Origin: Oscillospiraceae bacterium
GTDB lineage: Bacteria > Bacillota > Clostridia > Oscillospirales > Acutalibacteraceae
Assembly: GCA_015065645.1 (NCBI GenBank)
Contig: SVPW01000008.1
Location: forward strand, 1 to 64,000
Direction of reading: 5' to 3'
DNA: 64,000 nt
Position 1 is the first letter of the stretch, and every line of letters begins with the position of its first letter. Below, in pieces: positions 1 to 64,000 of this stretch. A model generated the notes under the pieces. It was not told the origin of the DNA and searched no databases. It was given only the letters and a program-made list of their open reading frames with translations. Position numbers and translations under genes: made by a program.

Positions 1-191
1 TGACCCATTTTTTGATTTGTGATATAATAAAAAATAAAGTGGGGTGGACTCTGAACTTCATTGGCGTGTAGACAGAGTTCTTTATGTAGCAACTACATAA
101 AGGGGTACCCCTTTAACTTTACGAGAAAGGCAAGACTATACCCTCCTTTTATACTCTTGCATTATAATTATAAGGATTCCTATACCGTTTG

Positions 192-230
192 TCCCCATAC
201 TAAAAGTATGGGAAAGGGTGTTTTTTTCAA
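192..230 (+). terminator. Hairpin (CCCATAC-taaaa-GTATGGG) followed by a T-run, upstream of the LuxR-type gene
   Basis: cccatactaaaagtatggg then aaagggtgttttttt. Confidence 0.4.
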
Positions 231-294
231 AAAAATATAGGATTTTTAAGGTTAGACCGTACTTTTCCAAAAAACGGTCAAAGGGAGAGAAAAA

Positions 295-1416
295 ATGAAA
301 AAACTTTTTGCAAGTATGCCTATCTTGCTATTTTTAATACTCAGTTTATCGGGGTGTAATACTGTAGGAGAAAAAAACGCAAGCCTTACAATCATTTACT
401 CCGCCGTCGCCATGCTTTCTTTACTGCTACTGATTGGTTGCCTTTTATTGGTGCGTAAAAATAAGGTATGGTTTGTTTTGTTGTTTTCATCGGTGCTGGT
501 AGTAAATATCGGATACACCTTCTTAGCTATGTCAAGCTGTCTTGAAATGGCTTTATGGGCAAACCGTATAGCATATCTCGGCTCGGTATTTCTTCCGCTT
601 GCGATGTTAATGATAATTTTAAATGTTTGCGGCACAAAGCATCCAAAATGGCTACATGGTGCTTTAGGAATATTATCAATCACTATATTTTTAATTGCCG
701 CAAGTCCGGGAATACTGCCAATCTACTATAAAGAGGTTTCCTTTGCTGTGGTTGACGGTGTATCTACACTCATAAAAGCATACGGACCATTGCATCCGTT
801 ATATCTTATTTATCTGCTCGGCTACTTTATAGCTATGGTTACGGTAATAATCCGTGCAAAAATCAAGAAAACCCTTGATTCCACAGCCCATGCCGTTATA
901 CTTTTGATTGCGGTATTCGTAAATATTGGAGTTTGGTTAATCGAACAGATGACTTCCATTGATTTTGAGTTTCTTTCTGTTTCATATATTATCAGTGAAT
1001 TGTTTTTGCTGGGTATTCACCTTGTAATGAATGAATACCAACGGATGAAAACAATCGTAAAACAGGTTGAAGCGGTGCATAATTATTCCGATTCAAAAAC
1101 CGCTTCATCCGATAAGATGCTTGAAAAGCCCATTGAGGACGATGCCGTTTCTCCCGAACGCATTGAAATCTTTATAATGGGACTTAAAACGCTTACACCA
1201 ACAGAAAAAGAAATCTACGATGCATACATTGCCAGAGTTACCACCAAGGAAATTATGGCGAATATGAATATCAAGGAAACCACCTTAAAATACCACAACA
1301 GAAACCTTTACGGAAAGCTTGGCGTATCAACCCGTAAGGAGCTTTTGGAAATACACAAACATATTAAATCTGTAAAAGCAGCACTTGAGGGAACAAACAA
1401 TCCCGCTGACAAATAG
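295..1416 (+). CDS. Multi-TM (7TM-type sensor) protein with C-terminal LuxR-type HTH
   Basis: ORF; multiple TM helices; C-terminus LTPTEKEIYDAYIARVTTKEIMANMNIKETTLKYHNRNLYGKLGVSTRKEL resembles LuxR/GerE HTH. Confidence 0.75.
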   Translation: MKKLFASMPILLFLILSLSGCNTVGEKNASLTIIYSAVAMLSLLLLIGCLLLVRKNKVWFVLLFSSVLVVNIGYTFLAMSSCLEMALWANRIAYLGSVFLPLAMLMIILNVCGTKHPKWLHGALGILSITIFLIAASPGILPIYYKEVSFAVVDGVSTLIKAYGPLHPLYLIYLLGYFIAMVTVIIRAKIKKTLDSTAHAVILLIAVFVNIGVWLIEQMTSIDFEFLSVSYIISELFLLGIHLVMNEYQRMKTIVKQVEAVHNYSDSKTASSDKMLEKPIEDDAVSPERIEIFIMGLKTLTPTEKEIYDAYIARVTTKEIMANMNIKETTLKYHNRNLYGKLGVSTRKELLEIHKHIKSVKAALEGTNNPADK

Positions 1417-1474
1417 ATTTAATAAAATTATTGACTAAAATATATAAAAACCGCTTTGTGTACCACAAATCAAT

Positions 1475-1513
1475 TAAGCCCAAATTGTCTTTACGGCAAT
1501 TTGGGCTTAATTC
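1475..1513. terminator. Bidirectional terminator between convergent genes
   Basis: TAAGCCCAAATTG-tctttacgg-CAATTTGGGCTTA. Confidence 0.7.
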
Positions 1514-1522
1514 TTTTATATT

Positions 1523-3049
1523 CTATTCTCCCCAATACTTTCTATCAAGACTGCGGAAGCGAATGGCGGAAAAAATTTGCGGTTTACCTATTTTTTCTTC
1601 ACCCGCAAGGTCGGCAATAGTTCTTGCAACCTTTAAAATACGGTCATAAGCACGGGCGGAAAGACCTAATTTATCAAAGCTTTCACTTAAATACCGTGAA
1701 GCTTCATCGGTCATAACACAGTATTCCCTGAGCATTGAAGGGGTTAATCGTGCATTGCAGGTAATGCCGCTTCCCTTATAACGCTCTATTTGTAATTTTC
1801 TTGCTCTGTTTACCCTTTCCCTTATTTCAGCAGAGGATTCTGAAGGCTTTGCATCACTTAAAGCATTATAATCAACGGGAGGCACCTCCACATGAAGGTC
1901 AAGACGGTCAAGAAGAGGGCCCGATATACGGTTCAAATAACGGGATACAGCATTTGATGAACAACTGCACGAGCGTGTTGGATGACCAAAAAATCCGCAA
2001 GGACAGGGATTCATTGCCGCAACCAACATAAAATCACTTGGATAAGTGACCGAGCCTGCCGCACGGGAAACAGTTACACTTCCGCTTTCAAGCGGTTGAC
2101 GCATAGCTTCCATTGTGCTGCGGTTAAATTCAGGTAACTCATCCAAAAACAAAACACCGTTATGGGATAGTGAGATTTCCCCCGGTCTTGGTACTGTACC
2201 ACCACCCGAAAGACCTGCAGTTGTAATGGTATGATGTGGTGAACGGAAGGGTCTTTCTGTTATAAGAGGATGATTGCGGTCAAGCATTCCCGCTATTGAA
2301 TGTACCTTTGTGGTTTCAATAGATTCCTCAAAGGTCATTTCGGGAAGTATTGTGGGAAGGCGTGTTGCAAGCATACTTTTACCCGAACCCGGTGGGCCTA
2401 TAAGCAAAACATTATGTCCTCCGGCGGCAGCCACCTCTAAAGCCTTTTTAGCGGTCACCTGACCCCTAACATCACTAAAATCCACCTTTTTTATTACGCT
2501 TTTATTGAGAGTTTGGGAGCGAACGGCAGGTTTAAGTAGCACTTCACCCTGCAAATGGCTTATAAGCGACCTCACATCTTCAACACCGTAAACATTAATA
2601 CCATCTACCACAGCACCCTCTAAAGCATTATCCTGCGGCACGAAGATATTTTTTACATTATTCTGCCTTGCGGTTATTGCCATAGCCAAAACTCCGCCCA
2701 CCGAACGGATTTTTCCATCAAGCGATACTTCTCCTATAAATATACTTTCAGAGGTATCCGCCTTTAGTTGCTCAGAAGCCATAAGTATGGCAATGAGTAT
2801 GGGAAGGTCATAAAGAGAGCCCTCCTTTTTCTTATCCGCAGGAGCAAGATTTATGGTTATACGCCCGGTGGGGAACTTAAAGCCGCTATTCTTTATTGCG
2901 GCACGCACCCTATCCCTTGATTCCTTAACTGCGGTATCGGGAAGTCCCACAACATCAAATGCAGGAAGACCCGAGGAAACATCCGCTTCTACCTTTATCA
3001 TATATGAATCTATTCCGAAAAGCCCAACACTTTGAAGACACGCAAACAT
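1523..3049 (-). CDS. yifB: YifB/ComM family Mg-chelatase-like AAA+ ATPase
   Basis: GPPGSGKSMLATRLPTILPEM Walker A; SPHHTITTAGLSGGG; CPCGFFGHPTRSCSCS motif typical of YifB. Confidence 0.93.
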   Translation of the reverse strand: MFACLQSVGLFGIDSYMIKVEADVSSGLPAFDVVGLPDTAVKESRDRVRAAIKNSGFKFPTGRITINLAPADKKKEGSLYDLPILIAILMASEQLKADTSESIFIGEVSLDGKIRSVGGVLAMAITARQNNVKNIFVPQDNALEGAVVDGINVYGVEDVRSLISHLQGEVLLKPAVRSQTLNKSVIKKVDFSDVRGQVTAKKALEVAAAGGHNVLLIGPPGSGKSMLATRLPTILPEMTFEESIETTKVHSIAGMLDRNHPLITERPFRSPHHTITTAGLSGGGTVPRPGEISLSHNGVLFLDELPEFNRSTMEAMRQPLESGSVTVSRAAGSVTYPSDFMLVAAMNPCPCGFFGHPTRSCSCSSNAVSRYLNRISGPLLDRLDLHVEVPPVDYNALSDAKPSESSAEIRERVNRARKLQIERYKGSGITCNARLTPSMLREYCVMTDEASRYLSESFDKLGLSARAYDRILKVARTIADLAGEEKIGKPQIFSAIRFRSLDRKYWGE

Positions 3050-3214
3050 AAACTTCCCCCTTGAAATAAATCACATAAAAATTATACATTATATCCTTAA
3101 ATATTACAATCAAAAAAAATATTAAAAAACTACTTCTATTTTAGACTAAAGTTTGGTATAATAAAGGATAATGGAAAATTATGCTTTGTTTTATTTTTTG
3201 ACAGGAGAGGTTTT

Positions 3215-3973
3215 ATGGAGGTCATAATTGACGGACTAAAAATCGAATACACCGAACAGGGCAGTGGAACACCGGTTTTGTTGTTGCATGGTTGGGGCTC
3301 CTCCTTTGATGTATATAAAGGTATTATGGCATCGCTTAGTGAGCGTTGCCGTTTGGTTGCGCTCAACTTCCCCGGTTGCGGTAATTCCGATACTATGCAT
3401 AAGCCTTGGAATATTGATGATTACTGCTCACTTGTGCTTAAATTCATTGAAGCTGTGGGACTTGAAAACCCTATACTTATCGGTCATTCACACGGTGGCA
3501 GGGTTATAATGAAGCTTGCAGGAAGCGGTCAGCTCAATCCACCAAAAATTGTTTTTCTTGATGCCGCAGGGCTTATTCCCAAAAAGAGCTTTAAGCAAAA
3601 AATGCGTGCAAGGTCATTTAAAATAATAAAAGGTACGCTTTCACTGCCCGTAATTCGCAATTTTTCAAGCGGACTTTTAGATAAAGCACGCCGTCATTAC
3701 GGTTCTGCCGATTACAATGCCGCACCCGAAGTTTTGCGTAAAACATTAGTTTCCTTAGTTAATACCGATTTGCGTGAGCTTTTACCCAATATTTCCTGCC
3801 CCACCTTGCTTATTTGGGGAGAAAACGATACCGCAACACCGCTTAGTGATGCAAAAATCATTGAATCACTCGTTGGCGATGCGGGACTTTGCGTTATAAA
3901 GGGCACCGGGCACTACTCTTTCTGTGAACGCCCTTATGAGGCCCATGCAATACTTCGCAGTTTTATTAAATAA
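3215..3973 (+). CDS. Alpha/beta hydrolase
   Basis: LLHGWGSSF oxyanion region, GHSHGGRV nucleophile elbow, C-terminal GTGHYSFCERP. Confidence 0.88.
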   Translation: MEVIIDGLKIEYTEQGSGTPVLLLHGWGSSFDVYKGIMASLSERCRLVALNFPGCGNSDTMHKPWNIDDYCSLVLKFIEAVGLENPILIGHSHGGRVIMKLAGSGQLNPPKIVFLDAAGLIPKKSFKQKMRARSFKIIKGTLSLPVIRNFSSGLLDKARRHYGSADYNAAPEVLRKTLVSLVNTDLRELLPNISCPTLLIWGENDTATPLSDAKIIESLVGDAGLCVIKGTGHYSFCERPYEAHAILRSFIK

Positions 3974-3985
3974 GGAGGGAATTTT

Positions 3986-5569
3986 TTGAACATTTTATTT
4001 TTAATAGCAATAATTTTGCTTGGTGTTTCCGCAGTATTTTCACTCCACCGTCAATTACAGATGTTACAGCAAAATTCATATTTCCCCTCCCGTTATTACG
4101 GCTGGATAAAAAATAATTATTCTGTTTTAACAGCACTTTCGGCTATTCTTTTTTGCGCCGTTTCTCTGCTTTATACCAAAGGCTTTTATCTCACTTTTTT
4201 AATAATTTCCGCAGTCTTACTTATCATAAGATTTTTCACAGCCATAAAGCTTCATAAAAAATCCATTAAAAAGTTAGTTGTTACTGCCCGTGTAAAAAGG
4301 CTTTTTGCAGCGGCTATAATACCGCTTGCGGCTCTTATTACCATAAGTGCGGTTTTTTATGATACATTGGCATCTGCAATTTGTATAATGATTGCCGTTA
4401 TGCTTTCCTGTATAACCCCATTACTTACCATTTTTAGTTGGATTATCACCTTTCCTTGCGAAAAGGCTGTTACACGCTGGTATATAAATGATGCCAAGAA
4501 AATTTTGCGTTCATACCGCAATCTCACCGTTATAGGCGTTACGGGAAGCTACGGAAAAACCACAACAAAATTCATTTTACAGCGTATTTTAAGCGAAAAG
4601 TTTAATGTTGTTGCCACACCGCAAAGCTTTAATACTCCGCTTGGCGTTGTAAGAACGGTGCGTGGTGAGCTAAAACCGCAAACGCAGGTTTTTATATGCG
4701 AAATGGGTGCTAAAAATATTGGTGATATCAAGGAAATTTGTGATATTGCAAATCCTCAATACGGCATAATCACCTCTGTTGGGGCACAGCATCTTGATAC
4801 CTTCCGTTCGGTGGATAACGTTTATAAAACCAAGTTTGAATTGGCCCATGCCGTTATTAAAAACGGCGGTGAAGCCTTTATAAACGGTTCAAGTGCAGAA
4901 ATTGCAGCAAGAACAGATAAAAACGCAAAAGGTTTCCGCATTTACGGAATGGATAATAGCCACGAATTTTTTGCGGAAAATATTTCCTATAGCCGTAACG
5001 GCTCAACCTTTGATTTGGTTCTTTCGGGAGAGCGTATTTCGGTTACAACACGGCTTTTGGGACTTCATTCTGTTAATGATATTGTTGCGGCGGCGGCTCT
5101 TGCTTACCAACTCGGCGTAACACCCGCACAAATCCGCTTTGCTGTATCTCAACTAAAGCCTACCGAGCATCGTTTAGAGCTTAAAAGCTTTAGAAACGGC
5201 TCACTCCTTATAGATGATGCATACAATTCCAACCCCGAAGGTTGCCTTGAAGCGGTAAGGGTATTGGGAAGCTTTGAGGGAATGAGAAAGGTTATAATAA
5301 CACCGGGACTTATTGAGCTTGGTGAAAAGGAATATGAATGTAATTATAACTTAGGGCTTACAGCGGCTCAATATTGTGATGATATTATTCTTGTGGGCAA
5401 AAACCGTTCAAAGCCTATGCATGACGCCGTTTTAACCACTGATTTTGATACAACCCACCTTTATATTGTTTCAAGCTTTGCAGAGGCTATGGAAATATAT
5501 GCCCCCACCGCCAATAACCAAAGTGTTGTTTTGCTTGAAAACGATTTACCCGATAACTACCTTAATTAG
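3986..5569 (+). CDS. murF: MurF-like Mur ligase (UDP-MurNAc-tripeptide--D-Ala-D-Ala ligase family), N-terminal TM segments; TTG start
   Basis: GVTGSYGKTTTKFIL ATP-binding; EMGAKNIGDI; DDAYNSNPEG motif. Confidence 0.85.
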   Translation: MNILFLIAIILLGVSAVFSLHRQLQMLQQNSYFPSRYYGWIKNNYSVLTALSAILFCAVSLLYTKGFYLTFLIISAVLLIIRFFTAIKLHKKSIKKLVVTARVKRLFAAAIIPLAALITISAVFYDTLASAICIMIAVMLSCITPLLTIFSWIITFPCEKAVTRWYINDAKKILRSYRNLTVIGVTGSYGKTTTKFILQRILSEKFNVVATPQSFNTPLGVVRTVRGELKPQTQVFICEMGAKNIGDIKEICDIANPQYGIITSVGAQHLDTFRSVDNVYKTKFELAHAVIKNGGEAFINGSSAEIAARTDKNAKGFRIYGMDNSHEFFAENISYSRNGSTFDLVLSGERISVTTRLLGLHSVNDIVAAAALAYQLGVTPAQIRFAVSQLKPTEHRLELKSFRNGSLLIDDAYNSNPEGCLEAVRVLGSFEGMRKVIITPGLIELGEKEYECNYNLGLTAAQYCDDIILVGKNRSKPMHDAVLTTDFDTTHLYIVSSFAEAMEIYAPTANNQSVVLLENDLPDNYLN

Positions 5570-5580
5570 GAGGATTTTAT

Positions 5581-6783
5581 ATGAAAGTAAATATTGCCGT
5601 TTTTTATGGTTGCCGTTCTGTTGAGCATGAGGTTTCAATAATTTCTGCCGTTCAGGCAATGCGTTCAATAAACCGTGAAAAATATGATGTTACCCCCGTT
5701 TATGTTACCAAAGATGGTGAAATGTATACAGGTGCATCCCTTTTTGATATAGATAATTATTCCAATTTAAAGAAACTGCTTAGCGAAAGTCAGCGTGTAT
5801 GCTTTTTGCGTGATAACGGAAAGGTAATTATGCGTTACTTAGACCAAGGCTTTATGCGCAAAAAGGCAGATGTTGCCATTGACTTGGCATTTCCCGTTGT
5901 TCACGGAACAAACTGTGAGGACGGCACCATTGCGGGATTTTTTGAATTTTTAAACTTACCGTATATAAGCTGTGATATACTTTCAGCAGCGGTTGGAATG
6001 GATAAATATGTTTTCAAAAATGTGCTTAAAAGTGCAGGGCTTCCGGTGCTTGATTGCGTTTGCTTCAGAGCCCGTGAATACACCGAAAACCAAGAACAAA
6101 TAACTGCTGAAATTACTGAAAAAATCGGTTTTCCGCTTATTATAAAGCCTGTAAATTTGGGTTCAAGCGTTGGTATTACCAAGGTTAAAACTCCGGAAGA
6201 GCTTGATGATGCTATTCGTTTGGCGCTTTCCTTTGCTGACCGCATACTTGCTGAGCGTGCAATTACATCACTAAGAGAAATAAACTGCTCAGTTCTTGGC
6301 GATGCAGATGATTGCAAAGCCAGCGTTTGCGAAGAACCGTTTATGCATGATGATATTCTTTCTTACGAAGATAAATACAAAGGCGGTTCAAAGAAAACAA
6401 ATGGCGCAAGTAAAGGAATGGCATCACTCAGCCGCAAGATTCCTGCCGATATAAGCGAAGAAAAATCCCAAGAAATAAGAGAGCTTGCCTGCAAAGTATT
6501 TAAGGCAACCGGTTCATCGGGAGTTGTTCGTATTGACTTTATGATAGATACCGAAACCGATACCGTTTACGCCAACGAAATAAACACTATTCCCGGTTCA
6601 CTTGCATTTTATCTTTGGGAGGCAACAGGTCTTTCTTATACAGATATGATTGACTGTCTTGTTGATGTGGCATTCCGCCGTGCACGCAACCGTGAGCAGC
6701 TTACATTCTCCATTGATACCAATATTCTTGATGGTGTATCATTTGGAACGAAAGGGGCTAAAGGCTCTTGTGCGAAATATTAA
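5581..6783 (+). CDS. ddl: D-alanine--D-alanine ligase
   Basis: GCRSVEHEVSIISA, PVNLGSSVGITKV, EINTIPGSLAFYLWEATGLSY. Confidence 0.93.
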   Translation: MKVNIAVFYGCRSVEHEVSIISAVQAMRSINREKYDVTPVYVTKDGEMYTGASLFDIDNYSNLKKLLSESQRVCFLRDNGKVIMRYLDQGFMRKKADVAIDLAFPVVHGTNCEDGTIAGFFEFLNLPYISCDILSAAVGMDKYVFKNVLKSAGLPVLDCVCFRAREYTENQEQITAEITEKIGFPLIIKPVNLGSSVGITKVKTPEELDDAIRLALSFADRILAERAITSLREINCSVLGDADDCKASVCEEPFMHDDILSYEDKYKGGSKKTNGASKGMASLSRKIPADISEEKSQEIRELACKVFKATGSSGVVRIDFMIDTETDTVYANEINTIPGSLAFYLWEATGLSYTDMIDCLVDVAFRRARNREQLTFSIDTNILDGVSFGTKGAKGSCAKY

Positions 6784-7952
6784 TACGCCTTTTTGTCGGG
6801 AATAACACCAATTATAAGGATACTGCCACAAGAAAAAAATTCGGTAATTTAAGCGGATGTGTGGGCATTATAATGAATGCGCTTCTGTGCTTTATTAAAA
6901 TAGCCGCAGGGATTATTTCGGGCGGAATTTCACTTATTGCGGACGGCCTTAATAACCTTTCGGATATGGGCTCATCATTAGTCACTATTATCGGATTTAA
7001 AATGGCGGCAAAGCCTGCCGACCGTGACCACCCTTATGGCCACGGAAGAATTGAATATATGTCGGCGCTTATAGTTACGGTATTTATCTTTGCGGTAGGA
7101 ATTGAAATGCTAAAAGCCTCAATACAAGAGCTGATTTGGGGCAAAAATGCAGCAGAATATTCTATTTTTTCAATTATCGTTTTGGTTTTTTCAATACTTA
7201 TAAAGCTTTGGCTTTATCTTTTTAACCGCAAGCTTTCAAAACGCATAAATTCTGAAGTTTTATATGCCACCGCTAAAGACAGCCTTAACGACTGTGTTGC
7301 ATCAAGCGCAATCCTAATTTCCTTTATTATTGCAAGATTTATACAGCTTCCATTTAATATAGATGCCGTTATGGCATTGCTCGTTTCACTGTTTATAATT
7401 TGGTCGGGTATAGGTTCTGCAAAGGAAACCATAAACGATATTTTAGGCAGACCTCCCGAAAAAGAAACCGTTAAAGAAATATGTGATATTATCCTTTCCT
7501 TTGAAGGATTTTTAGGTATACATGACCTTATTGTTCACAGCTATGGTCCCGGCAGGCATTTTGCCTCTGTTCATGTGGAGGTGCCGATAAATTCTGATAT
7601 TGCCGCTTGCCACGAGCAAATTGATATTTGTGAAAAGTTAGTTTGTGAAAGAACCGGTGTAGAACTTGTTATTCACATGGACCCCATTGACTGCGATAAT
7701 AAGGTAGTAAACGAAACCAAGCTTAAAATTGCAGAGAAAATCAAATCCATTGATAAGCGTATCACCCTGCACGATTTTCGTATGACCCCTGCAGGAAAAC
7801 TGCGTACCAATCTTATCTTTGATATTGTTCTTCCTGCAGACATAATTTCAAATTCGGATGAAATAATAAAACAGACCTCTTTTCTTGCAAAAGAAATCAA
7901 TCCAACCTACTGTTGCGTAATCACGGTGGATAATGATTACGGTGAAAATTGA
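6768..7952 (+). CDS. Cation diffusion facilitator family transporter
   Basis: ISLIADGLNNLSDMGSS and HPYGHGRIEYMSALIV; GTG start overlapping ddl. Confidence 0.92.
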   Translation: MCEILIRLFVGNNTNYKDTATRKKFGNLSGCVGIIMNALLCFIKIAAGIISGGISLIADGLNNLSDMGSSLVTIIGFKMAAKPADRDHPYGHGRIEYMSALIVTVFIFAVGIEMLKASIQELIWGKNAAEYSIFSIIVLVFSILIKLWLYLFNRKLSKRINSEVLYATAKDSLNDCVASSAILISFIIARFIQLPFNIDAVMALLVSLFIIWSGIGSAKETINDILGRPPEKETVKEICDIILSFEGFLGIHDLIVHSYGPGRHFASVHVEVPINSDIAACHEQIDICEKLVCERTGVELVIHMDPIDCDNKVVNETKLKIAEKIKSIDKRITLHDFRMTPAGKLRTNLIFDIVLPADIISNSDEIIKQTSFLAKEINPTYCCVITVDNDYGEN

Positions 7953-8070
7953 ACAATCCGTAAATTCACTTTATATAGACGCTATGTTTTCTTGACTTTA
8001 TATTTAAAATGTGGTATCGTTATATATATTATGCACATAATTTGCAATCTTTTTTAGGAGTCATAAAATA

Positions 8071-8817
8071 ATGGATGAAAACAGGGTAACTCATAGCGAA
8101 CAGCATACTATCCAACCGTATGACTTGTTGGAACAATTTATTCGCCGTTGGTATATTTCGGTTATTATTTTGGTCGCTTTTTTATTGGGTTCTATATTTT
8201 ACACAAAAGTTATTTGCACACCTTTATACAGCTCAACAGCAAAGATTTATGTTGCAAAGCGTCTTGATGAGCAAATAACAACCAGCGATCTTTCGGTTTC
8301 AACCTATCTTACCAGAGATTATGCTGAGCTTATTTCTGACAGAACCGTTTTAAACGCGGTTATTGACCGTTTGGATCTTGATTATTCATACGGTGGTTTG
8401 CGTGGTTGTGTTTCTATAAACAACCCCGAAAGCACCCGTATCCTTACGGTTAAGGTTTCCACACCCGATCCTAAACTTTCAAAGGATATAGCACAAACAA
8501 TATGTGAGGTATCGCGTGAAAAAATCGTGGATCTGCTTAATGCTGATTATGTAAATATTATAAGTGACGCCTATATGCCATCAGCACCATCCTCACCAAA
8601 TCTCAGGGAAAATATCTGGTATTCTTTTCTTGCAGGATTTATAGTTTTGCTTATCACCATGATTATTATCACATTCTTTGATGATAAAATAAACGGTATT
8701 TCGGATGTTGAAAAGCACCTTGGTATAAGTGTTTTAGGCTCTATTCCGTATGCTAAAGGTCGAAACGGCAGTGTTTACGGCAGTCGCAAGCGCAAACCGT
8801 ATACCGCAAAAAAATAG
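8071..8817 (+). CDS. Wzz/YveK-type polysaccharide chain-length/BY-kinase activator
   Basis: Two TM segments flanking an extracellular domain; PSAPSSPNLRENI proline-rich motif; DDKINGISDVEKHLGISVLGSIP. Confidence 0.88.
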   Translation: MDENRVTHSEQHTIQPYDLLEQFIRRWYISVIILVAFLLGSIFYTKVICTPLYSSTAKIYVAKRLDEQITTSDLSVSTYLTRDYAELISDRTVLNAVIDRLDLDYSYGGLRGCVSINNPESTRILTVKVSTPDPKLSKDIAQTICEVSREKIVDLLNADYVNIISDAYMPSAPSSPNLRENIWYSFLAGFIVLLITMIIITFFDDKINGISDVEKHLGISVLGSIPYAKGRNGSVYGSRKRKPYTAKK

Positions 8818-8842
8818 TTATACTGCAAAGGAGTAACCGCTA

Positions 8843-9604
8843 ATGACAAATGATACAAACGATTTTAACGGTATTGATATAAGCTCCGGCAGAATAGATC
8901 CTGAGCTTGATAGCGCTAACAGCCGTATAAAACGAGTTAATTTTAACACATTTTCCTCTTCTGACTATGCCACAAATGAGGCTTATAAAAGCCTGCGTAC
9001 AAATATTTTTTTCTGCGGCACAGACATTAAAACAATCTTGCTTACAAGCTGTGATGAAAACGAAGGTAAAAGCACCATTGCAACTGAGCTTACAAAAAGC
9101 CTTGCAGAATACGGTAAACGCACCCTGCTTATAGATGCCGATATGCGTAAATCCGTAATGCTCAAAAAGGGTGCCAAGGGTCGTGACATCATCGGTCTTT
9201 CCGAAGTGTTGTCAGGTCTTGCCACAGCAGAGGATGCAATTTATCACACACAGGACGCAAATTTTGATGTTATCTTTTCGGGTCATTTTCCACCAAATCC
9301 TGTTGAGCTTATCGGTAATGGAAACTTCAACCTGCTTTTGGATGAACTCAAAAAAATATATGATTATATTATAATTGACTCTCCTCCTTTGGGACTTGTT
9401 ATTGATGCGGCAGAAATTGCAGCTTTTTGTGACGGTGCAATTATGATTATCAGTAACGGTAAGATAAGCCGCAACAACGCAAAGCAGGTTAAGGCTCAGA
9501 TTGAAAAAAGCGGATGCCGTCTTTTGGGAGCAGTTCTTAACGAAACCGATAAAGACCGCCGCCTTTACAAAAAATATTATTACGGCAAAAACGAATATCG
9601 TTAA
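8843..9604 (+). CDS. CpsD/CapB family tyrosine-protein kinase (BY-kinase)
   Basis: SCDENEGKSTIATELTKSLA Walker A, LLIDADMRKS Walker A', IIDSPPLG; C-terminal Tyr cluster YKKYYYGKNEYR. Confidence 0.92.
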   Translation: MTNDTNDFNGIDISSGRIDPELDSANSRIKRVNFNTFSSSDYATNEAYKSLRTNIFFCGTDIKTILLTSCDENEGKSTIATELTKSLAEYGKRTLLIDADMRKSVMLKKGAKGRDIIGLSEVLSGLATAEDAIYHTQDANFDVIFSGHFPPNPVELIGNGNFNLLLDELKKIYDYIIIDSPPLGLVIDAAEIAAFCDGAIMIISNGKISRNNAKQVKAQIEKSGCRLLGAVLNETDKDRRLYKKYYYGKNEYR

Positions 9605-9616
9605 ATTAAAGCAAAC

Positions 9617-9652
9617 AGCCTCAAACGGAAATTCCGTTTGAGGCTTTCATTT
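9617..9652 (+). terminator. Rho-independent terminator after cpsD-like gene (twin copy 1)
   Basis: AGCCTCAAACGGAAATTCCGTTTGAGGCT then tcatttttt. Confidence 0.85.
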
Positions 9653-9744
9653 TTTACACTTTCAGCTTAACATTTTTAATTGATTTATCATATTCCTTAT
9701 GATATACTAAAACAAAGGCTTATCGCACAAAGGGGGATTTGGCT

Positions 9745-10734
9745 ATGCCTGAACATAATGAAAATAATATCATTTATGATGCAGCTATCAGCTATCATCA
9801 CGATACCGGATTTTATATGGCGCATATAATTTTTTCAAGCCTGGCATTAAACGGCTATAAGGTATTTATGGATAAAAATATGAATTCGGGTGAGTATGAG
9901 GATAAAATCAAAAACGCAATTAGTAAATGTAAAAATTTTATTGTTATTCTTTTCCCTGATGACCTTGAAGAATGTAAAAACGAAAATAGTTGGCTTAGCC
10001 GTGAATCTGCATGGGCTGTTGAATATGGTGTTCCCAATATTATACCAATTATGTGCGATGGTTTTAAGTGGCCTAAAACCGATGAGGATTTATCCGAAAG
10101 TATGAAGGTGGTTATGAGGAATAACGGTTTGCCGATTCATAAGGATAAATCTTTGGATAAGGATTTAGATGATCTATGTGATAATTACATAAAAAATGTA
10201 AATCAATCAAAATCCGGCATTACAACCGATCAATTTTTTAATTATAATCTAAACGGCAGGATTGGCTTTACAATTAACGGCGTGGATATGGCTTTTCACG
10301 CAGGCAATCCTTGGTTAGAACCCGGAAGAAGAAAAAAGCTTCTCACAAACTCATTGGAAAAAAATATTCCTTTTCGTGTTCTTATAAATACGGTTGATGC
10401 CGCAGAAAGCATAGCTCAATATATGCGTGACGAAACAGGTTCTTATAAAAAATTCTCTGAAGTTCGTGAAATATGGAAAAAGCTTGCATCTCTTTATCCA
10501 AATGTTTTGGAGGTTAGGGAGTGTAATATCCCTCTTATTCATGTATATCACCATGTAAAATTCACCGATGATACAACCGGCAAACAATCAGGTGAAGCAC
10601 ATATAAGATATTATGCGTATAACAATACCATACCTGAAAATGTGTTTGAACATAAAATCAGCAGCTCCTCAAACCACTATTCTGTTTATACAGATGAATT
10701 TGAATTTTTATGGAAAAAGAGCACCAAATTATAA
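9745..10734 (+). CDS. TIR-domain protein with C-terminal PLD-like/unknown domain
   Basis: YDAAISYHHDTGFYMAHIIFSSLALNGYKVFMDKN..GEYEDKIKNAISKCKNFIVILFPD..SWLSRESAWAVEYGVPNIIPIM; AGGGGG SD upstream of ATG 9745. Confidence 0.8.
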   Translation: MPEHNENNIIYDAAISYHHDTGFYMAHIIFSSLALNGYKVFMDKNMNSGEYEDKIKNAISKCKNFIVILFPDDLEECKNENSWLSRESAWAVEYGVPNIIPIMCDGFKWPKTDEDLSESMKVVMRNNGLPIHKDKSLDKDLDDLCDNYIKNVNQSKSGITTDQFFNYNLNGRIGFTINGVDMAFHAGNPWLEPGRRKKLLTNSLEKNIPFRVLINTVDAAESIAQYMRDETGSYKKFSEVREIWKKLASLYPNVLEVRECNIPLIHVYHHVKFTDDTTGKQSGEAHIRYYAYNNTIPENVFEHKISSSSNHYSVYTDEFEFLWKKSTKL

Positions 10735-10759
10735 TATTTTCATCAAGCATTATACAAAC

Positions 10760-10797
10760 AGCCTCAAACGGAAGTTCCGCTTGAGGCTGTGTTTTTA
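10760..10797 (+). terminator. Rho-independent terminator after TIR gene (twin copy 2)
   Basis: AGCCTCAAACGGAAGTTCCGCTTGAGGCT then gtgttttt. Confidence 0.85.
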
Positions 10798-10808
10798 TTA
10801 TTATATAT

Positions 10809-11252
10809 TTATTTGGTTCCCGTTGAACCAAAGCCACCGGCTCCACGGTCGGTTTCATCAAGAGACTGTGCCTCTTCAAAAGTGGCAGTTACAAAAGGTG
10901 CTATTACAAGCTGTGCCACCCGTTCACCATCGGCAATTTCCTGAATTTCATTTGAATGATTGTGAAGTGAAACCATTATTTCACCACGGTAGTCACTATC
11001 AATAACACCAACCTTGTTTGCAGGGGCAAGTCCACGCTTGGTTGCAATACCGCTTCTGGCATATATAAGGCCCACAAGCCCATCAGGAATCTGCATTGCA
11101 ATTCCTGTATGAATAAGCTTTGTTTCGCCCGGATTAAAGGTTACGGTTTCACCTGCGGTACAGGCATAAAGGTCAGCTCCTGCGGCTGCGGCAGAACCGT
11201 AACTTGGTGTTACTGCCGTTTTATCAAGACGAATAAATTTTACCGTTTGCAT
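10809..11252 (-). CDS. dut: dUTP diphosphatase
   Basis: AGADLYAC, ARSGIATKRGLAPANKVGVIDSDYRGEI, GERVAQLVI, RGAGGFGSTG motifs. Confidence 0.95.
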   Translation of the reverse strand: MQTVKFIRLDKTAVTPSYGSAAAAGADLYACTAGETVTFNPGETKLIHTGIAMQIPDGLVGLIYARSGIATKRGLAPANKVGVIDSDYRGEIMVSLHNHSNEIQEIADGERVAQLVIAPFVTATFEEAQSLDETDRGAGGFGSTGTK

Positions 11253-11267
11253 AAAATTCCTCTTTTC

Positions 11268-11834
11268 CTACATTCCATCGTGAATATCGCCTGTACCCAT
11301 TTTTCTAACCCAATTTCCCTCAAGCCACACAGCTTTTTGAGATTTGATAGATGTTTTTACATCAATTATGCGCTGGTTTGAAGAACCACGGAAAATAAGC
11401 GCCGGACTTTTAAGCTCCTCAACAAACTTTCCATCAACCAAAACATCAATGAGTGAAAGCATTTCATCTATGGTTTTCTTATCCCCCGGATTGCCGTTTA
11501 AAAGGTCCTTTTCAAAATCAAAGCCCGTAAAACACCAAATTTCCTTTTGGGGAATTTCTTTTTTTAAGCGCCTGAGCAGCGGCAATAAACCAATACGATT
11601 TTCCGGTTCAAAAGGTTCTCCGCCCAAAAGGGTAAAACCGTTTATATGTGACGGCTTTACCGCCTTTACTATTTCTTCAATCACCGCTTCATCAAATGGC
11701 TTTCCGTAATTAAAATCCCAAGCCTCTTTATTAAAGCAGTTTTTGCAGTAATGGCGGCATCCGCTTACAAACAGCGAAACCCTTACCCCGGGACCGTTTG
11801 CAATATCAAATTTTTTTATCGTTGCGTAGTTCAT
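11268..11834 (-). CDS. nrdG: Anaerobic ribonucleoside-triphosphate reductase activating protein
   Basis: GPGVRVSLFVSGCRHYCKNCFNKEAWDF radical SAM CxxxCxxC; start MNYATIKKF overlapping nrdD stop (TAATG). Confidence 0.93.
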   Translation of the reverse strand: MNYATIKKFDIANGPGVRVSLFVSGCRHYCKNCFNKEAWDFNYGKPFDEAVIEEIVKAVKPSHINGFTLLGGEPFEPENRIGLLPLLRRLKKEIPQKEIWCFTGFDFEKDLLNGNPGDKKTIDEMLSLIDVLVDGKFVEELKSPALIFRGSSNQRIIDVKTSIKSQKAVWLEGNWVRKMGTGDIHDGM

Positions 11835-14005
11835 TACAGGTGAAGTACACGTTCCTTTATTTCCTGAGTTCTGCCCTGATTCCAATACTGTGTTCCAATA
11901 TATCCGCAGGTTCTGCGTGCAACATTCATTGTAGCTTCATCGGTATTTCCGCAGTTAGGACAGGTCCAGATAAGCTTACCGTCATCGTTTTCTTTAATCT
12001 CTATTTCACCGTCAAAGCCGCACAGCTGGCAGAAATCACTCTTGGTATTAAGCTCAGCATACATTATGTTTTCATAAATGAACTGCATAACGCTGAGAAC
12101 GGCATCAAGGTTGTTCTGCATATCGGGAACTTCAACATAAGAAATTGCGCCTCCGGGAGAAAGTGCTTGGAACTTAGCCTCAAGTGCCAGCTTATCAAAA
12201 GCATCAATTTCTTCGGTAACATGAACATGATAGCTGTTTGTAATATAATTGCGGTCGGTAACGCCCTCAATCGTGCCAAAACGCTTTTGTAAAGCCTTTG
12301 CAAATTTATATGTTGTGCTTTCAAGCGGTGTGCCGTAAAGTGAATAGTCTATATTTTCATCAGCCTTCCACTTAGCGGTATACTCGTTAAGCTTCTTCAT
12401 TACCTCAAGACCGAACTCTTCACCCTCTGATTCGGTAAGCTTTTTACCTGTAACGGCATAAACGCACTCCCAAAGACCTGCATATCCAAGTGACAATGTG
12501 GAATAACCGCCGTGGAGGTACTTATCTATAGTCTCACCCTTTTCAAGGCGAAGCAGTGCACCGTGCTGCCAAAGAATTGGAGCCGCATCCGAAACCGTAC
12601 CGGTAAGTCTTTCATGGCGGCACTGTAATGCCCTATGGCAAAGCTCCATACGATCATCAAAAATCTGCCAAAATTTTTCTTTATCCTTTCCGGCTGAAAG
12701 ACCTATATCAACAAGGTTCACGGTAACAACGCCTTGGTTAAAACGGCCATAATACTTAGGCTTGCCGTTTTCATCAACAAACGGAGTTAAGAAGCTGCGG
12801 CAACCCATACAGGTATAGCAATGACCCTCACCATTTTTATCAATCTTGTTTTCAAGCATAATTTTTTCCGAGATATAATCCGGAACCATACGCTTAGCGG
12901 TACATTTTGCAGCAAGCTTGGTTAAATACCAATACTTAGTACCCTCACGAATATTATCCTCTTCAAGAACATAAATAAGTTTTGGGAATGCGGGGGTTAT
13001 CCAAACACCCTTTTCATTCTTAACACCCTGATAACGCTGACGCAAAGTTTCCTCAATAATAAGAGCCAAATCGTACTTTTCCTGTTCGGTTTTTGCCTCA
13101 TTAAGATACATAAATACCGTAACAAAGGGAGCCTGACCATTAGTGGTCATAAGGGTAACAACCTGATACTGAATCATTTGAACACCCTTGCGTATTTCCT
13201 CAAGCAAACGCTTTTCGGTAATGCGGTTTATCTGCTCTTCTGTAGGATTAAGCTCTGCCAATTCCTCACGAACCTCAACATTTATCTTCTTGCGGCTCAC
13301 ATCAACAAACGGAGCTAAATGTGTAAGGCTTATACTCTGTCCGCCATATTGGCAGGAAGCAACCTGTGCAATTATCTGGGTAGCTATATTACAAGCAGTT
13401 GAAAAGCTGTGTGGCTTTTCAATAAGTGTTCCGCTTATAACGGTGCCGTTTTGAAGCATATCCTCAAGATTTACAAGGTCACAGTTGTGCATATGCTGTG
13501 CAAAATAATCCGCATCATGGAAATGGATAATTCCCTGCTCATGTGCATCAACAATATCCTTAGGCAAAAGGATTCTCTTAGTAATATCCTTGCTTACTTC
13601 ACCCGCCATATAGTCACGCTGAACGCTGTTTACTGTGGGGTTTTTATTTGAATTTTCCTGCTTTACTTCCTCGTTATTGCACTCAATAAGGCTGAGTATC
13701 TGCTCATCGGTAGTATTGGACTTACGAACCAACGCACGGGTATAACGATAGGTTATATAACGGCGTGCCACCTCAAAAGCACGCTGATTCATTATCTGAT
13801 CCTCTACCATATCTTGTATTTCTTCCACACTCAGGGAACGGTTAATATTAGCGGCAGCACTCTCAACATCTTCTGCAATACGCTTAATCTGGATTGGTGT
13901 CATACGCTCACTCGGTACAACGCTGTCATTAGCCTTAGTTATAGCTACAATAATCTTATTGGGGTCAAAAACAACCTCTGAGCCGCTTCTTTTAATGATT
14001 TTCAT
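11834..14005 (-). CDS. nrdD: Anaerobic ribonucleoside-triphosphate reductase
   Basis: ATP-cone N-terminus; YHVHVTEEIDAFDKLALEAKFQALSPGGAISYVE; C-terminal zinc CQLCG..CPNCG and RRTCGYIG glycyl radical motif. Confidence 0.96.
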   Translation of the reverse strand: MKIIKRSGSEVVFDPNKIIVAITKANDSVVPSERMTPIQIKRIAEDVESAAANINRSLSVEEIQDMVEDQIMNQRAFEVARRYITYRYTRALVRKSNTTDEQILSLIECNNEEVKQENSNKNPTVNSVQRDYMAGEVSKDITKRILLPKDIVDAHEQGIIHFHDADYFAQHMHNCDLVNLEDMLQNGTVISGTLIEKPHSFSTACNIATQIIAQVASCQYGGQSISLTHLAPFVDVSRKKINVEVREELAELNPTEEQINRITEKRLLEEIRKGVQMIQYQVVTLMTTNGQAPFVTVFMYLNEAKTEQEKYDLALIIEETLRQRYQGVKNEKGVWITPAFPKLIYVLEEDNIREGTKYWYLTKLAAKCTAKRMVPDYISEKIMLENKIDKNGEGHCYTCMGCRSFLTPFVDENGKPKYYGRFNQGVVTVNLVDIGLSAGKDKEKFWQIFDDRMELCHRALQCRHERLTGTVSDAAPILWQHGALLRLEKGETIDKYLHGGYSTLSLGYAGLWECVYAVTGKKLTESEGEEFGLEVMKKLNEYTAKWKADENIDYSLYGTPLESTTYKFAKALQKRFGTIEGVTDRNYITNSYHVHVTEEIDAFDKLALEAKFQALSPGGAISYVEVPDMQNNLDAVLSVMQFIYENIMYAELNTKSDFCQLCGFDGEIEIKENDDGKLIWTCPNCGNTDEATMNVARRTCGYIGTQYWNQGRTQEIKERVLHL

Positions 14006-14152
14006 ACTTTTCCACCTCTCAAAATATGCTATTTTAATAATTATATAAACACAATATCTTGTGTGAGCAAATACTATTATATCATAACACTAAAAAAAAT
14101 CAAGATGGAACTTTTAATTTTTCTTAAAAATAAGTTATTTTTAAAATTTTTG

Positions 14153-15043
14153 TCAATTTTGACGATTTTTCTGCTCATTTATAATCGGTTTAAAGCCTTC
14201 ACCTAAAATTTCACCGGCTTCGCTAACGGTTACAAAGGCACTGCTGTCACATTCACGCACTATTCTATATATTGTGGCAACCTCATGCGCACGCACAACA
14301 CACATAAGAAGCGTTCTATCATCCCCTGTATATCCGCCTTTTGCCTTTAAAACAGTTACCCCTCTTTGCAAAACATTACCTATCATTGAACAAATTTTTT
14401 CATGGGATTGGGAAATTATATAAATAAGCTTTCCCTTATCCGCACCGTAAAGCAAAAGATCCATCACCCTTGTGGAAGCGTAAATTGCAAGCACAGAATA
14501 AAGCGCACTTTCTATATTTCGATACACAAGTGCCGCAAATAAAACCACCGCTGCATCAAGTATTAAAATTATTTTTCCCACGGTAAAATGCTGAAAGCGG
14601 CGATTTATCAGCTTTGCGATTATATCTACCCCACCGGTTGTTGCACCACGCAATATTATAAGGCTCATACCCGTACCCAGACCTATTCCGCCAAAAACAG
14701 CCGCTAAAACCGGGTCAATCCTCACGCCCGAAAGGGTTGTTTCAAAAGCGGTCATTACCGATGAAAGAAATATTGTAACAATGCTTGTTTTAACAATAAA
14801 CATTCCACCAAATTTGAAAAGGGCTATTGCAAGCACAGGCAAATTCATAGCCATCAATGCAATTCCGCTTGGTATTGAGGTGAGGTGCTGAAAAAGTGTT
14901 GCAATACCCGCAAGCCCGCCCGGTGAAATTTCATTTGGAGAAAGGAGCTGTGTTACCGAAAAGGCAAAAAGAACACATCCCACTATATATAATAGGTAGT
15001 CAAAAATTACGGATAATGTTTTTTTAGACATAAAAACCTCCAA
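14153..15043 (-). CDS. YitT family membrane protein (DUF161/DUF2179)
   Basis: Multi-TM N-terminus, GATTGGVDIIAKLINRR; C-terminal YTGDDRTLLMCVVRAHEV. Confidence 0.88.
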   Translation of the reverse strand: MEVFMSKKTLSVIFDYLLYIVGCVLFAFSVTQLLSPNEISPGGLAGIATLFQHLTSIPSGIALMAMNLPVLAIALFKFGGMFIVKTSIVTIFLSSVMTAFETTLSGVRIDPVLAAVFGGIGLGTGMSLIILRGATTGGVDIIAKLINRRFQHFTVGKIILILDAAVVLFAALVYRNIESALYSVLAIYASTRVMDLLLYGADKGKLIYIISQSHEKICSMIGNVLQRGVTVLKAKGGYTGDDRTLLMCVVRAHEVATIYRIVRECDSSAFVTVSEAGEILGEGFKPIINEQKNRQN

Positions 15044-15321
15044 AAAACAGTTATAGGAAAGTGCAATGAATATTTATTAATAATATATCCAAAAATAGAG
15101 GTTTAACGCATTTTTCAAGGATATGCAATTTAAAGCGTTTTTTTAAAAGCAATAACATTTATCGCTGTTTTTGTGGATAAAAATAAAAAATGATATTTTT
15201 TTGCAAATTTTTTTCTGATTTTCTTTGTATAAAGTATTGTGTTTTTAAAAAATAATTGATATAATATTTCTGTACGGTCGATTTTTGTAAAAACGACTAA
15301 AATACCGAAAGGAGTACATAT

Positions 15322-16014
15322 ATGAACTATTCACATGAAGTAGAAAATATGTGCCCACTTGCCAAGGGCGCATATCACGGTCCTGCTCCAATTCCGGAGG
15401 AGGGCAAATGGGTACAGGTTAAAGAAGTAAAGGATATTTCCGGTCTTACCCACGGTATCGGCTGGTGCGCTCCTCAGCAGGGCACCTGTAAGCTTACCCT
15501 TAATGTTAAAGAGGGTATTATCGAAGAAGCTTTGGTTGAAACACTCGGCTGCTCCGGTATGACACATTCTGCAGCTATGGCTTCAGAAATTCTTGTTGGT
15601 AAAACCTTGCTTGAAGCACTTAACACAGACTTAGTTTGTGACGCTATCAACACCGCTATGCGTGAATTATTCCTCCAGATAGTTTACGGTCGTACACAGA
15701 CCGCTTTCTCTGAGGATGGTTTGCCGATTGGTGCAGGTCTTGAGGACCTTGGTAAGGGACTTCGCTCACAGGTTGGTACAACCTTTGCTACAAAGGCAAA
15801 GGGCCCCCGTTACTTGGAGCTTGCTGAAGGCTATATCACCAAGATTGCTATTGATGAAAACAATGCTATCATCGGCTATAAGTTTGTACACCTTGGCAAG
15901 ATGATGGAAATGATTAAAAAGGGTATGGATGCAAATGAGGCTTTGGCAAAGGCAAGCGGTCAGTATGGCCGTGTTGATGATGCTGCAAGACTTATTGACC
16001 CCCGTGAAGAATAA
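15322..16014 (+). CDS. Iron-sulfur cluster assembly scaffold-like protein (NifU-like), partner of GGGtGRT protein
   Basis: VETLGCSGMTHSAAMASEILVGKTLLEAL NifU-N-like motif; immediately upstream of the GGGtGRT gene. Confidence 0.75.
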   Translation: MNYSHEVENMCPLAKGAYHGPAPIPEEGKWVQVKEVKDISGLTHGIGWCAPQQGTCKLTLNVKEGIIEEALVETLGCSGMTHSAAMASEILVGKTLLEALNTDLVCDAINTAMRELFLQIVYGRTQTAFSEDGLPIGAGLEDLGKGLRSQVGTTFATKAKGPRYLELAEGYITKIAIDENNAIIGYKFVHLGKMMEMIKKGMDANEALAKASGQYGRVDDAARLIDPREE

Positions 16015-16031
16015 TAAGGAGGAAAAGAATA

Positions 16032-17033
16032 ATGGCATTATTTGAAAGTTATGACAGAAGAATAAATCAAATAAACGCAGAGCTTGCAAAGCACGGCATT
16101 TCCTCCATTGAGGAAGCTAAGGAAATCTGCGATAAAGCAGGTGTTGACGCTTATGAGATAGTTAAGGGCATTCAGCCTATCTGCTTTGAAAACGCTGCTT
16201 GGGCTTATGTTGTTGGTTGCGCTATCGCAATTAAGGATGAAGTTAAATCTGCTGCAGAGGCTGCTGAGAAAATCGGTCTTGGCCTCCAGTCCTTCTGTAT
16301 CCCCGGCTCCGTTGCTGATGACCGTAAGGTTGGTATCGGCCACGGTAACTTAGGCGCAATGCTTCTTCGTGAAGAAACCAAGTGTTTCGCATTCCTCGCA
16401 GGTCACGAATCCTTTGCTGCTGCTGAGGGTGCTATCGGTCTTGCAAAGAGTGCAAATAAAGCTCGTAAAGAACCGCTTAGAGTTATCCTTAACGGTCTTG
16501 GCAAGGATGCTGCTCAGATTATTTCCAGAATCAACGGCTTCACCTATGTTCAAACTAAGTTTGATTACTTCACAGGTGAGCTTGCAATCGTAAACGAAAC
16601 CGCTTACTCCACCGGCGAACGCTCAAAGGTTCGTTGCTACGGTGCTGACGATGTTCGTGAAGGCGTTGCTATCATGCACAAAGAGGGTGTTGATGTTTCC
16701 ATCACCGGTAACTCCACCAACCCCACCCGCTTCCAGCATCCCGTTGCAGGTACTTATAAGAAGGAATGCATTGAGCAGGGCAAGAAATACTTCTCAGTAG
16801 CTTCCGGCGGCGGTACAGGCCGTACACTCCATCCCGATAATATGGCTGCAGGTCCCGCTTCCTACGGTATGACCGATACTATGGGCCGTATGCACTCTGA
16901 CGCTCAGTTTGCAGGTTCTTCTTCCGTTCCTGCTCACGTTGAGATGATGGGACTTATAGGGGCCGGTAACAACCCAATGGTTGGTATGACTGTTGCTTGC
17001 GCAGTTGCAGTTAACGAAGCACTTAATAAGTAA
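16032..17033 (+). CDS. GGGtGRT family protein of unknown function
   Basis: Contains ASGGGTGRTLHPDNMAAGPASYGMTDTMGR, the family's signature. Confidence 0.9.
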   Translation: MALFESYDRRINQINAELAKHGISSIEEAKEICDKAGVDAYEIVKGIQPICFENAAWAYVVGCAIAIKDEVKSAAEAAEKIGLGLQSFCIPGSVADDRKVGIGHGNLGAMLLREETKCFAFLAGHESFAAAEGAIGLAKSANKARKEPLRVILNGLGKDAAQIISRINGFTYVQTKFDYFTGELAIVNETAYSTGERSKVRCYGADDVREGVAIMHKEGVDVSITGNSTNPTRFQHPVAGTYKKECIEQGKKYFSVASGGGTGRTLHPDNMAAGPASYGMTDTMGRMHSDAQFAGSSSVPAHVEMMGLIGAGNNPMVGMTVACAVAVNEALNK

Positions 17034-17063
17034 TTCGTAATTCGGAATTCGTAATTCGGAATT
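17032..17063. repeat. Tandem 14-bp repeat AATTCGTAATTCGG x2 + AATT
   Basis: Read directly; overlaps the GGGtGRT stop codon. Confidence 0.9.
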
Positions 17064-17066
17064 AAA

Positions 17067-17096
17067 AGGACTTGGAGAATTTTCTCCAAGTCCTTG
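17067..17096 (+). terminator. Terminator of NifU-like/GGGtGRT operon
   Basis: AAGGACTTGGAGAATTTTCTCCAAGTCCTT perfect inverted repeat. Confidence 0.65.
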
Positions 17097-17121
17097 ACAT
17101 TTTTGAATGTTATGTTATAAT
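17094..17121 (+). promoter_or_regulatory. Consensus sigma-A-type promoter for antisense RNA
   Basis: TTGACA (17094-17099), 16-bp spacer, TATAAT (17116-17121). Confidence 0.75.
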
Positions 17122-17127
17122 ATAAGT

Positions 17128-17212
17128 GAAATAAGGCAAACCACGATAAACGGTTAGCCGAAATATCGTTTAAATAAACCGATTACTTTGGCGAGTGGCG
17201 GTTTATTTTTTT
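17128..17212 (+). ncRNA. Candidate antisense RNA antitoxin of a type I TA locus
   Basis: Starts just after consensus promoter; ends in terminator AAATAAACCG..CGGTTTATTTTTTT; 3' part overlaps the convergent small ORF. Confidence 0.6.
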
Positions 17213-17274
17213 ATGCTTAATATGTAACCGATAACAAGTATCATAAGAATTATAATAAAAGTTTCTTGTTCCAT
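17203..17274 (-). CDS. Candidate small hydrophobic type I toxin (23 aa, MEQETFIIILMILVIGYILSIKK; holin-like toxin style)
   Basis: ATG preceded by strong SD (AGGGGGTGATGCTATG); single TM helix with Lys-Lys tail; own promoter TTGAGA-17-TATAAT at 17400..17372 on minus strand. Confidence 0.65.
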   Translation of the reverse strand: MEQETFIIILMILVIGYILSIKK

Positions 17275-17371
17275 AGCATCACCCCCTAATTAAAATTAGA
17301 GGGCAAATGCCCCCCTATAATTAAGAGGGCTAACCGCCTACCGAATGTAGGTCTACCTTATTCCAAATGGT

Positions 17372-17400
17372 ATTATAACATACAAATTTCAATCTCTCAA
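17372..17400 (-). promoter_or_regulatory. Promoter for small toxin transcript
   Basis: Minus strand TTGAGA (17400-17395), 17-bp spacer, TATAAT (17377-17372). Confidence 0.6.
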
Positions 17401-17518
17401 CATAATATTCTATATTTTTCAACATAGTTTTTCAGATCATGAGCAGAACAACCATTTACAAATATCTTTCACTACCCAAAAACTAAAAGGGAGCGGCACA
17501 AAACCGCTCCCTTTATCG

Positions 17519-19438
17519 TTAGACGAATAAACAATCTTTGATTTTTGCTTTCATATTTTTCCAACGCCATTTTACAAATTTCATATATTCTTTTTCAAGT
17601 GTCACAGCATCAATATCTTCATTTAAAAGCCATTTCATACTAGTTTCGGTTGTGAAAGTATATCTTTCTTCAACATCATTGATCTTTCTGCCTTTTAAAT
17701 AATCTGTATCTTCATAGACTGTCTTTGCACCTTTTGATCTATTGCTTTCTTCTGGAAGATAACACAAATTACCAACTGAACTTATTGGGAGTTTCAAATA
17801 TTCTACATCTTTTTTGCCACGATTTACTTTCTCTAACATTTTTTTGACTTTTGATTTTGGAACCAAGTGTTCTATATCAAAATCCTTTCCACTTAGTAAA
17901 TCTTCGGCTCTGAAAGTATTTGCATGAACAATATTTAAGATAATTTTTTCTGCCTCTTTTGGTGTAGCAATTTTTTTATCTTCTCTGCGGTCAGATAAAA
18001 CGCTACTAAACCATAAGTCCAAATTGCTTTCAAATTCTTCCCAAGAAATAGACTTGTAATAATATATGCCATTAAATATTATATTATTAAGGCGCTTATC
18101 GCCTGAACCACGCCAACGCTCTTGTAAGCAATCGATTACATAACTCTTGATACAATTATTGACAAATGTTTTTCTGCGCTCTTCCCAAACATCTGACGGT
18201 TTAGTAAAATCAAAATATCTGCTGATAATTTTTTCTCCAAGATTATCTTTTGTAAAAATTACGAACTTTTGTGTAAAAGCAAAAGCAATGATAGAAACTA
18301 TTTGCATTTCTGTATGATTAACACCTGAAAACTTTTCATTTCTTCTATTACCTTTAAACGAAGTAACTACTTTTAAAATTTTATCAATTTCACCAACAGT
18401 ATCTAGTATTTTACACAAAAAGAGATTTATCGTTGCATCATTTTTTAAACACTCATAAATATTAGTATGTAATTGATCCATTTCGCTAACACGATAACCC
18501 AAGCATGCATTTATCAAGGCAAAACCGACACTTTCAACTTTGGTTTTACTTTCATTTCTTCCAAAAAGTTGTGGATATTGGTCACATAAAAGTTTTCCAT
18601 AGCCGAAACATAAATCATAAAAGTTTAAGGTTTTATGTTTATGAATTTGAGTTGAATCGTAATCGTCTATTTCAAAATTTCCATCAACCATAATATCATA
18701 ACAAGCACAAACATAATCAAGTAATTTTTCTAATCTTTTGTCAGTTATCTTTACATTAGATACGCTCCATGCCGCTTTGTATATTTGATATTTTGTAAGT
18801 CTAGAACCAGTATTGTTTATGCGTTCAAAAATTTCAGGCATGTTTTTCTCACTGCCATATAATATAATAACAGGTATTTTGACTTTTAAAATAAAATCAC
18901 ATATTGTCACATATTCCTCTAGAATTGGCTTAATCAATTCAGCAACATCTTTAACCTTTTTTTCTAAGGTTGGATAATCATGGCAAATCGTATATGCAAA
19001 CTCATAATATTGCATACCACGAACATCTTTCATAGTTTCGTGCTGTTTCACCCAATCCATAAGTTTATGCGATATGTCATCAGCAATTTTCGCCTTAATT
19101 TCTTCCGAGTTATTGAGATTCATTAAATCAACAATTTTGTTAACGATATGTTCATCAATGTTTTGTTCGTCGAAAAATCTTGTTGGATTTGTGACAAATT
19201 CAAAAATAGTAGAACAACGCTGTAAGCCATCTATTATTTGTTGTTTTCTATTGGCATCTTCATAAAGTAAAACAGAGCCAAAAGGATAACCTTTTTTGAT
19301 GGTATCAATCAAGTTGCGCTTTTGATCGATTTTCCAAACACAACCACGCTGATATGGGGGTATAGTTATTTGCTTGCTTTCAATGGCAATTTGCAGTTCT
19401 TCAACACTGTATTCGCTTGCCTTCCACCAATTTTCCAT
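17519..19438 (-). CDS. DUF262/DUF1524 (GmrSD-like) single-chain restriction-type protein
   Basis: N-terminal ITIPPYQRGCVWKIDQKRNLIDTIKKGYPFGSVLLYE..QQIIDGLQRCSTI (DUF262); C-terminal FDIEHLVPKSK..SVGNLCYLPEESNRSKGAK (DUF1524 HNH). Confidence 0.88.
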   Translation of the reverse strand: MENWWKASEYSVEELQIAIESKQITIPPYQRGCVWKIDQKRNLIDTIKKGYPFGSVLLYEDANRKQQIIDGLQRCSTIFEFVTNPTRFFDEQNIDEHIVNKIVDLMNLNNSEEIKAKIADDISHKLMDWVKQHETMKDVRGMQYYEFAYTICHDYPTLEKKVKDVAELIKPILEEYVTICDFILKVKIPVIILYGSEKNMPEIFERINNTGSRLTKYQIYKAAWSVSNVKITDKRLEKLLDYVCACYDIMVDGNFEIDDYDSTQIHKHKTLNFYDLCFGYGKLLCDQYPQLFGRNESKTKVESVGFALINACLGYRVSEMDQLHTNIYECLKNDATINLFLCKILDTVGEIDKILKVVTSFKGNRRNEKFSGVNHTEMQIVSIIAFAFTQKFVIFTKDNLGEKIISRYFDFTKPSDVWEERRKTFVNNCIKSYVIDCLQERWRGSGDKRLNNIIFNGIYYYKSISWEEFESNLDLWFSSVLSDRREDKKIATPKEAEKIILNIVHANTFRAEDLLSGKDFDIEHLVPKSKVKKMLEKVNRGKKDVEYLKLPISSVGNLCYLPEESNRSKGAKTVYEDTDYLKGRKINDVEERYTFTTETSMKWLLNEDIDAVTLEKEYMKFVKWRWKNMKAKIKDCLFV

Positions 19439-19805
19439 ATATTTACCTCTCTATATATTTTGTTTTTCAGCATAATAATACCATGTTTGACATAAAAAAG
19501 CAATGTTTACCATATATATTGCCTTAAAATATTTTTCTTCTGTTTAATATTTGGTATTATAATAATTTTAATAGGTGTTGTGAATGCTGAAGGAATATGG
19601 ACAAAAATATAAATCAATACTTGTTTTTAAACCCTATTAAAATATACTGATAAAAACTATCCTTTAAAATTTATTATATTATACAAAACTATTTTACTAG
19701 ACATTTGTTTGATTCGATTCTATAATGTGAGCAGACATTAGCACAAATGATGTGTTCAATGTTCGATTTATTCGCCCCTTAAAAGCGCAGGAACTGCGCT
19801 TTATG

Positions 19806-19902
19806 TTGAGATGATGGGTCTTATCGGTGCAGGTAACAACCCCATGGTTGGTATGACAGAAGCTTTGCGCAGTTGCAGTTAACGAAGCGCTTAATAAATA
19901 AG
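19806..19902 (+). pseudogene. Truncated, frameshifted second copy of the GGGtGRT gene 3' end
   Basis: GTTGAGATGATGGGTCTTATCGGTGCAGGTAACAACCCCATGGTTGGTATGAC... aligns to 16938-17033. Confidence 0.92.
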
Positions 19903-19918
19903 CTTTTATATAGCTTTT

Positions 19919-19944
19919 GTAGGGGAGGGTCTCTGTGCCCTCCC
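19919..19944. repeat. Dispersed palindromic repeat GTAGGGGAGGGTCTCTGTGCCCTCCC (copy 1)
   Basis: Identical 26 bp at 51099-51124. Confidence 0.9.
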
Positions 19945-20049
19945 GTTTTTTTGCGTAGCAATAGAACTCGCCTGCGGCGAATAAAACTGGCGTTGTATCC
20001 TTACGGGTACAACGCCTTAAAAATGTTCCTTTTTGCATTTTTTAATCTA

Positions 20050-20544
20050 TTATTTCACAAGCACTTTTTCAATTTTGCCTATTATCATATAGTGATAATC
20101 CTTTTCGTTATACCAACGAAGTGGCTCCTTATCAATAAAAAATTCTTCACCCATGGGCTGAACATACTGCTTTTTACAAACCACAACCAATCTTGCCTCT
20201 TCAAAATAGGTTGTGCCATCCGTAAAAATGGGATTAAGCCCTGTTTCGGCGGTTTTATCGACATCCCGTCCCGATTTACTGCCGCAAACCTTATGAATTG
20301 CCTTATTATCACCATAAAAGCTGAGGGTAAAGGTATCGTGTTTATTTAAAAACTCAAGCGTATAACGCTGTGGGCGAACCACCGCCATTACGCAGTCATT
20401 ACCCCACATCTCTCCTGCAAAACCCCATGATGCAGTCATCATATTATATCCGCTTTCATCACCTGCGGTAATGAGCATCCACTCATCTGCTATGGCACTT
20501 ATGAGGTTTTCTTTAATATCACGGGCGGAAATTTCTTTAAACAT
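20050..20544 (-). CDS. Flavin reductase family protein
   Basis: WMLITAGDESGYNMMTASWGFAGEMWG..VRPQRYTLEFL, typical flavin reductase-like N-terminus. Confidence 0.85.
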   Translation of the reverse strand: MFKEISARDIKENLISAIADEWMLITAGDESGYNMMTASWGFAGEMWGNDCVMAVVRPQRYTLEFLNKHDTFTLSFYGDNKAIHKVCGSKSGRDVDKTAETGLNPIFTDGTTYFEEARLVVVCKKQYVQPMGEEFFIDKEPLRWYNEKDYHYMIIGKIEKVLVK

Positions 20545-20590
20545 TTCAAAAACTCCTTAAAAAAGATTATGTTTAAAAATATGCGTAAAG

Positions 20591-21163
20591 CTACTGTTTC
20601 TTTCTTAAAAACCACAAAATAATTAGTATTTGTAAAACTGCCGATATGGTATAAACAAATGCAATGTTATTAAGAGATAATGTTATTACCAAGCAGGTTG
20701 GCACAGTCCACACCAAAGATGAAACCGCCAAAAAGTTTGGTATTTTTCCCCACCACATCTTTGTGAAAACAATGGCGATTATAGCCGTTACGGGAAGTGC
20801 GTAAATAAACAGCTTCCAACTGGGGAGAAGCGGCAAAAATATGTTTGAAAGTGTAAACAGCACCACAGCAAGAAGCCACGGAAGCCCCATTGAAAGAAGT
20901 GTTGTAACGGCTTTATTGCGTGTGAGAAGCGGTCTGCGAATAGGACCTTCACCAATAAGGTCCTCAACCGAAACCGAAAACAACTCAGCCAAGGTTAAAA
21001 CAATATAAAAATCAGGCAGGCCATCGCCACGCTCCCACTTTGATATAGATTTATCGGAATAATTCAGCTTTTCAGCAAGCTGAGTTTGCGTAAGCCCTGC
21101 ATTTTTACGGTATGCCGCAAGACGCAAAGCGAAATTTTTTCTTAACTGTTCTTCACTTAACAT
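20591..21163 (-). CDS. XRE family regulator with C-terminal TM helices
   Basis: RKNAGLTQTQLAEKLNYSDKSISKWERGDGLPD HTH; hydrophobic C-terminus. Confidence 0.85.
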   Translation of the reverse strand: MLSEEQLRKNFALRLAAYRKNAGLTQTQLAEKLNYSDKSISKWERGDGLPDFYIVLTLAELFSVSVEDLIGEGPIRRPLLTRNKAVTTLLSMGLPWLLAVVLFTLSNIFLPLLPSWKLFIYALPVTAIIAIVFTKMWWGKIPNFLAVSSLVWTVPTCLVITLSLNNIAFVYTISAVLQILIILWFLRKKQ

Positions 21164-21284
21164 ATCTTCACCTTGATTCACCAAATAATTATTTTAAAAG
21201 CCTTAAAAAGGGCGAATTTAAGCCAATTCTACCCTCAGTAGAGAGCATAATATATATTTATTTTAACCGATTTCACTCTCAGTT

Positions 21285-21854
21285 TCAATAGTCAATTTCA
21301 TCCTCTTCAAAAATAAAATGCTGTTGGGCATAATATTCATGTATACCATCCCCCGAAAGATTTACTATTCGCTTATTTTTCTTTTGGGCATATTTAAGGG
21401 TGTTTGCCGTACCGCCGGATTTGCCGTCAAACCAAGTTAAAACAATATCACTGTTATCTATCATATATTTATTTCTTTCCTGAAAGCAACTTTTATGGTA
21501 TTGCTCACAAAGGTATATAATTTCATCTGCATTACGGAGAATATTATTAAAACGCTCCTTCCATTCCGGTGGAAAAGAAGCCTCTTGACCCTTAAACGGA
21601 ATAACGCAAATAAGCCTTACTTCGGTATTCTTTATTCCTTTTTTTAACAGCAATACCGTTTCGGCTGCAATTATATCAAAACCCATTGCCATTCCGCAAT
21701 AAAAGGTATGGCACCCCTCATCCGGCAAAGAAAAAACGGCATCGGTAAGCTTATTTTCAAACCTTATATATTCGGCGTTTGATTGATTTAATTCAAACGG
21801 AAATTTATTTGGTCGATAGCCGGTAAAGCAACAGCTTGTAATTGTTTTTTTCAT
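21285..21854 (-). CDS. SLOG-family (DUF1273/YpsA-like) protein
   Basis: CCFTGYRPNKFPF; FYCGMAMGFDIIAAETVL; IVLTWFDGKSGGTANTLKYAQKKNKRI. Confidence 0.85.
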   Translation of the reverse strand: MKKTITSCCFTGYRPNKFPFELNQSNAEYIRFENKLTDAVFSLPDEGCHTFYCGMAMGFDIIAAETVLLLKKGIKNTEVRLICVIPFKGQEASFPPEWKERFNNILRNADEIIYLCEQYHKSCFQERNKYMIDNSDIVLTWFDGKSGGTANTLKYAQKKNKRIVNLSGDGIHEYYAQQHFIFEEDEIDY

Positions 21855-21900
21855 AAAAAACCTCGCAAATATTGACTTTTAGGTCTATTAGTTTTATTAT

Positions 21901-21921
21901 AAACTTAATAAAATTAAGTTT
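21901..21921. promoter_or_regulatory. 21-bp palindrome copy 1 (candidate operator)
   Basis: AAACTTAATAAAATTAAGTTT. Confidence 0.55.
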
Positions 21922-22128
21922 CAGCCTGTAAAAACCTGAATTTCATTTTTGTTTTTTCAGCGACATGTGCGGTGAAAAAACACATTATAAGCGAAAATAC
22001 GCATAATAAGCGTATTTTCAAGGGCACAGGGGTGGTATTGGCGGGGATAGAGTGCAGTCAAAAAAATTTTTAATTTTTTTGCGAACGGCATCCCCGTCCA
22101 AGAGAGTGGAGACTTTGTCGACACTCTC

Positions 22129-22149
22129 AAACTTAATAAAATTAAGTTT
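22129..22149. promoter_or_regulatory. 21-bp palindrome copy 2 (candidate operator), 20 bp upstream of the Lrp gene
   Basis: AAACTTAATAAAATTAAGTTT, identical to 21901-21921. Confidence 0.6.
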
Positions 22150-22169
22150 TTTCAAAGGGAAGCGATAAC

Positions 22170-22628
22170 TTGGATTACATAGACCTTAAATTAATAACTA
22201 TTTTACAGCAAAATGCCCGCACTCCGTTAAAGATGCTGGCAGAGCAGGTTTATCTTTCATCACCCGCCACAGCAGCAAGAATACAGCGCCTTGAGAAGGA
22301 CGGTATTATTGAAGGCTATACCGCAAAAATCAACCTAAAGGCAATCGGCACACCAATTACAGCCTTTATAAATTTAGACCTTGACCCAAGGCAAAAGCCT
22401 ACATTTTATCCATTTGTGCGTTCACATCCAAATGTGCTTGAATGCAGTTGTGTAACGGGACATTATTCACACCTTATAAAGGTGGCTTTTGAGAGCACCG
22501 AAGCACTTGACACATTTATAGGAGAGCTTAACGCATACGGTCACACCGAAACACAGATTGCCTTTTCAACACCGCAACCGCCAAGGGAAATTGGTGTTGA
22601 AAAAATTCTTGCAGACAAGATAAAATAA
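22170..22628 (+). CDS. Lrp/AsnC family transcriptional regulator
   Basis: DLKLITILQQNARTPLKMLAEQVYLSSPATAARIQRLEKDGIIEGYTAKIN. Confidence 0.93.
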   Translation: MDYIDLKLITILQQNARTPLKMLAEQVYLSSPATAARIQRLEKDGIIEGYTAKINLKAIGTPITAFINLDLDPRQKPTFYPFVRSHPNVLECSCVTGHYSHLIKVAFESTEALDTFIGELNAYGHTETQIAFSTPQPPREIGVEKILADKIK

Positions 22629-22631
22629 TAA

Positions 22632-22670
22632 TTTAATCGACCGCCAACAGACGGTCGATTAAGATTTTTA
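22632..22670 (+). terminator. Terminator after Lrp-family gene
   Basis: TTAATCGACCGccaacagaCGGTCGATTAAgattttta. Confidence 0.6.
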
Positions 22671-22682
22671 TGGGATAAATAT

Positions 22683-23615
22683 TTATGCAACAAGCTGTGT
22701 AAGTGCCACTATAACGGGAATTGTTACCACCGAAATAACGGTTGAAAGAGAAACCATATTAACCGAAAGCTCAGTATCCTGATTATATTTTGAAGCAAAC
22801 ATTGTTGTATTTGCGGCAACAGGTGCCGCCGCACAAACAACCGAAGCTATAAGCATTGTTCCCCTCATACCGCAAAGATAAAGCACACCCAAAACAACCG
22901 CAGGCATTACAATAAGCCTTATTGCAATGCTTAACAGAGCCCAAATATCGGTAAATATCTTTTTAAAATCAGCCTTTGAAAGATGATAACCGATAATTGT
23001 CATAGGAAGCGGTGTATTAAGGAATGAAAGATGCTCAATGGGCTTATAAATAACCGCCGGTATCTTTTCCTGAGAAACCGAACAGAAGAACAGCACAAAG
23101 CCAATGGCTATTGCTATCATCCCGGGATTTATAAGCATCTTTTTTGGGGACATATATTTTTTGTCACCGCTTATGAGTACGATACCGTAACTCCAAGCAA
23201 TAAGATTAAAAATTGCTATAAAGGATGTGGCATAAAGCACACCATCATTTCCCAAAATCGCTTCAAGTAAGGGCAATGCCATATAGCCGCAGTTTGCAAA
23301 AACAATGCTATACTGCAAAACGCACTTTCTGGAATAGGTTTTATCACGAATAATCAGATGCGCCGTAATTATATATATAATATGTGCACCCAAAGCACCC
23401 GCAAAGCTTAAACCTATATCCTTTAGGGTATTAACATCAAACTCACGAATAAAAGATTTAATGATTACGCATGGTGTTACAAAGTAAAGCACCATATTGG
23501 TCATACTTTTAACCCCGTCATCATTAAAAATCTTTATTTTTGCAAGCAAAAAACCCAGCATTATAAGAATAAGCATTATTGCAACCTGCTGGGCGGTAGT
23601 TAAAAAGGCATCCAT
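22683..23615 (-). CDS. AEC family (auxin efflux carrier-like) transporter
   Basis: Multi-TM; PAVVLGVLYLCGMRGTMLIASVVCAAAPVAANTTMFASKYNQD motif. Confidence 0.88.
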   Translation of the reverse strand: MDAFLTTAQQVAIMLILIMLGFLLAKIKIFNDDGVKSMTNMVLYFVTPCVIIKSFIREFDVNTLKDIGLSFAGALGAHIIYIITAHLIIRDKTYSRKCVLQYSIVFANCGYMALPLLEAILGNDGVLYATSFIAIFNLIAWSYGIVLISGDKKYMSPKKMLINPGMIAIAIGFVLFFCSVSQEKIPAVIYKPIEHLSFLNTPLPMTIIGYHLSKADFKKIFTDIWALLSIAIRLIVMPAVVLGVLYLCGMRGTMLIASVVCAAAPVAANTTMFASKYNQDTELSVNMVSLSTVISVVTIPVIVALTQLVA

Positions 23616-25102
23616 TAAACGCTCTCCGTAAACCTGATAAATGCGGCAAGACCCTCATCATTACGCTTAAACACACCTGCGTGTTCAAGTACCTTTGAGA
23701 ACACTATACCAACCTCATCCTCAATTATTTTATCAATATTCTGAGCGTTTATATCGCTGTATTTAGCCTTTATCTCATCTGCCCAATCGGCATGAATTGA
23801 AAGCACCTCATCAGCGGCAATATCGGCATTGTTTAATATAGCAGTCTTTAAAGCTGCTAATTCATCTTTAAGTCTTGCAGGCAATACCGCAAGTCCCATA
23901 ACCTCAATAAGACCGATATTTTCCTTTTTGATATGATGAAGCTCAGCATGCGGATGATAAACACCCATGGGATGCTCATCAGTGGTGATATTGTTTCTAA
24001 GCACCAAATCAAGCTCAAACTTATCTCCGTTTTTACGAGCGATAGGTGTAATTGTATTGTGGGGCTGACCATCGGTTTCGGCAAACACAAATGCCGATTC
24101 ATCGGTATACCTGCGCCAAGCAATCAAAATTTTATCAGCAAGCTCTATAAGGCGGTTGGCATCTTCACACTGAAGTCTTATAACCGACATTGGCCAACGA
24201 ACTATACCTGCCGTAACATCCTCAAAGCCTTTAAAGGAAAGGCTTTGCTCAATGGGAGCCTTTGCCATTGCAAAGGTATAATTACCGCCCTGGAAATGGT
24301 CATGACTTAAAATTGAACCGCCAACTATCGGCAAATCGGCATTAGAGCCAACAAAATAATGCGGGAACTGCTTAACGAAATCAAGCAGTTTTTTAAAGGT
24401 TGCACGGTTTATTGCCATTGGAGTATGCTGAGAATTGAAAACAATGCAATGCTCATTATAATAAACATAGGGTGAATACTGCAAGCACCAATCGGTATCG
24501 TTAATTGTTATCGGAATAACACGATGGTTCTGACGGGCAGGGAAATTTATACGTCCCCTATAACCCTCACACTCACGACATAAAAGGCACTTTGGATAGC
24601 CTGCCTGAGGAGCATTTTTTGCAGCGGCAATAGCCTTTGGATCCTTTTCAGGCTTAGAAAGATTTATGGTAATATCAAGCTCACCATACTGTGTTGGTGC
24701 CAACCACTTAACATCCTTTGCAATGCGGTCACGGCGAATATAATTTGTGTTACAGCTAAAATCATAATACCAGTCGGTTGCCGCTTTTGGAGATACGGTA
24801 TATTTTTTCATAAAAGTATCGGTAATTTCACTGGGCCTTGGAAGCATAGCTCCCATTAAAGCAGTATCAAATAAATCACGGGATACCACACCATCATCAC
24901 AAAGACCGTTACTAACTGCATAATCAAGTAATGTATCCAAAACCTCAAAAAGGTTCACATCCTCAAAATCATCACAGCAGTTCATTTCGTCAAGATTTAA
25001 AACCTCAAGCAAACGGTTGGTTACATAAATTTCATCTCTTTTTTCAAAGAATCCCTTTTGCAAGCCATAGCAAACAAGCTTTCTAACAGCGGTATCTATC
25101 AT
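23615..25102 (-). CDS. galT: UDP-glucose--hexose-1-phosphate uridylyltransferase (class II GalT)
   Basis: YNEHCIVFNSQHTPM; VGSNADLPIVGGSILSHDHFQGG; start at MIDTAV with SD. Confidence 0.93.
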   Translation of the reverse strand: MIDTAVRKLVCYGLQKGFFEKRDEIYVTNRLLEVLNLDEMNCCDDFEDVNLFEVLDTLLDYAVSNGLCDDGVVSRDLFDTALMGAMLPRPSEITDTFMKKYTVSPKAATDWYYDFSCNTNYIRRDRIAKDVKWLAPTQYGELDITINLSKPEKDPKAIAAAKNAPQAGYPKCLLCRECEGYRGRINFPARQNHRVIPITINDTDWCLQYSPYVYYNEHCIVFNSQHTPMAINRATFKKLLDFVKQFPHYFVGSNADLPIVGGSILSHDHFQGGNYTFAMAKAPIEQSLSFKGFEDVTAGIVRWPMSVIRLQCEDANRLIELADKILIAWRRYTDESAFVFAETDGQPHNTITPIARKNGDKFELDLVLRNNITTDEHPMGVYHPHAELHHIKKENIGLIEVMGLAVLPARLKDELAALKTAILNNADIAADEVLSIHADWADEIKAKYSDINAQNIDKIIEDEVGIVFSKVLEHAGVFKRNDEGLAAFIRFTESV

Positions 25103-25205
25103 AATAAACTCCCCTTTATATGTATATATCAACAAGATTATACTATTAAATTATATATGTGTCAACGGCATAAAATAATTTTTTATAATTTTTTTAAAAA
25201 AAGTG

Positions 25206-25234
25206 TTGACAAATGTATTTTGGTGTGCTATAAT
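25206..25234 (+). promoter_or_regulatory. Consensus promoter upstream of 5S rRNA
   Basis: TTGACA-17 bp-TATAAT. Confidence 0.85.
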
Positions 25235-25269
25235 CACTTTGTTGCTTGAGAGAGTAATCAAAACACAAG

Positions 25270-25386
<117 letters not shown>

Positions 25387-25392
25387 TAATAG

Positions 25393-25422
25393 CGGTCGTT
25401 CAATAGAACGGCCGTTTTTTTG
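25393..25422 (+). terminator. Terminator after 5S rRNA
   Basis: CGGTCGTTCaataGAACGGCCGTTTTTTT. Confidence 0.8.
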
Positions 25423-25442
25423 TATACGAAAGGATGTTTTAT

Positions 25443-26978
25443 ATGCTGCGAGCAAGCGGTATTTTGATGCCGTTATTCTCCCTACCCTCAAAATACGGTA
25501 TTGGCACTTTAGGCCGTGAAGCCTACCGTTTTATAGATTTTTTGCAAAAATCGGGTCAAAGCTATTGGCAAATGTTGCCCGTGGGACCCACAGGATTTGG
25601 TGATTCACCTTATCAATCTTTTTCTGTATGTGCAGGAAACCCTTATTTTATTGACCTTGATATGTTAACAGAGGATAAACTATTAACCAAAGCCGAAATT
25701 GAAGCGGTTGATTGGGGAAATAATACCGAAGTTGACTATTCTCTGCTTTATAACGAGCGTTTTAAAATTTTAAATCTTGCGGCGGAGCGTTTTCTCAAAA
25801 AGAAAAGCATTGAATTTGAAGTTTTTTGCCGTTATCATGCATGGTGGCTTGATGATTATGCGCTTTTTATGGCTATTAAGGACTCCCTTTCAGGCTGTAG
25901 CTTTGACCGTTGGGAAAAGGGACTTAAATTCCGCAGTGAAGAAGCAATAGAAAAGGTAAAAAACAAGCTTGCACCGCAAATAAACTCATATAAGGTTCAG
26001 CAGTTTTTATTTAGAAAGCAATGGAAAAAGCTTAAAAATTATGCCGAAAGTAAGGGTATTGCGCTTATTGGCGATATTCCGATATACACTGCCTTTGACA
26101 GCGCCGATGTTTGGGGCTCTCCTCAGCTTTTCCAGCTTGATGAAGAGCTTAATCCGGCAGCCGTTGCAGGTGTTCCGCCCGATGCTTTTTCAGCAGACGG
26201 TCAGCTTTGGGGTAATCCGCTTTACGATTGGGATTATATGAAAAAGGATGGCTACAGCTGGTGGTTGCGCCGTTTTAAAGAAGCACTTTCATTGTTTGAT
26301 TATATACGAATTGACCATTTCCGTGCTTTTTCGGCATATTTCAGCATCCCCGCTGATGCCAAAACTGCCGCACCCGGAAAATGGGTTAAGGGACCGGGCG
26401 AACATTTCTTTGATACACTAAAGCAGTCCTTAGGTGAGCTTCCCGTAATTGCAGAGGATTTGGGCGATCTTGATGATGATGTCAGAAACCTCTTAAAATA
26501 CACAGGCTTCCCCGGAATGAAGGTATTGCAATTTGCCTTTGACCCCGAAGCCGACAGTGATTACCTTCCCCACAACATTGGAAAAAATTGCGTTGTTTAT
26601 ACAGGAACTCACGATAATGAAACGGCAGTGGGTTTTTGCAAAGAGGGGGACAAGCTTCAGGTTAAATTTGCACGGGAATACCTGAGAATAGGTGAGAATG
26701 ATAGCTTTAACTGGGGGCTTATAAAATCGGCAATGGCAACACCTGCCGAAACGGTAATTTTACAGATGCAGGACTTTTTAGGTCTTGATAACACCGCCAG
26801 AATTAACACACCCTCCGTTAAAAGCGGAAACTGGCGCTGGAGAATTGATTACAGCTGTTTAAACGATTGGCTTGCAAAGATAATTCGTGATACAACGGCT
26901 ACATACCGCCGCTTGCCACCTGTAAAAACAAGCAAAGAAAAAAAGTGTGTTACTAAAGAAACAAAATCAAAAGCTTAA
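25443..26978 (+). CDS. malQ: 4-alpha-glucanotransferase
   Basis: ASGILMPLFSLPSKYGIGTLG; GVPPDAFSADGQLWGNPLYDW; RIDHFRAF; YTGTHDNETAVG. Confidence 0.96.
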   Translation: MLRASGILMPLFSLPSKYGIGTLGREAYRFIDFLQKSGQSYWQMLPVGPTGFGDSPYQSFSVCAGNPYFIDLDMLTEDKLLTKAEIEAVDWGNNTEVDYSLLYNERFKILNLAAERFLKKKSIEFEVFCRYHAWWLDDYALFMAIKDSLSGCSFDRWEKGLKFRSEEAIEKVKNKLAPQINSYKVQQFLFRKQWKKLKNYAESKGIALIGDIPIYTAFDSADVWGSPQLFQLDEELNPAAVAGVPPDAFSADGQLWGNPLYDWDYMKKDGYSWWLRRFKEALSLFDYIRIDHFRAFSAYFSIPADAKTAAPGKWVKGPGEHFFDTLKQSLGELPVIAEDLGDLDDDVRNLLKYTGFPGMKVLQFAFDPEADSDYLPHNIGKNCVVYTGTHDNETAVGFCKEGDKLQVKFAREYLRIGENDSFNWGLIKSAMATPAETVILQMQDFLGLDNTARINTPSVKSGNWRWRIDYSCLNDWLAKIIRDTTATYRRLPPVKTSKEKKCVTKETKSKA

Positions 26979-27073
26979 ACACTCTGTATAATCATACAAC
27001 TCAAAATATGATTGACATATTTTGTCGAATATGATACTCTTTATTTATAATTTAAGTTTTGGGGAGGAATATT

Positions 27074-27979
27074 ATGTTTTGTCCTTATTGCGGAAAAACA
27101 CTTTTAGAAAATACGGCTTTTTGCATGGAATGCGGCAAAAAAATTCCACAAAAGCAGGCGGCAGCTACACCAAATCAAACAATGCCACAAACCACTAACG
27201 CTATGCCACCTGTACAACCGCCCGTTCAAAAATTTACTCCACAAGCACCACAGCCTGTTACTCAGCCCACACAGCAATATGCACCTGTGGCACAACAGCC
27301 TGTTTCACAGCAGATACATCAACCTATTCAACAACCTATTCAACAACCTATTCAACAACCCATTCGTCAACAGCCCATTCAACAACCTACACAGCAGTAT
27401 ACACCCCCAACATACACCCCTCCCACTGCACCTGTTGCAACGGGAGCACCTGTTGTTAATATTCCTGTTAAATCAAATCCTTTTGGTTGGATTAAATGGG
27501 CTGTAATTGGATTCGTATTACTTGTTGGAATTATAGTAACATTATTTTTATTGTTACATAAAACGGATGAAGAAAAAATCCGTGAGAGAATAGAAATCTT
27601 TGCCGAAGCTTATGATGACGGCGATATGAAAGAGATGTTTGGTTGCTTTGATAAGCGCACCCGCAAAACCTATGAGCTTACTTTAGGTTTGGCAGACGGT
27701 ATTATCGGCGGACTCACAGGCTATGACCTGCCTATCGGTGATTTGTTTGAGCTTGGCGGACTTTATGTTGAAGGCGAATTTGATATTGATATTACAATAA
27801 AAAGCATCACTGTTGACGGCGATGAAGCCTATGTTGAGGTTGATATGATTATAGACGGTCAAGCCGAAAGTGACACATTTGAAATGTGCAAGGAAGGCAG
27901 TGATTGGTATATAGATTTTGAAGCCATGACCGGTGAGGAGTTTGGTTTTGATACATCACAAATACCTGCGCTACAATAA
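27074..27979 (+). CDS. Zinc-ribbon, Pro/Gln-rich, single-TM protein
   Basis: MFCPYCGKTLLENTAFCMECGKKI; QPIQ repeats; TM helix; acidic C-terminal extracytoplasmic domain. Confidence 0.8.
   Translation: MFCPYCGKTLLENTAFCMECGKKIPQKQAAATPNQTMPQTTNAMPPVQPPVQKFTPQAPQPVTQPTQQYAPVAQQPVSQQIHQPIQQPIQQPIQQPIRQQPIQQPTQQYTPPTYTPPTAPVATGAPVVNIPVKSNPFGWIKWAVIGFVLLVGIIVTLFLLLHKTDEEKIRERIEIFAEAYDDGDMKEMFGCFDKRTRKTYELTLGLADGIIGGLTGYDLPIGDLFELGGLYVEGEFDIDITIKSITVDGDEAYVEVDMIIDGQAESDTFEMCKEGSDWYIDFEAMTGEEFGFDTSQIPALQ
27317..27388. repeat. In-frame 12-bp tandem repeat (CAACCTATTCAA) encoding QPIQ units
   Basis: Direct reading. Confidence 0.9.
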
Positions 27980-28033
27980 TATTAAAAAGCATTAAAAATG
28001 GCTTGAGAAAAAAATTCTCAAGCCATTTCTTTT

Positions 28034-28465
28034 TTAAATTCTGTAAATTTCCTTGGGGTTAATTTCACCCGAAGCGGTGTTTTTAATAATGCTTTCGGCA
28101 ATTTCAGGGTCATCAACACTTACAATCATAAGTGCCTTACCTGTTGTATGACCGATACAAGCATACATATACTTAACCTCTATACCGCTATCGGTAAGGA
28201 TATGAAGAGCCTTTGCAAATCCACCCGGTACATCATCAATAGCAATGGCGAGTGTGGTGGTTATTTTACAAATAACACCCGAATCCTTTAATACCTTTAC
28301 GGCACGCTCAGGGTCACTGAGTATCATACGGGCAATACCGTATTCAGCGGTATCCGCAAGAGAAAGTGCGCTTATATCAATATGATTTTCTGCCAAAGTA
28401 TCAGCAATTTCGCTGAGTCTGCCGGCTTTATTTTCAATAAAGGCTGAAACCTGTTTTACTAACAT
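28034..28465 (-). CDS. ACT domain-containing protein
   Basis: QVSAFIENKAGRLSEIADTLAENHIDISALSLADTAEYGIARMI, two ACT-like repeats. Confidence 0.85.
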   Translation of the reverse strand: MLVKQVSAFIENKAGRLSEIADTLAENHIDISALSLADTAEYGIARMILSDPERAVKVLKDSGVICKITTTLAIAIDDVPGGFAKALHILTDSGIEVKYMYACIGHTTGKALMIVSVDDPEIAESIIKNTASGEINPKEIYRI

Positions 28466-28482
28466 AATTTTACCTCCCTTAA

Positions 28483-29799
28483 TTAAATGTCACGCTTATC
28501 AATTACACGCTTTGCCTTACCTTCACTTCTGGTAATGGTTTTGGGGTTAACAAGATGAACATTAACACCAAGACCCAGCATTGAACGCAGTTTATCCTTA
28601 ATATCCTTTTCAACCTTAGAAACCGACTTAATATCATCTGAGAACATCTCTTCGCTCATCTCAACATCCAAATCAAAGGTATCGGTATTGTTAACACGGT
28701 CTATAGTGATAAGGTAGTTAGGAGTAATGTCCTTACCGCCCACCTCAATAAGCACCTCTTCTATCTGAGATGGGAATACATTTACACCACGAATGATAAG
28801 CATATCATCACTTCTGCCCATAGGCTTAGCCATTTTAACAAGGGTACGTCCGCAAGAGCACTTTTTGCGTGAAAGCACACAAATATCACGGGTACGGTAA
28901 CGAAGAAGCGGGAAAGCCTCCTTAGTGATAGAGGTGAATACAAGTTCTCCCTTTTCACCCTCAGGCAAAACCTCACCTGTTTCGGGGTCGATAATTTCGG
29001 CAATAAAATGGTCTTCATTAACATGCATACCGGTTTGTTCTTCACATTCAAAGCTTACACCGGGACCTGAAATTTCGGTAAGACCGTAAATATCGTAAGC
29101 CTTGATGCCAAGCTTTTGCTCAACATCACGGCGCATATTTTCACTCCAAGCCTCTGCTCCGAAAATACCTGCTTTAAGCTTTATCTTATCACGAAGACCC
29201 TGCTCGTGAATAGACTCTGCAAGATATGCTGCATAAGAAGGAGTACAGCAGATAATAGTAGCTTCCAAATCGGTCATAAACTGAAGCTGACGCTCAGTAT
29301 TGCCCGAAGACATAGGAAGCGTTAAGCAACCAACCTTATGTGAACCGCCATTAAGACCGGGACCACCTGTAAACAAACCGTAACCGTAGCTTACCTGACA
29401 AACATCCTCTTTGGTACCGCCTGCTGCAACTATTGCACGAGCACAGCAATCCTCCCATAAATCAACGTCATGCTGGGTATAGAAAGCCACAACACGCTTA
29501 CCTGTTGTACCTGAGGTGGACTGTATTCTTACGCAGTCCTCAAGTGGTTTTGCAAGAAGGCCGTAAGGATATGCCTCACGAAGGTCAGCTTTAGTGAGGA
29601 ACGGAAGCTTTTTAAGGTCATCAACACCCTTAATATCATCGGGAGTAACACCCTTTTCTTCCATTTTTTTACGGTAGTATGGAACATTATCCCAAACATG
29701 CTTTACCTGTTTTACCAGGCGTTCATCCTGCAATTTCCTAATTTCCTCAGGAGAAGCAGTTTCAATTTCCGGTTGATAGTATTTGCTCATTGTAAACAT
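28483..29799 (-). CDS. paaK: Phenylacetate--CoA ligase
   Basis: IQSTSGTTGKRVVAFYTQHD; YGLTEISGPGVSFEC; DDMLIIRGVNVFPSQIEEVL. Confidence 0.93.
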   Translation of the reverse strand: MFTMSKYYQPEIETASPEEIRKLQDERLVKQVKHVWDNVPYYRKKMEEKGVTPDDIKGVDDLKKLPFLTKADLREAYPYGLLAKPLEDCVRIQSTSGTTGKRVVAFYTQHDVDLWEDCCARAIVAAGGTKEDVCQVSYGYGLFTGGPGLNGGSHKVGCLTLPMSSGNTERQLQFMTDLEATIICCTPSYAAYLAESIHEQGLRDKIKLKAGIFGAEAWSENMRRDVEQKLGIKAYDIYGLTEISGPGVSFECEEQTGMHVNEDHFIAEIIDPETGEVLPEGEKGELVFTSITKEAFPLLRYRTRDICVLSRKKCSCGRTLVKMAKPMGRSDDMLIIRGVNVFPSQIEEVLIEVGGKDITPNYLITIDRVNNTDTFDLDVEMSEEMFSDDIKSVSKVEKDIKDKLRSMLGLGVNVHLVNPKTITRSEGKAKRVIDKRDI

Positions 29800-29806
29800 C
29801 TCCTAA

Positions 29807-30382
29807 TTATTTCAAAGCCCTGCCTAAAGCAAAAGCTTTTTTATTAAGCTCTAAAAACTTTTCAGGAACACTCATTTCAAGTGAACGCTGCCAAACTGCC
29901 TCATCAAAATCAAAAGAGTTTGAAAGTATACCCAAAAGCACCACATTCACAGCCTTAATATTACCTGCCTGCTCAGCAAGAGCAAGTGCATCAACACTTA
30001 TAACATCAGCCTGTGTTTTAAGTTGCTCAATAATTCCCTCAGGATACTGTGCCGCACCTGTGATTACAGGCATTGGATTGATAGCACGGTCATTAACGAT
30101 TATTCTGCCGCCTTTTTTAAGATATGGAAGTGCACGCAAAGCCTCCAAACGCTCAAATGCCAAAATAACATCTGCTTCACCCTCATCAATAATGGGGGAA
30201 TTTACTTCATCGCCGTAACGCACATAGGTAACAACGCTACCTCCACGCTGGCTCATACCGTGAACCTCAGAAACCTTTACATCAAAGCCTTCTGAAATAA
30301 TAGCATTTCCTATAATTCGGCTGGCAAGAAGCGTACCCTGACCGCCAACTCCAACTATCATTATATTCTTAGTAGCACCCAT
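29807..30382 (-). CDS. iorB: Indolepyruvate oxidoreductase subunit beta
   Basis: IMIVGVGGQGTLLASRIIGNA; VHGMSQRGGSVVTYVRYG. Confidence 0.93.
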   Translation of the reverse strand: MGATKNIMIVGVGGQGTLLASRIIGNAIISEGFDVKVSEVHGMSQRGGSVVTYVRYGDEVNSPIIDEGEADVILAFERLEALRALPYLKKGGRIIVNDRAINPMPVITGAAQYPEGIIEQLKTQADVISVDALALAEQAGNIKAVNVVLLGILSNSFDFDEAVWQRSLEMSVPEKFLELNKKAFALGRALK

Positions 30383-32115
30383 TATGCTTCCTCCTTTGCA
30401 ATAGCATCAAACGGACAAACTCCCGTGCAAAGACCGCAACCGTTACACTGAGAATTATCAATTACCGCCTTGCCATCCTTAAAGCTGATTGCAGGACAGC
30501 CCAACTGCATACACTTTTTACAACCACGGCATTTTTCATTATCAACAACGCAATGGCCTGTATATTTAACATGTTTAAGCAGTGCACAGGGACGCTGAGC
30601 AATGATAACGGAGGGTTCATTAATATTTACCTCTTCTTTAACGGCAGCCTCAAAGCCTTTAAGGTCAAACGGGTCTTCAATTCTTACCCTCTCTACACCT
30701 ACAGCCTTACAAAGAAGCTCCAAATCAACCTGACGGGTAGCCTCACCACGAATAGTTTTGCCGGTGGTGGGGTTTTGCTGATGACCTGTCATACCTGTAA
30801 TAGAGTTATCAAGAATAATAACGGTGTTATTACCCTTATTGTAAACTATATCAATAAGACCTGTTATACCCGAATGAATAAATGTGGAGTCACCTATAAC
30901 CGAAACTAACTTCTTATTAAACTCCTCACCTCTTGCCTTACTCATACCATGAGCCGCACTTACTGATGCACCCATACAAATGGTGGTATCAACACTCTGC
31001 AAAGGAGCTACCGCACCTAAAGTATAACAGCCAATATCACCCGAAACGGTAAGACCCAACTTTTTAAGAACATAGAATGTTCCTCTATGAGGACAACCTA
31101 CGCAAAGCACAGGCGGACGAGCAGGAACCGCACCCACCTTTTCACATTCGGTTTCTATACCCAAAATTGCTTTTTTAATCATATTCTGGCTGTATTCACC
31201 AAGAAGCGAGAAGTTCTCTTTTCCGTGAACCTTAATGCCGAGAGCCTTAATATGTGTTTCAATTACGGGGTCAAGCTCTTCAACAACCCACAGCTCATCA
31301 ACCGATGCCGCAAAATCCTTTATAAGCTTTTCCGGCAACGGATAAACAAGACCTAATTTAAGATAATTTGCCTTATCTCCCAAAGCCTCTTTTGCATAAA
31401 CATATGTAGCACCTGCGGCAATAACACCGATTTTTGCACCGTTATCCTCAACCTTATTAAAGGGGCAATTTTCGGCAAAAGCCTTTAGCTTTGCTGTTCT
31501 TTCTTCAACAACCACATGTCTGCCCCTTGCCATTGCAGGCATCATAACATGCTTAGGTATATTCTTTTCATAATCTTTAAGCGGTGCTTCCTGTGGCTCA
31601 CAAAGCTCAACAAGACTTTGTGAATGGGAAACACGGGTTGAAAGACGGATAAACACGGGGGTATCATATTTTTCACTAAGCTCAAATGCCGCTTTGGTAA
31701 ATTCCTTACATTCAGAAGAATCAGAAGGCTCTAACATAGGAATTTTAGCAGCTTCGGCATAATGGCGGGAATCCTGCTCATTCTGTGAGGAATGCATACC
31801 GGGGTCATCGGCAACGCAGAAAACAAGACCTGCATTTGCGCCTATATAACTAACGGTAAATACAGGGTCTGCCATAACATTAAGGCCAACATGTTTCATA
31901 CATGACATCGCCCTGCCACCCGCAATAGATGAACCTATTGCAACCTCAGCCGCAACCTTTTCATTTGGAGCCCATTCAACATAAACATTTTCATATTCTA
32001 CCACAGATTCGGTAATTTCGGTACTGGGTGTTCCGGGGTAAGAGGAAACCACACGCACACCTGCTTCATAAGCACCTCTTGCCACAGCGGCATTTCCAAG
32101 CATAAGCTTTTTCAT
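30382..32115 (-). CDS. iorA: Indolepyruvate ferredoxin oxidoreductase subunit alpha
   Basis: SYPGTPSTEITE; VLCVGCPHRGTFYVLKKL; C-terminal two 4Fe-4S clusters. Confidence 0.95.
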   Translation of the reverse strand: MKKLMLGNAAVARGAYEAGVRVVSSYPGTPSTEITESVVEYENVYVEWAPNEKVAAEVAIGSSIAGGRAMSCMKHVGLNVMADPVFTVSYIGANAGLVFCVADDPGMHSSQNEQDSRHYAEAAKIPMLEPSDSSECKEFTKAAFELSEKYDTPVFIRLSTRVSHSQSLVELCEPQEAPLKDYEKNIPKHVMMPAMARGRHVVVEERTAKLKAFAENCPFNKVEDNGAKIGVIAAGATYVYAKEALGDKANYLKLGLVYPLPEKLIKDFAASVDELWVVEELDPVIETHIKALGIKVHGKENFSLLGEYSQNMIKKAILGIETECEKVGAVPARPPVLCVGCPHRGTFYVLKKLGLTVSGDIGCYTLGAVAPLQSVDTTICMGASVSAAHGMSKARGEEFNKKLVSVIGDSTFIHSGITGLIDIVYNKGNNTVIILDNSITGMTGHQQNPTTGKTIRGEATRQVDLELLCKAVGVERVRIEDPFDLKGFEAAVKEEVNINEPSVIIAQRPCALLKHVKYTGHCVVDNEKCRGCKKCMQLGCPAISFKDGKAVIDNSQCNGCGLCTGVCPFDAIAKEEA

Positions 32116-32118
32116 TTT

Positions 32119-33744
32119 TTATTCTCCTTTCGACTGCGCCACAATACGGTCTGCACCATAACGGCGGCGAAGTGTGGGTTTTTCTATTTTGCCTGTGGGA
32201 TTGCGTGGAATATCGGCAAAAATTATCTTACGGGGTCTCTTATAACGGGGAAGCTCAACACAAAAAGCGTTTACTTCCTCCTCGGTCAGAGTTGCACCCT
32301 CTTTTATCTCAATAATTGCGGTGGCAATTTCACCAAGGCGCTTATCGGGAAGACCAATTACCGCAACATCCTTAATACTATCCATTTGCCTGAGGAAATT
32401 TTCTATCTGAACGGGATAAAGGTTTTCTCCACCCGTTATGATAACATCCTTTTTGCGGTCAACAAGCCAGATAAAGCCGTCCTTATCCTCCTCAGCCATA
32501 TCGCCTGTATAAAGCCAGCCGTTATGCAAAACCTCATCGGTTGCCTTGCGGTCCTTATAATAGCACTTCATAACACCGGGACCTTTTACGGCAAGCTCAC
32601 CAACCTCACCTTTTTTAACCGAGTTACGATTTTCATCAACAATATCAATCTCCCAGCCATAACCCGCTTTACCGATTGCACCTACATGGTCAATATTTTC
32701 AATACCCAAATGCACACATCCGGGTCCTATTGACTCACTAAGTCCATAGTTTGTATCATAATCATGATGGGGGAAAACATTTCTCCAGCGCTTTATAAGT
32801 GCGGGTGGAACCGGCTGTGCACCAATGTGCATAAGACGCCAAGCCGAAAGGTCATAAGAAGGAAGATCTATATCCCCACGCTCAATCTCATCAAGAATAT
32901 CCTGAGCCCACGGAACAAGAAGCCATACTATACTGCATTTTTCCATAGCGGCTGTTCGAATAATAAGCTCAGGTGTTGTGCCTTTGAGCAATACCGCTTT
33001 TCCGCCAACCAAAAGGCTGCCGAACCAATGCATTTTAGCGCCTGTATGATAAAGAGGCGGAATACAAAGGAAAACATCATCATGAGTTTGCCCATGGTGA
33101 TTCTGCTCCACCTTACAAGAATGTGTAAGGCTTGCGTGAGCGTGTAAAATAGCCTTTGGAAATCCGGTAGTTCCGCTTGAAAAATAGATAGCACCGTCAT
33201 CCTCATCGGTTAAAGGAATCATGGGGTCTTTTTCATCAAAACGCTCTATCATAGCATCATAGCTATCGGCGAATGCGGGGCAGGCTTCTCCCACATACAT
33301 CCACATCTTAACCTGAGGCACCTTTTCAAAAATCTCCTCAATTCTTCCAATAAACTCAGGTCCGAAAACAATATATTCAGAATCCGACTTTTCAAGGCAG
33401 TATTTAATTTCATCTGCGGCATAACGGTAGTTAAGCGGTACAGCAATAGCCCCTGCCTTTAAAATACCAAAATATATAGGCAGCCATTCAAGGCAGTTCA
33501 TAAGAAGTATTGCAACCTTTGTTCCCTTTTTAACACCACGTTGCAAAAGCAGGTTTGCAAAGCGGTTTGCCTTTTCATCAAACTCACCCCAGGTCATTTC
33601 CCTGCGGTAATTTTCACCAACACTTTGTGTAAGCGCAAACTCACGCCATGTCATACGCTTATCGGCACCCGGATTAATCTCAACCAGGCTCACCTCATCA
33701 CGATAAAGCTCGGCATTTTTTCTAAGCAAATCGGTAATAGGCAT
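32119..33744 (-). CDS. AMP-dependent acyl/aryl-CoA ligase
   Basis: IYFSSGTTGFPKAILHAH; YGLSESIGPGC; YTGDMAEEDKDGFIWLVDRKKDVIITGGENLYP. Confidence 0.92.
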   Translation of the reverse strand: MPITDLLRKNAELYRDEVSLVEINPGADKRMTWREFALTQSVGENYRREMTWGEFDEKANRFANLLLQRGVKKGTKVAILLMNCLEWLPIYFGILKAGAIAVPLNYRYAADEIKYCLEKSDSEYIVFGPEFIGRIEEIFEKVPQVKMWMYVGEACPAFADSYDAMIERFDEKDPMIPLTDEDDGAIYFSSGTTGFPKAILHAHASLTHSCKVEQNHHGQTHDDVFLCIPPLYHTGAKMHWFGSLLVGGKAVLLKGTTPELIIRTAAMEKCSIVWLLVPWAQDILDEIERGDIDLPSYDLSAWRLMHIGAQPVPPALIKRWRNVFPHHDYDTNYGLSESIGPGCVHLGIENIDHVGAIGKAGYGWEIDIVDENRNSVKKGEVGELAVKGPGVMKCYYKDRKATDEVLHNGWLYTGDMAEEDKDGFIWLVDRKKDVIITGGENLYPVQIENFLRQMDSIKDVAVIGLPDKRLGEIATAIIEIKEGATLTEEEVNAFCVELPRYKRPRKIIFADIPRNPTGKIEKPTLRRRYGADRIVAQSKGE

Positions 33745-33967
33745 AATTTTAAAATTCCTTTCAATTTAACGATAGGTTTTTGATTTTAATTAATTCAAAA
33801 ACAGCCCTCCGCAAGAATTCAGCAGAGGGCGGAAATTCCGTGGAATAATCGCATTTTACACGATAAAAAACTAATTAAAATTATTTTATCACGAAAAAAA
33901 AACATTGTCAATAGCGGTTTAGGACAGATTGTGCAAATAGTGTTGCCGATACAGCCTCTCTTTAATA

Positions 33968-34006
33968 AAAAATCCAGGCTCAACCAAAAGGTTGAGTCTG
34001 GATTTT
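33968..34006 (-). terminator. Terminator after tRNA-Pro
   Basis: AAAATCCAGgCTCAACCaaaaGGTTGAGtCTGGATTTTT. Confidence 0.7.
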
Positions 34007-34082
34007 TGGTCCGAGTGACAGGACTTGAACCTGCGGCCTCTTGACCCCCAGTCAAGCGCGCTACCAGCTGCGCCACACCCGG
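34007..34082 (-). tRNA. tRNA-Pro(GGG), CCA encoded
   Basis: CCGGGTGTGGCGCAGCTGGTAGCGCGCTTGACTGGGGGTCAAGAGGCCGCAGGTTCAAGTCCTGTCACTCGGACCA, cloverleaf by eye, anticodon GGG. Confidence 0.93.
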
Positions 34083-34120
34083 ATATATGGGGTTTATTTA
34101 ATTTTTTATCCCGAATATAA

Positions 34121-34174
34121 CGCTTGGCCCCGAACGAACAAGCATCCAGCTGCGCCACACTCGGAAATATTTTA
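34121..34174 (-). pseudogene. Truncated tRNA-Pro-like 5' fragment
   Basis: CCGAGTGTGGCGCAGCTGG shares 18/19 positions with the intact tRNA 5' end, then diverges; no T-arm or 3' acceptor. Confidence 0.7.
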
Positions 34175-34286
34175 AGTAATATATATATAAAGTAATAGTG
34201 AAGAAGTAGTAGAGGGGGTTCACTATTACGGATTTGTAGGCTTTATTTCTGACCGACCAAAAAGGTCGGTCAGAAGTTTTTGTGAT

Positions 34287-34550
34287 TTAATCGGCAAATC
34301 CCGATTCAACCAAAGCTACAAGACCATCAAGAGCTTCCTTTTCATCGGAACCGTCAACAATGATCTTAATGGTTGTGCCTCCTACAATACCGAGGGAAAG
34401 AACGCCGAGCAAGCTTTTTGCATTAACCTTGCGTTCGTCCTTTTCAACCCAGATAGAGGACTTATATTCATTTGCCTTCTGGATAAAGAAGGTAGCGGGA
34501 CGCGCATGTAAACCAACTTGATTTTGGATGACTACATCTTTAACACACAT
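34287..34550 (-). CDS. HPr family phosphocarrier protein
   Basis: VVIQNQVGLHARPATFFIQKANEYKSSIWVEKDERKVNAKSLLGVLSLGI. Confidence 0.94.
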   Translation of the reverse strand: MCVKDVVIQNQVGLHARPATFFIQKANEYKSSIWVEKDERKVNAKSLLGVLSLGIVGGTTIKIIVDGSDEKEALDGLVALVESGFAD

Positions 34551-34780
34551 AGTACTTTCTCCTTTGCGGTCATGTTTGCCCATTGCCGGGCAGATAAAAT
34601 CTCGATGACATTTATAATTATACCACATTTAATGTAATCGTCAATATTTTGTTAATAAGTTCTAATATTTTCCTAATAATTTGTGAAATGCGGACATTAT
34701 ATTTGTGTATTTTGCCCCATATTTTGAATGGTTATGTGGCATTTCGTGGTATTATAGGTATATTCTTCCTTTAAATCCGA

Positions 34781-35524
34781 TTATTTGTCGGATTTTGACC
34801 CTGAAATTTTCTCTAAAGTTTTTTGGTCCTCTTTGGAAAGAATTGCGTTTTCAAGCATATCGGGACGGCGTTTTGCCGTTTCTTCAATAGACTTTTCCCT
34901 GCGCCATTTATTAATATTTGCATGGTTTCCCGAAAGCAGTACATCCGGCACGCTTTTTTCGTGCCAAACCGCAGGGCGGGTATATTGCGGATATTCAAGC
35001 AAAGAGGAAAAATGACTTTCTTCTTCAAAACACAAATCATCCGAAAGCACGCCTGGAAGCATACGGCAAACAGCATCTGCAACAATAAGTGCAGGAAGCT
35101 CACCACCTGTAAGCACATAATCCCCAACCGAAATTTCCTCATCAACAATCTCTTCAATAACACGCTCATCAATACCCTCATAATGACCGCAAAGTAAAAC
35201 TATACGGTCAAGTGAGGAAAGCTCTTTTACACGCTGCTGGGTGAGAGTTTTGCCCTTTGGCGAAAGATAAATAAGGTGTGGCTTTGGCTCATTTTCATTA
35301 TAAAGGCTTTTATAGCAGTTATAAATTGGGTCTGCCGCCATAACCATTCCCATACCGCCACCATAAGGCATATCATCAACCTTATTATGCTTATTTCCTG
35401 CAAAATCACGGATATTTGTGCAACCAAGCTCAACCTTTCCGGCTCTTCTTGCTCTGCCGATAATGCTTTCGTTAAGCACCGTTTCACACATTTCGGGAAA
35501 AAGCGTCATTATATCAATCCGCAT
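34781..35524 (-). CDS. trmD: tRNA (guanine(37)-N1)-methyltransferase
   Basis: DIMTLFPEM; DDMPYGGGMGMVM; LLCGHYEGIDERV; SVGDYVLTGGE. Confidence 0.97.
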   Translation of the reverse strand: MRIDIMTLFPEMCETVLNESIIGRARRAGKVELGCTNIRDFAGNKHNKVDDMPYGGGMGMVMAADPIYNCYKSLYNENEPKPHLIYLSPKGKTLTQQRVKELSSLDRIVLLCGHYEGIDERVIEEIVDEEISVGDYVLTGGELPALIVADAVCRMLPGVLSDDLCFEEESHFSSLLEYPQYTRPAVWHEKSVPDVLLSGNHANINKWRREKSIEETAKRRPDMLENAILSKEDQKTLEKISGSKSDK

Positions 35525-36029
35525 CGTCAAAAATTCCTTTCATAGGATTTAAAACAATGCGTGAATTTTCAATATCAACCTGCACTATAACCTCATCTAT
35601 TGCAGGAACAAGATACTCCTTGCCATCACAAGTTATATGCCAAACATCGTTAGCTCCTGTTTCGGAAACATCGGTTAAGGTGCCTAAAAGTGTTGTGCCG
35701 TCCTTATCAAAAACCTGTGCACCGATAATATCGCTTATAAAATAACGACCTTCGGGAAGCTCTATATCATCACGGCTTATATACAAAATCTTACCTCTGA
35801 AATTTTCTGCCTGCTCAATGGTGTCAATGCCGCAAAGTGAGGCAAGAACAACATTACCGTGTGGCTGAATACGGGCAACCTCAACGCTTGAAGTACCCTC
35901 TTTATCAAGGTAAAAAACATCAAATTCCTCTAAAAATTCAGGTGAATCAGACCATGGCTGTATGCGAACCATACCCTTGATACCGTGAGTTCCAACAATT
36001 TTTCCAACTTCTAAAAATTTTTGTTTCAT
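35514..36029 (-). CDS. rimM: Ribosome maturation factor RimM
   Basis: VGKIVGTHGIKGMVRIQPWSD; LPEGRYFISDIIG; YLVPAIDEVI. Confidence 0.95.
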   Translation of the reverse strand: MKQKFLEVGKIVGTHGIKGMVRIQPWSDSPEFLEEFDVFYLDKEGTSSVEVARIQPHGNVVLASLCGIDTIEQAENFRGKILYISRDDIELPEGRYFISDIIGAQVFDKDGTTLLGTLTDVSETGANDVWHITCDGKEYLVPAIDEVIVQVDIENSRIVLNPMKGIFDDAD

Positions 36030-36092
36030 AATAACTCCGATAATTTGTCTTAATAATAATTTGACCGGAGAAGGGTTCTCCGGTCATAAAAA

Positions 36093-36326
36093 TCAATCAA
36101 TTTCCACTGCTACCTTGCAGTTGTTACGGGTTGCAGCGGCACGCATAACTGTGCGAATAGCCTTGGCTATTCTACCCTGCTTACCGATAACACGTCCCAT
36201 ATCATCATTTGCAACATGCAGATGGTAAACTATAACGCCCTCTTCATCGGGGGCATCTTCTGTAACGGTAATCGCAGAAGGATCTTCAACAAGACCTGCT
36301 GCGATAACGGTTAAAAGTTCCTTCAT
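36093..36326 (-). CDS. KH-domain RNA-binding protein (YlqC-like)
   Basis: HVANDDMGRVIGKQGRIAKAIRTVMRAAA. Confidence 0.93.
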   Translation of the reverse strand: MKELLTVIAAGLVEDPSAITVTEDAPDEEGVIVYHLHVANDDMGRVIGKQGRIAKAIRTVMRAAATRNNCKVAVEID

Positions 36327-36344
36327 TGGGTTAACCTCCAAAAA

Positions 36345-36587
36345 TTAAAGAACGCCATTCTTTTTAAGAAGATCTCTAACAGTATCGGTAGGCTGAGCAC
36401 CGTTTGCAATCCACTGCTTAGCCTTATCGCTGTCAAGCTTTACAACAGCCGGATCCTTTGTGGGATCATAGTAACCAATCTCCTCAATGAAACGACCGTC
36501 ACGGGGATAACGGGAATCAGCAACAACTACACGGTAGAAAGGAGCACGCTTAGCACCCATACGGCGAAGTCTGATTTTTACTGCCAT
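36345..36587 (-). CDS. rpsP: 30S ribosomal protein S16
   Basis: [42 protein letters not shown]. Confidence 0.98.
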
Positions 36588-36650
36588 TCAAAACACCTCC
36601 AAAATAAAATTATCTATTTTTTAACACGATAGCCTAAATTTGTCTATCAA

Positions 36651-38027
36651 TTAAAAACCTAATCCTCCCGGGCCCATAGGTCCCATTCCTCCGGGGCCAA
36701 AACCGCCCATCATACCCTTTGCCATACGGCGTTTACCGCCCTTGGAAGAAAACTGCTTAAACATTTTTTTCATTTGTTCATACTGCTTGAGCAGCTTGTT
36801 TACCTCCTCAACCGTTTGACCGCAGCCCGCTGCGATACGGCGTTTTCTTGAGGCATTTATAATATCAGGATGAGAACGCTCCTTTTTGGTCATCGACTTT
36901 ATAATAGCCTCAACACGAAGCATCTGCCTATCGTCAATATCCACATCACGAAGCTTTTTATCCATACCCGGAAGCATGGAAAGTATGCTTTTAAGGCTTC
37001 CCATCTTCTTTATCTGCTGGAACTGGTCAAGCAGATCGTTCATATCAAATTTATTTTGCTGTAAACGGCGGGCGGTTTCTTCAGCCTGTTTTTCATCAAG
37101 CTCACTTTCAACCTTTTCAATAAGTGAAAGAACATCACCCATACCAAGAATTCTTGTTGCCATACGGTCAGGATGAAATTCCTCTAAATCGTCAAGCTTT
37201 TCACCCACACCGGAGAACATTATCGGCTTACCTGTAACAGCTCTTACAGAAAGTGCTGCACCACCACGGGTATCACCGTCAAGCTTGGTGATAATAACAC
37301 CGTCAATCGCTAAAATATCATTAAATGCTTTGGCAACATTAACCGCATCCTGACCTATCATAGAATCAATAACAAGCAGTATGTTGTGAACCTCAACCGT
37401 TTGTGTTATGCGGCGAAGCTCATCCATAAGCTCATCGTCAATATGAAGACGTCCCGCAGTGTCAAGAATAACATAATCGTAACCGTAATCACGGGCATGA
37501 CGAATTGCCATATCGGCAATTTTTTCCACCCTTTCGGTACCCATTTCAAAAACGGGGGTATCAACCGCTTTACCCACTACCTTTAACTGCTCAATAGCGG
37601 CAGGACGGTAAATATCGCAGGCAACAAGCAATGGCCTGTGACCCTGCTTTTTAAGATATTTTGCAAGCTTTGCAGAATGGGTGGTTTTACCGGAACCCTG
37701 CAAACCGCACATCATAATAACGGTTGGTAATTTAGAAGATGTTTTAAGCCTTGCATGCTCATTACCCATAAGGGCGGTAAGCTCTTCACGAACAATTTTT
37801 ACAACCATTTGTGGGGCAGTAAGGCTTTCCATAACCTTTTCGCCGATACATTTTTCGGCAACGGAATTGGTGAAATCCTTAGCAACCTTATAGTTTACAT
37901 CCGCTTCAAGAAGTGCCAAACGCACTTCACGCATAGCCTCTTTAACATCACTTTCGGAAAGCTTTCCCTTAGAGCGAAGGCGCTTAAAAACACCGGCTAA
38001 TTTATCGGAAAGATTATCAAACGCCAT
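36651..38027 (-). CDS. ffh: Signal recognition particle protein Ffh
   Basis: GLQGSGKTTHSAKLA; DTAGRLHID; TKLDGDTRGGAALS; Met/Gly-rich C-terminus. Confidence 0.98.
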   Translation of the reverse strand: MAFDNLSDKLAGVFKRLRSKGKLSESDVKEAMREVRLALLEADVNYKVAKDFTNSVAEKCIGEKVMESLTAPQMVVKIVREELTALMGNEHARLKTSSKLPTVIMMCGLQGSGKTTHSAKLAKYLKKQGHRPLLVACDIYRPAAIEQLKVVGKAVDTPVFEMGTERVEKIADMAIRHARDYGYDYVILDTAGRLHIDDELMDELRRITQTVEVHNILLVIDSMIGQDAVNVAKAFNDILAIDGVIITKLDGDTRGGAALSVRAVTGKPIMFSGVGEKLDDLEEFHPDRMATRILGMGDVLSLIEKVESELDEKQAEETARRLQQNKFDMNDLLDQFQQIKKMGSLKSILSMLPGMDKKLRDVDIDDRQMLRVEAIIKSMTKKERSHPDIINASRKRRIAAGCGQTVEEVNKLLKQYEQMKKMFKQFSSKGGKRRMAKGMMGGFGPGGMGPMGPGGLGF

Positions 38028-38038
38028 TTTTCACACTC

Positions 38039-38347
38039 CTAAAGTTCATCAATAATATCAAACATTGCGTTTGTGCTGTCGGTATCGCCGTTACGGGCTT
38101 TCTGTGAAAGCTTTTTAAGAAGAGAAAATTTTTCACAATATTTACATTGCTGTTCCCAATATTCAAGCTGATTTTCGGTTCGGCGTATAAGCTCACTTAC
38201 AGCCTGCCGTGTAATCCCCTCATTTTCGGCTATTTCACTTAATGATAAATCATCATTATAATAAAAACCTGTGAGGGTGCGCTGTTTTTCACTTAAAAAA
38301 CTGCCGTATATATCCAACAGCGTGCAAACAGAAAGTCTTTTTGACAT
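38039..38347 (-). CDS. ylxM: YlxM-family HTH protein
   Basis: LLDIYGSFLSEKQRTLTGFYYNDDLSLSEIAENEGITRQAVSELIRRTE; upstream of ffh. Confidence 0.92.
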   Translation of the reverse strand: MSKRLSVCTLLDIYGSFLSEKQRTLTGFYYNDDLSLSEIAENEGITRQAVSELIRRTENQLEYWEQQCKYCEKFSLLKKLSQKARNGDTDSTNAMFDIIDEL

Positions 38348-38554
38348 AAAAACACCTCTAAGCTTGGGTATTATATCACACAAATATACGCTTGTCAAGT
38401 TTTTTTCTTTACATCTGTGAAATAAAAAAATACTTTAATTTCCGTTTTGGGTTTTGGGTTGTAAAATTGTTTTGGGTATGATAATATATAGGTAAAAATA
38501 GATGTATCTGTTTTATACAGTAATATTATTGTAAGAATTTTTCAGGAGAAAAAT

Positions 38555-40024
38555 ATGTATATAAAAAGAATATTAAGTTTTATTTTAATTATGGCTATAG
38601 CCTGTTTTATAGTGGGATGCGATGAAAGCAGCGATGCCAGAGTATATTTTGAATTACCCGAAATTCCCAAAACTCTTGACCCTCAAACAGCATCTACCGA
38701 TGCAGAGTTGCTGATAGTCAGGAATTTGTATGAGGGGCTTATGAGGATTGATGATGAGGGGAATTTAGCAAACGGGGTTGCCGAAAGGCACGAAAAAAAC
38801 GGAAATGAATACACCTTTTATCTAAATCGAGATGCAAAATGGGACTCGGGAGAAGAGCTTACTGCGGATGATTTTGTTTTTGGATTCCGCCGTGCGGTAG
38901 ACCCCAAAACAAACAGCCCCTTTGCCAAACGGCTTATGTGTATTATGGGGGCCAAGGAAATAAATGCAGGCATTAAGGATATTACAGCACTTGGCGTTTT
39001 GGCAGTGGATAAGCACACCCTTAAAATCACACTCTCTGAGGAGGATGCGGAATTTTTAAATACCTTAACTATGGCACCGTGTATGCCTTGTAATGAGGAA
39101 TTTTTTGAAAGCTGTGTGGGAAAATACGGTCTTGAACAAAAGTGTGTATTGGCAAACGGCTCATATTATCTTGCTAAATGGAATCAGAATGAATTTGGTA
39201 TAAGAATATATAAGAATGCACAGTATTTCGGCAACTTCAAAGCCCAAAACGGCGGTGTTTTTCTTTCTAAAAGTAATAAAAATACTGCATTAAATGAGCT
39301 TTTGGATAAAAAAGTGGATGCCGCCTTTTTAAGAAGCTCGGAAATTTTAAGCGCAAAAAAAAGCGGATATGAAATTCAGTCACTTGAAAATATTTGTTGG
39401 TTGCTTACAATTTCGGGAGAATACAGCAGTGAAATGCGTTCGGCTTTTGCCATGAGTATTGACCGTGAAAGTCTTATTAATGATGAAGATTACGGTATAA
39501 CTGCGGCTTATTCGGTTTATCCGGGAACACTTTTCTTTAACGGAAAGCTTGATTTGCAAACCGCAATTTCGGGTGTGGGGGTAAGAGATTATGATGCACC
39601 GGCAGCAAAAACAGCTTTTTCAGCTGCGGTTAAGCGTACCGAAGATAAAAAATTCCCCAAAACCACACTTTATTATTATAACGATGAAATGATGAAGCCT
39701 GTTATTAACGATATGATAGGCCATTGGCAAAAAACGCTCAGTGCCTTTATAAACATGGAAGCATCAGATAATTTAGAGGTGCTTCAAAGGGAAATATCTC
39801 AGCCCTCTCTTCAAATGGCAGTTTTTCCCGTAACGGCAAAGAGTGACAGTATTTTAGAATATATAAATATGTTTGCAAAAACTAATACTGCAAGACCTCA
39901 GGACACCATAATCCCCATTTGCTTTGACAGTACAAATATAGCATACCAAAAAACAATTTCAAATTTAAAGCTTGATACATCAAACGGATATATAGATTTT
40001 TCATTTGTTTTAAAGGAAGAATAG
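38555..40024 (+). CDS. Peptide/oligopeptide ABC transporter substrate-binding lipoprotein (orphan)
   Basis: IACFIVGCDES lipobox; LPEIPKTLDPQTASTDAELLIVRNLYEGLMRIDDEGNLANGVAERHE (SBP family 5). Confidence 0.88.
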   Translation: MYIKRILSFILIMAIACFIVGCDESSDARVYFELPEIPKTLDPQTASTDAELLIVRNLYEGLMRIDDEGNLANGVAERHEKNGNEYTFYLNRDAKWDSGEELTADDFVFGFRRAVDPKTNSPFAKRLMCIMGAKEINAGIKDITALGVLAVDKHTLKITLSEEDAEFLNTLTMAPCMPCNEEFFESCVGKYGLEQKCVLANGSYYLAKWNQNEFGIRIYKNAQYFGNFKAQNGGVFLSKSNKNTALNELLDKKVDAAFLRSSEILSAKKSGYEIQSLENICWLLTISGEYSSEMRSAFAMSIDRESLINDEDYGITAAYSVYPGTLFFNGKLDLQTAISGVGVRDYDAPAAKTAFSAAVKRTEDKKFPKTTLYYYNDEMMKPVINDMIGHWQKTLSAFINMEASDNLEVLQREISQPSLQMAVFPVTAKSDSILEYINMFAKTNTARPQDTIIPICFDSTNIAYQKTISNLKLDTSNGYIDFSFVLKEE

Positions 40025-40035
40025 TATAAGTATAA

Positions 40036-40075
40036 AACGGACTTAACTCATTTTTTGAGCTAAGTCCGTTTTGCT
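40036..40075. terminator. Bidirectional terminator
   Basis: AAACGGACTTAACTCAttttttGAGCTAAGTCCGTTTT. Confidence 0.75.
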
Positions 40076-41065
40076 TTAGTTTACAAGATTTTGTTCTATC
40101 GGTTCACCCTTTTCAAAGCTTATTGCATTTTCAATAGTGGTTTGACTTATTGCCTCAAGTGCTTCGTGGGTTAAAAAGCCTTGATGAGAGGTTACTATAA
40201 CATTTGGGAATGACAAAAGCCTTGATGTTACCGATGTTTCCAAAATATCATCTTCACGGTTTTCAAAAACATTTTCCTGTTCTTCCTCATAAACATCAAG
40301 TCCCACACCGGCAAACTTGTGCATACGAATACCCTTTATCAGGTCTTCGGTGCTTATAAGCGCACCTCGTGAGGTATTTACCAAGATGACATTATCCTTC
40401 ATTTTTTCAATCGCCGCAAGGTCAATGATGTGATATGTGTCCTCCATAAGCGGACAGTGAAGTGATATAAGGTCACTGCGAGCAAAAAGCTCATCAAGAG
40501 AAACATATTCTATAAAATCAAGTGATGGATTTGGGTATTTATCATAAGCTATTACCTTCATTCCTATTCCGTGGCAAAAACGGCACATTGCCGCACCGAT
40601 TTTTCCCGTACCGATAATACCTGCGGTTTTGCCGTTGAAATTAAAGCCCGTAAGACCCATAAGGCTGAAGTTGTTTTCACGCACCTTAATATAAGCCTTA
40701 TGGATATGACGGTTAACCGCAAATGCAAGTGCTAAGGCATGCTCAGCTACAGCTTCGGGTGAATAACCCGGTACACGCATTACGGTAACACCGTATTTTT
40801 GAGCCGCATTCATGTCAACATTGTTAAAGCCTGCACAGCGAAGCAGTATAAGCCTAACATTACAGTTTGAAAGGGCTTTTATAACATCGGCATTAACATC
40901 AGATGCCACAAAAACACATACTGCATCATAACCGCAAGCAAGGGCAACAGTGCGTGCCGAAATATCGGTATTCAGATATTCAATTGAAATATCAGGATAA
41001 TTTTGCGCCACCCGTTCAAACGATTCCTTATCGTATGGCTTGGTATCATAAAAAAGAATTTTCAT
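40076..41065 (-). CDS. D-2-hydroxyacid (D-lactate-type) dehydrogenase
   Basis: GIIGTGKIGAAMCRFCHGIGMKVIAYDKYPN; LISLHCPLMEDTYHII; VNTSRGALIST. Confidence 0.92.
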   Translation of the reverse strand: MKILFYDTKPYDKESFERVAQNYPDISIEYLNTDISARTVALACGYDAVCVFVASDVNADVIKALSNCNVRLILLRCAGFNNVDMNAAQKYGVTVMRVPGYSPEAVAEHALALAFAVNRHIHKAYIKVRENNFSLMGLTGFNFNGKTAGIIGTGKIGAAMCRFCHGIGMKVIAYDKYPNPSLDFIEYVSLDELFARSDLISLHCPLMEDTYHIIDLAAIEKMKDNVILVNTSRGALISTEDLIKGIRMHKFAGVGLDVYEEEQENVFENREDDILETSVTSRLLSFPNVIVTSHQGFLTHEALEAISQTTIENAISFEKGEPIEQNLVN

Positions 41066-41123
41066 TTTATCACTCCGTATTGAATTTAAGCTTTTATTTT
41101 ATTTTTATCCTCAAAGCGTGAAA

Positions 41124-41876
41124 TTACTCTTTGGGTGTAAGTTTTTCTAAATTTTCAAGCCTTACCGCAGTTTCAAGTGCAAGCTCCATCATCTGTGTAA
41201 ATGAGCGCTCACGCTCAGCGGCATCAAGCGAATCAAACGGCGGATAAACAAGGTCGGATATTGTGCAAACGGCAAGTGCCCTCATACCAAGTCTCATTGC
41301 GGTGCAGTAAAGCCCTGCGGCTTCCATCTCAACCGCCAAACATCCCATCTTGCCCCAATCAACCGCCTTGCGGGTATCGTCATAAAATGTGTCAGAAGAA
41401 TAGAGACTGCCTATATTAAGCGGCAAATTCATATCCTTTGCTGTTTGATTAAGAGTATCAAGCATTGCAAAATCACAGGTTGGAGCTATTGTGCCGCAAA
41501 GACCGTATTGCTTTGCAAAATCCGAATTTGTGCAGGCACTCATTCCCACAACTATATCACGCAGATTTACTTTATTGCTTATTGCTCCCGCACTGCCTAT
41601 TCGCATAATGTTCTGAACGCCGAAATAACGATACAGCTCATAGCTGTAAATACCTATTGAGGGTATACCCATTCCGCTTGCCATAACCGAAACCTTTACA
41701 CCTTTGTAAAATCCTGTATAACCGTTTATACCACGAACGGAGTTTACAAGCACGGCATTTTCCAAAAAGTTTTCTGCAATAAATTTTGCTCTTTTGGGGT
41801 CACCCGGCATAAGCACCGTTTTGCCAAAGCCTAAAGCTTCATCCAAAAGTTCAATATGTGGAGTTTTAGTTGCCAT
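41124..41876 (-). CDS. deoD: DeoD-type purine-nucleoside phosphorylase
   Basis: VLMPGDPKRAKFIAE; RIGSAGAIS; AVEMEAAGLY; ALAVCTISDL. Confidence 0.95.
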   Translation of the reverse strand: MATKTPHIELLDEALGFGKTVLMPGDPKRAKFIAENFLENAVLVNSVRGINGYTGFYKGVKVSVMASGMGIPSIGIYSYELYRYFGVQNIMRIGSAGAISNKVNLRDIVVGMSACTNSDFAKQYGLCGTIAPTCDFAMLDTLNQTAKDMNLPLNIGSLYSSDTFYDDTRKAVDWGKMGCLAVEMEAAGLYCTAMRLGMRALAVCTISDLVYPPFDSLDAAERERSFTQMMELALETAVRLENLEKLTPKE

Positions 41877-42233
41877 ATTATCACCCTTAATTTTATACTC
41901 ACAAAACGAGAAATTATTATATATTTTGATATACAAAAACGGAAAAGATAGTTATTCCATATAGTACCGTCCTGTCCGCTTAAAATTTTCCCAATTTTTT
42001 TATATTTTAATCATACCCTTTTGATATTCTTATTATATTATATCACTTTATAATTTAAAGTTCAAGTTAGGTGCATTGCATAATCCACCCTAAAAGTTTC
42101 AGCGTTCTTATCTTTTTTTATTGAATAACCTTAAAAAATTTGATATACTTTTTTTGATAAATAAAATTTCTATAGAAATAAAATTCCATATATATTATAA
42201 TAATTATAGATACTTTAAAAAGGAGCTGTTATT

Positions 42234-43550
42234 ATGGGACTTATTAAAGCAGGTATTGGTGCTTTGGGAGGTACTTTAGCCGACCAATGGAAAGAATTTT
42301 TCTATTGTGATGCACTTGATTCGGATGTATTGGTTAAAAAGGGACAAAAGCGCACAAGCGGCCGTTCTTCCAATACAAAGGGTGAGGATAACATAATTTC
42401 CAACGGTTCCGGTATTGCTGTTGCTGACGGTCAATGTATGATAATCGTTGAGCAGGGTAAAATCGTTGAGGTATGCGCAGAACCGGGTGAGTTCACTTAT
42501 GACACCTCAACCGAGCCTTCTGTTTTTTCAGGAAAGCTTGGAGATAGCATTAAAGAAAGCTTTAAAACCTTAGGCAAGCGTTTCACATACGGCGGTGATA
42601 CAGGAAAAGATCAGCGCATTTACTATTTCAATACCAAGGAAATCATCGGAAATAAATTCGGCACACCCACACCCATTATGTTTGATGTGGTAAACCGTGA
42701 AATCGGAATGAGCAGAACCGTTCAGGTGAGATGTAACGGTATGTATTCCTATACAATCAGCAATCCCTTAATTTTCTATACAAGGGTTTGCGGTAATGTT
42801 GAATACGAATACACAAGGGATGAAATAGATGCTCAGCTTAAAACAGAATTTGTTTCAGCTCTTCAGCCTGCATTGGGAGCTCTTTCAGAGCTTGGGCTTC
42901 GCCCCGCACAGCTTCCCGCAAAGGTAACCGAGCTTAAAAGCGCAATGAACGATGCGCTCAAAGCAGAATGGGTTGAAAGCCGTGGAATTACTGTTGAAAA
43001 AATTGCACTTAACCCCATAACCCTCACTGATGAGGATATGAAGAAGATAAATGAAATGGAGGATGCCGCAACCTATGGCTCCAATGCTTTTATGATGGCA
43101 GGCCGTATGACCCAAGCCACTGCAAACGCAATGGAAACAGCCGCCGCAAACGAAGCCGGAGCAATGAACGGCTTTATAGGTATGGGTATGGCAACTCCGG
43201 GAGGAGCCGCAGGCGGTTTCTCTGCTGCACAACAATTTTATAATGCAGGCGTTGAGCAGGCGGCAAAAGCACCTAAAGATGAGGCTGACGCATGGAAATG
43301 TTCCTGCGGTCAAACAGCAACAGGTAAATTCTGCCCCGAATGTGGTGCAAAAAGACCGGAGGCAGGCTGGAGCTGTTCCTGCGGAACGATAAACAAGGGA
43401 AAATTCTGTACAGAATGTGGTGCAAAAAAGCCTGCAGGCGAACCGCTTTACCGTTGTGATAAATGCGGCTTTGAACCGGAAGACCCCAAAAATCCACCTA
43501 AATTCTGCCCCGAATGCGGAGATATTTTTAACGACAGCGATATTAAATAA
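42234..43550 (+). CDS. SPFH-domain protein with C-terminal zinc ribbons (YdjI-like)
   Basis: KAGIGALGGTLADQWKEFFYCDAL; SPFH-like middle; three CxC/CxxC zinc ribbons. Confidence 0.88.
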   Translation: MGLIKAGIGALGGTLADQWKEFFYCDALDSDVLVKKGQKRTSGRSSNTKGEDNIISNGSGIAVADGQCMIIVEQGKIVEVCAEPGEFTYDTSTEPSVFSGKLGDSIKESFKTLGKRFTYGGDTGKDQRIYYFNTKEIIGNKFGTPTPIMFDVVNREIGMSRTVQVRCNGMYSYTISNPLIFYTRVCGNVEYEYTRDEIDAQLKTEFVSALQPALGALSELGLRPAQLPAKVTELKSAMNDALKAEWVESRGITVEKIALNPITLTDEDMKKINEMEDAATYGSNAFMMAGRMTQATANAMETAAANEAGAMNGFIGMGMATPGGAAGGFSAAQQFYNAGVEQAAKAPKDEADAWKCSCGQTATGKFCPECGAKRPEAGWSCSCGTINKGKFCTECGAKKPAGEPLYRCDKCGFEPEDPKNPPKFCPECGDIFNDSDIK

Positions 43551-43588
43551 CGCATTTTTCCAGCTTCATACGAAAGGAGTAGGTGAAT

Positions 43589-44674
43589 TTGTCACTACTG
43601 CAAGAGTATAAATGTCCGTGCTGTGACGGCGCCATTACATTTGATACCACGCTTCAAAAAATGAAATGTCCCTATTGCGATACGGAATTTGATATTGAAA
43701 CGCTTGAGGCTTATAACCTTGAGCTTAAAACCGAAACACCCGGAAGTATGGATTGGGATACCACAGCCGGAAGCGAATGGGAAAGCGAAGAAAGCGAAAA
43801 ATTGCGTGTTTATATATGCAATTCCTGTGGCGGTGAGATTGTTTGCGAAGAAACCACCGCCGCAACCTCCTGCCCGTTTTGTTCAAATCCTGTTGTTATG
43901 TTAGGTCAGCTTTCGGGTTCGTTAAAGCCCGATTATGTAATCCCCTTTAAATTAGATAAAAAGGCGGCTATTGAAGCACTTAAAAGGCATTATCACGGCA
44001 AAAAACTGCTTCCAAAGGTTTTTAAAGACCAAAATCACATTGATGAAATTAAGGGCATTTATGTTCCGTTTTGGCTTTTTGATGCCGATGCCGATGCTCA
44101 CATCCGTTATAAGGCTTCAAGGGTGAGAACCTTTAGTGACAGCAATTATATCTACACCGAAACCTCATATTATTCTGTAATACGAGGAGGCTCTATCGGC
44201 TTTGAAAGGGTACCTGTTGACGGTTCTTCTAAAATTGAGGATATACTTATGGAATCTATTGAACCGTTTGATTTTTCAGAAGCGGTTGATTTCAAAACAG
44301 CATATCTTGCAGGATTTTTAGCCGATAAATACGATGTAAATTCCGAACAGAGCATTTTGCGTGCCAATCAAAGAATACAAAACAGCACCGAAAATGCCTT
44401 TACTTCCACCGTTTTGGGATATACCTCTGTAACACCCGTTTCCACAAACATAAATCTTATAAACGGAACGGCTAAATACGCCCTTTATCCCGTTTGGTTA
44501 CTTAACACATCCTGGAACGGTCAAAAATACACCTTTGCAATGAACGGTCAAACAGGCAAATTTGTCGGTGACCTGCCAATGGATAAATCAGCGTTTAAAA
44601 AGTGGTTTTTCGGAATTGCGGGAATTGCAACCGCACTCTCTTTTGGAATAAGCTTTTTAGTTTCATTGTTTTAA
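43589..44674 (+). CDS. TFIIB-type zinc-ribbon membrane protein (YdjG-like); probable TTG start
   Basis: YKCPCCDGAITFDTTLQKMKCPYCDTEFD; CNSCGGEIV..CPFCSNPVV; C-terminal TM. Confidence 0.82.
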   Translation: MSLLQEYKCPCCDGAITFDTTLQKMKCPYCDTEFDIETLEAYNLELKTETPGSMDWDTTAGSEWESEESEKLRVYICNSCGGEIVCEETTAATSCPFCSNPVVMLGQLSGSLKPDYVIPFKLDKKAAIEALKRHYHGKKLLPKVFKDQNHIDEIKGIYVPFWLFDADADAHIRYKASRVRTFSDSNYIYTETSYYSVIRGGSIGFERVPVDGSSKIEDILMESIEPFDFSEAVDFKTAYLAGFLADKYDVNSEQSILRANQRIQNSTENAFTSTVLGYTSVTPVSTNINLINGTAKYALYPVWLLNTSWNGQKYTFAMNGQTGKFVGDLPMDKSAFKKWFFGIAGIATALSFGISFLVSLF

Positions 44675-44689
44675 CAAAGGGGTGGCGAT

Positions 44690-45442
44690 ATGAAAAAAAG
44701 AATTTTATTTATAATCTTCACCCTCTTGCTTTGTTTCTCATCTTCATTCACTTCATTTGCTCACGATAATTTACTTGTGCAGGACTTTGCCGACCTTTTA
44801 GACGACAGCGAAGAGCAGGCTTTAAACCAAAAGCTTGAAAAAATCAGTGAGGAATATGAGGCAGATATTGTAGTTTTAACCACAGATGATTTAGAGGGCT
44901 ACACTCCACATGATTATTGCGAAGCGTTTTTTGATTATAACGGCTATGGTCAAGGAGCTCAAAACAGCGGAATACTGCTTTTGATAAACATTCAAGAACG
45001 GGATTGGTATATTTGCTCATTTGGTTTTTGTATGGAAGCCTTTGATGAAGATGTAATAGAGGATACGGGAGATGAAATGCTTGATTCCCTTTCAAGCGGG
45101 AAATATTCCAATGCCTTTAACATCTTTGCAGATGAATGTGAATATCGTCTTAACGGCCATATAAACGGTTTTCCGTTTCCATTTTTAAAAAGCCTTATAA
45201 TCTCACTTGTAATCGGCTTGATTTTGGCGTTTATAGTAACAGCAGTTATGAGAGGACAGCTTAAATCGGTAAAGGCACAGCACACCGCATCAAACTATGT
45301 GAAAAGCGGAAGTATGATGCTTACCGATTCAAGAGATTTCTTTATTTACAGGCATATAAGCCGTATAAGAAAACCTCAAAACAACGGCGGTTCACGAGGT
45401 TCATCATCAGGCAGAAGTTGTGGTGGCGGAGGAAAGTTTTAA
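44690..45442 (+). CDS. TPM-domain protein (YgcG/YdjH-like)
   Basis: Signal peptide; VQDFADLLDDSEEQALNQKLEKISEEYEADIVVLTTDD; C-terminal SSGRSCGGGGKF. Confidence 0.88.
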   Translation: MKKRILFIIFTLLLCFSSSFTSFAHDNLLVQDFADLLDDSEEQALNQKLEKISEEYEADIVVLTTDDLEGYTPHDYCEAFFDYNGYGQGAQNSGILLLINIQERDWYICSFGFCMEAFDEDVIEDTGDEMLDSLSSGKYSNAFNIFADECEYRLNGHINGFPFPFLKSLIISLVIGLILAFIVTAVMRGQLKSVKAQHTASNYVKSGSMMLTDSRDFFIYRHISRIRKPQNNGGSRGSSSGRSCGGGGKF

Positions 45443-45465
45443 AATTTAATGATTTTAGATATACA

Positions 45466-45510
45466 CAGAGAGACACCCTCACTTTTGTGAGAATGTCTCT
45501 CTTTTTTTTA
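45466..45510 (+). terminator. Terminator of SPFH/zinc-ribbon/TPM operon
   Basis: GAGAGACAccctcacttttgtgagaaTGTCTCTCTTTTTTT. Confidence 0.75.
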
Positions 45511-45669
45511 TCAATATTAATATAATCCACATATAATATTTGAATCTGTAAAAAAGCTTGTTAAATCAAAAATCATTCAAAAATATCAAGTACCCGAAGT
45601 ATTTTGAACCGTCACATACCTATACTTATTCATAGAGTTATCGAGTAAATGAAGTATGAGGTAATAATA

Positions 45670-45912
45670 ATGAAATTAAATGAGGCTGTTGCATACAGGA
45701 TAAAAGAGCTTTGCAAAGAGCGTGGCATAACACAGTATCAATTATATTTAAAAACAGGTGTACCGCAGTCAACTCTAAGCACAATTATGAAATGTTCCTA
45801 CCCCAGTATGAAACTCAGAATAATATACGAAATTTGTGATGGCTTGGAAATAAGCCTTGAAGAATTTTTTGCCTCAGATGTATTTAAGCGTGAAAACATA
45901 GAGGAATGTTAA
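45670..45912 (+). CDS. Small XRE-type HTH regulator
   Basis: MKLNEAVAYRIKELCKERGITQYQLYLKTGVPQSTLSTIMK. Confidence 0.88.
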   Translation: MKLNEAVAYRIKELCKERGITQYQLYLKTGVPQSTLSTIMKCSYPSMKLRIIYEICDGLEISLEEFFASDVFKRENIEEC

Positions 45913-46055
45913 AGAGCAAAATCCCCACCGATTTTTTTCGGTGGGAATAAATTGTTTATTACGGTCAGTCGTAAATGCCTGACCCTACAAGTAAAAATAA
46001 AAGGTTAATATCCTTGATTGCAGTCTGTGCGCTATAAATCGGTAATAGGGGATCT

Positions 46056-46808
46056 TCACCCAAGCAATATATCACTTACCAGCATTACGCAGAAGCCGAC
46101 GAGCAGGGCGTAGGTTGCACCCCGTTCGTTACCGTGGGCGTGGGTTTCGGGAATCATTTCATCGCTTATAACATAAAGCATCGTTCCCCCTGCAAAGGCA
46201 AGTGCAAAGGGAAGCACAAAAGCCGAAATATTCACCGCAAAATAGCCAATCAGTGTTCCGATAACCTCTACCACTCCCGTTATCATGGCGCAAACAAAGG
46301 TTTTGCGGGGACTAACCCCTGCGGCAAGCATAGGACCTATGATAACCATTCCCTCAGGGATATTCTGCAATGCTATTCCGCCCGCTATAACAAGCGCTTG
46401 AGAATTATCACCCGAACCAAAGCCCACACCCGCCGCAATTCCCTCAGGCAAATTATGTATTGCTATGGCGGTAACAAACAACAGTACACGGCTAAGGTTT
46501 GCATTGTTATGCACCTCAGTTTCATCGCCCACAAATTTGTGAAGATGCGGAACTAACTTATCTATAATATTAAGTGCTATTGCACCCGTGAAAATTCCTG
46601 CCACGGTTACCGGCAATCCGTATTTTCCGCCCTGTTCAACCGATGGTAAAATAAGACCCAAAACTGCGGCAGCAAGCATAACTCCTGCGGCAAAGGAGAG
46701 CACAATATCAGAAAACTTATGCGATACTTTTTTAAATATAAATCCTATAAGAGAGCCGAAAACAGTTGCTCCTCCAACACCCAAAGCCGTTAAAAGTACA
46801 AGCTCCAC
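46056..46808 (-). CDS. ZIP family metal transporter
   Basis: AIHNLPEGIAAGVGFGSG; ALQNIPEGMVI; VISDEMIPETHAHGNE. Confidence 0.93.
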   Translation of the reverse strand: MELVLLTALGVGGATVFGSLIGFIFKKVSHKFSDIVLSFAAGVMLAAAVLGLILPSVEQGGKYGLPVTVAGIFTGAIALNIIDKLVPHLHKFVGDETEVHNNANLSRVLLFVTAIAIHNLPEGIAAGVGFGSGDNSQALVIAGGIALQNIPEGMVIIGPMLAAGVSPRKTFVCAMITGVVEVIGTLIGYFAVNISAFVLPFALAFAGGTMLYVISDEMIPETHAHGNERGATYALLVGFCVMLVSDILLG

Positions 46809-46831
46809 AAAGCGCCTCCAAACTTAAAAAA

Positions 46832-47758
46832 TTATTCCAAACCCCAAAGATATTCTTCAGCAAAGTGAACCGCAACCGCACCATCAGCCGCAGCTGTTAC
46901 CACCTGACGAAGTGCCTTTTGACGAATATCTCCTGCCGCAAAAACACCGGGGATTGCAGTTTTTGTGGTTTCATCCGCTATGACATATCCGTTTTTATCA
47001 AGCGGAATAATACCGTTTAAAATTTCTGTTGCTGGTTTTCTGCCAATGCTCACAAAAAGCCCATCACAAGCAATATCTTTTATTTGGTTATCCTGCAATC
47101 TTTTTACAGCTATACCCGAAAATCTATTATTTTCCGCCCTTATTTCATTAACCGCACTGTTCCAGATAAACTCAATATTATCCGCCTCAAACAACGGTTT
47201 GTGATAAACCTTTGATGCCCTTAGTGTATCTCTGCGGTGAATAACATAAACCTTTTTACAAAGTCTTGAAAGATAAAGCGCATCCTCTGCGGCAGAATTT
47301 CCTCCACCCACAACCGCAACGGTTTTATCCTTATAAAACATACCGTCACAATGGGCACAGTAATGCACACCGCTTCCAACAAAATCCTCTTCTCCTAAAA
47401 GCCCCAATTCACGTGCATTTGCACCAAAAGCAATAATTACGGCTTTGGCAAAAAATTCACCGTTTTCGGTAATGATTTTTTTAGGAGTTTTTGAAAAATC
47501 AACCGCAGTAACCTCAGCATATTCCGATTTTGCACCAAAACGCTCGGCACCGGATTGCATTTTCATTCCCAAAGTAAAGCCATCTATCCCCTCATCAAAA
47601 CCGGGATAATTATCAATATCCCCGGTTAATGCCATTTGACCCCCGGGAGACATTTTTTCAATCAAAAGTGTATCAAATCCGCCCCTTGCGGCATACAATG
47701 CGGCAGAATACCCTGCGGGGCCGCCGCCTAAAATTATAATATCATAAACGTGCTGCAT
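46832..47758 (-). CDS. trxB: Thioredoxin-disulfide reductase
   Basis: GGGPAGYSAALYAAR; CAHCDGMFYKDKTVAVVGGGNSAAEDALYLS; GVFAAGDIR. Confidence 0.96.
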   Translation of the reverse strand: MQHVYDIIILGGGPAGYSAALYAARGGFDTLLIEKMSPGGQMALTGDIDNYPGFDEGIDGFTLGMKMQSGAERFGAKSEYAEVTAVDFSKTPKKIITENGEFFAKAVIIAFGANARELGLLGEEDFVGSGVHYCAHCDGMFYKDKTVAVVGGGNSAAEDALYLSRLCKKVYVIHRRDTLRASKVYHKPLFEADNIEFIWNSAVNEIRAENNRFSGIAVKRLQDNQIKDIACDGLFVSIGRKPATEILNGIIPLDKNGYVIADETTKTAIPGVFAAGDIRQKALRQVVTAAADGAVAVHFAEEYLWGLE

Positions 47759-47767
47759 AAACCCTAA

Positions 47768-48076
47768 TTAATCCTCAAACATTGAAAGTATCTGAAGTTT
47801 TGACCTTGCCCCCACAGATTTATTTAAAACCTCACCGTTTTTCATTATAATAATTGTTGGTATACTTCCAACCCCAAAATGCTCCGTAATGGCAGGCTGC
47901 TCCGTAACATTCACCTTACACACAAAATACTGCGGATTTTCATCGGCAATCTGATCCACCAAAGGAGTGACAATTCTGCACGGACCGCACCAATCCGCAT
48001 AAAAATCAATGAGCACCTTTTTATCACTTTCAAAAACCGAATCAAAATTTTCGTTTGTTAAATTAATTGCTGACAT
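47768..48076 (-). CDS. trxA: Thioredoxin
   Basis: VLIDFYADWCGPCRIVTPLVDQIA. Confidence 0.96.
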   Translation of the reverse strand: MSAINLTNENFDSVFESDKKVLIDFYADWCGPCRIVTPLVDQIADENPQYFVCKVNVTEQPAITEHFGVGSIPTIIIMKNGEVLNKSVGARSKLQILSMFED

Positions 48077-48638
48077 ATTTTTTCTTCCTTTCATCATTTA
48101 TACAATTATTATACCCTTTTTATTAGGTTTTTAAATTACAAAAACAGGCTATTTTGCCACATAAGCAAAACAACCTAACAAAATTATTATATCAAATAAA
48201 CAATTTGCAGTCAAGAGTTTTCGTGCAAATGCAATATATTTCTGCATATCATATAACGGTTTTTATTGAAATTTATACAATATTACATATTGAAAAGCGC
48301 AGAAAAATGTGTTATATTAAAGACACAGAAAGGACAGGGTGATACCGATGTACAGGTAGTAACCAAAACGCTCATAAAGCAGGGTTAATATAAAGATTAA
48401 AAATAAAAAAAATAAAACAAATAAAAAATATAAATTGATCCAACCGTGCTGAATGAGCTTGATATAGCCTTCGAATTATTTTCCCAAAACATAGAAAAGT
48501 GGTCTCGCTTTACGGGATATGCAATAGCATAAGAAGAAAAAATATAGGTCAGGGAAAGAAAGAGTGAACGAAGGCAAAAATCCGAAGAAATGAGAGGTAC
48601 AAAGAAAAGATGTTAGATATCAAGAATGAACAAAAATA

Positions 48639-48691
48639 ACCCTTGACCGGGGAAAATGTGTAAAGAAACATTCGGTCAAGGGTTATTTTGC
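48639..48691. terminator. Long hairpin AAATAACCCTTGACCG..CGGTCAAGGGTTATTT
   Basis: Inverted repeat read directly. Confidence 0.6.
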
Positions 48692-48727
48692 TTTTTATAT
48701 ACTTATCGCCCAAGGGGCGCTTTTTTT

Positions 48728-50065
48728 TTACAGATATTTATATTTTTTGCGTTTTGCAATAATAAATATACCCGAAAGCACTACCGCCATAAATTCTGCA
48801 ACAATTATGGAATACCATATTCCGTCTATACCCAAAATCATCGGCAACAGCAAAACTGCCGCAGCCTGAAAAATAAGTGTTCGTAAAAAGGCGATAATTG
48901 CCGAAATAACACCGTCATTAAGGGCAGTGAAAAGGGCAGAACCGAATATTGCATAACCCATAAACAAAAAGGAAAGTGCAAAAATACGAAAACCGCTTAC
49001 CGTAAGAGACAAAAGCTTTTCATCATAGCCAACAAACATTTTTGATAACGGATATGCAAAAACCTGTGCTATAAGAACCATTAAAATTCCAAATGCACCA
49101 ATCATAATCACGCTTTTTTGCAATAGCCCTTTTAACTCCGTAAAGTTTTTTGCACCGTCATGATAGCCGATAACCGGTGCTATACCGATTGAATAACCGA
49201 TAAACACAGAGGCAAAAATAAAGCTCACATACATCATAACACCATAAGCGGCTACACCGTCTTCACCTGCATATTCTATCAGCTGAAAATTATATAACAT
49301 TCCCACAATATTCATTGAAACATTGCTCATAAATTCCGAAGAACCGTTTGTGCAGGCTTTAAATAAGGCGTGCATATCAAGCCGTGTTTTTCCTAAATGT
49401 AAAATACTGCTGTTTTTGCGGAAGAAATATATAAGCGGAATACCTCCGCCTATCACCTGACTCATAGCAGTGGCAACTGCGGCACCAATCAGCTTTAATT
49501 GCTGTGGCAAAAGAATTACCAAAACGGCATCAAGCACCATATTTGTAACCCCTGATGAAACGGTTACGGCAAGTCCCAGCTGAGGTTTTTCCGCCGTTAC
49601 AAAAAAGCTTTGAAATAAAAGCTGCAGCACATAAAAGGGCAAAGCCAAAAGAATTACCCGTGTGTAATCAACACAATCCTCCAAAAGCTTACCCTCAGCC
49701 CCCAAAAATGCTGAAATGGGGCGGGCAAATATAATTCCAACCGCCGCCAAAACAACACCTAAGCCAAACGCAATATAAACAAACAGTGAAAAATACCTGT
49801 TTGCCCTTTTTTCCTTACCCTCACCAAAGGTCTTTGCAACGATTGCAGTACCACCCGTTCCGAAAATAAAGCCCACGGTTGCAACAATCATTAAAAAAGG
49901 CATCATAAGATTAACCGCCGCAAAGGGTGTTTTGCCTGCAAAATTTGAAACAAAAAAACCATCCACCACACCGTAAATTGATGTAAAAACCATCATCAGT
50001 ACAGACGGCAGAGTGAACCTTATAAGACGACGATAAGTAAAATGATCAGAAAGATGTATTTTCAT
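48728..50065 (-). CDS. MATE family efflux transporter
   Basis: LPSVLMMVFTSIYGVVDGFFVSNFAG; TGGTAIVAKTFGEGKEKRAN. Confidence 0.93.
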   Translation of the reverse strand: MKIHLSDHFTYRRLIRFTLPSVLMMVFTSIYGVVDGFFVSNFAGKTPFAAVNLMMPFLMIVATVGFIFGTGGTAIVAKTFGEGKEKRANRYFSLFVYIAFGLGVVLAAVGIIFARPISAFLGAEGKLLEDCVDYTRVILLALPFYVLQLLFQSFFVTAEKPQLGLAVTVSSGVTNMVLDAVLVILLPQQLKLIGAAVATAMSQVIGGGIPLIYFFRKNSSILHLGKTRLDMHALFKACTNGSSEFMSNVSMNIVGMLYNFQLIEYAGEDGVAAYGVMMYVSFIFASVFIGYSIGIAPVIGYHDGAKNFTELKGLLQKSVIMIGAFGILMVLIAQVFAYPLSKMFVGYDEKLLSLTVSGFRIFALSFLFMGYAIFGSALFTALNDGVISAIIAFLRTLIFQAAAVLLLPMILGIDGIWYSIIVAEFMAVVLSGIFIIAKRKKYKYL

Positions 50066-50220
50066 TATTTTTCTCCGCAAATCAATCATATACAGCATCT
50101 ATTATATCTTAATAGCCCCATTTTGTAAAGACGGTGTGTTAATTTAACATAAATACACATTGATGTAATTTATTCTCTGTGGTATAATAATTAAAAATAA
50201 TCTTTTTGGCGGTGATTTTG

Positions 50221-50952
50221 ATGTTTGATGCAGTAAAGGTAAAAAATGATTGCGTTGAATGGATAAGAAAATTTTTTGAGGAAAACGGCAAGGGATGTAA
50301 TGCCGTTATTGGAATATCAGGCGGAAAGGACAGCTCTGTTGCGGCAGCGCTATGCGTTGAAGCATTGGGAAAGGACCGTGTTATCGGTGTTTTAATGCCA
50401 AAGGGCGAACAGCATGATATTGATATGGCATATATGCTTGTAAACCATTTAGGTATAAAGCATTACGAAGTTAATATAAAGGATGCGGTGGATTCACTTA
50501 TAACCGCTTTACCTGAAAATCTGCCCTTATCACAGCAAGCTCAGGTCAATTTACCGCCAAGAATAAGAATGTCAACCCTTTATGCTGTGAGCCAATCGGT
50601 AAACGGCAGGGTGGTTAATACCTGCAATCTTTCAGAAGATTGGGTTGGATATTCCACCCGTTACGGCGATGCCGCAGGTGATTTTTCACCCATGGCAAAT
50701 CTCACCGTTACTGAGGTCAAGGAGATAGGCCGTGTTTTGGGACTTCCCGATGTTTTGGTTGATAAGGTTCCGATTGACGGGCTTTGCGGTAAAACAGATG
50801 AAGAAAATTTAGGCTTCACCTATGCCGAGCTTGATGTTTACATCCGTACCGGCAAAATTGAGGACAAAGCCAAAAAGGAGCTTATTGACCGCAAGCACCG
50901 TGCTAATCTTTTTAAGCTTCAGTTAATGCCCACATTCAAGCCGGAGCTGTAA
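50221..50952 (+). CDS. nadE: NAD(+) synthase
   Basis: VIGISGGKDSSVAAALCVEALG; NTCNLSEDWVGYSTRYGDAAGDFSPMANLTVTEV. Confidence 0.95.
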   Translation: MFDAVKVKNDCVEWIRKFFEENGKGCNAVIGISGGKDSSVAAALCVEALGKDRVIGVLMPKGEQHDIDMAYMLVNHLGIKHYEVNIKDAVDSLITALPENLPLSQQAQVNLPPRIRMSTLYAVSQSVNGRVVNTCNLSEDWVGYSTRYGDAAGDFSPMANLTVTEVKEIGRVLGLPDVLVDKVPIDGLCGKTDEENLGFTYAELDVYIRTGKIEDKAKKELIDRKHRANLFKLQLMPTFKPEL

Positions 50953-51039
50953 ATCAAATATAAGGATACAAATAAATTATTATTTAAAAAATCCCTATAT
51001 AACAAACATCAATTAAATATTTTAACAACATACCTCACG

Positions 51040-51385
51040 GTATATAACCTCCCTTAACAAGGGGGATTAGGGTTTTGTGCAAAAAATATTATTACATTGT
51101 AGGGGAGGGTCTCTGTGCCCTCCCTTTAGCTTTGCAGTTTTTTCGGGATGGGAAACCCATCCCCTACGGTATATCAATTTATTTGTGCAAAATACGGCGG
51201 TATATCACAAAATGCCGTACCCTACAACAAAGACTCGAAAGGCATTTTGCAAATTTTGTATAAATATACATCACCTTATTGTAGGGGGCTGGCGGTTTCC
51301 GACAGCCCGCCAAGCCTTCCCCCTTTTGTGGGGAAGGTGGATTTGCCGTAGGCAAAGACGGATGAGGGGATAATCAAAGCCGTTG
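51040..51385. repeat. Cluster of intergenic repeats (REP/MITE-like units in tandem)
   Basis: cctcccttaacaaggggg; gtaggggaggg..ccctccc; gggatgggaaacccatcccctac; cttcccccttttgtggggaaggtgg..gacggatgagggg. Confidence 0.7.
51099..51124. repeat. Dispersed palindromic repeat GTAGGGGAGGGTCTCTGTGCCCTCCC (copy 2)
   Basis: Identical to 19919-19944. Confidence 0.9.
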
Positions 51386-51406
51386 GATATTTCAGATTTG
51401 CCTCAC

Positions 51407-51592
51407 CTCATCCGAATTGGGAGCAGGCTCATCTTACCATAATTTAAGTGTTTTTTCCTTAGTTGCATCTGCGGTCATAGTATCTGCCTCCGTTGTAGCA
51501 ATACCTGCAAATGATACCGCAGGTATTGCGATTGCAAAAGCCAAGCTTATTGCTAACACTTTTAACAGTAATCCCTTGATTTTACCATTCAT
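51407..51592 (-). pseudogene. N-terminal stub of a secreted GH95-type (alpha-L-fucosidase-like) protein
   Basis: MNGKIKGLLLKVLAISLAFAIAIPAVSFAGIATTEADTMTADATKEKTLKLW*DEPAPNSDE; in-frame TAA where GH95 proteins have Tyr (LWYDEPA), then homology ends. Confidence 0.65.
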
Positions 51593-51614
51593 TTAAAACA
51601 CCCCTGATAAATTT

Positions 51615-54131
51615 TTAATCTTTTATCAAAATTTTGCTGTTTGCTTTAAGCTCACTGCTTGTAATATACGCATATTCAATGCCACGCATTTCATCATACA
51701 TAAGTGCCAATTCCTTACCGTCAAGGTATATCTTGCGGGAATCAGAATTTGCATTTTCATATTCCACATTAACTCTTACATTTTTAATATCAAGAGTTAT
51801 ATTAGCTTTCTTTGACGGGAAATACGCACCCGGTGCAATTTTTACACCGTTCATATCGGGCTCTATACCAAATCCGCACTTAATAATATCCTTAATAAGC
51901 ACGGTGCCTGAGCCTGTATACCAATCTCCCATTGAATCGCCATCTGCCGAATATTCTTCAGTATTGCAGTAGGAATTAGGCATTGCAAAGGTGGTTCTGG
52001 TAACATTTTCATGGCTTATTACCATTGCTTTTTCAAGCATTGCCCAAGCCTTTTCGGATTCACCCATCAAAAACAGTGCCATTACACCAAATGTTCCTGC
52101 GTGAACATAAGCGCAGGAGTTTTCATAAGTACCGGGAGTGATGGTGGCAATTCTTCCAACCTCTTTTGCCGGAGCTATAAACGGCTTATCAAAGGTGAGA
52201 AGTCCGTATTTGGAGTCAAGTGACATAATGGTTTTTACAATATCGCTCTTATACTCGGAGAAGGTGTTTACAAGACCGGAAATTGCACAATAAGCATTTG
52301 CGGTAAGGCTTATACGGGATTTTCCATCAAAATCTTTTGGAGAGCCCACAAAATACGACCTGTTATCACCCCAACCGTGGATAACACGCATAACGCCGTT
52401 TTCATCCTTCATAACGGCATTTTTAAACACACCGCCTGCAATGGTCTTTCTGAGCGACATATAGCGTTCTATACGCTCATCATTTCCACCTACAGCCTTT
52501 AAAATATCACACATCTGACCCAAGGCAAGATACATCTGCTCGGTAGCCATCATGCTGACGCCCGTTCCAAACTCACGGGATTTATCATCCGTTCTGCCCA
52601 TACCGTCAAGAGCATCGTTCCAATCGCCGTAAAGGGCATGAACACAATGTGTTTCTTCATCTATATTGGAAACCAAAAACTCAGTTATTCTTATAAGGTG
52701 GCAAAGAAGTGAATCACGCTCTTCACAGAAAGAAAGCGGACCATAGGTTTTTTCAGCGGTGAAATAGCCACACTCTTCTTGGAGGATTGAAAAATCCTCC
52801 GTAAAGGCTAAATATGTATGAAGTGTTGCAACTATCCAAAATCCTTGGTCAATAAATGGACGTAAATCCATTTTTGGCACGCCCTTATTTGCCGCAAAGG
52901 AAATCTGACGTGGAGCACGTCCACTGCTTAAAATATAGTTCATAACACGAACAATCTGTGCACGGGATTCCTTTGGTTGCCAAATAAGCGCACTTTCAAG
53001 CTGCTGGAAAACATCACGAATACCAAGATATTCACCTGCATAGTTTTTACCCAAAGCACAGAAGCTTACCTGACGCTGAACATATTTAAGGAAATTGTTT
53101 ATTACATCAGGATGCAATTTTTCATTATGCCAATCACCAAACTTAATATCGGTGCGGTCAAATATAGCCTTTTCTTCTGCACGAACGGATGTAAGCAGTG
53201 CATCATCCTTAGTTTTATCAATAGTACCGTTTACAAATTCAAGCGCTGCCTTTTTATCATGGCCCAAGCTCATTTCATACTCAATAAGAGCAAAGCCGTC
53301 CTTTTTAAGGTTGAAATGCACCATATCGGCAATAACATTAAGGTCGGTAGTATTGGTCTTCTTTACCTGACGCTCAAATTTACCGTATTTAAGAGCTTCC
53401 GCATTGGTAACATTACCTCCCGCTCTTCCAATAAAATCATTTTTAGCGGTGGTGAAATAACGGTTTGTTACATCTCCTTCAACATTTACCCTTACAGCAA
53501 GATAATCCTGTGCACCAATATTATCTGCATGTATAATATAGCCGCCGTTTTCAAAATGCTCACCGTATTTGGTCATACGCTTGAAGAAATCTTCATAATT
53601 GGTATAACGAAGCATAGGCTCAAAGAATGATGCAAGATAAATCTCACGCTCTTCACCGATATTTACGGCGCCTACCGAGAAGCATACATGCTTATCATCA
53701 TCAATATAAACCCTTGCGGCATAATAAGCCTTTTCGGTTTCAACCACATAATATGCACAAACAGGGGTGAAAACACAGTAACGCTCAATACCCTGCTCAA
53801 ACAACTGCCTTGCGGCACCGGTTAAAGAAACGGGGAAATAATATTCACCGTTTTTCTCACCTGCAAAAAAAGCAGCAGAGGTATCTTCATTATAGTTAGC
53901 TATTTTAAACAGACTGAAAAGGCTCTCAACACAGTCAATATAACCGTCACTATGAGCAAAAAGCACCAGACCATCCTTACAATAAGGATAACGGCTATCA
54001 CCGTTTTTTGCAGGATAGCAAAGCACATCGCCGTTTTCTAAAAAATAAGAATTTTGCGGCAATGTGTTAGACTTATCTTTTTTAAGGCTATGAACCCTTT
54101 CAATAAGATTTAAAATTTCATTTTTATTCAT
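51615..54131 (-). CDS. GH94-like glycoside phosphorylase / cellobiose-phosphorylase family protein
   Basis: GEYLGIRDVFQQLESALIWQPKESRAQIVRVMNYILSSGRAPRQ; YGDWNDALDGMGR; VHAGTFGVMALFLMGESEKAW. Confidence 0.8.
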   Translation of the reverse strand: MNKNEILNLIERVHSLKKDKSNTLPQNSYFLENGDVLCYPAKNGDSRYPYCKDGLVLFAHSDGYIDCVESLFSLFKIANYNEDTSAAFFAGEKNGEYYFPVSLTGAARQLFEQGIERYCVFTPVCAYYVVETEKAYYAARVYIDDDKHVCFSVGAVNIGEEREIYLASFFEPMLRYTNYEDFFKRMTKYGEHFENGGYIIHADNIGAQDYLAVRVNVEGDVTNRYFTTAKNDFIGRAGGNVTNAEALKYGKFERQVKKTNTTDLNVIADMVHFNLKKDGFALIEYEMSLGHDKKAALEFVNGTIDKTKDDALLTSVRAEEKAIFDRTDIKFGDWHNEKLHPDVINNFLKYVQRQVSFCALGKNYAGEYLGIRDVFQQLESALIWQPKESRAQIVRVMNYILSSGRAPRQISFAANKGVPKMDLRPFIDQGFWIVATLHTYLAFTEDFSILQEECGYFTAEKTYGPLSFCEERDSLLCHLIRITEFLVSNIDEETHCVHALYGDWNDALDGMGRTDDKSREFGTGVSMMATEQMYLALGQMCDILKAVGGNDERIERYMSLRKTIAGGVFKNAVMKDENGVMRVIHGWGDNRSYFVGSPKDFDGKSRISLTANAYCAISGLVNTFSEYKSDIVKTIMSLDSKYGLLTFDKPFIAPAKEVGRIATITPGTYENSCAYVHAGTFGVMALFLMGESEKAWAMLEKAMVISHENVTRTTFAMPNSYCNTEEYSADGDSMGDWYTGSGTVLIKDIIKCGFGIEPDMNGVKIAPGAYFPSKKANITLDIKNVRVNVEYENANSDSRKIYLDGKELALMYDEMRGIEYAYITSSELKANSKILIKD

Positions 54132-54355
54132 TATTAATTCCTCCCTTTGTAAATCATGTGTATTTTAACAAAAAATAATATTTATGTGAACATTCTGCTT
54201 AAAGACCGATTAAAAAATGATAAAAGCAGAACGATTATTAACAAATTTAAAGAATGTATCGTGAAAATTGCGGTTATAAAAATAAAGTGTGCCACATTCC
54301 CCCCTTAAAAAGGGGGAAGGCTTAAATAATGTTGACATATACCTGAAATGCTTTT

Positions 54356-54625
54356 TTATAAGCCTTTCAGCCTTTTTTCTGCCGCAAAGCTTTTCCAGAA
54401 GCTGCACCAAAAATCACGCTCAACATCAATCACCGCATTTGAAAGCTTTGGAAGCAGCATATCGGGATAAAGCCCGGGACCACGCTTTGCATCATCCTGC
54501 AAAGGCTCCGCATGACTTACGGGAACATAGCCCACCGCATAGGTATTAAGCGGTAAATCACTTTCCACCCGAATATAAAACAGGCATTTTATTTTTGCCC
54601 CGCCCTCTAACTTATAAGCAAATCT
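54356..54625 (-). pseudogene. Fragment of a DUF4091-like carbohydrate-active protein
   Basis: RFAYKLEGGAKIKCLFYIRVESDLPLNTYAVGYVPVSHAEPLQDDAKRGPGLYPDMLLPK; no start codon, stop immediately upstream in frame. Confidence 0.5.
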
Positions 54626-54773
54626 CTAACCGACAAGTCATCAATTGTATTATACTGCTTTTCATATATAAAATAAAGGCACAACATTGCTGATATATAG
54701 GACAATATTGCTATTACATTTATTTTAAAAATAGATTATAATTATTAAAACGATACTTTTGGGAGGATATTGT

Positions 54774-55138
54774 ATGCAAAGACCGCTTGAATATATATCG
54801 GACATTCAGCACGATAATTATCTGACGATAACAAACTGCAATGACCGTATGCTTGGTGACCGTTTGCACACAACCCGCCGTGAAAACGGCAGGCCTGATT
54901 TTGGTGTGCAATATTTAGCCGAAGTCGCTTTATCCATGTATTTAAAAGCTATACAAGCGTTTCCCCCTATCATTTTCAGCTTAAAATAAGAATAGAGCGT
55001 GCAATAGAGATGCTCACAAACACCTCCGTTCCCATAACAGAATGTGCCGAAGCGGTAGGCTTTAGCGATACCTCCTACTTTTGCCGTATTTTCAAAAAAA
55101 TAACGGGGAAAACCCCATCAAGCTACCGTGAATATTAA
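54774..55138 (+). pseudogene. Decayed AraC-family transcriptional regulator
   Basis: MQRPLEYISDIQHDNYLTITNCNDRMLGDRLHTTRRENGRPDF ... frame change ... VSPYHFQLKIRIERAIEMLTNTSVPITECAEAVGFSDTSYFCRIFKKITGKTPSSYREY*. Confidence 0.85.
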
Positions 55139-55377
55139 TTTATTAAACTTAGCACAAAATTGCCATTTTAACCCAATTTTAAACTCAAAAACACATTATA
55201 TTGTGTCTTTGAGTCGTATACAAAATCAATAAAATCATAGTGAATTCTCACAATGATTTGTGATATTTTTTTAACAATAGATATACAAAAAAGTACCGTA
55301 AAGCTCGGGAAAAGATTAAAAAAGAATGCGGAAGAAGTAAAAAAACAAACTTCTTCCGCACTTTAATTTTTTATCTG

Positions 55378-56439
55378 TTATTTATATTCTTCCCCTGCAA
55401 TAATTACCTTTTCAATATTCATATCATCATCAATTATAAGCAGGTCGGCATCAAATCCTATTTCTATTTTGCCCTTATTCACACCAAGCATTTCGGCAGG
55501 GGTTGAGGTCGCCATTCGCACAGCATCCTCAAACGGAATTCCCATTTCAACCGCCTTTTTAACACAGAACCAAAGTGTTGAGCTGCTTCCGGCAACCGTT
55601 CCATCCTCAAGCTTTGCAATGTTATCACGCAAAATAACCTTGAGTCCGCCCGATTCATATTCACCGTCAGGCAGACCTGCAGGACGAATACTATCACTTA
55701 TAATAACCATACGCTCAGCACCAAAGGTACGGTAGGTTGAAAGCACAACAGGCTTTAAAACATGGAAACCATCACATATAACCTGAACATAAATATTTTT
55801 TTCAATAGCCGCACCAATAGGTCCGGGATTGCGGTGGTGAAGCGGCGGCATTGCGTTATAGGTGTGCGTGAGGCAATTAGCTCCGCAATCTATAGCCCTT
55901 AAAGCCGTTTCATAATCACAGGCAGAATGACCTATGGATACAACACAATCCTTTGAAACCGCCTTGATAAACTCCTCACTTCCCGAAAGCTCCGGAGCAA
56001 TGGTTATCATCTTTACATTTTTAAACTGTTTAAATCCCTCAATATCGGGGGTTTTGATATACTTTTCGTTCTGAGCACCTTTATATATCGGCGAAATATA
56101 CGGGCCTTCAAAGTGAAAGCCTAAAATATTGGCACCCTTAAAATCGGTTTTAGCCTGAGTTACACGCAAAAGGTCATCATAGCCCATTGTCATAGTGGTG
56201 GGTAAAAATGATGTTGTACCGTTTTCGGCATAAAAAGCACACATACGCTCAAAATCCGCATCCATTGTATCCATACCGATACAGCCGTGGGTATGAACAT
56301 CTATAAGACCCGGAATCACACGCTTTCCGCCTGCGTCATGTCCGTTTTCAAGCGGCGTTTTGGAAAAGGCTGCGATTTTACCGTCACAAATTTCAATATT
56401 TACAATTTTTCCGTTCAGTAAAGCATTATTAATATTCAT
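55378..56439 (-). CDS. nagA: N-acetylglucosamine-6-phosphate deacetylase
   Basis: VIPGLIDVHTHGCIGMDTMD; GFHFEGPYISPIYKGAQNE; SIGHSACDY; THTYNAMPPLHHRNPG. Confidence 0.95.
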   Translation of the reverse strand: MNINNALLNGKIVNIEICDGKIAAFSKTPLENGHDAGGKRVIPGLIDVHTHGCIGMDTMDADFERMCAFYAENGTTSFLPTTMTMGYDDLLRVTQAKTDFKGANILGFHFEGPYISPIYKGAQNEKYIKTPDIEGFKQFKNVKMITIAPELSGSEEFIKAVSKDCVVSIGHSACDYETALRAIDCGANCLTHTYNAMPPLHHRNPGPIGAAIEKNIYVQVICDGFHVLKPVVLSTYRTFGAERMVIISDSIRPAGLPDGEYESGGLKVILRDNIAKLEDGTVAGSSSTLWFCVKKAVEMGIPFEDAVRMATSTPAEMLGVNKGKIEIGFDADLLIIDDDMNIEKVIIAGEEYK

Positions 56440-56443
56440 AAGC

Positions 56444-57154
56444 TTAATTCTCGCTGTAAATTACCGTAAGGTCAGGATGCAACTGCAAAATAGAAGCAGG
56501 AACACGTGGGTCAATAGGACCAAAGAATGCCTTTTCCAAAATCTCCTTTTTATTGGCACCGTTTGCAATAAGCAAAACCTTTTTTGCCTGCATAATGGAA
56601 AGCATACCCATAGTAATTGCTTTTCTTGGAACATCCGCCTCATTTTCAAAAAAGCGTGCATTTGCCTTAATGGTGGATTCATGCAAATCTACAACATGTG
56701 TTTCCTTGGTGAAAACACTATCAGGCTCATTAAAGCCGATATGACCGTCAAGTCCTATACCCAAAAGCTGAAGGTCAATTCCGCCAAGCTCCTTTATGCG
56801 TGCATCGTAAATCTCACCCTCTAACTTGGGGTCATCAGCCTTACCGTCGGGCACGAAGGTTTTAGCCTTGTCTATATTGATATGGTCAAAAAGATTAACA
56901 TTCATAAAATAGCGGTAGCTCTGGTCATTTTCACCGTCAAGCCCTACATATTCATCAAGATTTACCGATGTAACAGCAGAAAAATCAAGGTCACCCTTTT
57001 TATACCATTCAATAAGCTGTTTGTATGTACCAACAGGAGAAGAACCTGTAGCAAGACCCAAAACGCAATCATTTTTTTGAACCACCTGTGCGGCGATAAC
57101 AGAAGCCGCCTTACGGCTTAACTTTTCGTATGAATCAACAGTTATAAACTTCAT
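56444..57154 (-). CDS. nagB: Glucosamine-6-phosphate deaminase
   Basis: VLGLATGSSPVGTYKQLIEWYKKG; NLDEYVGLDGENDQSYRYFMNVNLFDHI; LLGIGLDGHIGFNEPD. Confidence 0.97.
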   Translation of the reverse strand: MKFITVDSYEKLSRKAASVIAAQVVQKNDCVLGLATGSSPVGTYKQLIEWYKKGDLDFSAVTSVNLDEYVGLDGENDQSYRYFMNVNLFDHINIDKAKTFVPDGKADDPKLEGEIYDARIKELGGIDLQLLGIGLDGHIGFNEPDSVFTKETHVVDLHESTIKANARFFENEADVPRKAITMGMLSIMQAKKVLLIANGANKKEILEKAFFGPIDPRVPASILQLHPDLTVIYSEN

Positions 57155-57168
57155 TTTATTTATTCTCC

Positions 57169-58248
57169 TTATATATATTTTTCAACAATCTTTTTCATTT
57201 CATCCCATTTTTCTTCCATATCTGCAACCAGCTTCAGCTGTGTATGGCAACGGTCAAGATTATGCTCAGCATAAGCGGTTTTAAAGTATGTATCGCCGTT
57301 AAGATAATCGGTTAAAAAGCGCATACCGCACTCAATAGTCATCATCTTGGCGCCCTCAGGCATAAGCATTATTTCCTCACGGCTAAGCTGACCGCCACAA
57401 CCCTCTAAATAACCCTTTGTGTAAATATCAAACATCTCAAGGTCAAGACTAACCTTACTTAAATCCTTTTCATCCTCTGCGGCAGTGCTTGCTCCAAAGC
57501 GTATTGCGTCACCAAAATCAGTAACAGAAAATCCGGGCATAATGGTATCAAGGTCAATAACACAAAGCGCTTTGCGGGTTTTAGCGTCAAGCATAACATT
57601 ATTTGATTTTGTATCGTTATGTGTTACACGAAGCGGCAAAACACCTGCTTTATTGGCATTATAAAGCACAGAATAAAAATCCACTCTGTCCTTTAAAAAC
57701 TGTATTTCCTCTTTAACAAAAGCAGCTCTGCCCACAGCATCATTTTCAACCGCCTGCAAAAAATCAGCAAAACGCTTGGGTGTATTATGAAAATCAGGGA
57801 TTGTTTCAAAAAGGCTATCAGCAGGGAAACGGCTTAAATCTCTTTGGAATTTACCAAAAGCCACCGCACACTGACGAAAATCCTCAGTGCTTTCGGGATG
57901 CTCAAGGCATATAGAATCCTCAATAAAATCATAAATTCTCCAGCACTTGCCATCCTCATCCACATAACAGCTTTTGCCATCCTTAGTGGGAATAAGCGTC
58001 ATAATCTCACGGTGTTCCTTTGCTCCGGGACGAAGATACTCAGTCACCTTTTCAATATTTTGCATAACCTGCTCAGGTTTTTTGAAAACATTGGTATTAA
58101 CCGATTGCAATATATAACGGCGCCTGTTACCGTTATCATCACAAACAAGCAAAAATGTGCTGTTAATGTGACCGTTACCGTAAGGAGAACACTCCAGCGG
58201 TTCAGAACAGATAGCAAACCGTGATATTGCAAATTCGAGATTTTTCAT
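57169..58248 (-). CDS. Phosphotransferase-fold kinase (APH family; N-acetylhexosamine 1-kinase-like by context)
   Basis: YGNGHINSTFLLVCDDNGNRRRYILQSVNTNVFKKPEQVMQNI; LRVTHNDTKSNNVMLDAKTRKALCVIDLDTIMPG. Confidence 0.82.
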   Translation of the reverse strand: MKNLEFAISRFAICSEPLECSPYGNGHINSTFLLVCDDNGNRRRYILQSVNTNVFKKPEQVMQNIEKVTEYLRPGAKEHREIMTLIPTKDGKSCYVDEDGKCWRIYDFIEDSICLEHPESTEDFRQCAVAFGKFQRDLSRFPADSLFETIPDFHNTPKRFADFLQAVENDAVGRAAFVKEEIQFLKDRVDFYSVLYNANKAGVLPLRVTHNDTKSNNVMLDAKTRKALCVIDLDTIMPGFSVTDFGDAIRFGASTAAEDEKDLSKVSLDLEMFDIYTKGYLEGCGGQLSREEIMLMPEGAKMMTIECGMRFLTDYLNGDTYFKTAYAEHNLDRCHTQLKLVADMEEKWDEMKKIVEKYI

Positions 58249-58255
58249 ATATATA

Positions 58256-59083
58256 TTACCCCTTTTTATTTTCAATTACATCAGCGGTGGCACTGAGATA
58301 ATCCCCATCAAAATGCTCAATAGAGCCATTATCAACCATTTGCGAAAGTGAAACATCAATCGGCATACGAGAAAGCAATTTAGTGCCTGTTTCCTTAGCA
58401 ATATCCTCACCGCCTGTACCGAAAACAGGAAATTCCTTTCCGCAATCAGGACAACGCACAAAGCTCATATTCTCAACAATTCCATAAACCGGAATATTCA
58501 TCATATTTGCCATATTAAGAGCCTTTTTAACTATAAGTGAAACCAAATCCTGCGGAGAAGTAACAACCACCGCACCGTCAAGAGGCAACATTTGGAAAAC
58601 GGTAAGCGGAACATCACCTGTTCCCGGAGGACAATCTACCAAAAGATAATCAAGCTCACCCCAAACAACATCCTGCCAAAACTGCTTTACAGCACCTGCA
58701 ATAACGGGACCACGCCAAATTACGGGAGCATCGTTTTGACTGAGCATCATATTTACCGAAATAACCTTAATTCCAAGCTTTGTTTCGGCAGGCATAATAC
58801 CAAGCTCACCCTGCAAAGCACGAGCTGTTACACCAAAAGCTTTTGGAATTGAGGGACCTGTAATATCGGCATCAAGAATACCAACCTTATATCCTCTTTT
58901 AGCAAGTGTTACGGCAAGCAATGAGGTAACCATTGATTTACCAACACCGCCCTTACCGCTTACAACAGCAACAACATGCTTAATATCATTATATTCACCT
59001 GTGGGAACCAAAAGGCTTTGTTTTTCCTTTGAAGAACAGTCCTTACTGCAGCTCGCACAGTTTCCGCTACAACCTTCTGACAT
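58256..59083 (-). CDS. Mrp/NBP35 family ATP-binding protein
   Basis: VAVVSGKGGVGKSMVTSLLAVTLAKRG; DYLLVDCPPGTGDVPLTVFQ; ENMSFVRCPDCG. Confidence 0.95.
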   Translation of the reverse strand: MSEGCSGNCASCSKDCSSKEKQSLLVPTGEYNDIKHVVAVVSGKGGVGKSMVTSLLAVTLAKRGYKVGILDADITGPSIPKAFGVTARALQGELGIMPAETKLGIKVISVNMMLSQNDAPVIWRGPVIAGAVKQFWQDVVWGELDYLLVDCPPGTGDVPLTVFQMLPLDGAVVVTSPQDLVSLIVKKALNMANMMNIPVYGIVENMSFVRCPDCGKEFPVFGTGGEDIAKETGTKLLSRMPIDVSLSQMVDNGSIEHFDGDYLSATADVIENKKG

Positions 59084-59151
59084 TTATATCACCTTTCCTG
59101 TAATTTTATCTCATATTATTATACATCATTTTCAAATTAAAATCAATTATA

Positions 59152-59631
59152 TTATTTATGATATGTAGAACCCTCATTTATTTTATATCCACGATAGAGC
59201 TGTTCCAAGAGCATCACCCTGAAAAGCTGGTGGGGAAATGTCATTTGAGAAACCGAAAGCCGTATATCCGCCCTTTTTTTAACATTTTCCGATAGCCCGT
59301 ATGAACTGCCTATTATAAAACAAAGCTGTTTTCCGGAATCGGAAAGATTTTTTATTTTTTTAGCCAAATCCTCACTTGAAAGCTCTTTTCCCTCCACGCA
59401 AAGGGCAATAACAAAGCTTTGCTCAGGCACCTTTTTGAGTATTATTTCAGCTTCCTTTTCCAAAGCGGCATTTATCTGCGAAGCTGAGGGTGCATCGGGC
59501 AGTTTTACAGGCTCAGGCTCAATAATCGTAAGGTCACAATACCGTGAAAGCCTTTTTTGATATTCACCCTGAGCATCCTTTAAATACTTCTCCTTCATTT
59601 TACCGGGAGAAATAAGTGTTACCTTCATCAT
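59152..59631 (-). CDS. rlmH: 23S rRNA (pseudouridine1915-N3)-methyltransferase
   Basis: MKVTLISPGKMKEKYLKDAQGEYQKRLSRYCDLTIIE; FIIGSSYGLSE; MTFPHQLFRVMLLEQLYRGYKINEGSTYHK. Confidence 0.96.
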   Translation of the reverse strand: MMKVTLISPGKMKEKYLKDAQGEYQKRLSRYCDLTIIEPEPVKLPDAPSASQINAALEKEAEIILKKVPEQSFVIALCVEGKELSSEDLAKKIKNLSDSGKQLCFIIGSSYGLSENVKKRADIRLSVSQMTFPHQLFRVMLLEQLYRGYKINEGSTYHK

Positions 59632-60416
59632 AAAACAATTACCCCGTTACCGCACGGCTTTGCCACGCTTAATATATAATCACGCTCTGCCGCCGCCCCA
59701 ATATCCATAAGTGTAGATTTAGCTGTAGATAAAGCCAGCATAGGCAGATTATTTTTTTGGCTTAAATGCCCCAAAATAAAGCGTGTTGTGCCGTTTTGCA
59801 AAAGCTGTGTCAGCTCAACAGCGCAAGCCGCATTTGAAATATGCCCCTTATCAGAAAGAATACGAAGCTTTAAATGGGGTGGATAAGGCCCGTTTTTAAG
59901 CATATTAACATCGTGATTTGATTCAATAAGCACCGCCTTGCTACCCGTAATTGCACTGCGAACCTCATCTGTCACAACACCCAAATCGGTACAAACTGCA
60001 CAACGCTTACCGTCAGGCAATGTAACAACATATCCGCTTGAGCCTTCGCAATCATGACTTGTAGCAAAGCGTGAAATTTTTATATTTCCAAAATCCTTTT
60101 CGCCCTCATCCGCCACAAAAACGGTGGTTTTTTCAGGGATACATTCCCCCGCCGCCAAGGCTTCAAGTGTTTTTTGTGATGCAATAAGCGGAATTTTAAG
60201 ATTTTTAAGCAAAACCTTTAACCCCTTTATGTGGTCGATATGCTCGTGCGTTATTGCAACCGCCAAAAGCTCTTGCATATTTCCGCCTGCCATTTCAACC
60301 GCATTACAGAGCGATTTATAAGAAGCGCCTGCATCTATTAAAATACCGCCTTCGGCAGTGGAAATATATGTACTGTTTCCTGTTGAACCGCTAAACAGCG
60401 GACAAATTCTTGACAT
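59628..60416 (-). CDS. MBL-fold metallo-hydrolase (YycJ/WalJ-like)
   Basis: CPLFSGSTGNSTYISTAEGGILIDAGASYK; ITHEHIDHIKGL; ESNHDVNML. Confidence 0.92.
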   Translation of the reverse strand: MSRICPLFSGSTGNSTYISTAEGGILIDAGASYKSLCNAVEMAGGNMQELLAVAITHEHIDHIKGLKVLLKNLKIPLIASQKTLEALAAGECIPEKTTVFVADEGEKDFGNIKISRFATSHDCEGSSGYVVTLPDGKRCAVCTDLGVVTDEVRSAITGSKAVLIESNHDVNMLKNGPYPPHLKLRILSDKGHISNAACAVELTQLLQNGTTRFILGHLSQKNNLPMLALSTAKSTLMDIGAAAERDYILSVAKPCGNGVIVL

Positions 60417-60472
60417 ACAAAACCTCCAAATACCACAAAACGGAGCGTCCTGCTCCGTCTTGTATTTATAAT

Positions 60473-61807
60473 TTATGCGTTTTTAATTGCGGCTTTAACA
60501 TTATCGGTTTCAACACGGCATATATCAGCACCCAAAGCCCTGAACTTTTCGGCTATATGCTCATATCCACGGTCAATATGACCGATTTCCGTAACCTCAG
60601 TAATACCTTCAGCCACCAAACCTGCAATTATCATTGCGGCACCTGCTCTTAAATCCACAGCTTTAACAGGCGCACCCTTTAGCTTTTCAACACCGTTTAC
60701 AACGGCAAGCTTACCATCAACTTCTATTTTAGCGCCCATAAACTTGAGCTGTTCAACATAGCGGAAACGGCTATCCCAAACGCCCTCACGCACCAAGCTT
60801 GTCCCTTCAGCAATGGTTAATAAAACTGCCATTTGAGGCTGCATATCGGTTGGAAAACCGGGATGCGGCAATGTTTTAACATTGCATTTTTTGGGGCGCT
60901 TAGTCATTTTAACATGAACCGCCTCATCAAACTCCTCAACCTCAGCACCCGTTTCAACCAGCTTTGCAATTATGGATTCCAGATGCTTTGGTGTTACATT
61001 TTCAACCATAACATCGCCCAAAGTGGCGGCTGCGGCAACCATATAAGTACCTGCCTCAATCTGGTCAGGAATAATGCTATAGGTTGTGCCGTGAAGCTGT
61101 TCAACACCACGTATTTTTATAATACTTGTGCCGGCCCCCATAATATTGGCACCCATTGAGTTAAGGAAATTGGCAAGGTCAACAATATGCGGCTCCCTTG
61201 CGGCATTTTCAATTATGGTAAGTCCCCTTACACGGGCCGCTGCAAGCATTATATTAATAGTAGCTCCAACCGAAACAACATCCAAATAAATACTGCTTCC
61301 CGAAAGCTTTTGTGCCCTTGCATCAACCATGCTGTTTTCAATAGAAACAGTAGCACCCAAAGCCTCAAAGCCTTTTATATGCTGGTCAATAGGACGAACA
61401 CCAAAATCACATCCACCCGGAGGTGCCACACGGGCACGATTTAACCTTCCAAGCAGTGCACCCAAAAAATAGCTTGATGCACGCATTCCCTCTGCCATTT
61501 CTTTTGTAACAACAAAGGAATTTATATTGGTTGGGTCAATTTCAACCGAGCTTGGGCTTAACATTTTAACCTTTGCTCCAAGTGCCTCCATAACCTTTAG
61601 TATACAATTAACATCCGAAATTTCCGGAAGATTCTCAATTACACAGGGGCTTTGGGCAAGCAATACTGCAGGCAAAATTGCAACGGCGGCATTTTTTGCA
61701 CCGCTTATACGGACACTGCCGTGAAGCGGTTTTCCGCCTTTAATAACAAATTTTTCCAAAAGCGCACTTCCGTTCAAACTTTTTATGGTATTAGCGGCTT
61801 CCGCCAA
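60473..61807 (-). CDS. murA: UDP-N-acetylglucosamine 1-carboxyvinyltransferase
   Basis: GGKPLHGSVRISGAKNAAVAILPA; HPGFPTDMQPQMAVLLTIAEG; DLRAGAAMIIAGLVAEG. Confidence 0.97.
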   Translation of the reverse strand: MAEAANTIKSLNGSALLEKFVIKGGKPLHGSVRISGAKNAAVAILPAVLLAQSPCVIENLPEISDVNCILKVMEALGAKVKMLSPSSVEIDPTNINSFVVTKEMAEGMRASSYFLGALLGRLNRARVAPPGGCDFGVRPIDQHIKGFEALGATVSIENSMVDARAQKLSGSSIYLDVVSVGATINIMLAAARVRGLTIIENAAREPHIVDLANFLNSMGANIMGAGTSIIKIRGVEQLHGTTYSIIPDQIEAGTYMVAAAATLGDVMVENVTPKHLESIIAKLVETGAEVEEFDEAVHVKMTKRPKKCNVKTLPHPGFPTDMQPQMAVLLTIAEGTSLVREGVWDSRFRYVEQLKFMGAKIEVDGKLAVVNGVEKLKGAPVKAVDLRAGAAMIIAGLVAEGITEVTEIGHIDRGYEHIAEKFRALGADICRVETDNVKAAIKNA

Positions 61808-62651
61808 TATAAAAGCTATCCTTTCCCGTACCGGGATGAGAAACTACTCTACGCCTGCTTTTACTGCGGCGCTTGAGATTTTTTTCATCAAAGAAAGCAA
61901 ACAAGAAAAACAAAATAAATACCGATGTAAGTAAAATCGTAACCTCAGAGGAAACGCCATTACCAACAAAAGAGCGATTGCCCATAGCCATAAGAATTAA
62001 ATTGGGCAGGGCATAATCAGCACATAACAAAACCGAAGCAAAGCCTGTTATCTGTATTCTCTTGAAATTTTTATCCCTATCAAGCGAATTCAAAAGCTTT
62101 GCGTACTGCAACATAAAAATAAGTATTGCACTGCAGTTAAGTAAAAGCAGAATATGCTCTATGGTGAGCGCCAATGTGTTAAGTGCCGTAAACACCCAAA
62201 TAAGGCGTATCATCCAATAAAAAACAGGCAATATGAAAACGGCTTTGGGAAACTCAAACTGCATAAAGGCGGTAGCACCGTAAACAATAAACAGCACACC
62301 CGAAAGCACACCCAACAACATCAATATAATGGTTTGCCAAGCCGGAATACTCACCGGAGAAGAAATTGTAACCGAATCATACACAAGCCAACCGCCAAGC
62401 ACCAATGAAACCGTACCCAAAGCAGGCTTTACCTTAGGTGCTTTAACGGGACAGCGCCGTGTAAGGCAAGCCGCAACAATACTTGCGGCAAAAAGACCGA
62501 TTATTCCTAACAGCAGAAAAAAGTTATCCGCCGTAAGGCTTCTTATAACGAAGCCCCTTTCATTAATAGTGGTAAGCTGTTCCTTTAAACGCAGATATAC
62601 GCTGATTGCAGCAGACACACCAAAAACCAACATTATATGCTTATATTTCAT
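61791..62651 (-). CDS. Hypothetical multi-TM membrane protein
   Basis: ORF with about 7 hydrophobic segments; overlaps murA start. Confidence 0.7.
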   Translation of the reverse strand: MKYKHIMLVFGVSAAISVYLRLKEQLTTINERGFVIRSLTADNFFLLLGIIGLFAASIVAACLTRRCPVKAPKVKPALGTVSLVLGGWLVYDSVTISSPVSIPAWQTIILMLLGVLSGVLFIVYGATAFMQFEFPKAVFILPVFYWMIRLIWVFTALNTLALTIEHILLLLNCSAILIFMLQYAKLLNSLDRDKNFKRIQITGFASVLLCADYALPNLILMAMGNRSFVGNGVSSEVTILLTSVFILFFLFAFFDEKNLKRRSKSRRRVVSHPGTGKDSFYIGGSR

Positions 62652-62766
62652 TACTACACTTCCAAAAGGTATATATTAGTATCAAACGCACTATATATTA
62701 TTATACAATATATTTTACTAAAATTACGAGTAAAAGTCAACACTAAACGGAAAAAGAAGGGATTGG

Positions 62767-63753
62767 ATGAAAAAAATTATTTGTTTAAGCGTTTTTTTGC
62801 CCGCACTTTTACTGCTCACACCGTTACCATTGCTTAAAAAAGATGCCAAAGCGGTATCGGCAGGAGTTTTTTACAGTGAGCTTTTAAAAGAAGAAGCACC
62901 CAATGCACAAAATGCCCTAACAGAAACCTTTATGGTTAAAAATCACGAAACGGGAGAAATTTTTGAAATTTCAGCCGAAGATTACATCTGCGGTGTAATT
63001 TGCGGTGAAATGCCGCTATCCTTTGGTGATGAAGCAATTAAGGCACAGGCTGTTGCGGCATACACCTTTGCCTGCGTTCGCAAAGCAAGCAACAGCACAA
63101 AAAATTATGATATAACCACCGATTACACGGTTGACCAATGCTATTTATCCGAAGCACAAGCCCGTGAAAAATGGGGTAACAGTGCCACAGATAACCTACA
63201 AAAAATACGCAATCTTGTAAAAGAGGTTTCGGGTTATATGGTTACATATAAGGACACTGCGGCACTAACTGTTTATCATTCGGCAAGTGCGGGAAAAACC
63301 CAAAATGTTTCGGATGTTTGGGGCGGAGATTTGCCGTATTTACGCTCTGTTGAAAGCCCCGGCGATGTTTTAAGCGAAAGCTTTATTTCAACAGTTCAGT
63401 TTACCGCAGATGAAATGGCACAAAAGCTTAAAAATTTATGCTCTGTAAGCGGCGAACCCACCGAATGGTTTAAAAACGCACAAAAAACACAGGCAGGCTA
63501 TATCTCACAAATCACCGTTTGCCAAAAAACGCTTACCGGAAGCGAAATCCGTGCCGCATTAGGACTTAAATCAACCGCCTTTGAGATAAACTTTTTTGAT
63601 AACCTTTTCACCATAACGGTAAAGGGCAACGGTCACGGTGTGGGATTAAGTCAATACGGAGCCGCAGCAATGGCGGCAAACGGAAGCAGCTTTAAAGAGA
63701 TACTGTGCCATTACTATACAGGCTGTGAGGTTAAAAAAATAGGCAGTAATTAA
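62767..63753 (+). CDS. SpoIID/LytB-domain protein
   Basis: SAEDYICGVICGEMPLSFGDEAIKAQAVAAYTFA; VYHSASAGKTQNVSDVWGGDLPYLRSVESPGD; GNGHGVGLSQYGAAAMAANG. Confidence 0.93.
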   Translation: MKKIICLSVFLPALLLLTPLPLLKKDAKAVSAGVFYSELLKEEAPNAQNALTETFMVKNHETGEIFEISAEDYICGVICGEMPLSFGDEAIKAQAVAAYTFACVRKASNSTKNYDITTDYTVDQCYLSEAQAREKWGNSATDNLQKIRNLVKEVSGYMVTYKDTAALTVYHSASAGKTQNVSDVWGGDLPYLRSVESPGDVLSESFISTVQFTADEMAQKLKNLCSVSGEPTEWFKNAQKTQAGYISQITVCQKTLTGSEIRAALGLKSTAFEINFFDNLFTITVKGNGHGVGLSQYGAAAMAANGSSFKEILCHYYTGCEVKKIGSN

Positions 63754-63783
63754 CCTCTTATGCTTAAAAATATCCAAACAAAA

Positions 63784-63820
63784 AATGAGACCTTGTGAAT
63801 TGAACGCAAGGTCTCATTTT
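63784..63820. terminator. Bidirectional terminator
   Basis: AATGAGACCTTGtgaattgaacgCAAGGTCTCATT. Confidence 0.75.
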
Positions 63821-63822
63821 CA

Positions 63823-64000
63823 TTATTCTTTATTGTGCATTCTATAGGAAAGGGTCATCAGGCTATCGCCAAAGTGCATATTTTCAACCACCACACCCGA
63901 ATAATCAAGGCTAAGGTCATAATGACTAAAATTCCAAAAGCCCTTTATCCCAAGCTTAACAAGCTGTTCAACAAGTATTTTAGCCTCTGCCTTAGGCACA
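63823..64000 (-). CDS. rex: Redox-sensing transcriptional repressor Rex, C-terminal part (runs off window)
   Basis: VPKAEAKILVEQLVKLGIKGFWNFSHYDLSLDYSGVVVENMHFGDSLMTLSYRMHNKE*. Confidence 0.8.
   Translation of the reverse strand, partial: VPKAEAKILVEQLVKLGIKGFWNFSHYDLSLDYSGVVVENMHFGDSLMTLSYRMHNKE

Follow-up and report, generated by a model that had tools for sequence, protein, structure and literature searches.

What could trigger a TIR enzyme that is encoded by a single gene? TIR enzymes are common in immunity, and the trigger of a given TIR is usually the missing piece. The question is raised here by a gene of Oscillospiraceae bacterium (gut-type Clostridia), found in a stretch of 64,000 nucleotides, hereafter the window, that comprises positions 1-64,000 of the forward strand of contig SVPW01000008.1 (assembly GCA_015065645.1). 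The reading frame lies exactly at 9745-10734 (+), starts with ATG, and encodes 329 aa (Table 1). Most likely, this single gene encodes a TIR effector of the SARM1 class whose trigger would be a new, previously unmodelled pseudo-PLD domain; the chance that the protein forms half of a TIR/RyR signalling pair is real as well.

Table 1. Features of the TIR gene and its flanks, in window coordinates.
Feature	Position	Strand	Basis
TIR + pseudo-PLD fusion protein, whole gene, 329 aa	9745..10734	+	Reading of the ORF; orthologue L009:5551-6540 is 48% identical
Sigma-70-like promoter TTGATT-17-TATACT, TG before the second hexamer	9680..9708	+	Consensus scan
Ribosome-binding site AAGGGGG, 8 nt upstream of ATG 9745	9730..9736	+	Sequence read directly
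SARM1-class TIR domain, residues 11-131	9775..10137	+	TIR_2; SARM1 structures; four-TIR profile
Codon of Glu87, predicted catalytic Glu; W83 before it	10003..10005	+	Alignment to SARM1; invariant in four aligned TIRs
Linker, residues 132-160	10138..10224	+	Gap between the limits of TIR and C-terminal domain
Pseudo-PLD domain, residues ~161-329	10225..10731	+	Family alignment A3; AlphaFold2 model; Foldseek
Codon of His266, kept in 8/9 family members	10540..10542	+	Family alignment
C-terminal signature E318-F-E320-F-L-W323	10696..10713	+	E318, E320, and W323 invariant in 9/9 members
Intrinsic terminator after the CpsD-like gene	9617..9645 (about 9614-9648)	+	Near-identical twin of the terminator after the TIR gene
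Second stem-loop copy, in the gap that separates the TIR gene from the convergent dUTPase gene	10760..10788 (about 10757-10791)	.	Sequence scan

The TIR gene is convergent with a dUTPase gene and lies downstream of a separately terminated CpsD-like gene; therefore, it is a monocistron. A promoter-like site and a ribosome-binding site precede it, and a terminator follows it. The promoter-like site, which scores 9/12, is a consensus match alone, ten such sites being found in the region versus 6.3 expected by chance. Near-identical twin stem-loop terminators of 33 bp flank the gene and are the sole two copies in the 1.86 Mb assembly. They may be a trace of the route by which the gene arrived; a target-site duplication was considered as an explanation and not adopted. 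The G+C content of the gene is 0.34 versus 0.38-0.48 in the flanking housekeeping genes. A 130-aa ORF at 10613-11005, which overlaps the end of the gene, is without independent support.

As named from sequence reading, the neighbours are Wzz/CpsC-like and CpsD-like genes on one side and dUTPase, NrdG, and NrdD genes on the other. The initial annotation stated that no ThsA/ThsB or cyclase gene is adjacent, and this holds: the neighbours are envelope-type and nucleotide-metabolism genes, with no SAVED, STING, or Ago gene among them either. The TIR gene lies outside any defence island, the nearest defence-like gene being a DUF262/GmrSD-type ORF (17519-19438) 7 kb away. That ORF has a low G+C content, matches GmrSD_N/DUF262 (Pfam E 1.5e-28), and is of a restriction or defence type.

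Among solved structures, those closest to the N-terminal part of the protein are the TIR domains of SARM1. Pfam TIR_2 matches residues 15-110 above the cut-off (E 1.9e-7), and the best phmmer matches in the PDB are all SARM1 or TIR-1 (residues 12-130, E 6.5e-17 and worse). When four such TIRs from Clostridia are combined into a profile, SARM1 is matched with an E of 1e-35 versus 5e-4 for the bacterial AbTIR. The SWLSRE segment of the window TIR aligns with DWVHKE of SARM1, and E87 falls in the catalytic Glu column, which we take to be that of E642. W83 and E87 fall on the W and E of SARM1 W-V-H-K-E and are both invariant across the four aligned TIRs; the DGFxWP segment of SARM1 is retained as well. 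Residues 11-131 are classed as a SARM1-class TIR with the predicted catalytic Glu and Trp retained, and these statistically secure matches bear out the earlier reading of an N-terminal TIR with a plausible catalytic Glu. Judged by its sequence, the window TIR is likely an NAD+-destroying enzyme. The TIR of SARM1, itself an NADase, branches inside a bacterial clade (PMC13142454); therefore, to find a bacterial TIR of the SARM1 class is expected rather than astonishing. In the plasmid scan, the TIR part by itself matches two Paraburkholderia plasmids. A single-sequence AlphaFold2 model of the full-length protein reached a pLDDT of 36.

The C-terminal part is of a different kind. Over residues ~160-329, none of the Pfam, NCBIfam, PADLOC, and PHROG models reaches its cut-off; matches to Retrotran_gag_2 (E 0.01), INTS13, and glutamine synthetase were judged to be chance. 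A profile of the domain found no credible match among solved structures by sequence, and hhalign of the domain to E. coli PssA stayed below significance. As a result, the assignment to the PLD superfamily rests on predicted structure. In one relative, a PLDc_2 match reaches only E 0.09. An AlphaFold2 model of residues 153-329 (10201-10731), made from seven aligned sequences with L045 and L046 left out, has a pLDDT of 86.6 and a pTM of 0.85. In a Foldseek search of the PDB with this model, the best match is DUF1669 of FAM83A (4urj; E 5e-4, probability 1.00, 174 alignment columns), followed by PssA (E 1e-3), then phospholipase D and the polyphosphate kinase PPK1, all of the PLD superfamily. These matches span E 5e-4 to 5e-2 with modest TM-scores of 0.41-0.50; therefore, the resemblance of the modelled domain to PLD is taken as a superfamily-level match.

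It is a true family, of which nine members align (alignment A3), with G187, W244, P263, E318, E320, and W323 invariant and H266 present in eight of the nine. The HKD motif, HxK(x)4D, is absent from all nine aligned members. Because the predicted fold is PLD-like but no member has the HKD motif, we refer to the domain as a pseudo-PLD. The conserved His266 opens a strand in the model; by strand order it probably occupies the place of the HKD His, with no counterpart to the other two HKD residues, Lys and Asp. The initial annotation had guessed a degenerate PLD-like fold for this region, and the guess is supported by the predicted model, whose best matches are DUF1669 and PssA, and by the lack of the HKD motif in the family. 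Its further claim that the domain is not a known Thoeris, SAVED, STING, or Ago partner agrees with a fold search that led to the PLD superfamily and with the lack of any library match.

The pseudo-PLD domain is found with several partners. The fusion with a TIR was found in the window gene and in a single orthologue (L006/L009), a 329-aa protein from another family of the same class that is 48% identical over 322 residues; the gene is thus preserved as one unit. L007/L012 is a stand-alone domain of 155 aa. In L045 the domain follows a winged-helix-like N-terminus (weak Pfam winged-helix matches, E 0.07-0.2), and in L046 one copy follows an unrelated N-terminal domain. Two Ruminococcus proteins (L010:4801-6453 and L011:1424-3052) have an unmodelled N-terminal domain of ~210 aa and then two pseudo-PLD domains in tandem. 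The domain is rare, occurring in about 1% or fewer of the Clostridia genomes sampled: with the genome of the window counted each time, members were found in 3/391 genomes of the class, 3/295 of the order, and 1/399 of the phylum. Scans of viral contigs, phages, and plasmids found no close relatives; therefore, no phage or plasmid record is known to carry the domain.

In a 60-genome search the TIR gene was absent from all 36 congeners, save for a TIR of different architecture. A search for synteny around the CpsD locus gave none in the nearest congeners: at the best congener CpsD loci, neither a TIR gene nor a dUTPase gene follows in the stretch examined, and none of the congeners offered an empty insertion site.

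Neighbours were also noted at two other loci of the family. The stand-alone copy lies beside a Fic gene and a gene for a 949-aa TPR protein (L012:1230-4079 and 4677-5714). The N-terminus of the 949-aa protein reads as DUF4062-like; Pfam confirmed Fic and TPR, not DUF4062. Adjoining the L046 protein is a 357-aa gene (L054:8428-9501) whose C-terminus likewise reads as a PLD-like sensor (DPECDYALELMK...PISYSILQ...FNRIF), with no library match.

How might such a protein work? One protein joins the dead-enzyme fold to a wHTH-like N-terminus, two join it to a TIR, and others carry it in tandem, a pattern suggestive of an input module. The arrangement fits a C-terminal input (sensor or oligomerization) module and a TIR output, and the C-terminal domain probably triggers the TIR in phage defence. 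What the analysis shows is the anatomy: the gene, the class of the TIR and its catalytic residues, the prediction of a PLD-like fold, the lost HKD motif, and the exchange of partners by the C-terminal domain. From this we infer that the fusion protein would sense, oligomerize, cleave NAD+, and have a role in defence, and we lean, with somewhat better than even confidence, towards a one-gene, two-module stress or defence protein that acts by abortive infection. The pseudo-PLD, its PLD catalysis lost, would bind a ligand or protein linked to infection or stress, and this binding would cluster the fusion protein. TIRs require clustering to complete their active site (PMC13174449), as is also generally known; the clustered TIRs would do so around E87. 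NAD+ would then be split into nicotinamide and either ADP-ribose or its cyclic form, and the cell would stop growing. The SARM1-class TIR with W83 and E87, the PLD-like fold without an HKD motif, the exchange of a TIR for a regulator-like partner, patchy presence, the single-gene layout, and the Fic and TPR genes near the stand-alone copy were counted in favour of this two-module protein; counted against it were the lack of a defence island, the RyR operon of the orthologue (see below), and the Foldseek TM-scores of 0.4-0.5. In this small TIR protein, encoded by one gene, the candidate trigger is a compact domain that lacks a library model. Since tandem copies and a copy behind a regulator-like N-terminus exist too, a direct search for the ligand of the domain is feasible.

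The protein can be compared with several known systems. SARM1/TIR-1, an animal NADase, is the closest solved TIR and shares the catalytic Glu, the Trp before it, and DGFxWP. However, SARM1 has N-terminal ARM and SAM domains (NMN/NAD sensing, octamer), whereas the window protein has a C-terminal pseudo-PLD instead; neither ARM nor SAM was found in it, only the TIR and the PLD-like domain. Thus the protein carries a SARM1-class TIR without being a SARM1. As in Thoeris, a bacterial TIR may make an NAD-derived signal, but the window has no adjacent ThsA, macro, caspase-like, or other effector gene; PADLOC gave no Thoeris match, and in the profile search of the PDB, SARM1 heads the list and ThsB is not on it. 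To our knowledge, an extra pseudo-PLD domain is not a feature of Thoeris. DUF1669 of FAM83A, a PLD pseudo-enzyme whose HKD motif is also degenerate, is the top structural match of the C-terminal domain (TM-score about 0.46), but the two have no detectable sequence similarity, and we know of no TIR fusion of DUF1669. As to the TIR-SAVED and TIR-STING proteins of CBASS and Pycsar, the window protein has no SAVED or STING domain and no cyclase nearby; the SAVED_TIR model overlaps its TIR weakly (E 0.003, residues 15-71). As to SPARTA, there is no APAZ domain and no adjacent pAgo gene. In outline the protein is like Swarozyc, a single protein with an NADase and an auxiliary domain that senses phage, although DUF4062 of Swarozyc is a different TIR-like family (PMC13174449).

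Two other readings were weighed. The TIR could be metabolic or regulatory, tuning NAD+ or signals for cell-envelope or nucleotide metabolism, as its Wzz/CpsD-like, dUTPase, and anaerobic ribonucleotide reductase neighbours would suggest. However, a monocistronic gene that is convergent with dUTPase does not imply regulation shared with these neighbours, absence from every congener searched is unusual for a housekeeping gene, and the context is not conserved at the best congener CpsD loci; we consider such a role quite unlikely. It is very improbable that the TIR is catalytically dead and serves as a pure interaction domain, or that the gene is decaying. The gene is rare and patchy, and its G+C content is as low as in recently acquired genes, but the frame is full-length, the catalytic Glu and Trp are retained, and the orthologue can be aligned end to end.

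Another reading moves the effect to a second protein. The TIR would act as a Thoeris-like producer of an ADP-ribose-type signal, and a separate TrkA-like/RyR-like membrane protein would read the signal via its RyR part, with a change in ion flux or cell killing as the outcome; the two genes would be adjacent in the orthologue, and in the window they would be separated or the reader lost. The orthologue L009 is the last of a three-gene set in which the reading frames overlap or abut, in the order of a 739-aa membrane/TrkA-like/RyR-like ORF, a 99-aa RyR gene, and the TIR gene. The 99-aa gene matches Pfam RyR with an E of 3e-35 and animal RyR repeats with 1e-63. For the 739-aa protein, assignment to RyR is weak (E 0.08 in Pfam, 3e-7 for a profile against RyR structures), and neither PADLOC nor NCBIfam has a model that matches it. 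Homologues of this membrane protein adjoin TIR genes of another architecture in L050 (a Butyrivibrio plasmid), L052 (another species of the genus of the window), and L059. Phage RyR domains bind or cleave the immune signals 2'cADPR and 3'cADPR (preprint PMC13232231). One such phage protein, RyDEP, has an RyR domain of the kind encoded beside L009 (PMC13232231), but no RyR gene is present in the window, and RyDEP is relevant only through the genes that surround the orthologue. A distant homologue of the membrane protein, 722 aa long, is encoded on another contig of the genome of the window (L075, contig C1).

The L009 operon, the recurring pairs, L075, and the handling of cADPR by phage RyR domains make the separate reader a serious rival, albeit a doubtful one on the whole. 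Against it, no TrkA-like/RyR-like gene is adjacent to the window TIR gene, L075 is a weak match (E 6.6e-7) with no TIR neighbour within 3.4 kb, and the Pfam RyR model, in a search that had no positive control, finds no match in the genome of the window. The 739-aa protein has homologues in 23/341 genomes of the class, and at their loci an adjacent TIR was detected only in that of the orthologue and in L059. This count is a lower bound, as it covers 1.5 kb flanks and uses a TIR profile built from four sequences; the L050 and L052 pairs were found outside this survey. The term self-contained in the initial annotation is thus half supported: the window gene is a lone monocistron with no gene of a known TIR system beside it, whereas the operon of L009 with its two RyR-type genes argues that at least the orthologue does not act alone, and L075 may be a partner encoded elsewhere. 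We regard as unlikely a scheme that joins both ideas, in which a SARM1-class TIR activated by its own pseudo-PLD sensor would make an ADP-ribose signal whose reader would be a membrane protein that combines an RyR domain and TrkA-like NAD(P)-binding folds, its gene lying beside the TIR gene in the orthologue and at a distant place in the genome of the window. The occurrence of a SARM1-class TIR with the RyR-domain genes of the orthologue makes a link between a SARM1-type TIR and an RyR-type reader testable in bacteria. If true, the joint scheme would pair the bacterial kin of SARM1, which in humans is a nerve-death enzyme, with the bacterial kin of the ryanodine-receptor repeat.

Pairs of a TIR gene and a TrkA-like/RyR-like membrane gene recur in Clostridia (L009:3051-6540; L052:1987-5866; L050:2399-6978; L059). 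On a Priestia plasmid (L049:1653-9862), an RyR-domain gene directly follows a gene for an adenylate/guanylate cyclase, with a TIR gene and a Pycsar effector close by, and here an RyR part in a Pycsar-like locus is possible.
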